NCBI RefSeq assembly: GCF_947496875.1
Contig: NZ_CANMEH010000008.1
Coordinates: forward strand, 1-64,000
DNA: 64,000 nucleotides
Direction of reading: 5' to 3'
Origin: an uncultured Paracoccus sp.
GTDB lineage: Bacteria; Pseudomonadota; Alphaproteobacteria; Rhodobacterales; Rhodobacteraceae
The notes beneath the pieces are model-generated. The model made no database searches and was not told the DNA's origin. It saw nothing but the letters and a program-made list of their open reading frames with translations. This document shows, piece by piece, positions 1 through 64,000 of the stretch; the stretch's first letter is position 1, and each line of letters starts with the position of its first letter. The translations under genes and the position numbers were made by a program.

Positions 1-27
1 CTCAGCATCACAACGAAAGCCGCCTGA
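1..27 (+). CDS. 3' end of a gene cut by the window, possibly mauB
   Basis: Eight codons (LSITTKAA) ending in TGA at 25-27, three bases before the mauE start. In mau clusters mauB (methylamine dehydrogenase large subunit) precedes mauE, and Paracoccus MauB ends in a similar short stretch containing ITT. The piece is far too short for certainty; the call rests mainly on gene order. Confidence 0.25.
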   Translation, partial: LSITTKAA

Positions 28-29
28 TC

Positions 30-653
30 ATGCCCTCAGGCCATCCGGGAAATTACACCAGCTTGACGGACGTGACCCGGACATGGGCTGAGCGCATGCT
101 GTACGAGCTTGTCGCAAACCCCGCGCTGCTGCTGGCGGTCCGCGTTTTCCTGGCGCTCGTCTTCGCCACCGCCGCATTGTCCAAGCTGGGCCACGCCGAG
201 GAGTTCTATGGCGTCGTCCGCAACTTCCGCATCCTGCCCGACGGGCTGTCCCGCCTGACCGCGCTTGTACTGCCGGTGGTCGAGCTCGCCGTCGCCGCGG
301 GCCTGCTGATCCGCGCGACGGCGGTGCCGGCGGCGATCGTCGGGGCCGCGCTGCTGACGGTCTTCGGGATGGCCATCGGCATCAACGTGCTGCGTGGCCG
401 GACCTCGATCGACTGCGGTTGCTTTCGCAACGGTCTGAAGCAGCAGGTCGGCTGGGCGCTGGTCGTCCGAAATGCAGCAATGGCCGGCGCCGCCCTGATC
501 GTCGCAGCGCTTCTGCCCGCCACAACCAGGCCGATGCCGGCCGAGGCGCTTGTCGGGCTGATGGCCGGGCTGGTCGCCCTGATGCTCTACCTCAGCGCCG
601 CGGCGCTGGGGGGGCTCCTGGCCGCGCAAACCATCTCGTCGAAAGGACGCTGA
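30..653 (+). CDS. mauE: MauE-like membrane protein of methylamine utilisation
   Basis: Predicted polytopic inner-membrane protein of the MauE/DoxX-like family. With MauD it is needed for maturation and stability of the disulfide-rich small subunit of methylamine dehydrogenase. The 207-residue frame has four to five hydrophobic helices and the DCGCF cysteine pair typical of MauE in its middle. An ATG at 96 would give 185 residues, closer to the usual family length; the start at 30 follows the preceding stop directly, so either is possible. mauD begins 2 bases after its stop. It looks intact, but its partners downstream are deleted or truncated, so it probably has no job left here. Confidence 0.8.
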   Translation: MPSGHPGNYTSLTDVTRTWAERMLYELVANPALLLAVRVFLALVFATAALSKLGHAEEFYGVVRNFRILPDGLSRLTALVLPVVELAVAAGLLIRATAVPAAIVGAALLTVFGMAIGINVLRGRTSIDCGCFRNGLKQQVGWALVVRNAAMAGAALIVAALLPATTRPMPAEALVGLMAGLVALMLYLSAAALGGLLAAQTISSKGR

Positions 654-654
654 C

Positions 655-897
655 ATGACCAATCTCCTGATCGTTTCCAACGTCATGCTGTGGATCGCCT
701 TCCTCGGCGTGACCATCGTGATGCTTGGTCTGCTGCGGCAAGTCGGGCTTCTGCACGAACGCAGTTCGCCCATGGACGCCATGATCACCGACCACGGGCC
801 TGACATCGGTGACAAGGCGCCCGAGCTGGACCTGAAGGATCACGATGGCCGTGTGGTCAAGGTGGGCGGCCCCGCCGCAGACGGACGGCAGACCGAG
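655..897 (+). pseudogene. mauD: mauD 5' remnant (N-terminal anchor only)
   Basis: The first about 80 residues match MauD: a membrane anchor near residues 3-25, then LLRQVGLLHERSSP and GPDIGDKAPELDL leading into the thioredoxin-like domain. Intact MauD (about 200 residues) carries a CPxC active site soon after this point. Here the frame passes into unrelated sequence near base 897 and stops at 1113 without any CxxC. The break is probably the left edge of a deletion that also removed mauA and mauC, which normally lie between mauD and mauJ. An AAAGGA ribosome-binding site precedes the ATG. Confidence 0.75.
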
Positions 898-899
898 CC

Positions 900-1271
900 G
901 GGCACGCGACTGCTTTCGGCCTTCGGATTGCTACACGCGGCGAACAAGGGTGATCCGGCGCGCCGCCACGTCGATGTGGCGGACTTCCGCGTGACGACCC
1001 AGATGCTCGCTCATGCGGGCGCCGACGATCAGACGCTCATCGGGCTAAATCTTGAAGAGCTGCTCGCGGTACTGCAGCCGTGGCACCAGCGGCTGGTCGG
1101 CCGGACGGCGTAAGGCTGCCATTGTGCGACACGCTGCCGGACCGCCAGCGGCTTTCGCGGATGGCGAACCTGGCCGATCTCGTGGCTCATCGCCTGCTTT
1201 CGTCCGAGGTCAGCGCGCGCGCGCTGGACGCATCGGCACGGTTACCCGTTCCAGAGGCGGCGTCATGCTGA
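900..1271 (+). pseudogene. unrecognised coding remnant before mauG, possibly mauJ 3' end
   Basis: Two adjacent frames read as helical, protein-like sequence: one from about 900 to 1105 (containing LNLEELLAVLQPWHQRLVGR), continued in another from about 1105 to 1271 (containing LADLVAHRLLSSEVSARAL). The second ends in a stop at 1269-1271 that overlaps the mauG start. A frameshift near 1105 would join them. In mau operons mauJ immediately precedes mauG, so a mauJ tail is the natural candidate, but I do not recognise the sequence and rely on position only. Confidence 0.35.
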
Positions 1272-1918
1272 GGGGGGCTCTGGGCCTTGGTGCCATCGTC
1301 ACCTGCTGCTGGGCGGCAGTTGCGCTTGCCGCCATCGCCCAGCCTGCAAGGAACCGGACGCCCGACTCCGGCCGGTTGATCGCCTTGGGCGAGCGGCTGT
1401 TCTTCGAAACGGCGTTGTCCAGGAACGAGAGCCAGTCCTGTGCGACCTGCCACGATCCTGCCCGGGCGTTCACGGACCCGCGCGAGGGCAGGGCCAAGCT
1501 TGCCGTCTCCGTCGGCGACGACGGCGAGTCTCATGGCGACCGCAACACGCCGACGCTGGGATATGTTGGGTTCAGTCCCGAGTTCCACCTGTCTGACGCG
1601 GGGGTCTACAAGGGCGGGCAGTTCTGGGATGGCCGGGCCGCGAACTTGCGGGACCAGGCCGGCCAGCCAATGCTGAACCCCGTCGAGATGGCGATGCCTG
1701 ACAAGGAAACGGTCGCCGCCCGCCTTGCAGCCGATCCCGCCTACACGGCCGAGTTCGAAGAATTATGGGGCCGCGGGACGCTGGACGACGCAGATCGAAC
1801 CTTCGCTGCCGTGTCCGAGGCACTTGCCGCTTACCAGCAGACGCCGGAGTTCGCGCCCTTCGACTCCCGCTATGACCGCTGGCTGCGCGGCGAGGACAAG
1901 TTCACGGGTGAGGAATAG
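1265..1918 (+). pseudogene. mauG: mauG, truncated after the first haem domain
   Basis: MauG is a periplasmic dihaem enzyme of the cytochrome-c peroxidase family that matures the tryptophan tryptophylquinone cofactor of methylamine dehydrogenase. This frame starts with a signal peptide (about residues 1-26) and has the first haem site CATCH at residues 59-63, followed by recognisable MauG/CcpA sequence (GGQFWDGRAANL, NPVEMAM). It stops with TAG at 1916-1918 after 217 residues, where the family runs to roughly 390. The second haem site and C-terminal half are absent, and the sequence beyond the stop does not resume the family in any frame I read. Not functional as written. Confidence 0.8.
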
Positions 1919-2384
1919 GGCAGTTGGCGGGGTTGTTGATGGGGCGGGGTATCCGGTCAGATTTCATCCAGTTCCGGCTCCTCCCGGACCGACCGCGGTC
2001 TTCAGAGCTTGCCGGCAGTGAGCCATCCCATCCCCAGCTCTGCGCGACCACATGGTGCACGGCGATCAGTTCCCCACCACGCGAGGCGGATGACGAGGGC
2101 ATTGGCTCCTCGTCGTCGGCCGTAAAAGTTGCCACGCCGCCGTTAAGTTGTGCGGCGACGTACCTTGAAAGCCGGAGTCCGACGAAACCCCGTGGCCATA
2201 GCCGCATGTGGCTGCGGCTTCCAAGATGCAGCGGACACCGCGGTCGACCTGAGGGCAGCTGCCAGGACCGAAATCCCGGAGATCGCGACAGAAGGCCTGA
2301 ATGTACCTGAGAGCAGGACTGGATCCTCGGAACCGCCCCGCCCACGGCGATGGCGACCTGGTCTGACGCCACAATCGAGAATGC
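1919..2384. other. 466-base stretch without a recognised gene
   Basis: No frame on either strand gives a family I recognise. The stretch lies between the broken mauG and the alpA-like gene and probably contains the right edge of the mau collapse. Several long open frames are present, as expected by chance at this G+C content. Confidence 0.5.
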
Positions 2385-2597
2385 CTATTCCCCTTCGCCG
2401 AAGTGGGCTTGGGAGCAATGTTCGATATACTCCATGATCTCGGACATCCGCCACCGGGATGAGCTTCCTTGCTTGAGCGGCTTCGGAAAGCAGCCGCGTT
2501 GGATGTCGCGGTAGATGTTGGCCCTCGATCGCTGGAGCATCTCGACAAGGGTCGAGACTCGGACCAGACACTCTGCGTGCGGCTGTAAGGCGCTCAT
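2385..2597 (-). CDS. AlpA-family prophage regulatory protein
   Basis: A 70-residue helix-turn-helix protein of the AlpA / CP4-57 regulator type. These small DNA-binding proteins switch excision or early genes of integrated elements. Visible family features are the start V-R-V-S-T-L-V-E-M, then SRANIYRDIQRGCFPKPLKQG and the SSRWRMSEIMEYIE end. The ATG at 2597 is chosen because AAGGAG lies 6 bases upstream; a longer frame to 2669 has no such site. No integrase, primase or other phage gene is next to it, so it looks like an orphan of a lost prophage or island. Confidence 0.75.
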   Translation of the reverse strand: MSALQPHAECLVRVSTLVEMLQRSRANIYRDIQRGCFPKPLKQGSSSRWRMSEIMEYIEHCSQAHFGEGE

Positions 2598-2899
2598 GGT
2601 AATCTCCTTGGTTAGAAGGGAGGTCGGGTCGCCTTGAGAGACGCGGAAACGAGAGCACGCCTTCCTCACAGGTATTTGAACCGCCCACGTCCGCTGGCCG
2701 CGGACCGGCCGATCGCGAGGGTCGGGCCAAAGATCAAGGTACCCGTCACACGATTTGGACTGCTGTTCCGGACTGACCGGGAGCTTCCGGTCGCCTGAGC
2801 AGCTGCCCTGCTCCGCAGTCGGGCACGAGCCACAAAGCTTCGGGTGACTCCAGTTCAGATGGCTCGTTCCTCAGACAGGCCCGTCCTCCCTGGGACCGA
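2598..2899. other. about 300 bases with no recognised gene
   Basis: Spacer upstream of the alpA-like gene and downstream of the transposase relic. It holds the alpA ribosome-binding site and presumably its promoter. I saw no clear inverted repeats that would mark the insertion-sequence end. Confidence 0.4.
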
Positions 2900-3760
2900 C
2901 ACCGTCGAGGCTGCATGGCACTTCAGATCGAGCGCAAGTTTTTCGTCCTGTCCAATGCCCGGCAGAAGCAGGTCGTTCGGTCCGTCCGGCTTCGGGACAG
3001 CCTGATTTCCTCTTCGGTGCCGGGCAAGCGCCCCCGCACGCGATGTCATGCCCGCCTTGGCGCGCTGCTCATATGTCAGGTGCCCGTCCGTGCAGAGCAC
3101 GGCGGCGGGCGCCATAACGGGCAGAAGAGCCGCCGAGATCGAAGGCTGACATTCGCGACCGCCTCGAAGGCGCGGTGCCCGGAGCTGTCCGTCGCCCCGA
3201 GCAGGTTCCTGTCCCAGGCGCGCCATCAGCCGGGCGGTGTCTTCACGGGCGCATTGCGGCGCAGATAGAATGACCACCGCTTCCGGGGCGGCTTTGGGTG
3301 TGCCATCTGGTTTGCCTGATGCCGCGCCCATTCCCGAGAGCCCTTGCGGCTCTCGCGCTGGCGCGCCTCGTCGGCCTCGATGATGCCCGCAAGAGCCCCG
3401 TTCCCATCTGCCGACACTCGCAGCGGAGGGCCAACCGCCACCGCCACCGCCACGCCGTGTGCCTGGAGATCCCGGGTTCGTTGGCTGCCGGTCCGGCACG
3501 ACCAAGGCCCTTCAGCTTCGAACATGTCGCGCACCACCTCGACAAGCAAGCCCGGGCCATGCACCCGGCCATGAGGGTCCCGGTTGCTCCGCACCGGGTG
3601 CGGCGCAGTCCATGCAGCGCCAGCGACGCGGGCCCGTCCGGGTCGATCCCCAAGAGGACCGCTCTTGTCCGCCGCAATGCGGGCAGGGGAGATCCGGGCG
3701 CGCCGCGTCGATCTCCACGAAGGCTTCAGCCCTTCTGCGAGCCGTAATTCGACCTGCGAG
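2900..3760 (-). pseudogene. IS1595-family transposase, multiply frameshifted
   Basis: Pieces of one transposase appear in order but in three reading frames of the minus strand. There is an N-terminal zinc ribbon (CPHC then CMDC, about 3700-3600); MFEAEGP and GISRHTAWRWR (helix-turn-helix, about 3550-3460); the DDE-domain piece GIIEADEARQRESRKGSREW (about 3390-3330); and AAVLCTDGHLTYE carrying the second acidic residue (about 3090). This order and these motifs fit the IS1595 family. At least three frame changes are needed to read it through, so it is dead. Its terminal repeats could not be placed, so the limits are approximate. Confidence 0.7.
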
Positions 3761-3897
3761 GTCAGGAGCGGGCTTGCGACGGATGAAACCGCGGCAGGGG
3801 ATCTGCACACAGCGTGGGAGACTCGCCGATTTGCTCGCGTGCCCGGGCTGCATGGCACGGCTAAAACACATCAGGCACAAGCGTCTACCGTAGCCCT

Positions 3898-4164
3898 ATG
3901 CGGGACCTGAAGCTGAACGCAGCCGAATGCGTCGCAGCCGTTGCGCGACTTTGACGTTCGTCCAAGCCGGCGGAGGAACTGGGCGTCTCCTCCTCAGCCG
4001 TCAGCCAGCAGATCCGCGCCAAGGGGAACCCGCAGCCAAGACCCGTCAGGGTGCGCGATGAAGCTGCCGGCCTTTCCTCGTCGTTGCTATCGCAGCTCTC
4101 GGTCCGTTCGGCACCGACATCCTCACCCCGCCGCCAGGCAGACTTCCGCGACACCCTCGCGTGG
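3898..4164 (+). pseudogene. LysR-family regulator remnant
   Basis: From the ATG at 3898 the frame reads a LysR-like amino terminus, is interrupted by TGA at 3952-3954, then continues in frame with AEELGVSSSAVSQQIRA, the recognition helix region of GcvA-type LysR proteins. After about 30 more codons the similarity is lost, and the frame closes at 4164, just before the end of the convergent molybdoenzyme gene. Only the DNA-binding domain is represented. It may once have regulated a neighbour, but nothing ties it to one. Confidence 0.55.
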
Positions 4165-4165
4165 C

Positions 4166-6856
4166 TCAGTTGACCGCTGGGGCGTCGGATGCGTTCTTCA
4201 TCAGGAACTCGGTCACCAATGTGGCCTCCGTGTCGTCCAGGCCCGCCCGCGGGTACATCGAGGGGGTGATGCCCCGCCACTGCAGCTGGGTGAATCCCTT
4301 AGGGTCACGCGGGCCGTGACAGACCGTGCAGCGCTGATAGAAGATCCGCTCGCCGGGCTCCATGTCGGCGTAGAGGGACTCCACCAGTTCCGAGACGCGG
4401 TCCAGGGCCAGCGCATCCTCGTCGATCGCCGCGAACTGGTAGTCGCTCAGGACCACCGGCGGGGCATAGGCCCGGTTCGGACGCTCCGCATCCTCGCACT
4501 TGCTGAGCGACGCCACGCAGGTATTGGCAATTGTCGCCTGCGTCAGGCCCGTCGCCGGCCGCTCGGAGGTGAGCCAGTTGATCTGGCCCGAATTGCACCG
4601 GCCCTTGCTGTCCAGATCCGGCCAGCCGCCTTCGTAGAGCGACATGACCCCGGGCATGATGTCGTCCGACAGCACCGCCCCGGCGATGACCGCGCCACGA
4701 TCGTTGCGGATCTCGACCAGGTCACCGTCCGCGATTCCCCTCGCTTCGGCGTCCTGGCGGTTGATCCGCACCGGCTCCCGTCCGTCTATCATGTAGAGCT
4801 CCCGCAAGCGGGCCGAGTTCCCCATCTGGCTGTGCAGGCGATACCAGGGATGCGGGCTGACCACGTGCAGCTGACCCTCCTGAGCATTCCCGAGATATTC
4901 CAGCGGCTCCTGCCAGATCGGCATGCCGGGATTGTCCGCCACGCCATAGTCCGCGATGGTCTGGCAGAACATCTCGATCCTGCCCGACACCGTATGCAGC
5001 GGATGGCCATCGGGGTCGTTGTAGAATTCCCCGTGCCGGACCCACTTGCGGGCTTCGGGCGGCGGAGGCTGGAGGGCGTAGCCCTTCTCCCAGAACTCCT
5101 CGAACGGGGTGGTCTGGGCGGCGCCGGTGCGGCCGTAGGCAGCCTGGATGTGCTCCATGAAGTCGAGCCCGTCGGTGAACTGCATCCACAGGCCGAACTT
5201 GTCGGCCAGCGCCTCGAAGATCTCGTAGTCGCTCTTTGACTCGCCCTGCGGCTCGATGCATTTCTTCATCGCGTAGATCTTGTCGTTGGAATAGGTCCCG
5301 CCGACCGAGATGTCGTCTCGCTCCATCGTCGAGGAGGCCGGCAGCACGATGTCCGCCCAGCGGACAGCCGCCGTCCACCAGACGTCCTGGCTGACGATCG
5401 TGTGCAGCTTGGAAAACGCCTTGATGAGCCGGTTCAGGTCCTGCTGGTGTGACACGAAGTTGTTGCCGGCGTTATAGATCATCCGGATGTCGGGATAGGT
5501 GCGGATCTGGCCGTTGTAGAAGAACTCCTTGCCGGGGTTCTCCAGCATCTCGGTGATGCGGCTGGCGGGGCATAGCTTGTCTACCAGGTTCTTTCCCGAG
5601 GACAGACCCGTCGGTGTGGGCTGACCCGATTGGGGCATGCCGCCATTGCCGTAGTGCCAGCTGAAACCGACACCTTCGCCCGGCTTGCCGATCTTGCCGA
5701 TCAGCGCCGCGAAGTTGATGATGGCGTGGTGGACGAGCTCGCCATGATGGGCGCGCTGCAAGGACCATGCCCCCGCAAACTGGGTACGCGAATTGGCGAA
5801 CAGTTCGGCCATTTCGCGGATCTTGTCGGCCGGGATGCCGGTGATGGCGGCGGCCCACTCCGGCGTCTTCGGTGTGTCATCGTCGCCTTCGCCCTGGACA
5901 TAGGCGATCCATTCCTCGGACCCCACGGTGTACATCGCCATGTACTCGCGGTCCTCCAGTCCCTCCGCAAGGACGTGATGGGCCATTCCCAGGAACAGCG
6001 CGATGTCGGTGTTCGGAATGATCTGCACCTATTCGGCCGCCAGATACTCGTCCGAGGCGGTGCGCTGCGGGTTGATCGAGATGAACCTGCAGCCCGCGTC
6101 CCGGATCTCGGCCCACGGTCCGTACATGCCGTGGTCGGCCACGGTGAATTCGATCCGGTTGTTCTTGATGGGGTCGCACCCCACCAGCACGAAGACCTCG
6201 GTGTTGTCGCGCACGACCTCCCACGCCGTCTGCGGCGAATAGACCTCCATGTCGCCGATGATATGGGGCAAGGCGACCTGACTTGCGCCCGCCGACCAGT
6301 CGCCCTGCGTGATCGTGCAACTCCCGAACAGGTTGAAGAAGCGCTGCTGCATGACGTTCGGGCGGAACGAACCGGCGTTGGACCAGCCGCCGTAAGACGA
6401 GCTGAAGATCGCCTCGTTGCCGTTCTCCTCGATGGTCTTGAGGATCGCGTTGCCGGCGAGGGCCAGCGCGGTGTCCCAGTCCACCCGGACGAACTCCTCC
6501 TTGCCGCGCAACTCGGGCTTGGTGTCACCCGTCTGCCAGCCGTCCAGATAGGATTTACGGACCATCGGATAGAGGATCCGGGTGTCGTCATAGACCCGGT
6601 CGATGGTACCCAGCATCAGCATGTCGGTGGGCTGCTTGTCCAATTCGACAACGGGGCTGATCCCGACCAGCCGACCATCGCGGACAACGGCCTCGAACGG
6701 TCCCCAGTGCGAGGCGTGGAACACCCGCTGCCCGTGCGAATTGGGATCAATCGCCGCCAGCGCGGAGCTGTTCAGCAACCGTCCGGCTCCGGCAAGACCG
6801 AGGGCTGCCACGCCAGTCTGCATGAATCCACGGCGGGAAAGCGGGAAGGCGGACAT
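4166..6856 (-). pseudogene. TorA/DorA-like molybdoenzyme fused to a c-type cytochrome, interrupted by one in-frame TAG
   Basis: Periplasmic molybdopterin reductase of the TMAO/DMSO reductase family. The 896-codon frame starts at 6856 with a twin-arginine signal (SRRGFMQTG) and keeps the serine molybdenum ligand in GDWSAGASQ (Ser188), DPIKNNR, and the later TorA blocks (INPNTD-like PNTDIALFLGMAHH). After the molybdopterin domains there is a C-terminal extension with one haem site, CTVCH, at about residues 843-847, followed by QLQWRGITPSMYPR. This resembles the last haem domain of TorC-type cytochromes. Codon 276 is TAG (6029-6031), exactly where TorA has Trp (E-W-I/V), i.e. TGG to TAG. A GTG follows immediately, but restart there would lose the signal and the Mo ligand. 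No torC, torD or sensor genes are adjacent. Called a pseudogene on the sequence as given; a sequencing error or suppression is possible. Confidence 0.85.
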
Positions 6857-7071
6857 GCCGAAATCCTTTCAATCTGAGCACTGACCAAGAATGGACCGCC
6901 TGCGAGCGGCATTCGGTGATCTGGATCGAGGACTGGGTGTTTGCCGGATGGCACGTGTCAAGGAGGGAAGCGCCGCGAATGATTGTTTCACCGACATCGA
7001 GCGTCTGGTGAACGATTTGCCTGAATATGGCGCTTTCCCTCACCCGTGCACCCATCTGGGAGACCCGAGCC

Positions 7072-7563
7072 ATGATTTTCTTGTTCGCTGCCCCCGGGGC
7101 ACGACTTGCGACAGCGGCGGCTGTTTCACTCCTGCTGTCCGCGCCACTCCTTGCCCAGTCGGCCGCGGAAACCAAGCCCGTTGCCCCCGTCCTGCAGGAG
7201 AGCGCCGGTGATATGCCCGCCAATCCTCACGAGATGCTGGGTGAGCTGACGGGAGGGCCGGACGGCTCGCCGACGGCATTGCGCGGCAACCCGCTGCCCG
7301 GCACCTCGACGTCGATCCCGACCACCAACCCCGCGCCCGTTGTCCCGCTGTCTGAGCGGCAGGGCCAACCTGTGGACTGCGAGAGAACCGGCATCGAAGG
7401 CCAGTGCGATCCGGTGGTGGGATTGGGCAACTGCCCGGAACCTTCGCAGGCGCGGTCAGGGCTGAGGGACTCCGACGCGCTTGCACCCGGACCCGCGGCG
7501 GTGGGAGGGGGTGACCCTGCTGCAACTGACGCCGCTGACGGCCCGGCTACACTCGAGAATTAG
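7072..7563 (+). CDS. small secreted protein, unknown function
   Basis: A 163-residue frame with a credible signal peptide (hydrophobic residues about 10-24, ending in a LLAQS-A-like cleavage region). The rest is Pro/Gly/Ala-rich, with a CERTGIEGQCDP stretch containing two of its few cysteines. An ATG at 7027 in the same frame adds 15 residues ahead of the signal, so 7072 is preferred. It is divergent from the molybdoenzyme gene. I do not recognise a family; low-complexity composition leaves some doubt that it is a real gene. Confidence 0.45.
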   Translation: MIFLFAAPGARLATAAAVSLLLSAPLLAQSAAETKPVAPVLQESAGDMPANPHEMLGELTGGPDGSPTALRGNPLPGTSTSIPTTNPAPVVPLSERQGQPVDCERTGIEGQCDPVVGLGNCPEPSQARSGLRDSDALAPGPAAVGGGDPAATDAADGPATLEN

Positions 7564-7754
7564 CGCGCGGGGCTGATCTGTCAGGGAGTGAGGCTGCTCG
7601 CCGTCCACCGCGCGATCCCTGGAGATGAGGGGCGAGCAACTCGATCGCCGCCGATGCGATCATCTGGTCGAACGAACCCTGTGCGACCGGTCGATGCGCC
7701 GCAGCGAACGGCCATGTCGGCAGTGTGCGGCGCGACTCTGACCTCGCCACGCAC

Positions 7755-7778
7755 TGCGCACCAGTCGACTGGTGCGCA
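7755..7778. promoter_or_regulatory. perfect 24-bp palindrome, candidate operator
   Basis: The half-site TGCGCACCAGTC is followed with no spacer by its exact reverse complement. The core ACCAGTCGACTGGT has the form of operators bound by dimeric TetR-type repressors. It lies just ahead of the relic of a zinc alcohol dehydrogenase, the kind of gene such repressors often control. No repressor gene is in the vicinity. Confidence 0.5.
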
Positions 7779-7867
7779 ATGACGGCTCCGAAATCAGGCT
7801 GAGCCCATTCTGGCGAAATCCGAACCGGCACTCGGCGATCCTACGGCAGTGTCCGATTTGCAGCTGC

Positions 7868-8077
7868 GGCTCCGAATGGATCGACGCCGCCTTCGATGCG
7901 GTTGACGGGCCACAGGTTGCCGTTACTGCCGAGACCATCCGTCTCCGTGGCACCATCGTCATCCACGGTGCACCCAGCAATGAGCCCACCCAATTCCCGC
8001 TGAAGGTCGCCCTGCGCAAGAACCTCTCCTTGCGCGGCTGTCACTTCACTGAAATCACCGACGAATGGTCGCCATGA
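7868..8077 (+). pseudogene. zinc-dependent alcohol dehydrogenase / quinone oxidoreductase, internal fragment
   Basis: About 65 residues match the cofactor-binding half of medium-chain dehydrogenases. WIDAAFDAVDGPQV corresponds to the usual VDVVFDPVGGPQV. It is followed by LRGTIVIHGAPSNEPTQFPL and LRKNLSLRGCHFTEIT, close to the family's GGTIVIHGALSGEPTPFPL and LSLRGYxFTEIT. The N-terminal catalytic domain and the C-terminus are missing and the frame closes at 8077. Relic of a deleted gene. Confidence 0.65.
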
Positions 8078-8163
8078 AGTGCCTTCCCTCCTGCATCGGA
8101 TGTGCGGGCTTCAACGAGGCGAGACGCCCCCCCAGAGAGCCGATTGTTGCCTTGGCGCTGCTC

Positions 8164-8340
8164 CTACGGGTAGAACACGCCGCCGACCGCTCGGCGGGGT
8201 TTGGTATTCGTCTCGGGAAGCGGGATGAAGTCTGCCTCATCGCCCGGGACGGTGTCGAAGCGCCCACGCCGCCATTCTTCCTGCGCTTGCTCGATCCGCT
8301 CCTTGCGCGATGAGACGAAGTTCCACCAGATCCAGTGCGG
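8164..8340 (-). pseudogene. pirin-family protein, C-terminal fragment
   Basis: The last about 58 codons match the pirin C-terminus very well: [16 protein letters not shown], then [19 protein letters not shown], before a short tail ending at 8164. Pirins are iron-binding cupins, some with quercetinase activity. No cupin core precedes it; upstream sequence in this frame is unrelated and overlaps a permease relic on the other strand. Only the tail of the gene survives. Confidence 0.65.
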
Positions 8341-8385
8341 CCCATCATCGCCCATTTGGTCGGCCGCCAGGCCGGGGCCATGACC

Positions 8386-8742
8386 GGGCAACTGCGCGCC
8401 GACGCGCCGCGCGGGGCCACGCTCTGGGGCTACGAGCTCGCTCCGCGGCTGCTCGGCCCGTTTCTGGCGCTGTGTCTTTACCGCTGGGAGATTATCGTCC
8501 GCGAAACGGCCGGGATGGGATTGCTGGGTATTGCCACACTCGGCTTCTTCATCGACAGCGCGGTCGCCGAGCTCCGCCTCCACCGGGCGATGGTCCTGCT
8601 GGTTGCCGCCGGTCTGCTGACGGCCGCGATCGACAGCATCTCGCGCCTGGTCAGACGGCGGATCGGCGCGGGTGGCGGCCGAGCGCTCCCGCACGAGGCG
8701 CGGCTCCGCAGCGGTGGGCCGAGTTACACGATCGCTTGGTAA
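8386..8742 (+). pseudogene. PhnE-type ABC transporter permease, C-terminal fragment
   Basis: The frame ends with the EAA-loop and last membrane helices of a PhnE-like permease: [19 protein letters not shown] fits the PhnE pattern YRWEI-x-R-x-x-x-x-x-GLVG, followed by a helix and a basic end (RLVRRRIG). Family members are about 270 residues with a full set of membrane helices; here only the final quarter remains and no binding-protein or ATPase gene is nearby. A dead tail. Confidence 0.55.
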
Positions 8743-9002
8743 CGCTCGTGCTGACTCGGACCAGCGGCGAATTCGGACATAGCGCCCTCACGACCGGCTG
8801 ATCTGCAGAGAAGCGAGGGACGCCAGCATCCCTCCGCTCGGGGTGGACATGGAACACCGGATCACGAGACTGATCGATGCCGCGCGTCGGTGGGGACCAC
8901 CAGGAGCGAAGCTCTGCCACCCCGGCGCCACCCCGAGATGCTATCTGCGTCTCGACCCACACAACGAGTCAGGAGGAAGTTTCTGTTATCGCTGGAAAAT
9001 CG

Positions 9003-9078
9003 TGGTGCCCGGAGGCGGATTCGAACCACCGACACGCGGATTTTCAATCCGCTGCTCTACCAACTGAGCTATCCGGGC
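9003..9078 (-). tRNA. tRNA-Phe (GAA)
   Basis: Reads on the minus strand from GCCCGGATAGCTCAG at the 5' end. The acceptor stem GCCCGGA/TCCGGGC has seven perfect pairs, the anticodon loop TTGAAAA gives GAA, the T loop is TTCGAAT, and the CCA end is encoded (complement of 9003-9005). Length is 76 bases. Its 3' end faces the degenerate region to the left. Confidence 0.97.
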
Positions 9079-9156
9079 CCCGGAGGAACGGCCTGCGTTC
9101 CGAGGTGCCGCGTAACTAGACAACGGGACCGGGGCTGTCCAGCCTGAATCTGCCGC

Positions 9157-9318
9157 TCAGCCGGTGCTTTCCTCGTCGCTCGCCGGGATCGGCGCAGCGT
9201 CCCCCGGTACGACGTAGTCGCCGCGCAGCCAGCGGGCCAGGTCGACGTCGGCGCAGCGACGCGAGCAAAACGGCCGATACTTCGCGTCGCTGTCCTTGCC
9301 GCAGATCGGACAGGCCAT
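9157..9318 (-). CDS. yacG: YacG zinc-binding protein (DNA gyrase inhibitor)
   Basis: A 53-residue zinc protein of the YacG family, whose E. coli member binds GyrB and inhibits gyrase. The four-cysteine site is plain: CPIC near the start and CSRRC about 15 residues later, followed by DLARWLRGDYVVPG. The ATG at 9318 shares its A with the TGA of the RNase gene (TGATG), so translation is probably coupled. The length is usual for the family. Confidence 0.9.
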   Translation of the reverse strand: MACPICGKDSDAKYRPFCSRRCADVDLARWLRGDYVVPGDAAPIPASDEESTG

Positions 9319-10406
9319 CAGCGACGCCCCGCCTTGCTGCCGGTCCCGGCCGTGGCCGCTGCCAGCTGCGCCAGGGCGGCACGGTCCCGCTTGCGGCTGA
9401 GTTCGTAGAGCCCCATCGCCGTCCACCCGATCAGCGTGGTTTCGGTCGTATCGGCGCGGAACGCGGCCCGCAGCGCCTGATCCAGCGTGCCCCGGTCGCG
9501 TTTGGGAACCGGCGCGAAATCGATCACCACCTGCCCGCCCAGCCCGCGCAGGCGCAGCTGCCGCGGCAGGTCACGGGCCAAGGCGATATCGGCCTTGAGC
9601 GCCGCGGCGGGCGAGTTGTCGGGCCCGGTATCGACGTCGACCGCAACCAGCGCCCGGGTCGGCTCGATCGTCGCCCGTGCGCCGCCGGGCAGAAGCAGAT
9701 CGTCCCGCAACAGCGCGTCGATCTGCTCCGACACCCCATGTGCATCGAAGGCGCCGGTTGAATCGTCGACGCTGTCCGGCCCCGGATCGGCCCAGTCGAT
9801 CCAGGCCGCGCGCCAGGGCGGATCGGCATCGACGAGCAGTTCGGGTCCGCCCTGATCATCCGCCATGACTTGGGTGGCCAACTGCGCCAGTGTCGCCATC
9901 TCCTCGGCTGCGTCCGCCTCGTCCTCGGTGGCAGCGGCGGTCCGCAGCACCAGCCCCAGATCCTCGGGCGCATCAGCCCGGGCCAGAGCGGCTTCTCCCA
10001 GCGCCTTCAGGCGGTCGCATTCCGCATCATCACGGATCCGCCGGGACACGTTCACCCCCGGCGCAGCGGGGGTGGCGATGGCACTGCGGCCACGGAACAG
10101 GACCCGACGGGTCACGGGCAGCGCCTTGCCCTCCTCCGGTACGCCGGTGACCTGGACGATCAGCGCCTGACCTTCGGACATGCCCTTCACGTCGCGCAGA
10201 AACCCGCGGGCCCCATTGGGCAGGCGCAGGAACACCCCGCCCTGCCCCTTGACCAGCCGGTCCACGACGCCGCGGCAGATGGTGCCGGGGGACAGCGGCG
10301 TCAGCCCGCCGGGATCAAGCCGCAGATCCTGCAACTGGCCGTCCACTATCAGGGCCGCGGCCTCGCGCCCCCAGAGCCGGTCCAGAACGATCACACGGCC
10401 CTTCAC
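9318..10406 (-). CDS. ribonuclease E/G family protein
   Basis: A 362-residue RNase G-like endoribonuclease, short compared with RNase G (about 490). It has an S1-like N-terminal part ([22 protein letters not shown]) and the catalytic core with the two acidic metal ligands in VAVDVDTG and VVIDFAP. The Cys-rich zinc link used for tetramer formation in RNase E is not evident, and the core is compact. Likely role is RNA processing in the cytoplasm. It overlaps maf by 4 bases upstream and yacG by 1 base downstream, forming a maf-rng-yacG operon. Confidence 0.8.
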
Positions 10407-10966
10407 GACATCCCCCGCAATCCGATCGACGCCAACAGCGTCGCGGTTTCTGCCAGCGGCAGCCCGACTACGGCGGTGAACGATCCCTGCAACCAGGGAA
10501 CAAAGGCTGCGGCGGGTCCCTGGATGCCATAGCCGCCGGCCTTGCCGTGCCAGTCGCCGGTGGCAACATAGCCGTCGATCTCGGCTGCGGTCAGGGGCCG
10601 GAACCGCACGACGGTTTCCACCAAGCGGTCGCGGGCCTGCCCGCGGTGAAGAAGGGTGACCGATGTCATCACCCGATGCCGGCGGCCCGACAGCACCCGC
10701 AGGAAGGCTGCAGCCTCGCCTGCGTCGGCGGGCTTGCCGAGGATTCGCCGCCCTGCCGCGACGACCGTGTCGGCCGCCAGGATGGCCCCCTCATGGACAG
10801 CCGCGATCGCCTGCGCCTTCTCAGACGACATGCGCCGCGCATAGTCGCGCGGCGGTTCCGCCCGGCCGGGCGTCTCGTCGATCTCGGCAGGGACCACCGC
10901 ATCGGGCACGATGCCGATCTGCGCCAGCAGATCCAGCCGGCGCGGGCTTGCCGACGCCAGGACCAG
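10403..10966 (-). CDS. maf: Maf/YceF nucleoside triphosphate pyrophosphatase
   Basis: House-cleaning pyrophosphatase that hydrolyses non-canonical or modified NTPs. The Maf signature [12 protein letters not shown] is in frame only upstream of the GTG at 10909, so that GTG cannot be the true start. No ATG, GTG or TTG lies further upstream in frame before the infA stop; the options are CTG at 10966 (giving [10 protein letters not shown]) or ATT at 10999 inside the end of infA. I give 10966 with low confidence in that end. Other family marks are [20 protein letters not shown] and [14 protein letters not shown]. Follows infA closely. Confidence 0.8.
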
Positions 10967-10982
10967 ACGCGGGCGGTCCGGC

Positions 10983-11201
10983 CTACTTGAAGCGGTAATT
11001 GATCCGGCCCTTGGTCAGGTCGTAGGTGTTCATTTCCACCTGCACCTTGTCGCCGGCCAGCACGCGGATGCGATTCTTGCGCATCTTGCCGGCCATGTGC
11101 GCGATGATCTCATGGCCGTTTTCGAGCTCGACCCGGAACGTCGCATTCGGCAAAAGCTCCATCACAACGCCTGGGAATTCGAGCATCTCTTCCTTGGCCA
11201 T
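10983..11201 (-). CDS. infA: translation initiation factor IF-1
   Basis: A complete 72-residue IF-1, a single OB-fold that sits in the ribosomal A site during initiation. The sequence [18 protein letters not shown] and the end NYRFK are diagnostic. It heads the infA-maf-rng-yacG run on the minus strand and has a good sigma-70-like promoter upstream. Confidence 0.97.
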
Positions 11202-11242
11202 GGTCTCTCCTGAAAGCGTCCCGCGGAAACGCAGGCGCAGGG

Positions 11243-11271
11243 GATATGCAGCGAGCCGCAGCTTTTTTCAA
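11243..11271 (-). promoter_or_regulatory. promoter of infA
   Basis: On the minus strand: -35 TTGAAA (11271-11266), 17-base spacer, -10 CATATC (11248-11243), about 40 bases ahead of the infA start. Matches are 5/6 and 3/6 to consensus. Confidence 0.55.
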
Positions 11272-11333
11272 GCCCCGTCGCGCATCGTCCTGCATATGCG
11301 GACCACCGCCTTGCGCCGCGCCACCGCTGGTCG

Positions 11334-13040
11334 TCAGCCGGAAATGATCTCGAACCGCTCGACGTCGATCATGCCGCGGTCGGTGATCTTCAGGGCCGGG
11401 ATCACCGGCAGCGCCAGAAACGCCAGTTGCAGGAACGGTTCGTCCAGCGTCACGCCCAGCGATCTGGCCGCCCGGCGCAGCCCGGCCAGGCTGTCGTGGA
11501 CAACCTCGAACGGCTCGAGGCTCATCAGCCCTGCCACCGGCAGGGCCAGTTCGGCCAGCACCTGTCCGCCCTGGGCGACGACGAGGCCGCCCTCGATCGC
11601 GGCCAGCCGGTTCACGGCCAGCGCCATGTCGGCGTAATCGACGCCCACCGCGACGATGTTGTGGTGGTCGTGGCAGACGGTCGAGGCGATCGCGCCGCGC
11701 CGCAGTCCGAAGCCGCGGACAAACCCCGTCGCGATGTTGCCGTTCCGGCCGTGCCGTTCGACCACCGCGATCCGGGCCAGGTCGCGTGCCGTGTCCGGGG
11801 GCTTGTCTCCGTCAACCGGGGCGACCTGTTCGCGCAGGTGCCGGGTGATGATCTTGCCGGGGATGATGCCGATCACGTCCGTGTCGGTCCGGTTGCCGGT
11901 GCAGCGGAAATCGGCAGGGCCGATCGCAGGCGCCCGGACCGATGCGCGGCCCACCGGGGCGACGGCGCCCCGCGCGGAAAACGCGGCGTCGCCGACCACG
12001 CGGCCCGCCGCCAGGACCAGCTGCGCCCGACACTCCGATAGCCCGTCCAGCGCGACGATGTCGGCCCGCAGGCCGGGCGCAATCAGCCCGCGATCGCGAA
12101 GCCCGAACGCCTCGGCCGCCGATAGCGACGCGGCGCGATACGCGGCCAGCGGCGAGGTGCCGAGTTCGATCAGCCGGCGCACCATGTAATCGATGTGGCC
12201 ATGTTCGGCGATATCCAGCGGATTGCGGTCGTCGGTGCACAGGCACATGTAGGGGGCGGTGATATCGGTGAGGACCGGCTGCAGCGCGTTTAGGTCGCGG
12301 GACACCGACCCCTCGCGAATCAGCACCCGCATGCCCCGGCGCAGCTTTTCCAGCGCCTCGGCGGCGGTGGTCGCCTCGTGTTCCGTCCGGATCCCCGCCG
12401 CGACATAGGCGTTCAGGTCCCGGCCGGACAGCTGAGGCGCGTGGCCGTCGATGTGGCCGCCGGCAAACAGCCGCAGCTTGGCCATTGCCGCCGGGTCGCG
12501 GTGGATGACGGCCGGGTAGTTCATGAACTCGGCGAGCCCGATGGCTGAGGGATGGCCCATCACCGCCCGCAGGTCGCCGGCGTCGATGCGGGCGCCCGCG
12601 GTTTCCATGTCGGTCGAGGGCACGCAGGACGACAGCTGGACCCGCAGGTCCATTAGCAGATGTTCACTAGCCGCCTGGAAATAGCGGATGCCGTCCAGCC
12701 CCACGACATTCGCGATCTCGTGCGGGTCGCAGATCGCGGTGGTGATCCCGCGCGGGGTGACGCAGCGGTCGAATTCGAACGGCGTGATCATGCTGCTCTC
12801 GACATGCAGATGCGTATCGATCAGGCCCGGCACCAGCACCATGCCGCCAACGTCGATCACCTCGCGCCCCTCGTAGGACGCGCCGATCCCGGCGATCAGC
12901 GACCCGCAGATCGCGACATCGCCGGGGATCATGGCGTCGGTGACCAGATCGAACACCTCGCCCCCACGTAGCACGAGGTCGGCGGGTTCGTCGCCGCGCG
13001 CCTGGGCGATGCGTCGCTCCAGATCCGGGTCTGGTGTCAT
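11334..13040 (-). CDS. ade: adenine deaminase
   Basis: Amidohydrolase-family enzyme converting adenine to hypoxanthine and ammonia. The 568-residue length matches the Ade family. The metal-binding motif [14 protein letters not shown] is in the N-terminal third, followed by [11 protein letters not shown] and the C-terminal family blocks ([20 protein letters not shown]). Start at 13040 is chosen for the GAGGATC ribosome-binding site; an upstream ATG at 13097 lacks one. It feeds purine salvage or degradation, in keeping with the purine catabolic locus at the right end of the window. Confidence 0.93.
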
Positions 13041-13135
13041 CAGAGATCCTCGATGATGGACGCGAGACCGCCAGCGCATGGACGACGCGTTCCGCAACCG
13101 TGAGGGGATCGCCCGCGGGGGACAAGATCCTTAGA

Positions 13136-13164
13136 CGAAAAGGGAGCGCCCCTGGGCGCCCCCC
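13136..13164 (-). terminator. Rho-independent terminator of gdhA
   Basis: Minus-strand stem GGGGGCGCC/GGCGCTCCC (13163-13155 with 13150-13142, one G-U pair), small loop, then TTTT. Lies 40-65 bases after the gdhA stop. Confidence 0.75.
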
Positions 13165-13204
13165 AACCGCTACGACTCAGCGGCCAGCCGACGAATGCCG
13201 CGGA

Positions 13205-14746
<1,542 letters not shown>

Positions 14747-14772
14747 TCAGGCGGCTGCCAGGCCCGCGATGA

Positions 14773-15981
<1,209 letters not shown>

Positions 15982-16155
15982 CTTTCCCTCCATCTGGTGG
16001 GTCCTGATAGGCGCTCGGCCCGGGGGAGGCAATCGCCGTTCACGACCGCATCACACGGTTTTCGGGAACGCGAAGGCTGTTTGTCTGTTAGATTGCGGAG
16101 CCTTGGCGCGCCGAGCGCCGACCTGACCTGATTATTGATTGACGTCGGAGGACAC

Positions 16156-18756
16156 ATGCGCCGGATCTTTACCAACTCGACCGCGATCGCCCTGGGCCTG
16201 GCCCTGTGGCTTCCCCATGGCGCAGCGGCGCAGACCGCCCCCGTGGAACCTGTCGCCAGTGCCGAAGCGGACCAGGCCGCGGCCGAGCGCGCCGCCGAGA
16301 TGCCGAACCTGCAGACCGCCTTGCAGCGGGAACTGGATCAGGGCCTGACCGCCGAAGCCCTCGTCTGCCCGATGAACATCCCCCAGCCCTGCCCCAGCGA
16401 CATCCGGTTCACTCCTGAAGGGGTCGCCGTTCAGGTGTCGCAGGACGGCGCGATCTTTCTGGCCCAGAAAGTGATGCAGACGCATCAGGCCGATGCCGAG
16501 GGCAACCTGACGCCCGACCCGGACGCGGTGCTGATGCAGGCGGCGCCGGCCGGCCAGCAGGACGTGGCAGCAGATCCGGCGTCCGACCAGGAAGCCGGTG
16601 AGGAGACCGTCGTGATGGCAGCGGCGGATGCGCCTGCCGAGGCGGAGGCGCCTGCCGAACTGCCCCCGCCCGATGCAACCGCGGGTGAAGCCGACGCGGA
16701 CACGGATGCAGCTGCAGCCGACGCGGGCGCCGCGGCTGAGGCGGACGCGGAGGCGGAGGCAGAGGCGGCCGATGCACCTGCAGCCGACGCGCCCGCGGCG
16801 GAAGAGCCGGTGGCCGACGCCACTGCGCCGGGTACCCCTGCCCCGGACGCCGCTGCCCCAGACGCCCCCACCGAGACCACTGCGGCCGACGAGGCTGCCG
16901 CGGATGAAGCCGAAGCTGATGCCGCCGCTGCCGAGCCGCCTGCGCCGGAGGTCGTCGAAGCCGAGCCTGCAGATTCAGCAGCGCCGGACGCACCAGCGCA
17001 GGAGGCCGCCCCGGCGCCTGCGCAGGCAGCCGACGAACCCACCGACGAACCCACCGCCGAGGTCGCTGCGGACGATGCCGGCACTGCCCCGCCGGCAGAA
17101 GCCGAAGCGGCGCCAGCACCCGAACCGGCGACACAGGCAGCGACCTCCGAAGCGGCCAGCACGCCTGCCGACGAACCCGCGCCTGAAAGCGCCGAGGCGC
17201 AGGTGACCGAGGAAAGCCCCGAACCCGACCTGCCGGACGCAGCCGCACTGGAGCGGGCGCTGGCCCAGGAAGTCGAAGGGCAGGCCGCGGATGCGCCGGC
17301 CGAGGCGACCGAAGCTCAAGCGGCGGCAGACGCGACCGCCGAGGGTGTTTCCGCTACAGCCGACGCCGCCGACGCGGAGACCCCGCCAGCCGATGCCGCG
17401 GCAGCCGACACCGATGCACCAACCGAACAAGAGACGACCGCCGCACCCGCAACGCCAGAGGCGGCGGAGGCGCCGGCACAGGCCGCCGACGCACAAGCTG
17501 AGGCCGTCGCCGTTCCTGAAGCCCAGGCGCCCGAGACCGAGGCGGCCCGCGAGGCCGCAGCCGGCAGCGCGCCGGTCACGGCCGCGGCGCTGGACCCGGA
17601 CGCCCAGGAAACCGGCGAAGTGGTCGAGACCCAGGTGACCGAGGAGAACGCGCGCTCCTCGACCGAGGATTTCGCCACCAGCATCGCCGAGGCGGCCCGT
17701 GCCGCCGCGGCCGGCGCGGCGGCCGGCGCGCTGGCGGGTCAGCAGACAGGTCAGCAGGCCCAGGCACCGGCCGATGCCGCGGCCCAGGCCGATGCGACGG
17801 CCCAGACGCCCGGCGTCGCACCCGCTACCGCGCAGGACCTGCAGGAGGAGCTGGCCGCGCGCGAGGACGATGACGACCGCGACGACGTGGCCCGCGCGGC
17901 GCTTGCCGGCCTCGCCGGGCTGGTGGTCGGACAGATGCTGTCGAACGACCGCGAGGTTGCGCTCACCACGGGCGACCGGGTGGTCGTGACCCGCCCCGAC
18001 GGCAGTCAGGAGGTTCTGAAGAACGACAACGCGCTGCTGATGCAGCCCGGGTCGAACGTGCAGACCGAAAACTTCGCCGACGGATCCAGCCGCAGCACCG
18101 TCGTGCGCCAGGACGGCAGCACCGTCGTCACCATCCGCGATGCCGACCTGCGGGTGCTGCGCCGCACGGTGATCGCGCCTGACGGCACCTCGACCACGCT
18201 GATCGACGAAACCGTCCAGGTGCAGCCGGTGAACGTGTCCGAACTGCCGCCGCCCGCCCGGCCGCTGGTCGCCAGCGACCGCCCGCTGTCCGAAGAGGAT
18301 CTGCGCGCGGCTCTGCAGCGCGAGGTGGCGGTCGATCGCCGCTTTACCCTGAGCCAGATTCGCAACATCCCTGCGGTGCGCGCGCTGGTGGCCCCGATCG
18401 ACATCAACTCGATCACCTTCGACACCGGCTCGGCCGCGATCAAGCCCGATCAGGCGCAGCAGCTGGCGACGCTCGGCCGAGCGATTGCCGAGACGATCCG
18501 CCAGAACCCGCGCGAGGTCTTCATGATCGAAGGCTACACCGACACGGTCGGGTCGGATGCGTCCAACCTGGCATTGTCTGACCGCCGCGCCGAATCGGTC
18601 GCGCTGGCCCTGACCGAGTATTTCCAAGTGCCGCCGGAAAACATGGTCGTGCAGGGTTACGGCGAACAGTTCCTGCGCGTCCCGGCAGAGGGCGACGTCC
18701 GCGCGAACCGTCGTGCCTCGGTCCGCCGGATCACCGAACTGCTGGCGCAGAACTGA
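16156..18756 (+). CDS. large OmpA-family outer-membrane protein with Ala/Glu/Pro-rich region
   Basis: 866-residue envelope protein. A signal peptide (residues 1-26) is followed by a short ordered part with paired cysteines (LVCPMNIPQPCPS), then about 450 residues of Ala/Glu/Pro/Asp low-complexity sequence. After that come a glycine-zipper-like helix (ALAGLAGLVVGQML), a beta-rich repeat region (VVRQDGSTVVTIRD), and a C-terminal OmpA domain of about 110 residues. The OmpA domain keeps peptidoglycan-binding residues in NLALSDRRAESVA and the NRRASVRR end. Start at 16156 has GGAGG 5 bases upstream. It probably anchors the outer membrane to peptidoglycan, with the acidic stretch spanning the periplasm. 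Followed by a strong hairpin terminator. Confidence 0.85.
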   Translation: MRRIFTNSTAIALGLALWLPHGAAAQTAPVEPVASAEADQAAAERAAEMPNLQTALQRELDQGLTAEALVCPMNIPQPCPSDIRFTPEGVAVQVSQDGAIFLAQKVMQTHQADAEGNLTPDPDAVLMQAAPAGQQDVAADPASDQEAGEETVVMAAADAPAEAEAPAELPPPDATAGEADADTDAAAADAGAAAEADAEAEAEAADAPAADAPAAEEPVADATAPGTPAPDAAAPDAPTETTAADEAAADEAEADAAAAEPPAPEVVEAEPADSAAPDAPAQEAAPAPAQAADEPTDEPTAEVAADDAGTAPPAEAEAAPAPEPATQAATSEAASTPADEPAPESAEAQVTEESPEPDLPDAAALERALAQEVEGQAADAPAEATEAQAAADATAEGVSATADAADAETPPADAAAADTDAPTEQETTAAPATPEAAEAPAQAADAQAEAVAVPEAQAPETEAAREAAAGSAPVTAAALDPDAQETGEVVETQVTEENARSSTEDFATSIAEAARAAAAGAAAGALAGQQTGQQAQAPADAAAQADATAQTPGVAPATAQDLQEELAAREDDDDRDDVARAALAGLAGLVVGQMLSNDREVALTTGDRVVVTRPDGSQEVLKNDNALLMQPGSNVQTENFADGSSRSTVVRQDGSTVVTIRDADLRVLRRTVIAPDGTSTTLIDETVQVQPVNVSELPPPARPLVASDRPLSEEDLRAALQREVAVDRRFTLSQIRNIPAVRALVAPIDINSITFDTGSAAIKPDQAQQLATLGRAIAETIRQNPREVFMIEGYTDTVGSDASNLALSDRRAESVALALTEYFQVPPENMVVQGYGEQFLRVPAEGDVRANRRASVRRITELLAQN

Positions 18757-18806
18757 CGCGTCAGGGCCGCCCGGACACGGGCCGCCACCTTCTGCAATCT
18801 GCATCG

Positions 18807-18834
18807 GGGCCGCGGATCACCGCGGCCCTCTTGC
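18807..18834 (+). terminator. terminator shared by the OmpA gene and the convergent small membrane-protein gene
   Basis: Perfect nine-pair stem GGGCCGCGG/CCGCGGCCC around a four-base loop, followed by TCTTG. It lies between two converging stops, so it may act in both directions; the U tract is weak. Confidence 0.6.
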
Positions 18835-18836
18835 GT

Positions 18837-19331
18837 TCACTTCCGGCGCCAGACCGTGCAGACTGCCTGCTCGCCCTCCAGCGCGTCGGCCGCCGCGCCC
18901 AGGTCGAACCCGGGCAGCGCCGCGAACCCGTCCGCCAGCAGCGCGGCGCCCGCGGCATCGACCGGGACCAGCAGCGCCTGCCCGTCCGTCGCGCGCAGCC
19001 GCCAGTGCGCCTGTCCGTCCAGCCGCAGCAACCGGATCTCGGCCAGGTCGCGCAGGGCGATCTCTCCGCCCAGGGTGCGGGCGCCGTAATAGCGGATGGC
19101 GCCCTCGACCAGTTCGACGACGCCGGGGGCGGCGATGTCGCGGCGAAATCGCATGCGGCGGCGCGCATCCATGCCCCAGATCACGCCCACGGCCACCATC
19201 GCGGCCCCGACCCCGCCATAGATCCACCCGCCCCAGGAGAACATCCACAGACCGGCGCCGATCAGGGCGACCGCGGCCAGGACCTCGCGCCAGGGGTGCA
19301 GACGGGCGGCCAGTTCGGGGCGGATCAGCAT
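18837..19331 (-). CDS. small inner-membrane protein, unknown
   Basis: 164 residues with two hydrophobic helices at about residues 18-35 and 38-55 joined by a short glycine turn, then a soluble part of mixed strand and helix. Composition and the clean start fit a real gene. No domain that I can name; the layout (two helices then a PH-like domain) is common in uncharacterised membrane proteins. It follows the GNAT gene on the same strand after about 30 bases. Confidence 0.7.
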   Translation of the reverse strand: MLIRPELAARLHPWREVLAAVALIGAGLWMFSWGGWIYGGVGAAMVAVGVIWGMDARRRMRFRRDIAAPGVVELVEGAIRYYGARTLGGEIALRDLAEIRLLRLDGQAHWRLRATDGQALLVPVDAAGAALLADGFAALPGFDLGAAADALEGEQAVCTVWRRK

Positions 19332-19359
19332 CGGCGGCCCACGCCCGCGGCGGGTCGCA

Positions 19360-19779
19360 TCAGAGCGGACGGCTCATGTCGCGATGCGGAATTCCGGCAT
19401 CGTCGTAGACCGGTCCGGATGCGGTGAAGCCCAGCTTTTCATAGAACGCCAAGGCGTGGGTCTGCGCGCCCAGCCTGGCGAGTTTTACCCCCGGGATGGC
19501 GCGCAACTCGTCCAGCGCCGCACGCATCAATGCCGCCCCCAGTCCTTGGCCGCGGCGATCGGCCAGGACGGCGACGCGGCCGATCTTGCCCGTGTTGCCC
19601 CGGATCAGCAGCCGCGCCGTGCCGACGGGCCGCCCGGCCTCGCTAGCCAGCAGGTGCACCGCGGTCGCGTCGTGCCCGTCGTGCTCCAGCGCTTCGGGGA
19701 CGTTCTGTTCCTCGACGAAGACCGCGCGGCGGATCGTCAGGCAGGCGTCCAGATCGTCGGTGCGCCCAATGGTGATCAT
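19360..19779 (-). CDS. GNAT-family N-acetyltransferase
   Basis: 139-residue acetyl-CoA-dependent acetyltransferase. The acetyl-CoA-binding motif is [15 protein letters not shown], preceded by the strand GKIGRVAV and followed by [11 protein letters not shown]. The beginning ([17 protein letters not shown]) resembles the ElaA/YjcF-like subgroup. The ATG at 19779 overlaps the dapE stop by 4 bases (ATGA), so it is translationally coupled to dapE. Substrate unknown. Confidence 0.85.
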
Positions 19780-20918
19780 GCGAAATACCGCTGCAGGATG
19801 GCCCGGTAGATGTCCTTCAACTGCCGGACCTGATCGGCCGGCACCCGCTCGTCGACCTTGTGCATGTATGCGCCCACCAGGCCGAATTCGACCACCGGGC
19901 AGACGTCCTTGATGAAGCGCGCATCCGACGTCCCGCCCGAGGTCGACAGCACGGGCTCGGTGCCACAGCATTCGGCGACCACCTCCCGGACCAGCGCGAC
20001 GAACGGCCCCGGTTCGGTCAGGAAGCTCTCGCCGGTCAGGGCGACGTCCAGTTCGAACCGGACCCCGGTCTCCCGTTCCATTGCGGCCGCCTGCTCGCGC
20101 AGCAGGGCCGTCAGGCTGTCGCCGGAATGGCTGTCGTTGAAGCGGATGTTGACGACCGCGCGGCCCCGCTCGGGGATCACGTTCGTCGCCCTATTGCCCA
20201 CGTCGATCGAGGTGATCTGCAAGCTCGAGGGCTGGAAATGCGGGGTGCCCTGATCCAGTGGCGTGTCGACCAGCTGCGTCAGCAGGCGAGTAAGCGGGTG
20301 CAGCGGGTTCAACGCCTTGTGCGGATAGGCGACATGGCCCTGCGTCCCGGTGGCGGTGATCGTCGCGGTCAGGCTGCCCCGTCGCCCGATCTTGATCATC
20401 TCGCCCATGACGCTGGGGTTCGACGGCTCGCCCACGATGCAGGCGTCCATCCGTTCGCCCTGCGCGGCCATCCAGTCGAGGATCGCGATGGTGCCGTCGC
20501 GGCCGGGGCCTTCCTCGTCACCCGTGATGGTCAGGATCACCGCCCCGTCCGGCGGCGTTTCGGTGACGAAATCGATCGCCGCGGCGACGAAGGCGGCCAC
20601 TGCCGATTTCATGTCGGTGGCCCCGCGCCCCCAGATGACGCCGTCGATCTCGACCCCCGAGAACGGCGGGTGGGTCCAGCTGGCCAAGTCCCCGGGCGGC
20701 ACCACATCGGTATGACCGTTGAAGCCCAGGCCGCGCGCGCCGCGCGCGCCCCACCGGGCGAACAGGTTGGGCGTCCCGGCGCGATCCACGCGGGTGCACG
20801 CGAACCCGGCCTGTTCGAGCATGTCCTGCAGCAACACCAGCGCGCCGCCCTCGTCCGGTGTCACCGAGGGGCAGCGGATCAGGCGGGCGGTCAGGGCGGC
20901 GGCGTCGATCGGCATCAA
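19776..20918 (-). CDS. dapE: succinyl-diaminopimelate desuccinylase
   Basis: Zinc-dependent M20-family hydrolase that removes succinate from N-succinyl-LL-diaminopimelate in lysine and peptidoglycan-precursor synthesis. Metal-site motifs are in order: [20 protein letters not shown] and DEEGPG. The 380-residue length is normal. Two adjacent ATGs start the frame. It precedes the GNAT gene with a 4-base overlap and follows the TauE-like gene with only 3 bases between. Confidence 0.93.
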
Positions 20919-20921
20919 ATC

Positions 20922-21680
20922 TCACATCGTCAGGGCGCGGCGGATCAGGTTCGTGCCGGTCAGCACCAGCAGCACCAGCGTCCAGCGGCGAAACTGCACC
21001 ACGTCCATGCGGTCCTGCAAGGCAAAGCCCAACTGCATGCCGATCAGTGCCGGCACGACCATCAGCACCGACAGCGGCAGCGTCCCCGCATTCAGCACGC
21101 CCGAGGCGAGATGCGCAAATGTCAGCGCCACCGCCCCGATCAGGAACACCACGCCCTGCACCCGGATCTGTTCCTGCTTTGACGCGCCGATCGACAGCAG
21201 GAACACGATCAGCGGCGGTCCCCAGATCCCCGAGATGCCGCCATACAGCCCGCCGATGATCCCGCTGACGACCTCGGCCCGGCGGCGGTGGCGGATGGGC
21301 AGCTGCAGCGGCCGTCCAGACAGCTGCCACGCGGCAAAGGCGGTGATCGGGACGCCGAGGGCTGCGTACATCACCGGCTGCGGCAGCAGGCGCGCGAAAG
21401 GCGCCGCCACGAACATGAACGCGCACACGAACGCGATGTGCCAAACATAGCGGCGCGAAGACCGGGCCGCCGCCCGCACCCCTTGGCGCAACGACTGCTG
21501 CAGGTTGGTGATCAGGGTCGGGACGATCAGCAGGGCCAGCGCCACCGGCGCAGGCAGGAACGAGCCAAAGGCCGACATCATGATCATCGGCATGGCGAAC
21601 CCGATCGCGCCCTTCACGAACCCCGCGAACAGCGTGACGGCCAGGGCCAGCCAGATCTGGGAGGGGTCGAGGTCGCTCAT
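20922..21680 (-). CDS. TauE/SafE-family membrane transporter
   Basis: 252-residue inner-membrane protein of the sulfite exporter TauE/SafE (DUF81) family, with about seven to eight hydrophobic helices and the family features GFVKGAIGFAMP near the start and GGLYGGISGIWGPPLIVF in the second half. Substrates in the family are small anions such as sulfite or sulfoacetate. Start chosen at 21680 (MSDLDPSQ). Closely followed by dapE, which suggests co-transcription rather than shared function. Divergent from mcd. Confidence 0.85.
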   Translation of the reverse strand: MSDLDPSQIWLALAVTLFAGFVKGAIGFAMPMIMMSAFGSFLPAPVALALLIVPTLITNLQQSLRQGVRAAARSSRRYVWHIAFVCAFMFVAAPFARLLPQPVMYAALGVPITAFAAWQLSGRPLQLPIRHRRRAEVVSGIIGGLYGGISGIWGPPLIVFLLSIGASKQEQIRVQGVVFLIGAVALTFAHLASGVLNAGTLPLSVLMVVPALIGMQLGFALQDRMDVVQFRRWTLVLLVLTGTNLIRRALTM

Positions 21681-21823
21681 CCGCGGCACACTAGCCCGAT
21701 CCCACCGGCGTACAAGCGGATGACGGCGACAGAAAGCTGCGTGCTGCAAAGCTGCTGCGCAGCATCGTTGCGCTGCAGGTGCGAAGGCGCTAAGGGCTGC
21801 GGCAATCCGCAAGCGAGGCTGCC

Positions 21824-23452
21824 ATGACCCAGACGCCGATCACCGCCGATACCGCCCGGACGCTGCTGCCGGAACTGGATACCCTGATGGAGCGGGCGAC
21901 CACCGCCCTTCGCCAGCGTGTCGGCAATGGCAAGGTCGATGCGGCCGCCTTGGACGATGAACAGCACGCCGCGCACGCCCTGTCCTGGCTTGCCACCTAT
22001 GTCGAGGCCCTCAGGCAGCTGTCGGCCTGGGCGGACCGGCTGTCGGAACAGGGCCGGCTGGGCGACATCGAGGAACTGCTGCTGCAGATCGGGTTCGCCG
22101 AATACCTGACCCAGATCACCGGTGGCATCCCGATGAGTCAGACGGAGTTTGCCCGCCTGTCCGATCTGGATGTCGACTGGCAGCCTTCGGACGCCGCGCG
22201 AGCCGCGATGGCCGGCAACAGCCCCGCCGCCCGCCAGCGTCTGGTGGAGCTGATGCAGGACAATCGCGGTCAGGCAACCTTCGGCGCGACCGGGCTCGAC
22301 GAGGATCTGGAGATGATCCGAGACCAGTTCCGGCGCTATGCCGACGACAAGGTCGTGCCCCATGCCCATGACTGGCACCTGAAGGACCAGCTGATCCCGA
22401 TAGAGGTGATCAACGACCTGGCAGAGCTGGGCGTGTTCGGGCTGACCATCCCCGAGGAACATGGCGGGCTGGGGCTGTCCAAGGCGTCGATGGTCGTGGT
22501 CAGCGAGGAACTGTCGCGCGGCTATATCGGGGTCGGGTCGCTGGGCACCCGGTCGGAGATCGCCGCCGAGCTGATCCTGTGCGGCGGGACCGAGGAGCAG
22601 AAGTCAAAGTGGCTGCCCGGGCTGGCGTCGGGCGAGATCCTGCCCACCGCGGTCTTCACCGAGCCGAATACCGGATCGGATCTGGGGTCGCTGCGGACCC
22701 GCGCCGTGCGGACCGAGGATGGATGGGAGATCACCGGCAACAAGACCTGGATCACCCATGCGGCACGCACCCACGTGATGACGCTGCTGGCCCGCACCGA
22801 CCCGGACAGCACCGACTGGCGCGGCCTGTCGATGTTCCTGGCGGAAAAGACCCCCGGCACCGACGAGGACCCGTTTCCCACGGCCGGCATGACCGGGGGC
22901 GAGATCGAGGTACTCGGCTATCGCGGGATGAAGGAATACGAGCTCGGCTTCGACGGGTTCAGCGTCGGTTCGGACAATCTGCTCGGCGGCCAGCCCGGGC
23001 AGGGGTTCAAGCAGCTGATGCAGACCTTCGAGTCCGCCCGCATCCAGACCGCCGCGCGGGCGATCGGCGTGGCGCAGTCGGCGCTGGAACTCGGGATGCA
23101 GTATGCGATCGACCGCAAACAGTTCGGCAAGGCGCTGATCGCGTTTCCGCGGGTGGCCGACAAGCTGGCGATGATGGCCGTCGAGATCATGATCGCCCGG
23201 CAGCTGACCTATCATTCCGCCTGGCAGAAGGATCACGACCGCCGCTGCGATCTGGAGGCCGGGATGGCCAAGCTGCTGGGTGCCCGGGTGGCGTGGGCCG
23301 CGGCCGACAACGCGTTGCAGATCCATGGCGGCAACGGCTTCGCGCTGGAATACCCGATCAGCCGCGTCCTGTGCGACGCCCGGATCCTGAACATCTTCGA
23401 GGGGGCGGCCGAGATCCAGGCCCAGGTGATCGCCCGGCGGCTGCTGGGCTGA
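21824..23452 (+). CDS. mcd: (2S)-methylsuccinyl-CoA dehydrogenase
   Basis: FAD enzyme of the ethylmalonyl-CoA pathway, oxidising methylsuccinyl-CoA to mesaconyl-CoA during acetyl-CoA assimilation. At 542 residues it is well over the about 380 of ordinary acyl-CoA dehydrogenases because of an N-terminal extension of about 150 residues (VDAAALDDEQHAAHALSWLATYVEALRQ region), which is characteristic of Mcd. The dehydrogenase part has FTEPNTGSDLGSL, QIHGGNGFALEYP and NIFEGAAEIQAQVIARR. The other pathway genes (ccr, ecm, mch) are not in the window. Stands alone, divergent from the TauE-like gene. Confidence 0.88.
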   Translation: MTQTPITADTARTLLPELDTLMERATTALRQRVGNGKVDAAALDDEQHAAHALSWLATYVEALRQLSAWADRLSEQGRLGDIEELLLQIGFAEYLTQITGGIPMSQTEFARLSDLDVDWQPSDAARAAMAGNSPAARQRLVELMQDNRGQATFGATGLDEDLEMIRDQFRRYADDKVVPHAHDWHLKDQLIPIEVINDLAELGVFGLTIPEEHGGLGLSKASMVVVSEELSRGYIGVGSLGTRSEIAAELILCGGTEEQKSKWLPGLASGEILPTAVFTEPNTGSDLGSLRTRAVRTEDGWEITGNKTWITHAARTHVMTLLARTDPDSTDWRGLSMFLAEKTPGTDEDPFPTAGMTGGEIEVLGYRGMKEYELGFDGFSVGSDNLLGGQPGQGFKQLMQTFESARIQTAARAIGVAQSALELGMQYAIDRKQFGKALIAFPRVADKLAMMAVEIMIARQLTYHSAWQKDHDRRCDLEAGMAKLLGARVAWAAADNALQIHGGNGFALEYPISRVLCDARILNIFEGAAEIQAQVIARRLLG

Positions 23453-23585
23453 CCGCCACGCATGCGTCCCATCCGCCACACTGTGGCGGACGCGTCACGG
23501 CAGCTGTGCAGAAGCGTGCGGCGCGGAACATCGCCCGTGCTACACGCGTTCCAGCCAATATGCTGTTTCGTTGAGGGATTCCGTG

Positions 23586-24002
23586 ATGAAAGCGATCATT
23601 CGACTGACCTGCGCCGCCGCGGCACTGGCCACCCTGGCCGCCTGCGAGGACGCTGCCGCACCTTCCGTCGGAACGCCCTACGAAGGCGGCATTCCGTTCG
23701 GCACCTATACCGTCGTCGGCTTCGGCAAGGAGGCCGTGCCCACCCGTGACGGCCGGATCACGCTGCGGTCCGGCACGCTCAGCGGCAATGGCCCCTGCAA
23801 CGGCTTCACCGCCGTGAATGCTGCGACGCTTCCCGCCATCCAGATCACCAGCATGAACTGGACCGATGAGGTCTGCCGGCACAAGGGGTTCGAGGACCGG
23901 TTCTTCCAGGCGCTGACCCAGGCCCAGTCGGCCCAATGGCAGGGCGGCGTGCTGAAGATCATCGGACCGACCTACATCACGCTGGAACGCACCGGCGACT
24001 GA
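23586..24002 (+). CDS. META-domain lipoprotein
   Basis: 138 residues: a lipoprotein signal with lipobox LAAC at about residue 18, then a META/HslJ-type domain with the conserved NGPCNGF turn and the C-terminal block ending ITLERTGD. HslJ-like proteins sit in the outer membrane or periplasm and are linked to heat or drug stress. The ATG at 23586 is preferred over a TTG at 23571, with GAGG about 10 bases upstream. Convergent with recO. Confidence 0.8.
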   Translation: MKAIIRLTCAAAALATLAACEDAAAPSVGTPYEGGIPFGTYTVVGFGKEAVPTRDGRITLRSGTLSGNGPCNGFTAVNAATLPAIQITSMNWTDEVCRHKGFEDRFFQALTQAQSAQWQGGVLKIIGPTYITLERTGD

Positions 24003-24024
24003 CCGCCCTCACCGCGCGACGGCA

Positions 24025-24747
24025 TCAGTCAGCCGCGTCGGGCCGGCGCTGCAACCGCCTGATCAAGCGCGCGCGGGCAGCGGGCAGCGGTCGGCCGATC
24101 TGTCCCTGCGCCAGATGCGCGTCGAGGAAATGCCCGGTGACGGCCAGCGCCTCGGCCAGGCCCCCATCGGGCCCGCCCAGCGGCCCAGGCAGGCGCAGCA
24201 GGCGCGGCGCCCAGTCGCCCGCCGCCGCCGCCGTGACGACGTGGCCGGTGCGCGGGCTGACATAGGCCAGCCCGGTCGTGTCACCGGTGACCGCACAGCG
24301 GTGAAGCTGCAGCCCGAAGCCCAGCTCGTCCAGCAGCAGCAGTTCCCAGCCCAGATAGCCGGACCACCACGCCCCGCCCGCATCCATCGCATCGAGCAGG
24401 CTTTCGGTCCGCGCGGCCAGGCGCGGATGGGGATCGCGTTCGGGCAGCGCATAGGCCAGCAGGGCACTGACCGCGTTCAGCCCTGCCAGCGCGTCGGGAT
24501 CGGTCATCAGCCCGGGACGGGTCCGGATCGGTTCAGCGACAAAGGTTCCCAGCTGGTCGTGCAGCCGCGCCCGCCAGCGCAGCGTCAGCCGGGCACCGGG
24601 CTGCAGCATCGCCGCCCGCCGCTGGCTGGTGGCCCCCGGCACGACCCCGGACATCAGCCCCTGATCGGGGGTCAGCACGGTCAGGATCGCCGCGGTCTCA
24701 CCGTGGCGGCGGCGCGCGATCACGGTGCCCTCGCCCGTCCACTCCAT
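24025..24747 (-). CDS. recO: DNA repair protein RecO
   Basis: 240-residue RecO: N-terminal OB-fold beginning MEWTGEGTVIARRRHGE, then a helical domain. It loads RecA on SSB-coated DNA together with RecF and RecR. Placed just after recF on the same strand, 110 bases apart, which puts two members of the RecFOR pathway together with the replication genes. Confidence 0.9.
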   Translation of the reverse strand: MEWTGEGTVIARRRHGETAAILTVLTPDQGLMSGVVPGATSQRRAAMLQPGARLTLRWRARLHDQLGTFVAEPIRTRPGLMTDPDALAGLNAVSALLAYALPERDPHPRLAARTESLLDAMDAGGAWWSGYLGWELLLLDELGFGLQLHRCAVTGDTTGLAYVSPRTGHVVTAAAAGDWAPRLLRLPGPLGGPDGGLAEALAVTGHFLDAHLAQGQIGRPLPAARARLIRRLQRRPDAAD

Positions 24748-24857
24748 CTCAGCTGCCCGTCACGCGACGGCGGGGCGACCGCAGCCATGGCTGGGCCGCT
24801 TTGGCCGCGTCGCCGCGGCCGGACCTCTGGTAAACTGCATCCGCAGTCCGCACCTCG

Positions 24858-25934
24858 TCACTCCTCGACTGCCGTTGATCCGGTTCCGTCGCGTTCGACG
24901 GCCAGGAACCGGGCGCGCCCGTGCAGCGCCGCGAACAACTCGCGCCCGGTTCCGGTCAGCAGCACCTGCGCCGGCAGGGCCACGACCTCGTCGTACAGTG
25001 CCGCACGGCGGGGCGCATCCAGATGGGCCGCCACCTCGTCCAGCAGCAGCACCGGGCGTTCGGCGGCAAGCGCGCGAGCATTGGCGAGGATCAGCGACAG
25101 CAGAAGCGCCTTCTGTTCGCCCGTTGAACTGAGCGCCGCCGGCATGTCCTGCGGGCCCCAATGGGCGCCCAAATCCGCCCGGTGCGGTCCGTTGAGGGTC
25201 CGGCCGGCCGCCATGTCGCGCGGACGACATGACGCCAGACGCTCCGCGATGCTGTCCGGTTCGGTGTCGTCGGCGTGCCCGTCGCCCGGCAGCAGCGCCA
25301 ACCGGGCCGCTGGAAAGGTCGTCTCGGCGTCCTGCTGCGCGCGGATGATGCGCTCGATCGCATCCAGCCGGTTGCGGGTGATGGCCGCACCAGCCCGCGC
25401 CATGCGAGTTTCCAGCGCCCGGTACCAGCGATCGTCCGCCACCTGATCCCGCAGCAAGCGGTTGCGTTCCCGGATCGCCTTGTCATGGTCCAGCGAATGG
25501 CCGGCGTGATCGGGGTGAAAGGACAGGGTGAGCCGGTCAAGGAATCGCCGCCGCGTGTCCGGCGGATCGGTCCACAGCCGGTCCATCGAAGGGATCAGCC
25601 AGATCACCCTGACCAGGCTGCCCAGCGCGACCTGCGTGGCGAGCTTTTCGTCGATGCTGACCGATCGCGCCTCGCCGGGCAGGGCTGCGGTCTCGACCGG
25701 GCGGCCATCGACCGTCGCGCGGATCCGCCAGCCGGTCCCCGCCCCCTGCCGGGCCTGGTCGCCAGGCGCCGCACCGCGCAAGCCGCGCCCCGGCGACAGC
25801 ATCGACACGGCTTCGAGTATGTTGGTCTTGCCGGCGCCGTTCGGTCCATGGATCGCCACCGGACGATCGTCCAGCGACAGGTTCAGCCGTGCCCAGGATC
25901 TGAACTGCGCCAGCCCGAGCGTCGTCAGGGTCAC
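24858..25934 (-). CDS. recF: DNA replication and repair protein RecF
   Basis: 358-residue SMC-like ATPase. Walker A is GPNGAGKT (residues 30-37), the ABC signature lies around LSSTGEQKALLLS, and Walker B is LLLDEVAAHLD. It recognises gaps and helps load RecA. The start overlaps the dnaN stop by 4 bases (25931-25934), the usual dnaN-recF coupling. Confidence 0.95.
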   Translation of the reverse strand: MTLTTLGLAQFRSWARLNLSLDDRPVAIHGPNGAGKTNILEAVSMLSPGRGLRGAAPGDQARQGAGTGWRIRATVDGRPVETAALPGEARSVSIDEKLATQVALGSLVRVIWLIPSMDRLWTDPPDTRRRFLDRLTLSFHPDHAGHSLDHDKAIRERNRLLRDQVADDRWYRALETRMARAGAAITRNRLDAIERIIRAQQDAETTFPAARLALLPGDGHADDTEPDSIAERLASCRPRDMAAGRTLNGPHRADLGAHWGPQDMPAALSSTGEQKALLLSLILANARALAAERPVLLLDEVAAHLDAPRRAALYDEVVALPAQVLLTGTGRELFAALHGRARFLAVERDGTGSTAVEE

Positions 25935-27049
25935 ACGCGCATCGGCATGACGACATAGACCGCGCTGTCGTCGCCACCCTCGCGGATCAGCGCCGCGTCG
26001 CCAGATCCGTTGAACAGGAACACGGCGTTCTCGCGGTCCACCTGCTGGGCGATTTCCTGCAGGTACTTGGCGTTGAACCCGATTTCCAGCGGGTCGTCGC
26101 CATAGGCGACCGCCAGTTCCTCGTCCGCGGCGCCGGCGTCGGGGGCGTTGACGGACAGCACCAGCCGGTCTTCGTCCAGGGCCAGCTTGACCGCACGCGA
26201 GCGTTCCGAGCTGACCGTCGCCACCCGGTCCACCGCGCGGGCAAAATCCGCGGCATCGACCTCCAGCTTGCGGGTGTTCGAATGCGGGATGACACGGCTG
26301 TAATCCGGGAAGGTCCCGTCGATCACCTTGGAGGTCAGGGTGATCGTCGGGGTGGCAAAGCGCACCTTGGTCTCGCTGACCGACACGGAAATCTCGACGT
26401 CATCGCTGTCCAGCAGCTTCTTCAGCTCGGCGACGGTCTTCCGCGGAACGATGACGCCGGGCATCTGCTCGGCCCCGTCGGGAAGCGGCGCGTCGATCCG
26501 GGCCAGCCGGTGCCCGTCCGTCGCCACGCAGCGCAGCACCCGCCCGTCCGCGCCGTCGGCCACATGCATGTAGACGCCGTTGAGGTAATAGCGCGTCTCC
26601 TCGGTCGAGATCGCGAAGCGCGACTTGTCGAACAGGCGGCGCAGCAGCGGCGCCGGCGCAGTGAAGTTGGCCGTGTATTCCGACGAGGCCATCACCGGAA
26701 AATCCTCGCGCGGCAGGGTGGCCAGGCTGAAATTCGATCGTCCCGCCTGGACCGTCAACCGCCCCTCGGCCCCGTCGGCCGCGATCGACACCAGCGCCCC
26801 GTCGGGCAGCTTGCGCGCGATCTCGTTCAGCAGCGCGGCGGACACGGTCGTGGCGCCCGGGCGTTCGACCATCGCTGGTGCCTTGTCCACCACTTCGGTA
26901 TCCAGATCCGTGGCACGGAAACTGACGCCCTCGCCCTCGGCCTCGATCAGCACGTTGGCGAGGATCGGGATCGTGTTGCGGCGTTCGACGACAGACTGGG
27001 CCTGCGCCACGGCCTTGACCAGCACGGCCCGTTCGATCGAGAATTTCAT
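25931..27049 (-). CDS. dnaN: DNA polymerase III beta clamp
   Basis: 372-residue sliding clamp with three repeated domains. Recognised by its start MKFSIERAVLVKAVAQAQSV, the central KSRFAIS and RYYLNGVYMH, and the C-terminal end in VYVVMPMRV. Sits between dnaA and recF on the minus strand in the standard order dnaA-dnaN-recF. Confidence 0.97.
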   Translation of the reverse strand: MKFSIERAVLVKAVAQAQSVVERRNTIPILANVLIEAEGEGVSFRATDLDTEVVDKAPAMVERPGATTVSAALLNEIARKLPDGALVSIAADGAEGRLTVQAGRSNFSLATLPREDFPVMASSEYTANFTAPAPLLRRLFDKSRFAISTEETRYYLNGVYMHVADGADGRVLRCVATDGHRLARIDAPLPDGAEQMPGVIVPRKTVAELKKLLDSDDVEISVSVSETKVRFATPTITLTSKVIDGTFPDYSRVIPHSNTRKLEVDAADFARAVDRVATVSSERSRAVKLALDEDRLVLSVNAPDAGAADEELAVAYGDDPLEIGFNAKYLQEIAQQVDRENAVFLFNGSGDAALIREGGDDSAVYVVMPMRV

Positions 27050-27076
27050 GGGTCCTGCCCTTTGCTGTCGCCGCAG

Positions 27077-27100
27077 GCGCCGCGCGAGGTTGCGCGGCGC
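27077..27100 (-). other. hairpin between dnaA and dnaN
   Basis: Perfect nine-pair inverted repeat GCGCCGCGC/GCGCGGCGC with a six-base loop in the 97-base gap. There is no U run, so it is not an ordinary intrinsic terminator; it may attenuate or protect the dnaN transcript. Confidence 0.4.
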
Positions 27101-27146
27101 GAGGGCACAGTTTCGTCAATGCGTTGCGGGGGTCAAGCCCGGGGTG

Positions 27147-28547
27147 TCACGCTTCCAGCGTGCGACGCAGCAGGTCGATATCTTCGGCCAGGCTGCGGTC
27201 CTCGCCGCGCAGTTCCTCGATCTTGCGGACGCCATGCATGATCGTGGTGTGATCGCGCCCGCCAAACCGGCGCCCGATCTCGGGCAGGCTGCGGCTGGTC
27301 ATCTGCTTGGACAGGTACATCGCGATCTGCCGGGGCCGCGCCAGCGTGCGCACCCGCTTGGGCCCGATCATGTCGGACAGGCGGATGTTGTAATGCTCGG
27401 CCACCTTGCGCTGGATCTCCTCGATCGACACCTTGCGGTCGGACGCGCGCAGGATGTCGGCAAGGCATTCCTGGGTCATGTCCAGGTCGATCTCGCGCCC
27501 CATCAGGCTGGCAAAGGCGAAGAGCCGCTGCAGCGCGCCTTCCAGAACCCGGACGTTCGAGGTGATGCGGTGGGCCAGGAACTCCAGCACGCCGCCGCCC
27601 AGCACCAGACCCGGATAGGTGGCGCGGAACAGGTCGGTCTTGGACTGCAGGATCGACAGGCGCAGTTCGTAGTCGGTGGGGTGCAGGTCCACGATCAGCC
27701 CGCAGGACAGGCGCGACTTGATCCGCTCCTCCAGATCCTTGATCTCGCCGGGGGCGCGGTCGGCGGAAATGACGATCTGCTTGCCCTGGTCGACCAGCGC
27801 GTTGAAGGTGTGGAAGAATTCCTCCTGCGTGGAGTCCTTGCCGGCGATGAACTGCACGTCGTCGACCATCAGCACGTCGACAGTGCGGAACAGCTCCTTG
27901 AAGTCCATGACCGTGCGTTCGCGCAGCGCCTGCACGAAGCGGTACATGAACTGCTCCGCCGACAGATACAGGATCCGCGCCTCGGGGTCGCGGGCCTGCC
28001 GTTCGCGGGCGATCGCGTGCATCAGGTGGGTCTTGCCCAGCCCGACCCCGCCATAAAGGAACAGCGGGTTGAACGACACCGGCCCGCCCTCGGCCACCCG
28101 GCGGGCGGCGGCATGGGCCAGTTCGTTGGGCTTGCCGACCACGAAGTTGTCGAAGGTGAACCGCGCGTCCAGGGCGGCGGTCAGGTCCTCGTCAGACCGC
28201 GCCACACCGCCGCGGTTTGCCCCGAACCGGACCGGACCCGCCTGGGTTGCGGCCGGACCGTCCGACGGGGCCGGCACGTTGCGCTGTTTCGGCAGTGCGG
28301 TGGCGGGATCGACGCGGATGTTCAGCCGATCGACGGAACAGCCCTTGCGGGCCAGCACGTCCATGATGGGGCGGGCATAATGCCGCGACACCCACTCGGA
28401 CAGGAACTTGGTGGGGCTGATGAGGTCTGCCGTCCCATCGCTCAGCGAAGTCAGACGCAGCGGCTGAATCCAGTTGGCGTAGTTGTTGGTGCCGACCAGC
28501 TGCTCCAGCTCTCCTTGGGCTTCGCCCCAGATACTGTCCATTGTCAT
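27147..28547 (-). CDS. dnaA: chromosomal replication initiator DnaA
   Basis: 466 residues with the four DnaA domains: N-terminal DnaB/oligomerisation domain (WGEAQGELEQLVG, NYANWIQPL), a short linker, the AAA+ domain with Walker A GGVGLGKT at 166-173, and the C-terminal DNA-binding domain with signature GRDHTTIMHG at about 430-439. The start at 28547 has AGAGGA upstream; ATG at 28541 is an alternative, while the longer frame to 28742 overruns the promoter region. Next gene upstream is rpsT, an arrangement common in alphaproteobacteria. Confidence 0.96.
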   Translation of the reverse strand: MTMDSIWGEAQGELEQLVGTNNYANWIQPLRLTSLSDGTADLISPTKFLSEWVSRHYARPIMDVLARKGCSVDRLNIRVDPATALPKQRNVPAPSDGPAATQAGPVRFGANRGGVARSDEDLTAALDARFTFDNFVVGKPNELAHAAARRVAEGGPVSFNPLFLYGGVGLGKTHLMHAIARERQARDPEARILYLSAEQFMYRFVQALRERTVMDFKELFRTVDVLMVDDVQFIAGKDSTQEEFFHTFNALVDQGKQIVISADRAPGEIKDLEERIKSRLSCGLIVDLHPTDYELRLSILQSKTDLFRATYPGLVLGGGVLEFLAHRITSNVRVLEGALQRLFAFASLMGREIDLDMTQECLADILRASDRKVSIEEIQRKVAEHYNIRLSDMIGPKRVRTLARPRQIAMYLSKQMTSRSLPEIGRRFGGRDHTTIMHGVRKIEELRGEDRSLAEDIDLLRRTLEA

Positions 28548-28944
28548 TTCGTCCTCTTGTCCCCGATCCCCGCCGGCAGGACCCGGCGGGACAGCGAATC
28601 GCGGGCGCCAGCAACAGGGCAGAAGCCATCGTCCGGCGAATCGCCGTCCGGAAACAGCCGCATCGCGGCCGCGTGGCTTTTCATCGACAGAACGCGGACG
28701 ATCGTTGGCAGTCGATCGGCAGCGTTCCCGAAGCGCGGTCATCCGACCCCGCTTGTGGCGCCCTGTGCTGGCGGCAGAACCAGCGGCGGGCGATGTCTCC
28801 CAAGATGGCGCGACGTGAATCGCTTCCCGAAGCTACGCTCAACCGTGGATAGCTCGCAACTCATCTTCGCGCTTGACAGGTTGTTGGTCGCGCGAATCTG
28901 GAGAACCGATGCAGAACGGCAAAACACATTCCAAAACAGCACAT
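28548..28944. other. about 400-base non-coding region upstream of dnaA
   Basis: No gene recognised. It must hold the dnaA promoter. One imperfect DnaA box (CGTGGATAG, 28844-28852, 7 of 9 to TGTGGATAA) is present; I did not see a cluster of boxes or an AT-rich unwinding element, so this is not supported as oriC. Confidence 0.4.
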
Positions 28945-28977
28945 TGGAATGAACAAGGGCGCACCGCTGGTGCGCCC
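28945..28977 (-). terminator. terminator of rpsT
   Basis: Minus strand: perfect nine-pair stem GGGCGCACC/GGTGCGCCC (28977-28969 with 28965-28957) with a three-base loop, followed by TTGTTCATT. Starts about 60 bases after the rpsT stop. Confidence 0.75.
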
Positions 28978-29035
28978 CGTGGCAGATATTCGCGAGTGCT
29001 GCGGGGCGCGCATCCGCGCCCGCTCACCACGGTTT

Positions 29036-29305
29036 TCAGGCGGCGCTCAGCGCCCTGACGCGGGCCGACAGCCGCGAAATCTTGCGCGATGCCGTGTTCT
29101 TGTGGACGACGCCCTTGGACACGCCGCGCATCAGCTCCGGCTGGGCCGTGCGCAGCGCCTCGGCTGCGATCTGGGGATCGCCGCCGACGATCGCCTCTTC
29201 GACCTTGCGGATGAAGGTCCGGATGCGCGACTTGCGCGCCTTGTTGACTGCGGTGCGGCGCTCGATCTGGCGCGCGCGCTTCTTTGATTGTGGCGTGTTG
29301 GCCAT
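29036..29305 (-). CDS. rpsT: 30S ribosomal protein S20
   Basis: 89-residue basic helical protein that binds 16S rRNA early in 30S assembly. [17 protein letters not shown] at the start and the helix [12 protein letters not shown] are diagnostic. The ATG at 29305 is the conserved start; the frame extends 25 codons further up without a ribosome-binding site. Confidence 0.96.
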
Positions 29306-29351
29306 GTCTGGTGCGGTTCCGATGAAGCTTCCGGGAAATCTTGAAGCCGTG

Positions 29352-29380
29352 CTATTAGGTTCACCCGCGCGCCGAGTCAA
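29352..29380 (-). promoter_or_regulatory. promoter of rpsT
   Basis: Minus strand: -35 TTGACT (29380-29375), 17-base spacer, -10 TAATAG (29357-29352), about 45 bases ahead of the rpsT ATG. A strong -35 and correct spacing fit a ribosomal-protein promoter. Confidence 0.6.
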
Positions 29381-29467
29381 CCCGGCCGGGGCACGATCGT
29401 ATGGGGATGCGCAACTGCCGCGCCCGTTGCAGCGCGCCGCGAAGACGGAGCGCGTCGCCCGGCACCC

Positions 29468-30244
29468 TTACCGGTCGCGGAACTGCGCCTCGCGCTTTTC
29501 CAGGAAGGCCGACATGCCCTCCTTCTGGTCCTCGGTCGCAAACAGCGCATGAAACGCGCGCCGTTCGAACAGCAGACCCTCGCGCAACGTCGTCTCGAAC
29601 GCCCGGTTCACGGCCTCCTTGGCCGTCCGGACGGCGATCTGGGACTTGTCGGCGATCTTGCGCGCCGCCCCCATCGCTTCTTCGATCAGCTTGTCGGCGG
29701 GGACCACGCGGCTGACCAGGCCCGACCGCTCGGCCTCGTTCGCGTCCATGAAGCGGCCGGTCAGGTTCATGTCCATCGCCTTGGACTTGCCGACGAACCG
29801 GCTCAGCCGCTGGGTGCCACCGATCCCCGCCACGACCCCCAGGTTGATCTCGGGCTGGCCGAACTTGGCCGTATCAGCGGCGATGATGAAGTCGCAGATC
29901 ATTGCCAACTCGCAGCCGCCGCCCAGCGCATAACCCGACACCGCCGCGATCATCGGCTTGCGGGTGCGGGCGATCCGGTCGATGTCGCTGCCGAACAGAT
30001 CCTCGTCGAACACCTCGACGAACGACTTCGACGACATTTCCTTGATGTCGGCACCGGCGGCAAAGGCCTTTTCGCTGCCGGTCAGCACGATGCAGCGCAC
30101 CTTCTTGTCCGCGTCCAGCGTCTCGACCGCGTCGGCCAGCTCGCCCAGCAGCTCGGCATTCAGCGCGTTCAGCGCATCCGGTCGGTTCAGCCGGACCAGG
30201 GCAACCTTGTCCTCGATCTCGACGATCAGCGTCTGGTAGGCCAT
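29468..30244 (-). CDS. enoyl-CoA hydratase
   Basis: 258-residue crotonase-fold enzyme adding water to trans-2-enoyl-CoA in fatty-acid or amino-acid breakdown. The oxyanion-hole segments [11 protein letters not shown] and [15 protein letters not shown] are present, as is [20 protein letters not shown] with the second catalytic glutamate. Length and sequence are of the short-chain enoyl-CoA hydratase (FadB1/PaaF-like) group. Stands alone between mutM and rpsT on the same strand. Confidence 0.88.
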
Positions 30245-30307
30245 CGGATGTTTCTCCCTTATGGACAGCCGAGTGTTAGCAGGGGCGGTGTGGCGGCGGA
30301 ACCCTGA

Positions 30308-31153
30308 TCAGCGCTGGCAGACCGGGCAGTACCAGGTCGAGCGCCCGGACTGGACGATCCGGCGGATCGTGCCCGTGCAGCCGGGGCGCAGGCAGGGTTT
30401 CCCCTCGCGCCCGTAAGCCTGGAAGCTGTGCTGGAAGTAACCCAGTTCGCCGGAGGCCTGCCGGTGATCCCGCAGGCTTGACCCGCCCGCCGCGATCGCC
30501 TCGGTCAGCACCGCCCTGATCTGGGCGTGCAGGCGGGCCAGCCGATCCCGCCCGATCCGCCCGGCCGCACGGCGCGGGTGGATGCCGGCGCGGTGCAGCG
30601 CCTCGCACACATAGATGTTGCCCAGCCCCGCGACGATCCGCTGGTCCAGCAGCGCCGCCTTGACCGGCAGCGCGCGGCCGGCCAGCGCCCGCGCCAGCCG
30701 GTCCGGCGTGAAGTCGTCGCCCAGTGGCTCCGGACCCAGGGCGGCCAGCAGCGGATGCGCCTCGCCGGGGCGGACCAGATCGACGGCACCGAAGCGGCGG
30801 GCGTCGTTCAGCGTGATCCGCGTGCCCCTGTCGGTGGTCAGGACCAGATGGTCATGCTGCGGCAGGATGCTCGCGTCATGATGGAACTGCCCCAGCCGCT
30901 CATCCTCGATCCGCACCCGCCCCGACATGCCCAGATGCAGCAGCAGGCTGGGGCCACGATTCAGGTCGGCCAGGATGTATTTCGACCGCCGCCGTAGCGC
31001 CGTCACCCGGGCGCCGGTCAGCACCTGCACGAGGTCCACGGGCATCGGCCAGCGCAGATCGGGGCGGCGCTGATCGACGTGGGCGATGGCGCGGCCTTCC
31101 AGATGCGGCGCAAGGCCACGGCGGACCGTTTCTACCTCTGGCAGTTCTGGCAA
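30308..31153 (-). CDS. mutM: formamidopyrimidine-DNA glycosylase (TTG start)
   Basis: Bifunctional glycosylase/lyase that removes 8-oxoguanine and Fapy lesions. The family begins [14 protein letters not shown], with the second-position proline as the catalytic nucleophile. Here the codon before that proline is TTG (31153-31151), so a TTG start is required; no ATG exists at that position. This gives 281 residues. The zinc finger at the end is complete (C-x4-C then CPVC). Divergent from ubiE with only 55 bases between the starts. Confidence 0.92.
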
Positions 31154-31208
31154 TCCGACCCCATCCGTCGCATGGTGCCGCCCGGAACAGGCGACTGGAT
31201 GCAGACCT

Positions 31209-31961
31209 ATGAGCGACGACCGGCCCAGGCAAACCCATTTCGGCTTTCGCGACGTGGACGAGACCGAAAAGGCGGGGCTGGTGCACGGGGTGTTTTCCCG
31301 TGTCGCATCGAAATACGACATCATGAACGACCTGATGAGCGTCGGCGTCCACCGGCTGTGGAAGACGGCGATGATGGATTGGCTGGCGCCGCGCGCGGGC
31401 CAGCACCTGCTGGACGTCGCGGGCGGCACCGGCGACATCGCCTTCCGCTTTCTGGACCGCGCCCCCACCGCCCGGGTCACCGTCTGCGACATGACCGAGT
31501 CGATGCTGATCGAGGGCCGCAAGCGGGCCGAGGCCGATCGCCTGGCGGACCGCCTGGACTGGGTCACCGGCGACGCGATGGCCCTGCCCTTTGCCGATGC
31601 GAGCTTTGACCGCTACACGATCAGCTTCGGGATCCGCAACGTGACCCGCATCCCCGACGCGCTGGCCGAGGCGTACCGGGTATTGAAGCCGGGCGGCCGT
31701 CTGATGGTGCTGGAATTCTCGCAGCTGCCGGTGCCCGCCATGCAGTGGGCCTATGATCGCTATTCCTTCAACGTCATTCCGCCGCTCGGGCAGCTGGTCG
31801 CCCAGGACCGCGACAGCTACCAGTACCTGGTCGAATCGATCCGCCGCTTTCCCGATCAGGAGCGCTTTGCGCAGATGATCCGCGCGGCCGGGTTCGACCG
31901 GGTCCAGTATCGCAACCTGTCGATGGGAATCGCCGCGCTGCATTCCGGATGGAAGCTCTGA
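31209..31961 (+). CDS. ubiE: UbiE/MenG C-methyltransferase
   Basis: 250-residue SAM-dependent methyltransferase for ubiquinone (and menaquinone) synthesis. Motifs: [17 protein letters not shown], the SAM loop [13 protein letters not shown], and the later [11 protein letters not shown] and [12 protein letters not shown]. Start at 31209 ([13 protein letters not shown]) is supported by family alignment. ubiB starts 4 bases after its stop, a common ubiE-ubiB pair. Confidence 0.95.
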
Positions 31962-31965
31962 CACC

Positions 31966-33498
31966 ATGCGCGGTCCCCACAACATCTGGCGCCTGATCCG
32001 GACCGGCGCCACGTTCGAACGCACCGGCGCCATGGGCGCGGCGCTTGACGCGATGGCCGCCCCGGCCCGGGTGCGGCTGGCCGCACGGGTGCTGGGCTGG
32101 CCATTCGCGTGGCTGGGCTATCCCGGCGATCCGGCCCTGCCGCCGGTCACCCGCGCGATCACCGCGCTGGGGCCCGCCTACATCAAGTTCGGGCAGATCC
32201 TGTCGACCCGCCCCGATGTCGTGGGTGCGGAAATGGCTGCGCAGTTGCGGATGCTGCAGGATCGCCTGCCGCCCTTCCCCACCCCGATCGCGCGCAGGAT
32301 GATCGAGGCGGAGCTGGGGCACCCGGTCGAGACCCTGTTCACCGATTTCTCGGAACCGGTGGCCGCAGCCTCGATCGCGCAGGTGCATTACGCCCGGCGG
32401 GCCGAGGACGGGGCCGAGGTCGCGGTCAAGGTGCTGCGCCCGGGGATCGAGGCTGCGTTCCGCCGCGACATCGACGCCTTCCACGTGGCCGCCAACCTGA
32501 TCGAGCGGCTGTCGCCCTCCAGCCGACGGCTGCGGCCGCGCGACGTGGTCAAGCATTTCGAATCCGTGGTCCTCGGCGAACTGGACCTGCGGCTGGAGGC
32601 GGCTTCGTCGTCCGAGTTCGCCGAGAACACCAAGGGTGACCCGGGATTTTCCGTGCCGGAACCGCACTGGGCGCTGTCATCCCGGCGGGTGATGACCAGC
32701 GACTGGGTGCACGGCATCCCGATGGGCGACGTGGACGCGATCCGCGCCGCCGGTCACGACACCACCGCCATCGCCACGCGCATGATCCAGCTGTTTCTCA
32801 GCCACGCGCTGCGCGACGGGTTCTTTCACGCCGACATGCATCAGGGCAATCTGCGGGTGGCGGCGAATGGCGACATCGTCGCCTTCGATTTCGGGATTAT
32901 GGGCGAGATCGACGAATACACCCGGCGGGTTTACGCGGAAATCCTGTACGGCTTCATCCAGCGCGACTATCGCCGGGTCGCGCGGGTGCATTTCGAGGCC
33001 GGCTACGTGCCCCGGGACCGCAACATGGCCCAGTTCGCCCGCGCCCTGCGCGCCGTGGGCGAGCCGATCTTCGGTGCCGATGCCAGCCGGATCTCGATGG
33101 GGAACCTGCTGTCCTACCTATTCGAGGTGACCGAACGCTTCGGCATGCAGACCCGGACAGAGCTGATCCTGCTGCAGCGCACCATGGTCGTGGTCGAAGG
33201 GGTGGCCCGGTCGCTCGACCCGCAGATCAACATGTGGACGGCGGCACGTCCGGCGGTGGAACCCTATATCCGGGACAATCTGGGCCCGCGCGCCGCCGCC
33301 CATGACCTGTCCCGCGCGGTCCGGGCGCTCGGCCATTACGGACCCAAGCTGCCGGACCTGATCGACCAGGCGATGGACCGGCTGACGGAACCGTCGCCCC
33401 CGGTCCGCGTGAAGGTGCGCCGCGGCCTGCCCTGGCCCGCGGCGTCGGCGGCCCTGGTCGCGGCGGGGGTGCTGGTCGGGCTGGTTTTTGCGTCATGA
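31966..33498 (+). CDS. ubiB: UbiB, ubiquinone-biosynthesis kinase-like ATPase
   Basis: 510-residue ABC1/ADCK-type protein needed for ubiquinone synthesis, acting at the inner membrane. The hallmark KxGQ motif is KFGQ at 74-77, the alanine-rich nucleotide loop is AAASIAQVH, the ion-pair lysine is in VAVKV (155), and the catalytic and metal loops are HADMHQGN (288-295) and FDFG (307-310). One or two hydrophobic helices lie at the C-terminal end, as usual. Its stop overlaps the next gene by 4 bases. Confidence 0.95.
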   Translation: MRGPHNIWRLIRTGATFERTGAMGAALDAMAAPARVRLAARVLGWPFAWLGYPGDPALPPVTRAITALGPAYIKFGQILSTRPDVVGAEMAAQLRMLQDRLPPFPTPIARRMIEAELGHPVETLFTDFSEPVAAASIAQVHYARRAEDGAEVAVKVLRPGIEAAFRRDIDAFHVAANLIERLSPSSRRLRPRDVVKHFESVVLGELDLRLEAASSSEFAENTKGDPGFSVPEPHWALSSRRVMTSDWVHGIPMGDVDAIRAAGHDTTAIATRMIQLFLSHALRDGFFHADMHQGNLRVAANGDIVAFDFGIMGEIDEYTRRVYAEILYGFIQRDYRRVARVHFEAGYVPRDRNMAQFARALRAVGEPIFGADASRISMGNLLSYLFEVTERFGMQTRTELILLQRTMVVVEGVARSLDPQINMWTAARPAVEPYIRDNLGPRAAAHDLSRAVRALGHYGPKLPDLIDQAMDRLTEPSPPVRVKVRRGLPWPAASAALVAAGVLVGLVFAS

Positions 33499-33794
33499 TG
33501 CCGTCAAGCCAGCGTCAGGCTCGGCCGTTCGGCGACATCGCCGACAGACTCGTGTGGCACCGTAGTCAGGAGGGGCTGGATCAGCGCACCTATGCAGAGC
33601 GGGCCGGGCTGAAGCGGACGCAACTGTCCAACTGGGAATCGGGTAGCTATCGCCTGTCGAATGATGGGGCCTTGGCGCTTCGGACTACATACGGGTTGTC
33701 GTTGGACTTCATCTACGCTGGCAGCGCGGACAGCTTGCCAATGAGCTTGCGCGCAGCGTGGTTGTCGGGACCGCAGGTCGAAATCGCCATCTAG
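33495..33794 (+). CDS. small XRE-family regulator
   Basis: 99 residues with one helix-turn-helix of the XRE/Cro type (LDQRTYAERAGLKRTQLSNWESG). Overlaps ubiB by 4 bases (ATGA), so it could be translated from the ubiE-ubiB message; ATG at 33498 is an alternative. Codon use differs from its neighbours: several TTG, AGA, ACA and CGT codons in a short gene, in a region otherwise dominated by G/C-ending codons. That points to a recent arrival that landed at the end of ubiB. Target unknown. Confidence 0.75.
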   Translation: MMPSSQRQARPFGDIADRLVWHRSQEGLDQRTYAERAGLKRTQLSNWESGSYRLSNDGALALRTTYGLSLDFIYAGSADSLPMSLRAAWLSGPQVEIAI

Positions 33795-33848
33795 CCCGGC
33801 TTACCGCCGGCGTTGCAAGCCGGCGAAATGCGACGGACCAGAAAGGCT

Positions 33849-33877
33849 TTGACAAGCCTGACTGTAATTGTCAGATT
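33849..33877 (+). promoter_or_regulatory. RirA-type iron box and promoter of hemP
   Basis: The dyad CTGACTGTAATTGTCAG (33858-33874) contains TGA-N9-TCA (33859-33873), the pattern of the RirA iron-responsive operator in alphaproteobacteria. A consensus -35 TTGACA (33849-33854) is followed by a weak -10 near 33871-33877, so the box would sit between and over the promoter elements. It lies 32 bases before the hemP start. Confidence 0.55.
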
Positions 33878-33905
33878 TCAGCGAGGCTCAGGAAGGATCG
33901 CTGAA

Positions 33906-34079
33906 ATGACCATCAACCCGCCCGATTTCTCAACCCTCCCCGACATCCGGCTGGCGAAGGTGCCGGTGCATGACGCCGCGGCGCTGACCCAGGGCGGCAA
34001 CCAGGCGCTGATCGCCCTGGGGGATCAGCTCTACAACCTGCGGATCACGCGGGCCGGAAAGCTGATCCTGACCAAGTGA
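33906..34079 (+). CDS. hemP: hemin uptake protein HemP
   Basis: 57-residue protein of the HemP family, linked to haem and iron acquisition. The family core is at the C-terminus: ALIALGDQLYNLRITRAGKLILTK-like sequence with the near-invariant LRxTRxxKLILTK end. The start at 33906 has GGAAGGA about 10 bases upstream; a longer in-frame start at 33813 would put the promoter and operator inside the gene. Preceded by a RirA-type box, consistent with induction under low iron. Convergent with the pseudouridine synthase gene. Confidence 0.85.
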   Translation: MTINPPDFSTLPDIRLAKVPVHDAAALTQGGNQALIALGDQLYNLRITRAGKLILTK

Positions 34080-34092
34080 CGGGCGGGCGCGT

Positions 34093-36318
34093 TCAGCGCC
34101 CAATCCCACCGCCGCCCGGTCCGCGCGGCTTTCCCGCTCCGCCACCGGGACGCGGACCGCGGGGTCCCGATCCGCCGGGACGCGTCCCCGCCGGCTTGCC
34201 ACCGGGCCGCGGTCCCGACCTGTCCCCACGATATCCACCCGGTTTCCCACCGGGCTTGCTCGCCGGTTTTCCACCGGGTTGTCCACCGGCCGGTCGGTCG
34301 GCGCGGGGGCCGGATGTGCTGCGCGGGCCGGCGCCGCCGGGCTTCGCGAAACGATCCCGGGTGCCCGCCGGGCGGTCACCCGGGCCACGACCTGACTCGC
34401 CGCGACCGCCCTGCCAGCCACCCTCGGTCTTTGCGCCGCGGGCCGCCGGCTTGCCGGCAAAGCCGGCGGCCCGCGGCGCACGCGGCGCGTCGCCCTCGAC
34501 GCGTGACTCGGACCGGCGCTGCTGGCTGCGCGCGCCGTCCTGACCGCCGTCCCGTGGTCGCCCATCCTGCGCCGGCTTTGCGTAGCCGGATCGCGGCCGA
34601 TCCCCAAACCCGCCGCTGTTGCCGCCGGTTCTCGGCTTGCGGTCACGGCTGTCGGCATCGCGGCTGCGGTCCGGTCGCGGCGCACCTGATACGGCCCGGC
34701 TGTCCCGGGAGCTTTTGCCTGCCCCGCCATCGCCCGGGCCACGGGCCGTCCGGCTTGCTCCCTCGGCCGGCCGCGCGGGCCGGGGGCCATAGCTCCGGTC
34801 CCGCTCGCCCCAGGGGGCCCGCGCCGGTCCGCCCTGCCCGCCGGTGCGGGGCTTGCCGTGCGACGCACCGGCACTTCCATGCCGGGGCTTGCGCGTGAAC
34901 CCGCCCTCCGGTCGCGCCGGCCGGCCGTCATCCCGTTCGGCCGATCCGCCCTGTCCGCCGCGGGGCGGGCGGGCCCCGCCGCGATCCGCAGCGCGGTCGT
35001 CGCCCGTCCGGGGTGGCCGGTCACCGCGCTCGGGGCGATCGCCGCGCGCCGGGCGATCCTGCGGCGAAGACCGATCTCGACCGCCCGGATGCGCCGGCCG
35101 GTCGCCCTGCGTCTCGGCCGCGCCCCGACGCGCCCCTCGGCTGTGCGGCAGTTCCTCGGCGTCGCCGGTCAGCAGGCCGCCCAGCTGGTCGCGCAGGACC
35201 CGGCGCTTGATCTCGCGCACCTCGTTCTCCTCCAGCCCTTCCAGTCGAAAGGGCCCGTAGCCGATCCGGATCAGCCTGTTCACCTGCAGGCCGACATGCG
35301 CCATGGCGCGCCGGATCTCGCGGTTGCGGCCCTCGCGGATGCCGACCGTCAGCCAGGCATTGGCGCCCTTCTGGCTGTCCAGGCGGATCTCCATGGGCTG
35401 GAATTCCTCGCCGTCGATCACGGCGCCGCGGCGCAGCGGGTCGAAGGTCAGCTCGCTGGGATTGCCGTTCACCCGCACCCGATAGCGGCGCAGCCAGCCC
35501 GTCGCGGGCAGTTCCAGCCGGCGTTTCAACTCGCCGTCGTTGGTCAGCAGCAGTAGCCCTTCGGAATTGATGTCCAGCCGGCCGATGCTCATCACCCGCG
35601 GCAGGTCGCGCGGCAGCGCGTCGAATACGGTCTGCCGCCCCTTCTCGTCCGATTCGGACGTCACCAGCCCCAGCGGTTTGTAGTAGAGCCACAGCCGCGT
35701 TTCCTGCGGCGCCTCCATCGGCTTGCCGTCCACCCTGATCCGGTCGCTTGGCAAGATGTCCAGCGCAGGCGAAGTGATCTTCTCGCCGTTCACCGTCACC
35801 CGCCCCTCGACGATCATCCGCTCGGCCTCGCGCCGGCTGGCCACCCCGGCCCGGGCCATCATCTTGGCGATCCGCTCGCCCCCGGACGTGACCCGTTCAG
35901 CCGGGCGCCGGGTCGGCCCGGGCTCGCCCTCGGCCGGGCTGGCGTCGGCAGACCCGTCGTCGTGGGCATCTTCATCATCGACGGGATCGACGGGCGGCGC
36001 AGTGGACTCGGCTTCTCCGTCCACGCTGTCGTCCGAAACGCTGTCGTCGTCCTGTACCTCGTGCTCGGCCGCAAACGGCTCCACATCCGGCAACTGCGTG
36101 TCGACATGCTCGGACGCGTCGGCGGGCTCGACGAGATCGTCAGGGCTCACATTGGCAATCCGCTCCCTGGCCGGGTCGCCTGACGGCTCGGCGCCGTCGC
36201 TGGCGGTCTGTTCCGCCGACTGCTCCGAAGCGCGATCCGGCGCCTCGTCGTTGGTCCGGATCGTGGGCTCCTCTGCGGCCGGTTCTTGCGTCGGTTCGTC
36301 GGGGGTCTGGTCGGTCAT
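34093..36318 (-). CDS. RsuA/RluB-family 23S rRNA pseudouridine synthase with long basic tail
   Basis: 741 residues, of which only about 240 are the enzyme. Residues 1-145 are an acidic, disordered leader. An S4 RNA-binding domain follows at about 147-190 (RIAKMMARAGVASRREAERMI). The synthase domain has catalytic Asp249 in SIGRLDINSEGLLLLTNDG and the GRNREIRRAMAHVG motif. From about 393 to the end there are about 350 residues of Arg/Gly/Pro/Asp/Ser-rich sequence (repeated GDRP, GGRP, RPGG types), likely an RNA-binding disordered tail. Start at 36318 has CAGGAG upstream. Probable target is helix 89 uridine of 23S rRNA, as for RluB. Confidence 0.88.
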   Translation of the reverse strand: MTDQTPDEPTQEPAAEEPTIRTNDEAPDRASEQSAEQTASDGAEPSGDPARERIANVSPDDLVEPADASEHVDTQLPDVEPFAAEHEVQDDDSVSDDSVDGEAESTAPPVDPVDDEDAHDDGSADASPAEGEPGPTRRPAERVTSGGERIAKMMARAGVASRREAERMIVEGRVTVNGEKITSPALDILPSDRIRVDGKPMEAPQETRLWLYYKPLGLVTSESDEKGRQTVFDALPRDLPRVMSIGRLDINSEGLLLLTNDGELKRRLELPATGWLRRYRVRVNGNPSELTFDPLRRGAVIDGEEFQPMEIRLDSQKGANAWLTVGIREGRNREIRRAMAHVGLQVNRLIRIGYGPFRLEGLEENEVREIKRRVLRDQLGGLLTGDAEELPHSRGARRGAAETQGDRPAHPGGRDRSSPQDRPARGDRPERGDRPPRTGDDRAADRGGARPPRGGQGGSAERDDGRPARPEGGFTRKPRHGSAGASHGKPRTGGQGGPARAPWGERDRSYGPRPARPAEGASRTARGPGDGGAGKSSRDSRAVSGAPRPDRSRDADSRDRKPRTGGNSGGFGDRPRSGYAKPAQDGRPRDGGQDGARSQQRRSESRVEGDAPRAPRAAGFAGKPAARGAKTEGGWQGGRGESGRGPGDRPAGTRDRFAKPGGAGPRSTSGPRADRPAGGQPGGKPASKPGGKPGGYRGDRSGPRPGGKPAGTRPGGSGPRGPRPGGGAGKPRGPGGGGIGR
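34432..34480. repeat. 49-base perfect hairpin inside the pseudouridine synthase gene
   Basis: Two 21-base arms (34432-34452 and 34460-34480) are exact reverse complements around a seven-base spacer GCCGGCA. The left arm begins TGCGCCGCGGGCC. It is wholly within the coding sequence of the tail (about codons 613-629). Confidence 0.8.
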
Positions 36319-36452
36319 GGCGATCTCCTGGCGCATCGCTGCGATGGCAAGCGGCTGTGATAGCCTCAACGCCCAGGCGGCGAAAGCGGTTCTGCCCGCG
36401 AAAGGCGCCCGTCGCGCTTGTGCCGCTGCGGCCTGCAGGGCAAGCACCGGTC

Positions 36453-36902
36453 ATGATGTTTCGCAGCCACATGCCGCAGGCGCTGGCCGAGGCGCGCGCC
36501 GCCGCCCGTCGGGGCGAGGTGCCGGTGGGCGCGGTCCTGTGCGATGCGGCCGGACAGGTCGTCGCCGCGGCCGGCAACCGCACCCGCGAACTGGCCGATC
36601 CCACGGCGCATGCCGAGATCCTGGCGATCCGTGCGGCCTGTGTCGCGGCCGGGTCCGAGCGCCTGCCGGGCCACAGCCTGTGGGTCACGCTGGAACCCTG
36701 CCCGATGTGCGCGGCGGCGATTTCGGCCGCGCGGATCGCCACACTCTATTACGGCGCCACCGACCCGCGGATGGGCGGTGTGGTGCATGGGGCCAGGGTC
36801 TTCGACCACCCGCAGTGCCATCATCGACCCAGGATCTATAACGGGCTTGCCGCGACCGAGTCGCAGCTATTGCTGAGGCAGTTCTTCGCGCAGCGCCGCT
36901 GA
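36453..36902 (+). CDS. tadA: tRNA adenosine(34) deaminase
   Basis: 149-residue zinc deaminase making inosine at the wobble position of tRNA-Arg(ACG). Zinc/catalytic motifs HAE (53-55) and PCPMC (82-86) are intact. ATG at 36453 or 36456 are both possible starts. Divergent from the pseudouridine synthase gene; 58 bases before pyc. Confidence 0.93.
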   Translation: MMFRSHMPQALAEARAAARRGEVPVGAVLCDAAGQVVAAAGNRTRELADPTAHAEILAIRAACVAAGSERLPGHSLWVTLEPCPMCAAAISAARIATLYYGATDPRMGGVVHGARVFDHPQCHHRPRIYNGLAATESQLLLRQFFAQRR

Positions 36903-36960
36903 CGGTTGCGCCGCGACCGGGTTTGTCAGAAAGCTGCCGCCACCAGAAGGGGACCATTGC

Positions 36961-39900
36961 ATGTTCAACAAGATCCTTGTCGCCAACCGTGGCGAGATCG
37001 CCATCCGGGTCCTGCGCGCGGCCAACGAACTGGGCAAGCGCACCGTCGCGATCTACGCCGAGGAAGACAAGCTGAGCCTGCACCGCTTCAAGGCGGACGA
37101 GGCCTACCGGGTCGGCGAGGGGCTGGGTCCGGTGGCGGCCTATCTGTCGATCCCCGACATCATCCGGGTGGCGCGCGACGCAGGGGCGGACGCGATCCAT
37201 CCCGGCTATGGGTTGCTGTCCGAAAACCCGGACTTCGTGGACGCCTGTACCGCCGCCGGCATCGTCTTCATCGGGCCGACCGCGGACACCATGCGGGCCC
37301 TGGGCGACAAGGCCAGCGCGCGGCAGGTCGCGATCGAGGCAGGCGTTCCCGTCATTCCGGCAACCGACGTGCTGGGTGATGATTTCGACTCGATCCGCGC
37401 GCAGGCCGAGGCGGTCGGCTATCCGCTGATGCTCAAGGCGTCCTGGGGCGGCGGCGGCCGGGGCATGCGCCCGATCCTGGGCCCCGAGGAACTGGCCGAG
37501 AAGGTCCGCGAGGGCCGGCGCGAGGCCGAAGCCGCGTTCGGCAATGGCGAAGGCTACCTCGAAAAGATGATCCAGCGCGCCCGCCACGTCGAGGTGCAGC
37601 TGCTGGGCGATGGCCATGGCGGGCTGTACCACCTGTATGAACGCGACTGCACCGTGCAGCGCCGCAACCAGAAGGTCGTCGAACGCGCCCCGGCCCCCTA
37701 TCTGAGCGAGGAGCAGCGGGCGGAGGTCTGCAACCTTGCCCTGCAGATCGGCCGCGCCGTCGGCTATCGCAATGCCGGCACGGTCGAGTTCCTGCAGGAC
37801 ATCGACAGCGGCGCGTTCTACTTCATCGAGGTCAATCCCCGCGTCCAGGTCGAGCACACGGTCACCGAAGAGGTCACCGGCATCGACATCGTGCAGGCCC
37901 AGATCCGGATCGCCGAGGGTGCGACCCTGGCCGAGGCCACCGGACACGCCGGCCAGGACGCGATCACCCTGTCGGGGCACGCCATCCAGTGCCGGGTCAC
38001 GACCGAGGACCCGCAGAACAACTTCATCCCGGACTACGGCCGCATCACCGCCTACCGCACCGCCACCGGGAACGGCATCAGGCTGGACGGCGGCACCGCC
38101 TACCAGGGCGCGGTCATCACCCGGTTCTATGATTCGCTGCTGGTCAAGGTCACCGCGTGGGCGCAGACCCCCGACCAGGCGATCGCGCGGATGGACCGGG
38201 CGCTGCGGGAATTCCGGGTGCGCGGCGTCGCGACCAACATCGACTTCGTCATCAACCTGCTGAAGCATCCGGTGTTCCTGTCGAACCAGGCCACGACCAA
38301 GTTCATCGACACCACGCCCGAGCTGTTCGACTTCTCGCCCCGGCAGGACCGGGCGACGAAGATCCTGACCTATCTCGCCGACATCACCGTGAACGGGCAT
38401 CCCGAGACCAAGGGCCGTCCGCGTCCGGCCGAGGCAAAGCTGCCCGTACCGCCTGCCCCGCGGCAGGACCCGCCCGAGGGCACGCGGCAGTTGCTTGACC
38501 GCGCGGGCCCGCAGGGCGTGGTGGACTGGCTGTCCCGCCAGCAGCGCGTTCTGCTGACCGACACCACCATGCGCGACGGGCACCAGTCGCTGCTGGCGAC
38601 GCGGATGCGGTCGATCGACATGATCCGGGTCGCCCCGGCCTACGCGGCGAACCTGCCGGGGCTCTTCTCGGTTGAATGCTGGGGCGGCGCGACCTTCGAC
38701 GTGGCCTATCGCTTCCTGCAGGAATGTCCCTGGCAGCGGCTGCGCGACATCCGCGCGGCAATGCCCAACATCATGACGCAGATGCTGCTGCGCGCCTCGA
38801 ACGGGGTGGGCTACACCAACTATCCCGACAACGTGGTGCAGAGCTTCGTGTTGCAGGCGGCGCGGTCCGGCGTCGACGTCTTCCGCGTCTTCGACTCGCT
38901 CAACTGGGTCGAGAACATGCGCGTGGCGATGGACGCCGTGGTGGACTCGGGCAAGGTCTGCGAGGCCGCGATCTGCTATACCGGCGACATCATGGACCCG
39001 GACCGGTCCAAGTATGACCTGGCCTATTACGTGGACATGGGGCGGCAGTTGCGGGACGCGGGCGCGCATCTGCTGGGCGTCAAGGACATGGCGGGGCTGC
39101 TCAAGCCCGCCGCCGCGCGGGTGCTGTTCAAGGCGCTGCGGGACGAGGTCGGCCTGCCCATCCACTTCCACACGCATGACACCAGCGGGCTCAGTGGGGC
39201 CACCGTGCTCGCGGCGGCGGAGTCGGGCGTGGCCATCGTGGACGCGGCCATGGATGCCTTGTCGGGCGGGACCTCGCAGCCCTGCCTCGGGTCCATCGTC
39301 GAGGCGCTGGACGGGACGGACCGCGACACCGGGCTCGACATCGGCGCGATCCGCGAGATCTCAAATTACTGGGAGCGGGTGCGCGACCAGTATTGCGCGT
39401 TCGAGGCCGGCCAGCGCGCGCCGGCGTCCGAGGTGTATCTGCACGAGATGCCCGGCGGCCAGTTCACCAACCTCAAGGCCCAGGCCCGCAGCCTGGGGCT
39501 GGAGGATCGCTGGCACCAGGTGGCCGAGACCTATGCCGAGGTGAATCGCATGTTCGGCGACATCGTGAAGGTCACGCCCTCGTCCAAGGTGGTGGGCGAC
39601 ATGGCGCTGATGATGGTGGCCCAGGGGCTGACGCGGGCCGAGGTCGAGGACCCGGCCGTCGAGGTCGCCTTTCCGGATTCGGTCGTGGACATGATGCGCG
39701 GCAATTTGGGCCAGCCCCCCGGCGGCTGGCCCGAGGCGCTGCAGAAGAAGGTCCTGAAAGGGGAGGCGCCGATCACCGAGCGTCCCGGCGCGCTGATGCC
39801 GCGCGTCGACCTTGCCGCCGCCCGCGCCGAGGTGCAGGCGAAGCTGGACACCGAGCTGGACGACGAGGACTTCAACGGCTGGCTGATGTATCCCAAGGTC

Positions 39901-40389
39901 TTCAGCGACTATGCCGAGCGTCACAAGACCTATGGCCCCGTCCGCACCCTCCCCACGCCGGCCTTCTTCTACGGGATGGAGCCGGCCGAAGAGATCAGCG
40001 TCGAGATCGATCCCGGCAAGACGCTTGAAATCCGGATGCAGACCGTGGGCGAGACCGACGACACGGGCGAGGCCAAGGTGTTCTTCGAGCTGAACGGCCA
40101 GCCGCGCAGCGTCAGGGTGCCGAACCGCGCCGTCCGCGCCACCACCGCGGCCCGGGCCAAGGCCGATCCGTCGAATGCCGGGCATGTCGGCGCGCCAATG
40201 CCGGGCGTGGTGGCGACGGTGGCGGTGCACGCCGGCCAGAAGGTCAATGCCGGCGACATGCTGCTGACCATCGAGGCGATGAAGATGGAAACCGGCATCC
40301 ACGCCGACCGGGCCGCCACCGTCACGGCCGTCCACGTCACCCCCGGCCAGCAGATCGACGCCAAGGACCTGCTGGTCGAACTGGACTGA
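36961..40389 (+). CDS. pyc: pyruvate carboxylase
   Basis: 1142-residue biotin enzyme making oxaloacetate from pyruvate and bicarbonate. Domains in order: biotin carboxylase (about 1-455; start MFNKILVANRGEIAIRV, LKASWGGGGRGM, FIEVNPRVQVEHTVTEE), carboxyltransferase (about 530-800; LLTDTTMRDGHQSLLATRMR, HFHTHDTSG), and the biotinyl domain with EAMKM, biotinylated at Lys1108. Full length and intact. The downstream hairpin ends the transcript. It replenishes the TCA cycle and complements the ethylmalonyl-CoA route. Confidence 0.96.
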   Translation: MFNKILVANRGEIAIRVLRAANELGKRTVAIYAEEDKLSLHRFKADEAYRVGEGLGPVAAYLSIPDIIRVARDAGADAIHPGYGLLSENPDFVDACTAAGIVFIGPTADTMRALGDKASARQVAIEAGVPVIPATDVLGDDFDSIRAQAEAVGYPLMLKASWGGGGRGMRPILGPEELAEKVREGRREAEAAFGNGEGYLEKMIQRARHVEVQLLGDGHGGLYHLYERDCTVQRRNQKVVERAPAPYLSEEQRAEVCNLALQIGRAVGYRNAGTVEFLQDIDSGAFYFIEVNPRVQVEHTVTEEVTGIDIVQAQIRIAEGATLAEATGHAGQDAITLSGHAIQCRVTTEDPQNNFIPDYGRITAYRTATGNGIRLDGGTAYQGAVITRFYDSLLVKVTAWAQTPDQAIARMDRALREFRVRGVATNIDFVINLLKHPVFLSNQATTKFIDTTPELFDFSPRQDRATKILTYLADITVNGHPETKGRPRPAEAKLPVPPAPRQDPPEGTRQLLDRAGPQGVVDWLSRQQRVLLTDTTMRDGHQSLLATRMRSIDMIRVAPAYAANLPGLFSVECWGGATFDVAYRFLQECPWQRLRDIRAAMPNIMTQMLLRASNGVGYTNYPDNVVQSFVLQAARSGVDVFRVFDSLNWVENMRVAMDAVVDSGKVCEAAICYTGDIMDPDRSKYDLAYYVDMGRQLRDAGAHLLGVKDMAGLLKPAAARVLFKALRDEVGLPIHFHTHDTSGLSGATVLAAAESGVAIVDAAMDALSGGTSQPCLGSIVEALDGTDRDTGLDIGAIREISNYWERVRDQYCAFEAGQRAPASEVYLHEMPGGQFTNLKAQARSLGLEDRWHQVAETYAEVNRMFGDIVKVTPSSKVVGDMALMMVAQGLTRAEVEDPAVEVAFPDSVVDMMRGNLGQPPGGWPEALQKKVLKGEAPITERPGALMPRVDLAAARAEVQAKLDTELDDEDFNGWLMYPKVFSDYAERHKTYGPVRTLPTPAFFYGMEPAEEISVEIDPGKTLEIRMQTVGETDDTGEAKVFFELNGQPRSVRVPNRAVRATTAARAKADPSNAGHVGAPMPGVVATVAVHAGQKVNAGDMLLTIEAMKMETGIHADRAATVTAVHVTPGQQIDAKDLLVELD

Positions 40390-40419
40390 ACGGCCGGCGC
40401 GCCGCCCGGCAGGGCGGTA

Positions 40420-40450
40420 CGCCGCTCCGAGGAGCGCAGCGGCGCATTTT
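40420..40450 (+). terminator. terminator of pyc
   Basis: Stem CGCCGCT/AGCGGCG (40420-40426 with 40438-40444), with an inner short CTCC/GGAG pairing, followed by CATTTT. Begins 30 bases after the pyc stop. Confidence 0.65.
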
Positions 40451-40518
40451 CCGCTTGCACCCCGCCGCCGGTTTTCCTAAATCCCCGTCACCGGCGGCGC
40501 AGGCCATCGGGACGGAGC

Positions 40519-40593
40519 GCGGGCGTAGCTCAGGGGTAGAGCATAACCTTGCCAAGGTTAGGGTCGTGAGTTCGAATCTCATCGCCCGCTCCA
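40519..40593 (+). tRNA. tRNA-Gly (GCC)
   Basis: Cloverleaf from GCGGGCGTAGCTCAG to the encoded CCA at 40591-40593. The acceptor stem GCGGGCG/CGCCCGC is perfect, the anticodon loop TTGCCAA gives GCC, and the T loop is TTCGAAT. 75 bases. Confidence 0.97.
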
Positions 40594-40632
40594 ATGCAAA
40601 AGGCCGGTCCTGATGGGCCGGCCTTTTGCATT
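40593..40632 (+). terminator. terminator of tRNA-Gly
   Basis: A 15-base perfect inverted repeat: AATGCAAAAGGCCGG pairs with CCGGCCTTTTGCATT around a ten-base loop, immediately after the tRNA. A/T-rich flanks give a T-containing 3' side, and it could work in both directions. Confidence 0.75.
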
Positions 40633-40753
40633 GTCTGTCATTCTGGTCGGGGCTGTCGACGCCCCGGCAGGGCGCGCAGCCCAGAGGGTCGGCGCGACAG
40701 CTGACTGCCCCCCAGCGCCCCGGGGGCGCCGTGACCTCCGGCAGACCCGCGCG

Positions 40754-41767
40754 CTACAGGACCCCGGGCACGACCAGGTCCGGCGGCCGGTGGCCGTCGG
40801 CAAAGGTCTTGATGTTCAGCAGCACCTTCTCGCCCATCTCGGCCCGGCCCTCGACCGTGGCGCTGCCCATATGCGGCAGCAGCACGACATTCGGCAGGTC
40901 GCGCAGCCGCGGATTGATCTCGTGCCCATGCTCGAACACGTCCAGCCCGGCGCCGGCGATCTCGCCCGCGCGCAGCATCCGGGTCAGCGCATTCTCGTCG
41001 ATGACCTCGCCGCGCGAGGTGTTCACGATCACCGCCGACGGTTTCATCAGCTTCAGCCGACGGGCGTTCAGCAGGTGAAATGTGCTGGGCGTGTGCGGGA
41101 CGTTCACGGACACGATGTCCATCCGGGCCAGCATCTGGTCCAGGCTTTCCCACCAGGTCGCCTGCAGCGATTCCTCGATCTCGGGCCGCAGGCGCCGGCG
41201 GTTGTGATAGTGCACCTGCATGCCAAACACCGCGGCCCGCCGCGCCACGGCCTGCCCGATCCGGCCCATGCCCAGGATGCCCAGCCGCGAACCGGCGATC
41301 CGGCGCCCCAGATAGGCGGTCGGCGCCCAGCCCTGCCACCGCCCCGCCTGCATCTCGGCCAGACCCTCGGGGATCCGCCGGGTGACCGCCAGGATCAGCG
41401 CCATGGTCATGTCGGCGGTGTCCTCGGTGACGACGCCCGGGGTGTTCGACACCAGGATGCCGCGCTGCCGGGCGGTCTCGACATCGATGTGATCGACGCC
41501 CGACCCGTAATTCGCGATCAGCTTCAGCCGCGGACCGGCCTGCGCCAGCAGCGACGCGTCAATCCGGTCGGTCACCGTCGGCACCAGCACGTCGCTGTCG
41601 GCCATCGCCTCGACCAGCTCCTGCCGCGACATCGGCGTGTCGACCTCGCGCAGATGCACGTCGAACAGCTCGGCCATGCGGGACTCGACCGCCAGCGGCA
41701 GCCGGCGCGTCACCGTGACCCGCGGGCGCTGACGCTGACGCTGACGCAAGGGTGAGCTTGGGGGCAT
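40754..41767 (-). CDS. D-isomer-specific 2-hydroxyacid dehydrogenase (glyoxylate/hydroxypyruvate reductase type)
   Basis: 337 residues with both halves of the family: the NAD-binding loop GMGRIGQAVA and catalytic elements NYGSGVDHIDV, VNTSRGEVIDE and LPHMGSAT with the active-site histidine. Closest in feel to glyoxylate reductases/GyaR. Start at 41767 has AGAGGA upstream. A threefold GCTGAC repeat near the start codes for alternating Gln-Arg. Alone on its strand, divergent from the SH3 protein gene. Confidence 0.87.
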   Translation of the reverse strand: MPPSSPLRQRQRQRPRVTVTRRLPLAVESRMAELFDVHLREVDTPMSRQELVEAMADSDVLVPTVTDRIDASLLAQAGPRLKLIANYGSGVDHIDVETARQRGILVSNTPGVVTEDTADMTMALILAVTRRIPEGLAEMQAGRWQGWAPTAYLGRRIAGSRLGILGMGRIGQAVARRAAVFGMQVHYHNRRRLRPEIEESLQATWWESLDQMLARMDIVSVNVPHTPSTFHLLNARRLKLMKPSAVIVNTSRGEVIDENALTRMLRAGEIAGAGLDVFEHGHEINPRLRDLPNVVLLPHMGSATVEGRAEMGEKVLLNIKTFADGHRPPDLVVPGVL

Positions 41768-41910
41768 GGGGTCCTCTCTTCCAAATCGGGCCGGCTTTCG
41801 GCAAACTGCAGTCTGCACGGGGCAGACACAAGACCCCGCCCGGCCATGCTTCGGTGTGCCGGAGAAACAGTCAGGTGCCGACCAGAGCGCCGAAGATGAG
41901 GGCAGAGTTC

Positions 41911-42531
41911 ATGATTACCGCACGGGCTGCTTATCCGGCGATCCGTGGCGCCGTGCTGGCCGTTGCCGCGGCGCTTGCCGCGCCGGCCGCCATGGCCCAG
42001 CAGGACCCGCCCGCAGAGGGCGCCGCGACAATCCAGATCGACCCGCGCCAGGTCACGGCGGACAGCCTGATCAGCCGGAACCAGGCGGCTCAGCGCGACC
42101 CGAACCGCGGCCCGGTGACCAACCTGCCGCTGCCCCGCTATGTCTCGCTGAAGGGCAGCGAGGGGAACGCCCGGCGCGGACCCAGCCTGTCGCACCGCAT
42201 CGACTGGGTCTTCCGCCACGCCGGCATGCCGCTGCGGGTGGTGGCCGAGTTCGGGCACTGGCGCCGGGTCGAGGACCGCGACGGCGCCGGCGGCTGGGTG
42301 CATTATTCGCTGCTGTCGGGGGTCCGGACCGCGCTGGTGATGGACGACATGGTGGAGCTGCGCGCCCGGGCCGACACGAATGCCGCGGTGGTCGCGCGGG
42401 CCGAGCGCGGCGCGATCGTGCGGCTGCACGAATGCGGCGTCGAATGGTGCCGGGTATCCGGCGGCGGAGAAAAGGGCTGGGTGCCCAAGCCCGTCCTGTG
42501 GGGCGTCGATCCGCAGGAACTGCGCGACTGA
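41911..42531 (+). CDS. periplasmic SH3-domain protein
   Basis: 206 residues: signal peptide (about 1-25, ending AAPAAMAQ), an unstructured 50-residue stretch, then a bacterial SH3 region (LPRYVSLKGSEGNARRGPS, FRHAGMPLRVVAEFGHWRRVED, GWVHYSLLSG) and a second SH3-like half with VELRARADTNAAVVARAERG. Similar proteins are widespread in Rhodobacteraceae and are thought to act in the envelope. ATG at 41896 is an alternative start. Confidence 0.8.
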   Translation: MITARAAYPAIRGAVLAVAAALAAPAAMAQQDPPAEGAATIQIDPRQVTADSLISRNQAAQRDPNRGPVTNLPLPRYVSLKGSEGNARRGPSLSHRIDWVFRHAGMPLRVVAEFGHWRRVEDRDGAGGWVHYSLLSGVRTALVMDDMVELRARADTNAAVVARAERGAIVRLHECGVEWCRVSGGGEKGWVPKPVLWGVDPQELRD

Positions 42532-42567
42532 CCTGGTGAGGGCCGCGCGCAGCGCCGTCCGTCCGCC

Positions 42568-44598
42568 TCAGCCCGGCAGCAGCCCGCGGCCTTGCAGCAG
42601 CGGCTCCACCCCCGGGCGGCGGCCGCGGAATTCTTGCCACAGATCATCGGCCGCACGGCTGTTTCCGCGCGCCAGGATCGTGCGTTCCAGCCGTTCGGCC
42701 ACCTCCGGGTCGAAGACATCGCCCGTCTCGCGGAATGCGGCGAAGGCGTCGGCATCCATAACCTCGGACCACAAATAGCTGTAATACCCGGCCGAATAGC
42801 CGTCACCGGCAAAGACATGGGCGAAATGCGGCGTCGCATGGCGCATCGGCACGGCGTGCGGGGCACCCATGCCGGCCAGCACCTGCGCCTGCGCGGCCAT
42901 CGGGTCGGCCGGCGGCTCGCCGCGGTGAAAGGCCAGATCCACCATCGCGCTTTCCAGATACTCGGTCGTGGCAAAGCCGGTGCCGGCGCGCTCGGCGGCC
43001 AGAATCCGGTCGCGCAGATCCGGCGGCAGCGGCGTGCCGCTGTCCACGTGCCGGGCGTGCGCGGCCAACACCTCGGGCTGTTCCAGCCAGTGCTCGAACA
43101 GCTGGCTGGGCAGTTCCACGAAGTCGCGGGCCACCGCCGTGCCCGAAACGGACGGCCAGTCCACCTCGGACAGGAGGTGATGCAGCGCGTGCCCCATCTC
43201 GTGGAACAGCGTCCGCGCATCGTCCCAGGACAGCAGCGCCGGCGCGCCGTCCTGTGCCGGCGGGGTGAAGTTGCAGGCGTTGACGACGATCGCCCGCTGC
43301 CCTGCCCCCATTCGATGCTGCGGCTGCAGCGCCGAGCACCATGCGCCTGACCGCTTGCCGGCGCGGGCGAAATAGTCGCCGAGGAACACCCCCATGTGCC
43401 GGCCCTTGCGGGTGACGGTCCAGGCGCGCACGTCGTCATGCCAGAGCGGCGCCGTGAAAGGGGTGAATTCCAGTGCGAACAGCCGCCCGGCCACGTCGAA
43501 CGCGGCGGCGATCATCGCATCCAGTGACAGGAACGGCTTTACCTCGGCATCATCGATCGACAGGTCGTCCCGACGCTGCGCCGCCGCATAGAACCGCCAG
43601 TCCCACGGCTCCAGCGGGCCATTGATGCCCTCGCTCGCCATCCGGCGGGCCAATGTGGCCTCTTCCTCGACGACGCGGGGACGGGCCGCCGCCCAGACCG
43701 TGTCCAGCAGCGTCTGCACCTGGTCGGCATCCCGCGCCATTTCCGTGTCCAGCTTGAAGGCGGCAAAGTCGGCATAGCCCAGCAGCCGCGCCCGTTCGTG
43801 CCGCAACGCCAGCAGTTCAGTCGCGATGGCCCGGTTGTCGGTGCCGGCCCCGCCCGCGCCCTCGCCGCTGCCCCGCGCGACCCAGCCGCGCCACGCGACC
43901 TCGCGCAGCGCCCGGTCTGTTGCATGTTCCAGGAAGGGGACGATCAGCGACCGCGCCAGGGTGACCACCTGACCGGCCATGCCGCGATCCTGCGCGGCAC
44001 GCCGCATGGCGGCCACCAGCTGGTCGGGCAGGCCGTCGAGGCGATCATCCGGGACCGACAGAACGAAGCCGCGTTCGTCCGCCAGGACGTTCTGGGTGAA
44101 CGCGGTGGACAGCGTGGCCATGCGACTGCGGATCGCCGCCATCCGGTCGCGCGCGTCCGGATCCAGCGCGGCCCCGGCCCGGCGCATGTCGCGCAGGGTC
44201 AGTTCGGTGATGCGCCGGTCCTGCGGCGACAGGTCGTCGGGGCTGTCCGCCACGGCCTGCACGCGGGCAAACAGGGCCGGGTCCATCATCACCCGGGCCT
44301 GATGCGCCGCAAGGCGCGGGGCGATGTCGCGCTGCAATGCCTCGCGCCGATCGGTCGAACAAAGGCCGGCCAGGGTGAAGAACACGGCGCTGACCCGTTC
44401 CAGCGCCTGCGCCGCCGTTTCCAGCGGCGCGATGGTGTTGGCAAAGTCGGGTTCCGCGGGATTGCCCGCGATGGCGCGATGGGCCGCGTCTGCATCGGCC
44501 AGGGCGGCATCGAAGGCCGGGCCGAAATCCTCGTCAGCGATCCGGTCGAAACGCGGCAGTCCGTGCGGACCGGACCAGTGGACGAGTTCCGGGTTCAT
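42568..44598 (-). CDS. dcp: M3-family peptidyl-dipeptidase Dcp
   Basis: 676-residue zinc metallopeptidase. The HExxH motif is HEMGH at 466-470, with the third ligand region about 25 residues on. The family frame FDRIADEDFGPAFDAAL at the start and GYSAGYYSYLWSEVMDADAF near the end are typical of Dcp/oligopeptidase A. It removes dipeptides from peptide C-termini in the cytoplasm or periplasm; no signal is seen. The start overlaps the thiF-like gene stop by 4 bases, so it is the last gene of a dut-thiF-dcp unit. Confidence 0.9.
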   Translation of the reverse strand: MNPELVHWSGPHGLPRFDRIADEDFGPAFDAALADADAAHRAIAGNPAEPDFANTIAPLETAAQALERVSAVFFTLAGLCSTDRREALQRDIAPRLAAHQARVMMDPALFARVQAVADSPDDLSPQDRRITELTLRDMRRAGAALDPDARDRMAAIRSRMATLSTAFTQNVLADERGFVLSVPDDRLDGLPDQLVAAMRRAAQDRGMAGQVVTLARSLIVPFLEHATDRALREVAWRGWVARGSGEGAGGAGTDNRAIATELLALRHERARLLGYADFAAFKLDTEMARDADQVQTLLDTVWAAARPRVVEEEATLARRMASEGINGPLEPWDWRFYAAAQRRDDLSIDDAEVKPFLSLDAMIAAAFDVAGRLFALEFTPFTAPLWHDDVRAWTVTRKGRHMGVFLGDYFARAGKRSGAWCSALQPQHRMGAGQRAIVVNACNFTPPAQDGAPALLSWDDARTLFHEMGHALHHLLSEVDWPSVSGTAVARDFVELPSQLFEHWLEQPEVLAAHARHVDSGTPLPPDLRDRILAAERAGTGFATTEYLESAMVDLAFHRGEPPADPMAAQAQVLAGMGAPHAVPMRHATPHFAHVFAGDGYSAGYYSYLWSEVMDADAFAAFRETGDVFDPEVAERLERTILARGNSRAADDLWQEFRGRRPGVEPLLQGRGLLPG

Positions 44599-45755
44599 GG
44601 GCGTGCTCCCTCGCGTGGCTGTCTGTGTGCCGACCCATCCCGGCCGCCGCAGACGGCGCAGTCGGGGCGGGCAGTGATGGTCAGGCTGCGGGTGTCGCCC
44701 CACAGGCCGTCGAACAGGATCATCCGGCCGCGCAGCCCCTGCCCGGCGCCCCGGTCCGTGACCCCGGCAAGATGCTTGATCGCCTCGATCGCCATCAGGC
44801 TGCCCACCACGCCCGGCAGGGCGCCGACCACGCCGGCCTCGGCACAGGGCAGCGCCTGTCCGGGGGCCGGCGGCTCGGGGAACAGACAGGCCAGGCAGGG
44901 GCCGCCGCGCGCCGGGTCGTAGAGCGACACCTGCCCCTCCCACTGGGCGATGGCCCCGGCGATCAGCGGCACCCGGGCCGCGACGCAGGCGACATTGACG
45001 GCGCTGCGGGCGGCGAAACTGTCGGTGCCATCCAGCACCAGGTCGTGGGCGGCGATCAGGTCGATGTCGTCCACGGTGATCCGGCGCGTCAGGGCGGTGA
45101 CGGCGACATGGGGGTTCAGCCGCATCGCGGCATCCGCCGCAGCCTCGGCCTTTGGCCGTCCGGCATCGGCGGTCTCGAAGATCACCTGCCGCTGCAGGTT
45201 CGACAGGCTGACCCGGTCGTCGTCGGCGACGGTAATCCGCCCCACCCCGGCCGCCGCCAGATACAGCAGCACCGGCGCGCCCAGCCCGCCCGCGCCGACG
45301 ACCAGAACCCGCGCGGAGTGCAACCGGCGCTGCCCGGGGCCGCCGATCTCGCGCAGCACGATGTGACGGGCATAGCGATCCAGTTCGGCATCGCTCAGCG
45401 GACCCGAGGGGTCCGGTGCCGCCTCTGGCGGGGCGGGGGCGGGGGCCGCCTGCCGCGACTTCGGGCCGGGCTTGGCCACCGCATCGGCATGGCTCTCGAC
45501 GGAACGGGCGTGCCGCCCGGCCCAGCGGACGGCGGCGCGATAGGACAGCACCAGCGCCCCCAGCACCCCCGTCGCGGCCCAGCCGCGCGGAGTCATGCCC
45601 GCAAACCGCGCCAGTCCGCCATCCGGCGCGCCCACCAGCACAGCCAGCAGCCCCGCCCATGTGACAGCCACCACGGCCGCGAGTCGCCACCCAGCCCAGC
45701 CGACGGCGAGATTCGCGACCATTGCCACCGCGGCGATCAGTGCCAGCCCGGCCAT
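44595..45755 (-). CDS. membrane-anchored ThiF/MoeB/HesA-family E1-like enzyme
   Basis: 386 residues. Residues about 1-80 form two to three hydrophobic helices and residues 90-118 a Pro/Ala linker; the E1-like domain follows from about 120. The adenylating domain has GAGGLG at 154-159, DRVSLSNLQRQ, DGTDSF, the MoeB-type loop cysteine (C304 in PCAEAGV) and the structural zinc cysteines CLAC (287, 290) and CAVC (366, 369). MoeB and ThiF adenylate the C-terminal Gly-Gly of sulfur-carrier proteins. The start shares one base with the dut stop and the end overlaps dcp by 4. No MoaD or ThiS partner is adjacent. Confidence 0.88.
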   Translation of the reverse strand: MAGLALIAAVAMVANLAVGWAGWRLAAVVAVTWAGLLAVLVGAPDGGLARFAGMTPRGWAATGVLGALVLSYRAAVRWAGRHARSVESHADAVAKPGPKSRQAAPAPAPPEAAPDPSGPLSDAELDRYARHIVLREIGGPGQRRLHSARVLVVGAGGLGAPVLLYLAAAGVGRITVADDDRVSLSNLQRQVIFETADAGRPKAEAAADAAMRLNPHVAVTALTRRITVDDIDLIAAHDLVLDGTDSFAARSAVNVACVAARVPLIAGAIAQWEGQVSLYDPARGGPCLACLFPEPPAPGQALPCAEAGVVGALPGVVGSLMAIEAIKHLAGVTDRGAGQGLRGRMILFDGLWGDTRSLTITARPDCAVCGGRDGSAHRQPREGARP

Positions 45756-46261
45756 CAGCCGTCTGTTGGCGGGTCGCCGCGCGGTCGGCCGGGCGCCACG
45801 TCATCGCGCAACCCGGTCGATCCGAAGCCACCGCTACCCCGGTCGGTCCCGTCCAGCGCCTCTGCCTCGCTGAACCGGGCGCGGTGGACCGGCGCCAGCA
45901 CCGCCTGGGCGATCCGGTCACCGTGGCGGATCACGAAGGGCTCGGGTCCCAGATTGACCAGTATCGCCGCGACCGGCCCGCGATAATCGGCGTCGATCGT
46001 GCCGATCCCGTTCGCCAGCGTGATCCCGTGGCGCAGCGCCAGCCCGGAACGCGCCCGGAGCTGCATTTCCCACCCGTCGGGGATCTGCATCCGCAGTCCG
46101 GTCGGCACGGCCGCGATCTGCCCCGGCAGAATGGTCATCGCGCCGCCCCCCAGATCGGCGCGGATGTCGGCACCGGCAGCGCCGGCCGTCGCATAGACCG
46201 GCAGCGGCAGCGCGGGGTCGGCGCCCGCGTCGCGCATGATCAGGATTTGGGGTGGCTGCAT
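45755..46261 (-). CDS. dut: dUTP diphosphatase
   Basis: Trimeric dUTPase making dUMP and keeping uracil out of DNA. All motifs are visible: AGADIRADL, RARSGLALRHGI, IDADYRGP, and the C-terminal RGSGGFGSTG. 168 residues including a short extra tail after the last motif. Start at 46261 (MQPPQILIMRD). Its stop is fused to the start of the ThiF-like gene (TGATG type). Confidence 0.95.
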   Translation of the reverse strand: MQPPQILIMRDAGADPALPLPVYATAGAAGADIRADLGGGAMTILPGQIAAVPTGLRMQIPDGWEMQLRARSGLALRHGITLANGIGTIDADYRGPVAAILVNLGPEPFVIRHGDRIAQAVLAPVHRARFSEAEALDGTDRGSGGFGSTGLRDDVAPGRPRGDPPTDG

Positions 46262-46323
46262 GTCTGCCCGGGCCTTGCCTCCTGCGTCCGGCACAGCGGG
46301 CCAGACGCAGCGCTGAAACACAA

Positions 46324-46346
46324 CGGCCTGCCGCTTGGGCAGGCCG
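46324..46346 (-). terminator. terminator of infC
   Basis: Perfect nine-pair stem CGGCCTGCC/GGCAGGCCG around a five-base loop. On the minus strand it is followed by TTGTGTTTC. Lies between the infC stop and dut. Confidence 0.6.
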
Positions 46347-46373
46347 GATCGTTGGTGATCGGGGTGCCCGGGG

Positions 46374-46913
46374 TCAGCGGGGCGCGATCATCATTACCAT
46401 CTGCCGGCCTTCCAGCCTGGGCATCGATTCGACCTTTCCGGCCTCGCCCACGTCGTCGCGGACGCGGTTCAGCAGGTCCAGCCCCAGATCCTGGTGGGCC
46501 ATTTCCCGGCCGCGAAACCGCAGCGTGACCTTGACCTTGTCGCCGTCTTCCAGGAACCGCATCACGTTGCGCATCTTGACGTCGTAATCGTGGGTGTCGG
46601 TTCCGGGCCGGAACTTCACTTCCTTGATCTCGATGATCTTCTGCTTCTTGCGGGCCTCGGCTTCGCGCTTCTGCTGTTCGTACTTGAACTTGCCCAGATC
46701 CATGATCTTGCAGACCGGCGGGCTGGCGTTCGGCGAAATCTCGACCAGATCAAGCCCGGCCTCTTCGGCCAGCTGCATCGCCCGGGACGGGGTCACCACA
46801 CCGACATTCTCGCCGTCGGCGCCGATCAGGCGGATTTCTGGAACGCGGATGCGGTCGTTGACGCGAGGGCCGGTGTCGCGCGTGGGTGGCGCATTGTGCG
46901 GTCTGCGGGCTAT
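46374..46913 (-). CDS. infC: translation initiation factor IF-3 (ATA start)
   Basis: IF-3 prevents premature 50S joining and checks the start codon. Family sequence [29 protein letters not shown]-type start and [17 protein letters not shown] are clear. Alphaproteobacterial IF-3 begins M-A-RRPHN; here the codon before Ala is ATA (46913-46911), with AAGGA about 9 bases upstream. The first ATG in frame would remove the conserved N-terminus. Rare start codons (ATT, ATC, ATA) on infC are known and allow IF-3 to repress its own translation. 179 residues. Confidence 0.9.
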
Positions 46914-46950
46914 GGGAGTGATCCTTGTATCGCTGGGATGAGACGCCAAG

Positions 46951-46979
46951 AGATTAGGGAACCCGGCTGTCAAGTTCAA
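46951..46979 (-). promoter_or_regulatory. promoter of infC
   Basis: Minus strand: -35 TTGAAC (46979-46974), 17-base spacer, -10 TAATCT (46956-46951), about 38 bases ahead of the ATA start. Confidence 0.55.
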
Positions 46980-47095
46980 CCGGATTTGCAGCAGTGCGAC
47001 GTGGCCGGACCGGCGCGGCGCCGCCGCCGCCGCTTCCCCGGGCGCGGCGGCTGTGCCATACAGATCGCGTCCCGACCCCATCCACAGGTGTGCCG

Positions 47096-47848
47096 ATGTT
47101 GCGACTTCTTGGCCTTGCGTTCGCGCTGCTGCTGGTTGCGGCCGGCGCGTGGTGGTGGCTGCAGGGCCGCGACGACGGGATGATCGCCGATCGGCCCGCA
47201 CCGCCGGAACTGACCGCGCCGGCCGGATCCCCGCCGCCGGCCGAGTCCGGAACTGCCCCGTCGGAGGACGCGACCGCCGAATCCGCAGCACCCGGCACGG
47301 CGACGGACGACGGCCCGACGCGGGACCCGGCGCAGGAGGCGGCGGAGGTGGCCGAGACCGCCGGCAGCGCCGCCGATGCCGCCGCCGATGCGGCGGCCAT
47401 GGCCGCCGACGCCGCAGCCGAGGCCGCCGCCGAGGCCGAGGATGCCGAGGTGGGCGTCGCGGCCGACGCCGCCGCCGAGGCCGAGGCTGCAGCCGAACAG
47501 GCCATCCGCGCCGCGGCCGACGCCGCGCAGGCGGCAGACAGCGCCGCCGACAACGCGGCGGAACGCGACATCGCCACCGCGCGCGATGCCGCGCAGGCGG
47601 CGGGCAGCGCCGCCGACCAGGCGGCAGCGGCGACCGAGGCCGCGGCCGAAGCGACGATGACCACCGCCGAGATCGCGACGCTGCTGACCCCCGACGGTTT
47701 CGACGCGACGCGGGTCGCGCGCCTGATCGACGACAGCAGCATCGATCCGGCGCAGAAAACCACGCTGAAGGCGGTGGTGAACGCCGCCGAAGGCAATCCG
47801 GCCATCCTGCGGTCGGCGCTTGAACAGGTGAAGGCGATCCTCAGGTGA
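47096..47848 (+). CDS. Ala-rich membrane-anchored protein, unknown
   Basis: 250 residues. An N-terminal hydrophobic anchor (about 2-20, followed by WWWLQGRDD) leads to a Pro/Glu/Ala linker and then about 110 residues in which Ala, Asp and Glu dominate, likely a long helix or coiled coil. A small folded domain of about 60 residues ends the protein ([39 protein letters not shown]). I do not recognise it. Divergent from infC. Presumably a periplasm-facing spacer protein with a terminal interaction domain. Confidence 0.7.
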
Positions 47849-47957
47849 CCAGCGGCGCGGCGTCCGATCGCAGGCCGACGCGATGCAGGGACCGGACTGC
47901 CGCCACCGCGCCACGGCGAACCGTCCACCCCAACGATCCGTCGGCGGAAGCGTGGGA

Positions 47958-48851
47958 ATGATGGCGCCGGCGGTGGCACGGACCCGTTCGCTCGACGCGT
48001 TCCTGGCCCGCCCGGGCGACGCCCTGGCGCGCGGCCCCGTCGCGGTCATCCTGGTCGAGGATGCGGTCGAGATCCGCTCGACACTCGACCATCATCTGCG
48101 CGCGGGGTTCGCCCGGATTCTGGCAGTCTCGCCCGAACCGTTGCCGCCGGGCGACTTGCCCGGAGCAGGTGGCGACCGGGTGATCAACCTGACCCACGAC
48201 ACGCGCCGCCCGGGGGCGCATGTGCGGGTGCTGAACGCCGTCATGGACCGGGCGCCACCCGATACTTGGATGTATTACGGCTACAACGCCGAATACCTGT
48301 TCCATCCGTTTGCCGAGACACGCAGCGTCGGCGAACTGCTGACGTTCCACGCCGAGGAACGGCGGCGTGCGATGCTGACCTATGTCATCGACCTGTACGC
48401 GCCGGACCTGTCGCGGTTTCCCCACGCCGTCAGCGTGGACGAGGCGATGTTCGATCGCACCGGCTATTTCGCGCTGGCGCGACGCGACCGGCAGGGCGCG
48501 TTCAAGGCCCGCCAGCTCGATTTCTTCGGCGGGCTGCGCTGGCGGTTCGAAGAGCACCTGCCGCCGGACCGCCGCAGGATCGACCGCATCGCGCTGTTCC
48601 GGACCCGCAAGGGTCTGCGGCTGCTGGCCGATCACCGGCTGAATGACGAGGAATACAACACCTATGCGTGCCCATGGCATCACAGCCTGACCGCGGCGGT
48701 CGCGTCGTTCCGGGTCGCCAAGGCGCTGGCCCGCAACCCCGGCTCCCGCGACCAGATCCACGATTTTACGTGGAACAACTCGATCCCGTTCCGCTGGTCC
48801 TCGCATCAACTGCTTGAACTTGGGCTGATGGAACCCGGACAATGGTTCTGA
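47958..48851 (+). CDS. glycosyltransferase-2-like protein
   Basis: 297 residues; the start at 47958 or 47961 follows a GGAAG site. It resembles the Rhodobacteraceae proteins labelled glycosyltransferase family 2: MYYGYNAEYLFHPF, FHAEERRRAMLTYVIDLYA, LDFFGGLRWRFEEH and DEEYNTYACPWHHSLTAAVASFR are its conserved-looking stretches. The usual GT2 DxD metal motif is not obvious, so the enzymatic role is an inference from general likeness. Stands between the Ala-rich protein and the thioesterase, all plus strand. Confidence 0.65.
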   Translation: MMAPAVARTRSLDAFLARPGDALARGPVAVILVEDAVEIRSTLDHHLRAGFARILAVSPEPLPPGDLPGAGGDRVINLTHDTRRPGAHVRVLNAVMDRAPPDTWMYYGYNAEYLFHPFAETRSVGELLTFHAEERRRAMLTYVIDLYAPDLSRFPHAVSVDEAMFDRTGYFALARRDRQGAFKARQLDFFGGLRWRFEEHLPPDRRRIDRIALFRTRKGLRLLADHRLNDEEYNTYACPWHHSLTAAVASFRVAKALARNPGSRDQIHDFTWNNSIPFRWSSHQLLELGLMEPGQWF

Positions 48852-48889
48852 CAGCCTGACCACCAACGGATCACCAAGGGAGCCCCGGC

Positions 48890-49285
48890 ATGACCGACGA
48901 GACCGGACAGCGCAGCTATCACGGCGAGGTCGACTTCACCGTGGTCAGCGTATCGCCCGATCAGGCCGAGGGGCGGATGGCGCTGGCCCCGGCCATGCTG
49001 AACCCGTTCGGCAGCGTGCACGCGGGTGCGATGATCTGGTTTGCGGATGTCGTGGCGACCCGCCTCGTCCTGCAGGGTCGACCGGTCACGGCGGGGATGT
49101 CCGGCTTTCCTCTGGCCATCAACCTGGTTGCGAACCTGCTGTCGAACACCGACCGCGACGCCCTGGTAGCCACGGCGCGGTTCGTCAAGCGGGGTCGCAC
49201 GCTGTCGACCGTCCGCACCGTGGTCGCGACCGAGGCCGGCCGCCCGCTGGTCGAGGTCACCACGACGCATCTCCTGTCCCGGTGA
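48890..49285 (+). CDS. PaaI-family acyl-CoA thioesterase
   Basis: 131-residue hotdog-fold protein. The active-site region NPFGSVHAGAMIWFADVVA matches the PaaI/YdiI pattern N-x-x-G-x-x-H-G-G with Ala for the second Gly. It would hydrolyse aromatic or medium acyl-CoA esters. AAGGGAG precedes the start. Convergent with the channel gene. Confidence 0.85.
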   Translation: MTDETGQRSYHGEVDFTVVSVSPDQAEGRMALAPAMLNPFGSVHAGAMIWFADVVATRLVLQGRPVTAGMSGFPLAINLVANLLSNTDRDALVATARFVKRGRTLSTVRTVVATEAGRPLVEVTTTHLLSR

Positions 49286-49316
49286 CGCCGGCCGCACGAC
49301 GCGGGGCTGCCCCGGG

Positions 49317-50075
49317 TCAGAGCAGGCCTTCGGTCTCGATGTGCATGATCGCCCCGCAATGCTTGCAGTGGACCGCATCCAGGTCATGCACCAGCAGGCC
49401 GCAGCTCTGGCATTCCACCCGCACCTTGGTCGGGCGGAACAATACCTGCAGCAGCCGCAGGAACAGCGATACGCCGATGATCATCACCAGCACCGACAGC
49501 ATCCGTCCGCGCGTCCCTTCCAGCGTGATGTCGCCGAACCCGGTGGTCGTCAGGGTGGTCACGGTGAAGTACAGCGCGTCGGCATAGTTGCGAATGTCGG
49601 GATTGGTCTGGTGCTGGGTGACGTAGATCAGCCCCGTCATGATGAACAGGAACACGGCCAGGTTCGCCAGCGCCAGGATCAGTTCCTGGTTGCGGCGGAA
49701 GAAGGCGTGGTCTTTGCGCAGCCGCCGCACCACCTGATAGGTGTGCAGCAACCGCAGCGTTCTCAGCACCCGCAGGAACCCCAGGTCGTCGCCGATGACG
49801 GGCGCCAGGAACGCCGCGGCTGCAATCGCATCGGCCCAGGTCGCGGGGCGCAGCAGAAACCGGCCGCGATCATGTTCCAGCACGATCCGCACAGCGAAAT
49901 CAGCCAGGATCAGCACGCCCAGGATCACGTCGATCACGACGATCCAGCGCCCCAGGTCCACGAAGGACGTGGCGACCACATAGACGATGACCAGCAGGTC
50001 CAGGATCAGCAGCCCGTACCGGAAGCGATGCGCGCGCGTCGTGTCGCCCCTGTAGAGCTCCCTCAGTATCTCCAC
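49317..50075 (-). CDS. two-pore-type ion channel with C-terminal zinc ribbon
   Basis: 252 residues with a voltage-sensor-like four-helix region ([38 protein letters not shown] with spaced arginines like S4), then the pore loop with filter TTTGFGD. The usual potassium filter is TVGYGD; TTGFGD is an accepted variant. After the last helix there are two CxxC pairs (CQSC, CKHC) forming a zinc ribbon. The start is GTG at 50075; a longer frame to 50411 lacks hydrophobic or family sequence before this point. Divergent from fabA. Confidence 0.82.
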
Positions 50076-50246
50076 GCCCACCCCGCCGACTGTCAGTGTC
50101 CGGTCCTGCCCGCCTGTCTGGCATAGGCCCGGCGATCTGACCAGCAGCGACAGGTTTGCGCCTCGCCTGGGCCCCGCCCGCGCCCCACCATGTGCCCCGC
50201 TTGCGCGTGCATCGGGGCGGATGATACACCCGGACGGCAACACCTG

Positions 50247-50257
50247 CCCCCCCCCCC
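50247..50257. repeat. 11-base C homopolymer in the fabA leader
   Basis: Uninterrupted run of eleven C, 26 bases before the fabA ATG and directly after the divergent channel promoter region. It is the longest mononucleotide tract I noticed in the window. Confidence 0.8.
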
Positions 50258-50283
50258 GGGCCGCAACGAAAAGGGCAAGCCGC

Positions 50284-50793
50284 ATGGCGATGGAACAGAC
50301 CAGCTTCAGCCGCGACGACCTGCTGGCCTGCGCGCGGGGCGAGCTGTTCGGTCCGGGCAATGCCCAGCTGCCCGAACCGCCGATGCTGATGATGGACCGG
50401 ATCACCGACATCTCGGGCGACGGCGGGCTTCACGGCAAGGGTCATGTCGTGGCCGAGTTCGACATCCATCCGGACCTGTGGTTCTTCGCCTGCCATTTCC
50501 CGGGCAACCCGATCATGCCTGGCTGCCTGGGCCTGGACGGGCTGTGGCAGCTGACCGGATTCAACCTGGGCTGGCGCGGCTGGCAGGGGCGCGGCTATGC
50601 GCTCGGCGTCGGAGAGGTCAAGCTGACCGGCATGGTCCGGCCCGATCGCAGGATGCTGACCTACAAGGTCGACTTCACCAAGGCCGTGCAGACCCGCCGG
50701 CTGACCATGGGCGTGGCCGACGGCATCGTCGAGGCCGATGGCGACGTCATCTACCAGGTCAAGGACATGAAGGTCGCTCTTTCCGAGAGCTGA
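50284..50793 (+). CDS. fabA: 3-hydroxydecanoyl-ACP dehydratase/isomerase
   Basis: 169-residue FabA that introduces the cis double bond into the 10-carbon intermediate for unsaturated fatty acids. The catalytic His and Asp are in [19 protein letters not shown]. Start at 50284 with AAGGG upstream. First gene of fabA-fabB-fabI. Confidence 0.96.
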
Positions 50794-50816
50794 TCCGATT
50801 CAAGGGAGGGGTGCTC

Positions 50817-52046
50817 ATGCGCCGCGTCGTCATCACCGGGCTTGGGATCGTCTCGCCCATCGGCAACAATGCGACCGAGGTCACGCAATCGCTTCGTGAC
50901 GGGCGTTCGGGGATCGTGTTCGCGCCGGACTATGCCGAACACGGCTTTCGCAGCCAGGTCCACGGCAAGCCCCAGATCGTCCTGGAAGACCACATCGACA
51001 AGCGCGACCTGCGCTTCATGGGCGAGGGTGCAGCCTTCAACTTCATCGCCATGCAGCAGGCGATCGAGGATAGCGGGCTCGAGCAATCCGACGTGTCGAA
51101 CCCGCGCACCGGGTTGGTCACCGGATCGGGCGGGCCATCGACCTCGAACTTCTTCAACGCCCATCGGATCGTCATCGAGAAGGGCTCGCCCAAGCGGATG
51201 GGACCGTTCATGGTCACCCGCTGCATGTCGTCCACCAACTCGGCCTGCCTGGCGACCCCGTTCCAGATCAAGGGCGTGAACTATTCGATCACCTCGGCCT
51301 GCTCGACCAGTGCCCACTGCATTGGCAACGGCGTCGAACAGATCCAGATGGGCAAGCAGGACATTGTCTTTGCCGGCGGCGGCGAAGAGCTGGACTGGAC
51401 CCTGTCCTGCCTGTTCGACGCGATGGGCGCCATGTCGTCGAAATACAACGACGCCCCCGAAACCGCCTCGCGCCCCTTCGACGCGACCCGGGACGGGTTC
51501 GTGATCGCCGGCGGCGGCGGCGTGGTCGTGCTGGAGGAGCTGGAGCATGCGCTGGCGCGCGGCGCCAGGATCTATGCCGAGGTCACCGGCTATGGCGCCA
51601 CCAGCGACGGCCACGACATGGTGGCGCCCAGCGGCGAGGGGGGCGAACGGTCGATGAAGCTGGCGCTGTCCACCCTGCCCGAGGGGCGGAAGATCAGCTA
51701 CGTGAACGCGCACGGCACGTCGACCCCGGCGGGGGACGTCACCGAGATCAAGGCGCTGCGGCGGGTGTTCGGCGACGGGTCCGTGCCGCCGGTCAGCTCT
51801 ACCAAGTCGCTGACCGGCCATTCGCTGGGGGCGACCGGGGTGCACGAGGCGATCTATTCCCTGCTAATGATGCAGCAGGGCTTCATCGCGGCCTCGGCCA
51901 ACATCACCCAGTTGGACCCCGAGATCCGCCCCGAGGAGATCGCCATGGAGCGGGTCGACGGGGTGGAGTTCGACAGCGTCCTGTCCAACAGCTTCGGGTT
52001 CGGCGGAACCAACGCGACGCTGGTCCTGTCCGCGTACCGGGACTGA
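50817..52046 (+). CDS. fabB: beta-ketoacyl-ACP synthase I
   Basis: 409-residue condensing enzyme elongating unsaturated acyl-ACP. The Cys-His-His triad is visible: [21 protein letters not shown] and GHSLGATG. The start [17 protein letters not shown] is the family start, with GGGAGGGG upstream. 23 bases after fabA and 5 before fabI. Confidence 0.96.
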
Positions 52047-52051
52047 TCCCG

Positions 52052-52840
52052 ATGACCGCACTGCTTGCAGGCAAGCGCGCCCTCGTCATGGGGGTGGCCA
52101 ACGACCGGTCGATCGCGTGGGGAATCGCCCGCGCGCTGGCCGAGGCGGGGGCCGAACTGGCCTTCACCTACCAGGGCGAGGCGTTCGGCAAGCGGGTCGA
52201 ACCGCTGGCCGCCAGCGTCGGGTCGGATCTGCTGCTGGACGTGGACGTCACTGACGACGACAGCCTCGACACGGCCTTCGCGTCCCTGGCCCGGCGCTGG
52301 GATCGGCTGGGCATCCTGGTCCATGCCATCGCGTTCAGCAACAAGGACGAACTGACCGGCCGGTTCATCAACACCAGCCGCGCCAATTTCAAGCAGTCGC
52401 TGGACGTGTCCTGCTATTCGCTGATCGAGGTGGCGCGCCGCGCCCATCCGCTGATGCAGCCCGGCGGGTCGATCATCACCCTGACATTCGCCGGATCTAA
52501 CCGGGTGACGCCGTTCTACAACGTCATGGGCGTGGCCAAGGCGGCGCTGGAATCGGCGGTGCGCTATCTGGCGAACGATCTCGGCCCCGAGGGGATCCGC
52601 GTGAACGCGATCAGCCCCGGGCCGATGAAGACGCTGGCCGGTGCCGCGATCGGCGGGGCGCGCAAGACCTATCGCCACACCGAGGCGAACGCCCCACTGC
52701 GCGCCAACGCCACGCTTGAGGCGATCGGCGGCACGGCCGTCTGGCTCTGCAGCGACTGGGGCGCCTCGACCACCGGCGAGGTGGTCAGGGTCGATGGCGG
52801 CTATCACGTGCTGGGCATGCCGCAGCCCGACAACATCTGA
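52052..52840 (+). CDS. fabI: enoyl-ACP reductase FabI
   Basis: 262-residue NADH-dependent short-chain reductase completing each fatty-acid elongation cycle. FabI-type glycine motif GVANDRSIAWGIA and the Y-x6-K active site in YNVMGVAKAALES are present. Third gene of the fabABI cluster. FabI is the target of triclosan-like inhibitors in other bacteria. Confidence 0.95.
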   Translation: MTALLAGKRALVMGVANDRSIAWGIARALAEAGAELAFTYQGEAFGKRVEPLAASVGSDLLLDVDVTDDDSLDTAFASLARRWDRLGILVHAIAFSNKDELTGRFINTSRANFKQSLDVSCYSLIEVARRAHPLMQPGGSIITLTFAGSNRVTPFYNVMGVAKAALESAVRYLANDLGPEGIRVNAISPGPMKTLAGAAIGGARKTYRHTEANAPLRANATLEAIGGTAVWLCSDWGASTTGEVVRVDGGYHVLGMPQPDNI

Positions 52841-52852
52841 TCGGGGGCAAGG

Positions 52853-53509
52853 ATGGCAACGGACCGGTATGTCTTCGATGCCTATGGCACGCTGTTCGAC
52901 GTGGCGGGCGCCGCGCGGGTCGCGGCGGCTGACGACGCGGCGCTGGCCGAGATCTGGCCCCGGCTGGCGGACGACTGGCGGCGCAAGCAGCTGGAATATT
53001 CCTGGATCCGCGCCATCACCGGCGATCACGCGGATTTCTGGACCGTCACCGCGCAGGCGCTGGACTGGGCGGCCGAGGCGCATGGGCTGGCCCCGTCGCA
53101 GCGTGACCGGCTGCTGGATCTGTATCGCCACCTGCCCGCCTATCCCGAGGCTGCGGACGCAATGGCCACCCTGCGTCAGCGTGGCGCTCAACTGGCGATC
53201 TTTTCCAACGGCACGCCCGAGATGCTGGCCGAGGCGGTCGCGTCCAGCCGGCTGGAGGGGTTCGACGCGCTGCTGTCGGTCGAAACGGCCGGCGTCTACA
53301 AGCCTGCGGCGGCATCCTATCGGATCGTGACCGACCACTTCGGCTGCCTGCCCGGCGAGATCACCTTTGTCTCGTCGAACGGGTGGGACGTCTATGGCGC
53401 GACCCGCTTCGGCTTTGCCAGCGTCTGGGTGAACCGCGCCGGCCTGCCGGTGGACAACCTGCCGGCCCGGCCCGGCCGGATCGTCACCGACCTGACCGGA
53501 CTGGCATGA
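52853..53509 (+). CDS. haloacid dehalogenase type II
   Basis: 218-residue HAD hydrolase. Motif I FDAYGTLFDV holds the nucleophile Asp, motif II is FSNGTPEML, and KPAAASYRIV and VSSNGWDVYGA are typical of L-2-haloacid dehalogenases. Twelve bases after fabI, so likely on the same transcript, though its substrate need not be fatty-acid related. Confidence 0.88.
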   Translation: MATDRYVFDAYGTLFDVAGAARVAAADDAALAEIWPRLADDWRRKQLEYSWIRAITGDHADFWTVTAQALDWAAEAHGLAPSQRDRLLDLYRHLPAYPEAADAMATLRQRGAQLAIFSNGTPEMLAEAVASSRLEGFDALLSVETAGVYKPAAASYRIVTDHFGCLPGEITFVSSNGWDVYGATRFGFASVWVNRAGLPVDNLPARPGRIVTDLTGLA

Positions 53510-53543
53510 CCCTGGTCCGGCCGCCCGGACACGGCAGTTCGTG

Positions 53544-54113
53544 ATGGACTGGACCGTCAAGCTGTTCGACACCTCGCCGGGGTCGCTGCTGGGCACGGTG
53601 CTGGGGACGGCGCTGTTCTACGTGGCGATCGTCGCGGTTCTGCGGCTGACGGGCAAGCGCAGCCTGTCCCAGATCTATGCCGTCGATTTCGCCGTGGCGG
53701 TCGCCATCGGCTCGGTCTTCGCGTCGGTCATGCTGCTGCGCGACGTGTCGCTGTGGTCCGGCATCGCGGGCATCGGCACGCTGGCGTTGCTGCAGGTCCT
53801 GGTGTCGCGGCTGACCTCGAAAGGCGGGACGTTCTCGCGGATCGCGACGGCCGAGCCGCGGCTGCTGCTGTATGACGGCCGGGCGCTGCCGAACGCGATG
53901 CGCGCCGAGGCGGTGGGTTCCGACGTGCTGGAACAGGCCGCCCGCGGCAGCGGATTCACCGACACGACCCAGCTGCTGGCGGTGGTGCTGGAAGCGGATG
54001 GCAGCTTCTCGGCGATCGGCCCCGGCGACGCCCGCCCCGGTCCGGCGTTCCTGACCCTGCTGGACCGTGCCCGCCACTCCGACCCCGACCTGATCCCGAA
54101 GGTATTCCCATGA
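53544..54113 (+). CDS. DUF421 (YetF-like) membrane protein
   Basis: 189 residues: three helices in the first 90 (TVLGTALFYVAIVAVLRL; YAVDFAVAVAIGSVFASVML; GIAGIGTLALLQVLV) and a soluble DUF421 C-terminal domain (RLLLYDGRALPNAMRAEAV). KRSLSQIYAVDF fits the family's conserved GKR-x-x-x-x-x-x-x-DF. Function unknown. A GTG three bases earlier could also start it. Its end overlaps the hydrolase gene by 4 bases. Confidence 0.85.
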   Translation: MDWTVKLFDTSPGSLLGTVLGTALFYVAIVAVLRLTGKRSLSQIYAVDFAVAVAIGSVFASVMLLRDVSLWSGIAGIGTLALLQVLVSRLTSKGGTFSRIATAEPRLLLYDGRALPNAMRAEAVGSDVLEQAARGSGFTDTTQLLAVVLEADGSFSAIGPGDARPGPAFLTLLDRARHSDPDLIPKVFP

Positions 54114-54940
54114 CCCAGTTCTTCAACGCCCCCGACGGAACCCGCATCGCCTACGAGGACGAGGGCGACGGCCTGCCCGTCCTGTGCCTCGCCGGCCTGA
54201 CCCGCAGCATGGACGATTTCGACCTGCTGGCCCCCACATTGTCCGACTGCCGGATGATCCGCATGGATTACCGCGGCCGCGGCCAGTCCGACTGGACCGG
54301 CGCGGGGACCTACACCGTCCCGCACGAAGCGGCCGACGCGCTGGCGCTGCTGGACCACCTGGGCGTCGACCGGGCAGCGCTGGTCGGCACCTCGCGCGGC
54401 GGGCTGATCTCGATGTTCCTGGCGGCGACGGCGCGCGACCGCCTGCGCGGGGTATGCCTGAACGACGTGGGGCCGGCCCTGCAGATCTCCGGCCTGAACG
54501 CGATCATGGAATATGTTGGCCGTGCGCCCAGCGCCCGGACCCTGGCCGAGGTGGCCGAGCGCCTGCCCCAGACCCTTAAGGGGTTCGCCAACGTGCCACC
54601 GGAACGCTGGCAGGCCGAGGCCGCGCGGCTTTTCCGGCAGACGGACGAGGGCGTCGCACTGACCTATGATCCCACCCTGCGGGACAGCTTCCTGGAATCG
54701 ATGAAGACGCCCGACGCGACCGTGTGGCCGCTGTTCGATGCGCTGCAGGGCATGCCGGTGGCGCTGATCCACGGCGCGGGCTCGGACCTGCTGGGCGACG
54801 AGACGGTGGCCGAGATGCGCGAGCGCCGCCCCGACATGATCTATGCCAGGGTGCCGGACCGCGGCCATATCCCGTGGCTGGACGAACCGGAAGCCGTGGC
54901 CGCGATCCGCAGCTGGCTGGACGCGGTCCGCAGCGCCTGA
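54110..54940 (+). CDS. alpha/beta hydrolase
   Basis: 276-residue esterase/lipase-type fold. The nucleophile elbow is GTSRGG with Ser95, the oxyanion region is CLAGLTRSMDDF, and the catalytic His is in RGHIPWLDEPE near the end. Translationally coupled to the DUF421 gene. Substrate unknown. Confidence 0.87.
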   Translation: MTQFFNAPDGTRIAYEDEGDGLPVLCLAGLTRSMDDFDLLAPTLSDCRMIRMDYRGRGQSDWTGAGTYTVPHEAADALALLDHLGVDRAALVGTSRGGLISMFLAATARDRLRGVCLNDVGPALQISGLNAIMEYVGRAPSARTLAEVAERLPQTLKGFANVPPERWQAEAARLFRQTDEGVALTYDPTLRDSFLESMKTPDATVWPLFDALQGMPVALIHGAGSDLLGDETVAEMRERRPDMIYARVPDRGHIPWLDEPEAVAAIRSWLDAVRSA

Positions 54941-55115
54941 GCAGCGACGCGGCGGCCGGGCCGACGGATGGCGCGCCTGACCCGCTGGTCCGCCGCCTCG
55001 GCCCCGACCCGGCCGGTCCGCGGTCCTTGTCCGTAACGCGAAACAGCTTTCGCCGCTTTGACCATTGGCCGGCCCGCGGAATGGCGGCAACCTGCCCGCC
55101 AAGGAAAGGGACCCG

Positions 55116-56522
55116 ATGCGCTATTCACGCGACCTGCGCGGCTACGGCCGCACCACGCCCGACCCCGCCTGGCCCGGGGGCGCGCGGATCGCCGTGCAGA
55201 TCGTGCTCAACTACGAGGAAGGCGGCGAGAACAGCGTCGAGCATGGCGACGCAGCCTCCGAGGCGTTCCTGTCGGAAATCGTCGGGGCCGCGCCCTGGCC
55301 GGGCGAGCGCCACTGGAACATGGAAACGATCTACGATTATGGCGCCCGCGCCGGGTTCTGGCGGTTATGGCGCATCCTGAACGACCTGCCGGTCACCGTC
55401 TATGGCGTCGCGACCGCACTGGAACGCAGCCCCGAACAGGTCGCCGCCATGCAGGAGGCGGGCTGGGAAATCGCCACGCACGGGCTGAAATGGATCGACT
55501 ATCGCGACGTCCCGCGCGAGGTCGAGGCCGAGCACATCGCCCGGGCCGTGCGCCTCCACACCGAGGTGACGGGCAGCCGGCCGCGCGGGTTCTACCAGGG
55601 CCGGGCGTCGATGAACACGGTGGCGCTGGGCTGCGAGGAAGGCGGGTTCGACTATCTGGCCGACAGCTATGCCGACGACCTGCCCTTCTGGCATGTCCAT
55701 GACGGCCGGCCGCAACTGATCGTGCCCTACACGCTGGACGCCAACGACATGCGCTTTGCCACCGCGCAAGGGTTCAATTCCGGGGACCAGTTCTTCGCCT
55801 ATCTGAAGGACAGCTTCGACACGCTCTATGCCGAGGGTGCCGGGGGCGCGGCCAAGATGATGTCGGTCGGCCTGCATTGCCGGCTGGCCGGGCGCCCGGG
55901 GCGCGCCGCGGCGGTGCAGCGCTTCCTGGACTACGCGCGCGGTCATCAGGGCGTCTGGTTCGCCACCCGGCTGGACATCGCCCGTCACTGGCAGGCCACC
56001 CACCCGTTCGTGCCGCGCGACCGCCCCTCGCAGATGGACCGCGACAGCTTCGTGGCGCGGTTCGGCGGCATCTACGAACACTCCCCATTCGTTGCCGAGC
56101 GGGCCTGGGATGGCGAGATGGGACCCGCCCACGACAGCGCGGCGGGGTTTGCCGCCCGCATGGCGCAGATCTTTCGCGCGGCGTCGGATGACGAGCGTCT
56201 GGGCGTGCTGCGCGCCCACCCGGACCTGGCCGGCAAGCTGGCCGCGGCGCGGCGGCTGACCGCGGACAGCACCGCGGAACAGGCCTCGGCCGGGCTCGAC
56301 GCGCTCACCGACGACGAGCGCGCCACGTTCCAGCGGCTGAACGCGGCCTATGTGGACCGGCACGGCTTTCCGTTCATCATCGCCGTGCGCGACCATGACA
56401 AGGCGGGCATCCTGCGGGCCATGCAGCGGCGCGTGGACAACGACACCGCGACCGAGCGCGCCGAGGCAGAGCGCCAGGTGACGCGGATCGCCGAACTGCG
56501 TCTGAAGGAGGCGCTGACATGA
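55116..56522 (+). CDS. puuE: bifunctional allantoinase (PuuE) / OHCU decarboxylase
   Basis: 468 residues joining two steps of urate breakdown. Residues 1 to about 305 are a polysaccharide-deacetylase-fold, cofactor-independent allantoinase (NYEEGGENSVEHGD, YDYGARAGFWR, GRASMNTVALGCEEGG). Residues about 310-468 are 2-oxo-4-hydroxy-4-carboxy-5-ureidoimidazoline decarboxylase (RFGGIYEHSPFVAERAW, RAHPDLAGKLA, FPFIIAVRDHDKAGIL). The fusion lets one protein make allantoin and open it to allantoate. Start at 55116 with AAGGAAAGGG upstream. The stop overlaps allE by 4 bases. Confidence 0.92.
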   Translation: MRYSRDLRGYGRTTPDPAWPGGARIAVQIVLNYEEGGENSVEHGDAASEAFLSEIVGAAPWPGERHWNMETIYDYGARAGFWRLWRILNDLPVTVYGVATALERSPEQVAAMQEAGWEIATHGLKWIDYRDVPREVEAEHIARAVRLHTEVTGSRPRGFYQGRASMNTVALGCEEGGFDYLADSYADDLPFWHVHDGRPQLIVPYTLDANDMRFATAQGFNSGDQFFAYLKDSFDTLYAEGAGGAAKMMSVGLHCRLAGRPGRAAAVQRFLDYARGHQGVWFATRLDIARHWQATHPFVPRDRPSQMDRDSFVARFGGIYEHSPFVAERAWDGEMGPAHDSAAGFAARMAQIFRAASDDERLGVLRAHPDLAGKLAAARRLTADSTAEQASAGLDALTDDERATFQRLNAAYVDRHGFPFIIAVRDHDKAGILRAMQRRVDNDTATERAEAERQVTRIAELRLKEALT

Positions 56523-57511
56523 CCGACGCCCCACCCCCGCACGCCGCGGGCGACACAAGCGATCCCGCCGCGCAGCCGGCACAGGCGCCGTTCCCGCCCG
56601 GCCCCGCCGACGCGCCGACCGGCGATCCGGCGCGGCTGCCCGGATCGAAACGCCCGGCCGACCTGCGCGAGCCCGGCTACGCAGGTCCGGTCGCCGGGCT
56701 GCCCCCGCAGACCGGCCTGACCACCGACACCGCCGTCTTCACCCAGGCCTATGCGGTGATCCCGCGCACCGTGATGCGCGACATCGTGACCTCGTACCTG
56801 CCCGGCTGGACCGGGATGCGGATGTGGGTGCTGGCCCGGCCGCTCAGCGGTTTCGCCGAGACCTTCAGCCAGTACGTGGTGGAACTGACCCCGGACGGCG
56901 GCAGCGATCGCCCCGACGACGACCCCGAGATCCAGCACGCCATCTTCGTGACCGGGGGCGAGCTGCGGATCACCATCGCCGGCACGTCGCATCGCCTGAC
57001 CCCGGGCGGCTTCGCCTATGTCCCCCCGGGCACCGACTGGACGGTCAGCAACCCGGGTGACGGGAATTGCGGCTTTCACTGGATCCGCAAGCGCTGGCAG
57101 CCGGTCGCCGGGCTGGACCGCCCCGACCCGGTCATCGCCCAGGAACGCGAGGTGCCGCCCTCGCCGATGCCGGAAACCGAGGGCGCCTGGTCCACGACCC
57201 GGTTTGTGGATCCCGCCGACCTGCGCCACGACATGCACGTCACGATCGTGACCTTCACCCCCGGCGGCTCGATACCCTTCGCCGAGACCCATGTGATGGA
57301 ACACGGGCTCTTCGTGCTGGAGGGCAAGGCCGTCTACCGGCTGAACCGCGACTGGGTCGAGGTCGGGCCGGGCGATTTCATGTGGCTGCGCGCGTTCTGC
57401 CCGCAAGCCTGCTATGCGGGCGGGCCCGGCGTGTTCCGCTATCTGCTGTACAAGGACGTGAACCGCCACGCGCCGCTGTGGGGCGGACCCGACGGCCGCG
57501 GCCGGGCCTAG
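56519..57511 (+). CDS. allE: (S)-ureidoglycine aminohydrolase
   Basis: 330-residue bicupin enzyme releasing ammonia from ureidoglycine. After a 60-residue Pro/Ala-rich leader that most family members lack, the sequence reads VIPRTVMRDIVTSYLPGW and GGSDRPDDDPEIQHAIFVTGG, then the second cupin with IPFAETHVMEHGLFVLEGKAVYRLN, containing metal-binding His/Glu. Coupled to puuE. Its TAG shares a CTAG with the stop of the convergent guaD. Confidence 0.88.
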   Translation: MTDAPPPHAAGDTSDPAAQPAQAPFPPGPADAPTGDPARLPGSKRPADLREPGYAGPVAGLPPQTGLTTDTAVFTQAYAVIPRTVMRDIVTSYLPGWTGMRMWVLARPLSGFAETFSQYVVELTPDGGSDRPDDDPEIQHAIFVTGGELRITIAGTSHRLTPGGFAYVPPGTDWTVSNPGDGNCGFHWIRKRWQPVAGLDRPDPVIAQEREVPPSPMPETEGAWSTTRFVDPADLRHDMHVTIVTFTPGGSIPFAETHVMEHGLFVLEGKAVYRLNRDWVEVGPGDFMWLRAFCPQACYAGGPGVFRYLLYKDVNRHAPLWGGPDGRGRA

Positions 57512-58803
57512 CCCGCGGCCGCGGGGCTGGCCTTGGCCGGGCGTCCGGCCACATAGGTCTGCACCACGGCGCGGTCGTCGCCCATGATCTGCAACAGGAA
57601 CAGCTCCTCGGCCAGCGTCCCGATCCGTTCGGCCCGCAGCGCCATGGCCGGGGTGGCGCGACAGTCCAGCACGACCAGATCGGCGTCGCTGCCAGGGGCC
57701 AGCGTGCCGATCCGGTCCTGCATCCCCAGCGCGATGGCGTTGCCGCGGGTGGCCCAGTGGAACGCCGCCAGCGGATGCAGGTTCTGGCCCCGCAGCTGCA
57801 ACACCTTGTAGCTTTCGTTGAGCGTCTGCAGCATGGAATAGCTGGTGCCGCCGCCGACATCCGTCGCCACCCCCGACACCACCCCGGCGGCCCGCAGCCC
57901 GGCCTCGTCGAACAGCCCCGACCCCAGGAACAGGTTCGAGGTCGGGCAGTGGATCGCCCGTGTCCCGGTCTCGGCCATGCGCGCGATCTCGCGCGGGGAC
58001 AGGTGGATGGCATGGCCCATCAGGCTGTTCGGTCCCAGCAGGCCATGAGCGTCATAGATGTCCAGATAGTCGCGGGCCTGCGGATAGAGCCGCAGCGTAT
58101 AGTCGATCTCGTCGCGATTCTCGCTCAGATGCGTCTGGATGTGCAGGTCGGGATGCTCGGCCGCCAGCGCCCCGGCCGCGGCCAGCTGCTCCGGGGTCGA
58201 GGTGATCGCGAAACGGGGGGTGATCGCATAGCGCAGCCGCCCGCTTCCCTGCCAGCGCCCGATCAGGGCCTTGCTGTCGTCATAGGATTGCCGGGCGCTG
58301 TCCTGCACGGCGGGGATCGCGTTGCGGTCCATCATCACCTTGCCGGCGATCAGTGCCATGTCCCGGGCCGCGGCGGCGGCGAACAGCGCGTCCACGCTGC
58401 CCGGATGGACCGATCCGAACGCGCAGGCCGTGGTCGTGCCATGCGCGATCAGCTGGTCAAGGAACGCCTCGGCCATGCGCGCGGCATGATCGGGATCGGC
58501 AAAGCGCGCTTCCTCGGGGAAGGTGTAGGTGGTCAGCCAGTCCAGCAGCTGCGCGCCCCAGCTGGCAATCACCTGGACCTGCGGGAAATGGATGTGCGGG
58601 TCGATGAAGCCGGGCATCACCAGACAAGGGCGGTGATCGATCTCGGCGACACCGGCGCGGGCCAGGTCCGCGTGATCGCCCACCGCGACGATGCGGCCAT
58701 CCTCGATCAGGATCGCCCCGTCCTCGTGCCAGGCATAACTCGTCGTGGTCTCCGCCGGGTCGGCATGAAAGCCGAGCACGCGGCCGCGGATCAGGGTCTG
58801 CAT
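57508..58803 (-). CDS. guaD: guanine deaminase
   Basis: 431-residue zinc amidohydrolase converting guanine to xanthine. Metal ligands are in GFIDPHIHFPQ and HLSENRDEI; the GuaD block FGSVHPGSVDALF and the end GTLAPGSDADLVVLD are clear. Last gene of xdhA-xdhB-xdhC-guaD, 11 bases after xdhC. Supplies xanthine to the dehydrogenase encoded upstream. Confidence 0.94.
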   Translation of the reverse strand: MQTLIRGRVLGFHADPAETTTSYAWHEDGAILIEDGRIVAVGDHADLARAGVAEIDHRPCLVMPGFIDPHIHFPQVQVIASWGAQLLDWLTTYTFPEEARFADPDHAARMAEAFLDQLIAHGTTTACAFGSVHPGSVDALFAAAAARDMALIAGKVMMDRNAIPAVQDSARQSYDDSKALIGRWQGSGRLRYAITPRFAITSTPEQLAAAGALAAEHPDLHIQTHLSENRDEIDYTLRLYPQARDYLDIYDAHGLLGPNSLMGHAIHLSPREIARMAETGTRAIHCPTSNLFLGSGLFDEAGLRAAGVVSGVATDVGGGTSYSMLQTLNESYKVLQLRGQNLHPLAAFHWATRGNAIALGMQDRIGTLAPGSDADLVVLDCRATPAMALRAERIGTLAEELFLLQIMGDDRAVVQTYVAGRPAKASPAAAG

Positions 58804-58814
58804 GTCGGGGTCCT

Positions 58815-59576
58815 TCAGCCGTCCGCGCCGACCGTGCGGCGCCGCGGGATCACGGCATCCGCCGCCGGGGAAAGCAACCGCGCCATGATCTCGGCCGCGG
58901 CAAAGGCCGCGATCACGGCGGGGCGCTTGTCGCGGGGGGCGTCGGCCGCAAGCGGACAGGTCAGCCCGTCCACCGACAGCCCCTGCTGCGCGGCAAAGCG
59001 CGCATAGCTCGCCCGCTTGCTGCGGCTGCCGATCATGCCGACATAGGCCGCGTCGCCGCGCGCCAGCGCCTCGGTCACCAGCAGGAAATCCAGCGCGTGA
59101 TCATGGGTCAGCACGACATAGGCGGCGCCCGGCGGCGCCGCCCTGATCTCGGCCTCGGGCAGCGGCGTCAGGGTCGTCTTGACGCCAGGCGCGGCCAGCG
59201 CCAGTTCGGCGGGCCTTGTATCGATCAGCCGCAGCGTGACCGGCAGGGGCAACAGCGCCGTGGCCAGCGCCCGGCCGACATGCCCGGCGCCCAGCACCAG
59301 CACCGACGGCCCGGCCTGGGGCGGCGTCGCGGCGGTCCGGTCCAGCACCAGCTCGACCCGGCCGCCGCAGCACTGCCCGATCTCGGGTCCAAGTGGCACG
59401 TCCATCATTGCCGTCGCCTCGCCGCGCGCCAGCATCTGCCGGGCCCGATCGATCGCCAGATATTCCAGCGCCCCGCCGCCGATCGTCCCGGTGACGCTGT
59501 CCGGGCCGACGACCATCTCGGCCCCGACCTCGCGCGGCGCCGACCCGCGGGCGCGATCAATGCGGACCCTTATCAT
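58815..59576 (-). CDS. xdhC: xanthine dehydrogenase accessory protein XdhC
   Basis: 253-residue protein that holds molybdopterin and inserts the sulfurated cofactor into XdhB. Start MIRVRIDRARGSAPREVG and GTIGGGALEYLAI are family marks, with a Rossmann motif LGAGHVGRALA in the second half and YVGMIGSRSKR near the end. Overlaps the xdhB stop by 4 bases. Confidence 0.93.
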   Translation of the reverse strand: MIRVRIDRARGSAPREVGAEMVVGPDSVTGTIGGGALEYLAIDRARQMLARGEATAMMDVPLGPEIGQCCGGRVELVLDRTAATPPQAGPSVLVLGAGHVGRALATALLPLPVTLRLIDTRPAELALAAPGVKTTLTPLPEAEIRAAPPGAAYVVLTHDHALDFLLVTEALARGDAAYVGMIGSRSKRASYARFAAQQGLSVDGLTCPLAADAPRDKRPAVIAAFAAAEIMARLLSPAADAVIPRRRTVGADG

Positions 59577-61951
59577 GCCCCGGCCCTGTCCCGCTGCCCG
59601 GCGCGCAGCCGTTCCACCGCTAGCAGCACCCGTTCGGGGGTCGCCGGGGCGTCCAGCCGCGGCGCCTCGCGGTAATCGGCGACCGACGCGACCGCGTGCC
59701 CGATCGCCTCGAACACCGAGATGCCCAGCATGAAGGGCGGCTCGCCCACAGCCTTGGACCGCTTGATCGTGCGCTCCGCGTTCACCGACCAGTCGGCGAG
59801 TTCCACGTTGAAGACCTTCGGCCGGTCGGATGCCAACGGGATCTTGTAGGTCGAGGGGGCATGGGTGCGCAGCCGCCCGGCATCGTCCCACCACAGTTCC
59901 TCGCTGGTCAGCCAGCCGACGCCCTGGACGAAGGCGCCCTCGACCTGGCCCTTGTCGATGGCCGGGTTCAGCGACCGGCCGACATCATGCAGCACGTCGC
60001 TGCGCTCGATCACGTATTCGCCGGTCAGCGTGTCGACCGACACCTCGGAACAGGCAGCCCCATAGGCGAAGTAGTAGAACGGCCGCCCCTGCCCGGTCTT
60101 GCGGTTCCAGTGGATCTTGGGCGTCGCATAGAACCCCGCCGCCCACAGCTGCACGCGGGCCAGATACGCGGCCTCGATCACCTCGGAAAACGGCAGCGCC
60201 TCGCCGCGCACGACGACATGGTCGGGCACGAAGCTGATCTCGTCCGGGGTGGCGTCGCGCGCCTCGCACAGGAACGCCACCAGCCGGTCCTTGATCTGGG
60301 TGCAGGCGTCCAGCGCCGCCATCCCGTTCAGGTCGGTGCCCGACGACGCCGCGGTGGCCGAGGTGTTGGGCACCTTTTCGGTGCTGGTCCGGGTGATCTT
60401 GATCCGGGCCAGATCGACCTGGAACGCCTCGGCCACCACCTGCGCGACCTTGGTGTGCAGCCCCTGCCCCATCTCGGTCCCGCCATGGGTCAGCATGATC
60501 GAGCCATCGGTATAGACATGCACCAGCGCCCCGGCCTGGTTGTAATGCGTCGCGGTAAAGCTGATCCCGAACTTGACGGGGGTCAGGGCGATCCCGCGCC
60601 GGATGATCCCGCCTTGCGCGTTCCAGTCCAGCACCGCCTGCCGCCGCGCCGCATAGTCGCAGGACGTTTCCAGCTGATCGAGGATTCGCGGCAGGATCTG
60701 GTCCTCGACCGTCTGGTGGTAGGGGGTCAGCTGCCCATTCTGGTACAGGTTGCGCCGGCGCACCGCCAGCGTGTCCTGCCCCGTGGCATAGGCGATGTCC
60801 TCGATGATCCGCTCGGCGACGATCACCCCCTGCGGGCCGCCGAAGCCGCGGAACGCCGTGTTGGACACGCTGTTGGTCTTCATCGGGTGCGACCGCAGCT
60901 CGACATCGGGATAGTGATAGGCGTTGTCGGCATGGAACAGCGCCCGGTCGGTCACCGGCCCCGACAGGTCGGCCGAAAACCCGCAGCGCGCATACCAGTC
61001 GCCCGACACCGCCCGGATCCGCCCGCTGTCGTCGAAGCCGGCCTCGTAGTCGACGACGAAATCATGCCGCTTGCCGGTCGCGGTCATGTCCTCGTCCCGG
61101 TCGGGGCGCAGCTTGACGGCGCGACGCCATTTCTTGGCGGCCACCGCGGCGACGCAGGCGAACAGGCTCATCTGGGTTTCCTTGCCGCCGAAGCCGCCGC
61201 CCATCCGCCGCACGTTCACCACCACCGCATGCGCCGGCACATCCAGCGCATGGGCGACCATGTGCTGGACCTCGGTCGGGTGCTGGGTCGAGACGTGGAT
61301 CGTGACCTCGTCATCCTCGCCGGGGACGGCCAGCGCGATCTGCCCTTCCAGGTAGAAGTGGTCCTGCCCGCCGATCACGAACCGTCCCGCCAGCCGGCGC
61401 GGGGCCGCGGCCAGCCCGGCCGCCACGTCACCGCGGCGCAGGGTCAGCGGTTCGGTGACGTAGCCCATGCCGGCATCGCGCGCGACGACCGGATCCAGAT
61501 GATGCGGTATCTCTTCATACTCGACCTCCGCCGCGGCGGCGGCACGACGGGCCTGATCGCGCGTCTCGGCGATCACCGCAAAGATCGGTTGGCCCCAGAA
61601 CTCCACGATGTCGCGGGCCAGGATCGGATCGTCGTCACGGCCGGTGGGGCTGACATCGTTGCGGCCCGGGATGTCGTCGGCGGTCAGCACGTCGATGACG
61701 CCCGGCATCGTCCGGACGGGGGCCAGATCCAGGCGGGTGATCCGCCCATGCGCCACGGTGGACAGCCCCAGCGCCGCGTGCAGCGTGCCAATCGGTTCCA
61801 CCAGATCGTCGGTATAGTCCGCCTGCCCGGTGACGTGCAGCCGGGCCGAATCGTGCGGCGTCGGCGCGTGGCTCCCGCCGCCGATCGTGGCCGGCGCGGG
61901 ATCGACGGCGCGATCCGGGGCGAGGTCGGGGGTGATCCGGTCCTGCTTCAT
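59573..61951 (-). CDS. xdhB: xanthine dehydrogenase, molybdopterin subunit
   Basis: 792-residue large subunit. Substrate and cofactor regions: GGQDHFYLEGQ, RMGGGFGGKETQ, AFRGFGGPQG, GGTEMGQGLHTKV and, at the end, VGEPPFMLGISVFEAI with the catalytic glutamate region (KAVGEPPF). Starts one base after the xdhA stop. With XdhA it oxidises hypoxanthine and xanthine to urate using NAD. Confidence 0.95.
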   Translation of the reverse strand: MKQDRITPDLAPDRAVDPAPATIGGGSHAPTPHDSARLHVTGQADYTDDLVEPIGTLHAALGLSTVAHGRITRLDLAPVRTMPGVIDVLTADDIPGRNDVSPTGRDDDPILARDIVEFWGQPIFAVIAETRDQARRAAAAAEVEYEEIPHHLDPVVARDAGMGYVTEPLTLRRGDVAAGLAAAPRRLAGRFVIGGQDHFYLEGQIALAVPGEDDEVTIHVSTQHPTEVQHMVAHALDVPAHAVVVNVRRMGGGFGGKETQMSLFACVAAVAAKKWRRAVKLRPDRDEDMTATGKRHDFVVDYEAGFDDSGRIRAVSGDWYARCGFSADLSGPVTDRALFHADNAYHYPDVELRSHPMKTNSVSNTAFRGFGGPQGVIVAERIIEDIAYATGQDTLAVRRRNLYQNGQLTPYHQTVEDQILPRILDQLETSCDYAARRQAVLDWNAQGGIIRRGIALTPVKFGISFTATHYNQAGALVHVYTDGSIMLTHGGTEMGQGLHTKVAQVVAEAFQVDLARIKITRTSTEKVPNTSATAASSGTDLNGMAALDACTQIKDRLVAFLCEARDATPDEISFVPDHVVVRGEALPFSEVIEAAYLARVQLWAAGFYATPKIHWNRKTGQGRPFYYFAYGAACSEVSVDTLTGEYVIERSDVLHDVGRSLNPAIDKGQVEGAFVQGVGWLTSEELWWDDAGRLRTHAPSTYKIPLASDRPKVFNVELADWSVNAERTIKRSKAVGEPPFMLGISVFEAIGHAVASVADYREAPRLDAPATPERVLLAVERLRAGQRDRAGA

Positions 61952-61952
61952 C

Positions 61953-63395
61953 TCAATCTCCCACGGCGCGGTTCAGCCGCACCGGCTCGCCCGCCTGTTC
62001 CAGCCAGAACCGGCGAAAGAAGTTGGCGGCCACGGCGCTGCGATATGCGGCGCTGGCCCGCCAGTCCGACATCGGGGTGAAGTCATCCGCGACGGCACGG
62101 GCCGCCGCCTCGAAACTCTCCTGCGCAAAGGGCTGTCCCTGCAGCGCCGCCTCGGCCGCGCGGGCGCGCTTCGGGGTGCCGGCCATGCCGCCGAAGGCGA
62201 CGCGGGCATCGGTGATGATTCCGCCCTCCTCCCGGATGCGGAATCCCGCCGCGACCGCCGAGATGTCGGCATTGGCGCGCTTGGACACCTTGTAGGCGGC
62301 GACCCGGGCGCCCGCCGCGCGCGGGATGATCACGGTTTCCACGAACTCGTCGGGCCGGCGGTCCTGCTTGCCGTAGGCGACGAAGAACTCCTCAAGCGGC
62401 AGCTCGCGCCGGGCGTCGCCGCGGCGCAGGATGATGCGGGTGTCCAGCGCGATCAGCAGCGGCGGGGTTTCCCCGATCGGCGAGCCGTTCGCGATGTTGC
62501 CGCCGATGGTGCCGGCATTGCGGATCTGCCAGCCGCCGATCCGCAGCACGTAATCGGCAACCTCCGGATGGTGCGCCTCGATCACCGGCAGCGCCTCGGT
62601 ATAGGTCACCCCGGCGCCCAGCCGGATCTCGTCGTCGGTGACGGTCACGTCCTTCATCAGGTGGCCGATGAACAGCGCCGGGCTGATCGGGCGCAGCATC
62701 TTGGTCACCCACAGGCCGACATCGGTGGCGCCCGCCACGATCGTCGCCTCGGGGTGATCCAGCAGATGCGCGGCCAGCGCGTCGGTGTCGGCCGGCACGA
62801 TGGCCCGCTCGTCGCCGCGCCGCACGTCGGCGCCCGGCGGGATGGCGGCCAGCCGCGCGGTCACCTCGTCGCGTTCGCGGGCCAGCGCGTCCATCGCCTG
62901 CCCGCCCGCCCTGGCCGCCGCCAGCGCCGCCTTGATGATGGGCTCATACCCGGTGCAGCGGCACAGATTGCCCTGCAGCGCGGTCTCGATCTGCACGACG
63001 GTCGGGTCGGGATGCTCCATCCACAGCGCGTACAGCGCCATGACGAAGCCCGGCGTGCAGAACCCGCACTGGCTGCCGTGGTGGTCGACCATCGCCTGCT
63101 GGACCGGGTGCAGCCCGCCATCGGCACCCTTCAGGTGCTCGATCGTCACCACGTGGCAGCCGTGGCAGGACGCCAGGAAGCGGATGCAGGCGTTCACCGG
63201 CTCGTAGCGCAGCACGCCCTCGTGCAGCCGTCCCACCAGCACCGTGCAGGCGCCGCAATCGCCCTCGGCGCAGCCTTCCTTGGTGCCGGTCAGCCGCCGG
63301 CCCAGGCGCAGGAAATCCAGCAGCGTGTCGGCGGGCCCCGCCGCGTCCAGCCGGACATCGGTGTGGTTCAACAGAAATTGGACGTCGCCGGTCAT
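61953..63395 (-). CDS. xdhA: xanthine dehydrogenase, Fe-S/FAD subunit
   Basis: 480-residue small subunit. The plant-type 2Fe-2S site is CAEGDCGAC near residue 45-55, the second cluster is CGFCTPGF and CRCTGY, then the FAD domain with TIVAGATDVGLW and the GNIANGSPIGETPP flavin loop. Start at 63395 is preferred (GGGG upstream); an ATG at 63425 lacks a site. First gene of the operon, divergent from the LysR gene. Confidence 0.94.
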   Translation of the reverse strand: MTGDVQFLLNHTDVRLDAAGPADTLLDFLRLGRRLTGTKEGCAEGDCGACTVLVGRLHEGVLRYEPVNACIRFLASCHGCHVVTIEHLKGADGGLHPVQQAMVDHHGSQCGFCTPGFVMALYALWMEHPDPTVVQIETALQGNLCRCTGYEPIIKAALAAARAGGQAMDALARERDEVTARLAAIPPGADVRRGDERAIVPADTDALAAHLLDHPEATIVAGATDVGLWVTKMLRPISPALFIGHLMKDVTVTDDEIRLGAGVTYTEALPVIEAHHPEVADYVLRIGGWQIRNAGTIGGNIANGSPIGETPPLLIALDTRIILRRGDARRELPLEEFFVAYGKQDRRPDEFVETVIIPRAAGARVAAYKVSKRANADISAVAAGFRIREEGGIITDARVAFGGMAGTPKRARAAEAALQGQPFAQESFEAAARAVADDFTPMSDWRASAAYRSAVAANFFRRFWLEQAGEPVRLNRAVGD

Positions 63396-63432
63396 GTGTG
63401 CCCCACCCGTGTGTCGCACCAACATCGGGAAA

Positions 63433-63450
63433 CTTTACCGCGGGATAAAG
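63433..63450. promoter_or_regulatory. candidate LysR operator between xdhA and the LysR gene
   Basis: Inverted repeat CTTTA-N8-TAAAG, which contains a T-N11-A type dyad as used by LysR regulators, in the 106-base gap between the divergent xdhA and LysR genes. Position is right for control of both. Confidence 0.45.
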
Positions 63451-63501
63451 CGCGCTAGCATGGGAACAGTTTACACGATTTCCTGAAAGACGGAGACTCG
63501 G

Positions 63502-64000
63502 ATGTCGTATCTGGACAGCCTGCGCGTGTTCGTCCGCGTAGTCGAGCTGGGTTCGATCACCGCCGGCGGCCGGGATCTGCGGCTGTCGCCGGCCGGCGCG
63601 TCGAACCGGATCAAGGATCTGGAAACCCGCTTCGGCGTGCGGCTGCTGAACCGCACCACCCGCACCCTGACCCCGACCGAGGTCGGCCAGGTGCTGTATG
63701 AAAACGCCCGCAAGGTCATCGCCGCGCTGGACGAGGCCGAGGCGATCGTGTCCAGCTTCTCGGGGACCCCGCACGGCGTGCTGCGGGTGGTGGCGCCGCT
63801 GGGGCTGGGCCGGCGGCTGGTCGCGCCGCTGATCCCCCGGTTCTGCGAGGACGCGCCCGAGGTCGATGTCCGGCTGCGCCTGTCGGACCGGCAGGTGAAC
63901 ATCGTGCAGGACGGCATCGACGTGGCCTTCTTCCTGGGCCAGCCCGAGGATTCGACCCTCAGCTGGCGCAAGATCGCCGATTGCCGCCGGGTGCTGGTCG
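63502..64000 (+). CDS. LysR-family regulator, cut by the window end
   Basis: The first 166 residues of a LysR protein: helix-turn-helix (SLRVFVRVVELGSITAGGRDL, SPAGASNRIKDLETRFGVRLLNR) and the beginning of the effector domain (GVLRVVAPLGLGRRLV, LRLSDRQVNIVQDGIDVAF). Divergent from xdhA, so the likely local regulator of purine breakdown; effector unknown. Ends only because the window ends. Confidence 0.93.
   Translation, partial: MSYLDSLRVFVRVVELGSITAGGRDLRLSPAGASNRIKDLETRFGVRLLNRTTRTLTPTEVGQVLYENARKVIAALDEAEAIVSSFSGTPHGVLRVVAPLGLGRRLVAPLIPRFCEDAPEVDVRLRLSDRQVNIVQDGIDVAFFLGQPEDSTLSWRKIADCRRVLV

Follow-up and report, generated by a model that had tools for sequence, protein, structure and literature searches.

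The minus-strand frame at positions 4166–6856 of the window (the whole 64 000-nucleotide stretch analysed, from an uncultured Paracoccus sp.) is predicted to specify a TorA/DMSO-reductase-like molybdoenzyme with a C-terminal mono-heme cytochrome c domain, and it is interrupted once, by an amber codon. By far the best explanation is that it is a very young nonsense pseudogene, formerly encoding an accessory enzyme with a patchy distribution and a history of repeated loss. A single base substitution would have created the TAG, at codon 276, in a gene whose putative product is a periplasmic reductase of the S/N-oxide (TMAO/DMSO) type with a fused cytochrome c domain; ribosomes served by RF1 should halt there and release a 275-residue stub, in which ~69% of the protein would be missing, with the heme domain and most of the cofactor-binding domains among the lost parts, and which should not become an active exported enzyme. 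This account takes the base to be genuine, termination to be efficient and the stub to be inactive, all of which we infer. A sequence-only reading had left a very young pseudogene, an error and a leaky stop standing side by side; the first is now favoured, the second is improbable and the third found no support.

The interrupted frame

Read directly, positions 6029–6031 of the plus strand are CTA, which is TAG in the minus-strand frame. The latter runs for 896 codons before its final stop, with the TAG as its sole internal stop, as the sequence-only reading had claimed; a whole-genome search for the enzyme likewise flagged the window locus with one TAG. For the base composition of the window, ~18 stops would be expected by chance in a random frame of 896 codons, and the probability of meeting at most one is 3 × 10−7. 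The earlier observation that family sequence goes on at both sides of the stop was borne out: the nearest relative shares 88% identity across residues 1–896, and tblastn comparisons with relatives place codon 276 within a conserved stretch, with homology unbroken on either side. Several motifs are intact, namely SRRGFM (6821–6838, minus strand), which we take to be a twin-arginine (Tat) type motif, a YGGW stretch, and the CTVCH heme c binding motif of the C-terminal domain (4316–4330, minus strand). If the stop is obeyed, the predicted product (6029–6856, minus strand) has 275 residues, which span the Tat motif and the beginning of the molybdopterin domain; downstream lies an open frame of 620 codons (4166–6028, minus strand), with a GTG start directly after the TAG.

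A reductase-like enzyme fused to a cytochrome c domain

The read-through translation scores above the Pfam cut-offs for PF18364, PF00384 (residues 93–552) and PF01568, which correspond to the N-terminal, catalytic and dinucleotide-binding domains, respectively, of the molybdopterin oxidoreductase superfamily. The best-scoring NCBIfam model is that of the bisC family (TIGR00509), although its 830.8 bits over residues 48–801 are below the cut-off of 1017.55; the TorA model (TIGR02164) gives 637.7 bits, below a curated cut-off of 1465. The best solved-structure relatives are DMSO reductases and TMAO reductases: the Rhodobacter-type DMSO reductase (PDB codes: 1eu1 and 1dmr) and the TMAO reductases (PDB codes: 1tmo, 9h4t and 7l5i) align over nearly the whole catalytic part, the alignment to 1eu1 covering residues 45–788. 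Judged by its domains and solved relatives, the window gene would thus encode an S/N-oxide reductase-like enzyme. It differs from these structures in scoring under the TorA and bisC cut-offs, in carrying a stop, and in its heme domain, since the alignments stop short of the latter, near residue 788–801.

The mono-heme cytochrome c domain occupies positions 4181–4390 (minus strand). The end of the TorC profile matches residues 823–892 weakly (25.7 bits, far under the cut-off of 478.2). The CxxCH motif is kept in all 70 full-length relatives of >50% identity (60 with CTVCH, nine with CTLCH and one with CSVCH), and because of this the enzyme can be placed in a reductase–cytochrome c fusion clade. 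According to record titles, the members come mostly from Rhodobacteraceae and their allies, with a few others, for example Castellaniella, Thauera and Stutzerimonas. A 2023 review describes the molybdenum cofactor as the sole prosthetic group of the TorA/DorA/BisC enzymes (PMC10609526). Neither a reductase–cytochrome c fusion nor the codon-276 lesion was met in the titles and abstract openings covered by our literature search. Roseobacter denitrificans has a heme-c-containing TMAO reductase of ~90 kDa per subunit, known from older literature and not met in our literature search; it would resemble the window fusion in having heme c within a subunit of that size. Growth of R. denitrificans on TMAO is recorded (PMC3141670). 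Elsewhere in the window genome there are two paralogues of 38–39% identity, neither with a stop inside the match.

A private and probably very recent lesion

Relatives were taken from loci that share short peptide patterns with the query, a set that is not exhaustive, and were compared only through stretches of >35% identity. This gave 79 loci, 72 from the peptide-pattern search and seven others (L013, L015–L018, L040 and L041). The codon table covers 71 of these plus the window copy, as eight with <800 residues in one stretch were left out (L131, L137, L138, L143, L145, L146, L147 and L151); the 70 full-length, fusion-type relatives further omit L149 (37% identity) and count at least one genome twice (L018 and L132). 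At residue 276, these 70 have Trp in 60 cases, Leu in four, Arg in four and Ser in two. The sequence-only reading had raised the case in which relatives also end the protein at this codon: none of the 70 does so, and the lesion is private to the window genome within this set, which holds no genome of the same species. All seven full-length relatives of >80% identity have an open frame and Trp at the codon. The nearest, at 86–88% identity, are those of P. endophyticus, P. chinensis, P. sanguinis, Paracoccus sp. S-4012, a Paracoccus MAG and Pelagivirga sediminicola, whereas the ten relatives with another residue are 66.3–71.5% identical to the window copy. In the DMSO reductase 1eu1, the aligned residue is Val. 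The description of the site as a conserved Trp therefore holds for the close relatives but is too strong for the clade, in which Trp is common and not universal; from this range of residues (Trp in 60 of 70, with Leu, Arg or Ser in the rest, and Val in 1eu1), Trp would be favoured at position 276 and not essential.

Branch-wise Nei–Gojobori estimates with five pairs of references and bootstrap limits gave dN/dS values of 0.076–0.117 on the branch of the window copy versus 0.102–0.169 on the reference branches. Values past the stop (0.067–0.118) are similar to those ahead of it (0.076–0.112): four of the five pairs give a slightly higher value past it and one a lower value, and the intervals overlap. 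Neutral evolution could account for no more than 6% of the branch when the whole gene is considered (upper 95% bootstrap limit), and for up to 8% in single parts. A second measure considered 277 positions that do not vary among the 60 other sequences of >60% identity: the window copy differs at two of these, compared with 0 to 5 in the other sequences and 24 in one more distant copy. These patterns indicate that selection on the gene stayed normal up to the very recent past, and any loss would be very recent, because the branch dN/dS is as low as in intact relatives. Lack of decay is expected alike from a very young pseudogene, from a sequence error and from a gene whose protein is still made, and by itself does not decide among the three.

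Patchy distribution and other broken copies

A fusion-type match (≥70% identity, E < 1e-100) is present in 13 of the 125 Paracoccus genomes searched, the window genome included. A further genome (G039) retains residues 7–224 only, at 59% identity; the homology ends ~850 bases before the contig end, where there is, by reading, transposase-like sequence.

Within the peptide-pattern set, 70 of the 72 loci have a stretch of >45% identity, and seven of these 70 relatives are broken, each differently from the window copy; three of the seven are MAGs, which are likelier to hold errors. L087 (a MAG) has TAG at codon 170; judged by length and match it is the same contig copy as L039, and it has Ser, not Trp, at 276. 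In L131, homology is missing ahead of residue 96, a TAA stands at 613 and the frame shifts near 863. The frame changes near codon 300 in L137, between codons 296 and 383 (where codons are also lost) in L143 (a MAG), and near codon 60 in L151 (a MAG that is also at a contig end). In L145 and L147, homology starts only at codons 454 and 462, respectively, beside frames that read as insertion-sequence genes. L138, which its contig end truncates, is not counted among the seven. Together with L030, these seven copies suggest recurrent loss.

With tblastn, in-frame stops were seen well inside five relatives: TAG at 170 in L039, at 388 in L067 and at 662 in L070, and TGA at 247 in L071 and at 189 in L037. 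None of the five is at codon 276, and the TGA in the distant L037 is perhaps a selenocysteine codon. Stops flagged at query residues 788–813 were discarded, as they lie at or past the ends of shorter unfused paralogues and look like normal ends, and at several other flagged loci tblastn found no stop within the aligned part. Absence of the TorD chaperone was considered as a sign of decay, there being no match to PF02613 in the window genome; it proved uninformative, since five of ten genomes with a relative of the enzyme likewise have none.

Genomic neighbourhood

Synteny was examined at 12 loci with flanks of at most ~12 kb. In the flanks compared, the only other DNA common to the window and its close relatives is a divergent frame at 7027–7563 (plus strand), which is open and would encode a small secreted-looking protein; its start is signal-like, by reading. 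A homologue adjoins the enzyme gene in all seven relatives of >80% identity. Copies were found in the window and at L081, L082, L083, L084, L085, L086, L013 and L203. They share a core, GSPT(A/S)x(R/H)GNPxPGTSTSIPTxNPA, followed in the aligned copies by TGIxGQCDP; six aligned sequences, two of them from P. sanguinis, have 45 invariant columns, 43 of which lie in residues 67–137. A strict pattern for the protein occurs at ten of 83 loci, all in the close group and with some copies counted twice; it is absent from the 70% clade, where a diverged form could escape it. Pfam gives no match for the window copy; in P. sanguinis, a lysozyme-inhibitor-like MliC domain follows. We would hazard a guess that the small protein is a periplasmic accessory to the reductase.

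At L203, on the P. sanguinis plasmid NZ_CP051543.1, the relative has an annotated reading frame of 2.7 kb and lies at most a few kb from transposase genes of IS5 and IS3, as would fit a mobile reductase gene that travels with its small neighbour.

Beyond the small gene, positions 7772–8742 hold a cluster of probable gene fragments. The first (7772–8077, plus strand) has ~65 residues of homology to zinc-type alcohol dehydrogenases, with a Pfam score just below the cut-off. Sequence matches at 8164–8742 suggest the end of a pirin-like gene, represented by 29 residues of the Pirin_C profile on the minus strand, and perhaps a permease: the stretch matches regions annotated as ABC transporter permease, and its plus-strand frame has no Pfam match. 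The enzyme gene sits between these probable fragments and a stretch of 2.2 kb on its other side, in which no tested frame reached a Pfam cut-off and only a weak match to a transposase zinc ribbon was seen. At the start of the contig, positions 30–1918 (plus strand) carry genes that resemble those for MauE and MauG/cytochrome c peroxidase; they hint at a cluster for methylamine dehydrogenase that the contig end has truncated.

The enzyme gene appears to be a dispensable accessory, given its presence in a minority of Paracoccus genomes, the independent breaks elsewhere, the neighbouring gene fragments and the two stop-free distant paralogues.

Sequence error, readthrough or a split gene

The foremost alternative is that the TAG is an error of the public sequence, arising from a base call or the assembly consensus, and that the living gene is intact. 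The source assembly is a draft of 112 contigs, and the gene shows no further decay, its branch dN/dS and invariant positions being like those of intact genes. However, just 281 of the 8055 possible single-base changes to the frame result in a stop, so that a random substitution error would rarely look like this one. Breaks occur in further copies of the family as well, in two cases beside frames that read as insertion-sequence genes, and real single-lesion pseudogenes are common in bacteria: in a Salmonella survey, 346 of 378 pseudogenes had a single lesion, and most were strain-specific (PMC2916853). The window gene resembles this common kind in having one lesion in one genome and an otherwise conserved sequence, although ours is a study of one gene and not of strains. 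We consider an error unlikely, if still the most serious competitor of a young pseudogene.

Far less probable is a leaky or programmed amber stop, at which some ribosomes would insert an amino acid to give the full enzyme, perhaps as a low-level switch. Both frame and selection are unchanged past the TAG, and the presence of Leu, Arg or Ser in relatives, and of Val in 1eu1, implies that several inserted residues might be tolerated. The machinery for reading the codon was, nevertheless, not evident. The search for an amber-suppressor tRNA that the sequence-only reading had proposed came back empty: profile searches with Rfam, followed by ARAGORN typing of the stretches found rather than of the whole genome, gave 40 tRNA genes plus a tRNA-Sec, and none of these 41 has a CUA anticodon. 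RF1 scores over its cut-off, and a second, weaker release-factor match is presumably RF2. Among 40 window frames picked by length and codon-position GC, which are not curated genes, 33 end in TGA, four in TAG and three in TAA; one of the four is the first piece of this gene, without which TAG ends three of 39. TAG thus acts as a stop here, and nothing was found to read it. Amber recoding, whether by pyrrolysine or by a suppressor tRNA, shares with the window gene a TAG inside an otherwise open and conserved frame, but it was rejected on the tRNA, RF1 and stop-usage results, and because the stop is not conserved: with none of the 70 full-length relatives stopping at the codon, there is nothing conserved about the TAG. 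It is similarly very doubtful that the stop is leaky enough for a trickle of full-length enzyme, in which case the codon of a non-essential residue would now throttle, at translation, an alternative respiratory reductase in the process of being abandoned by this lineage.

Selenocysteine is irrelevant to a TAG. The genome does have a tRNA-Sec gene (C4:178654–178745) and, ~7 kb from it, a molybdopterin-family gene with one in-frame TGA (G000:C4:169974–171434); the latter is formate-dehydrogenase-like by reading, and is probably an ordinary selenoprotein gene.

Finally, that the gene has been split, with a second, cooperating protein beginning at the GTG at 6026–6028, is scarcely credible despite the 620-codon frame that follows, as the break lies inside the molybdopterin domain (PF00384, residues 93–552), the second piece has, by reading, neither a Tat motif of its own nor a clear ribosome-binding site ahead of the GTG, and the seven close relatives are unsplit.

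Implications

The window case looks like a very young broken gene of an ordinary kind, with a sequence error as the less likely option, and not like a new way of reading a stop. By itself it means little, being one more fresh gene loss. It does have some use in showing a respiratory gene as decay begins, within a family whose members have been disrupted separately in other lineages, through nonsense, frameshift and truncation, and it points to a clade of heme-fused S/N-oxide reductases with a conserved small divergent neighbour.
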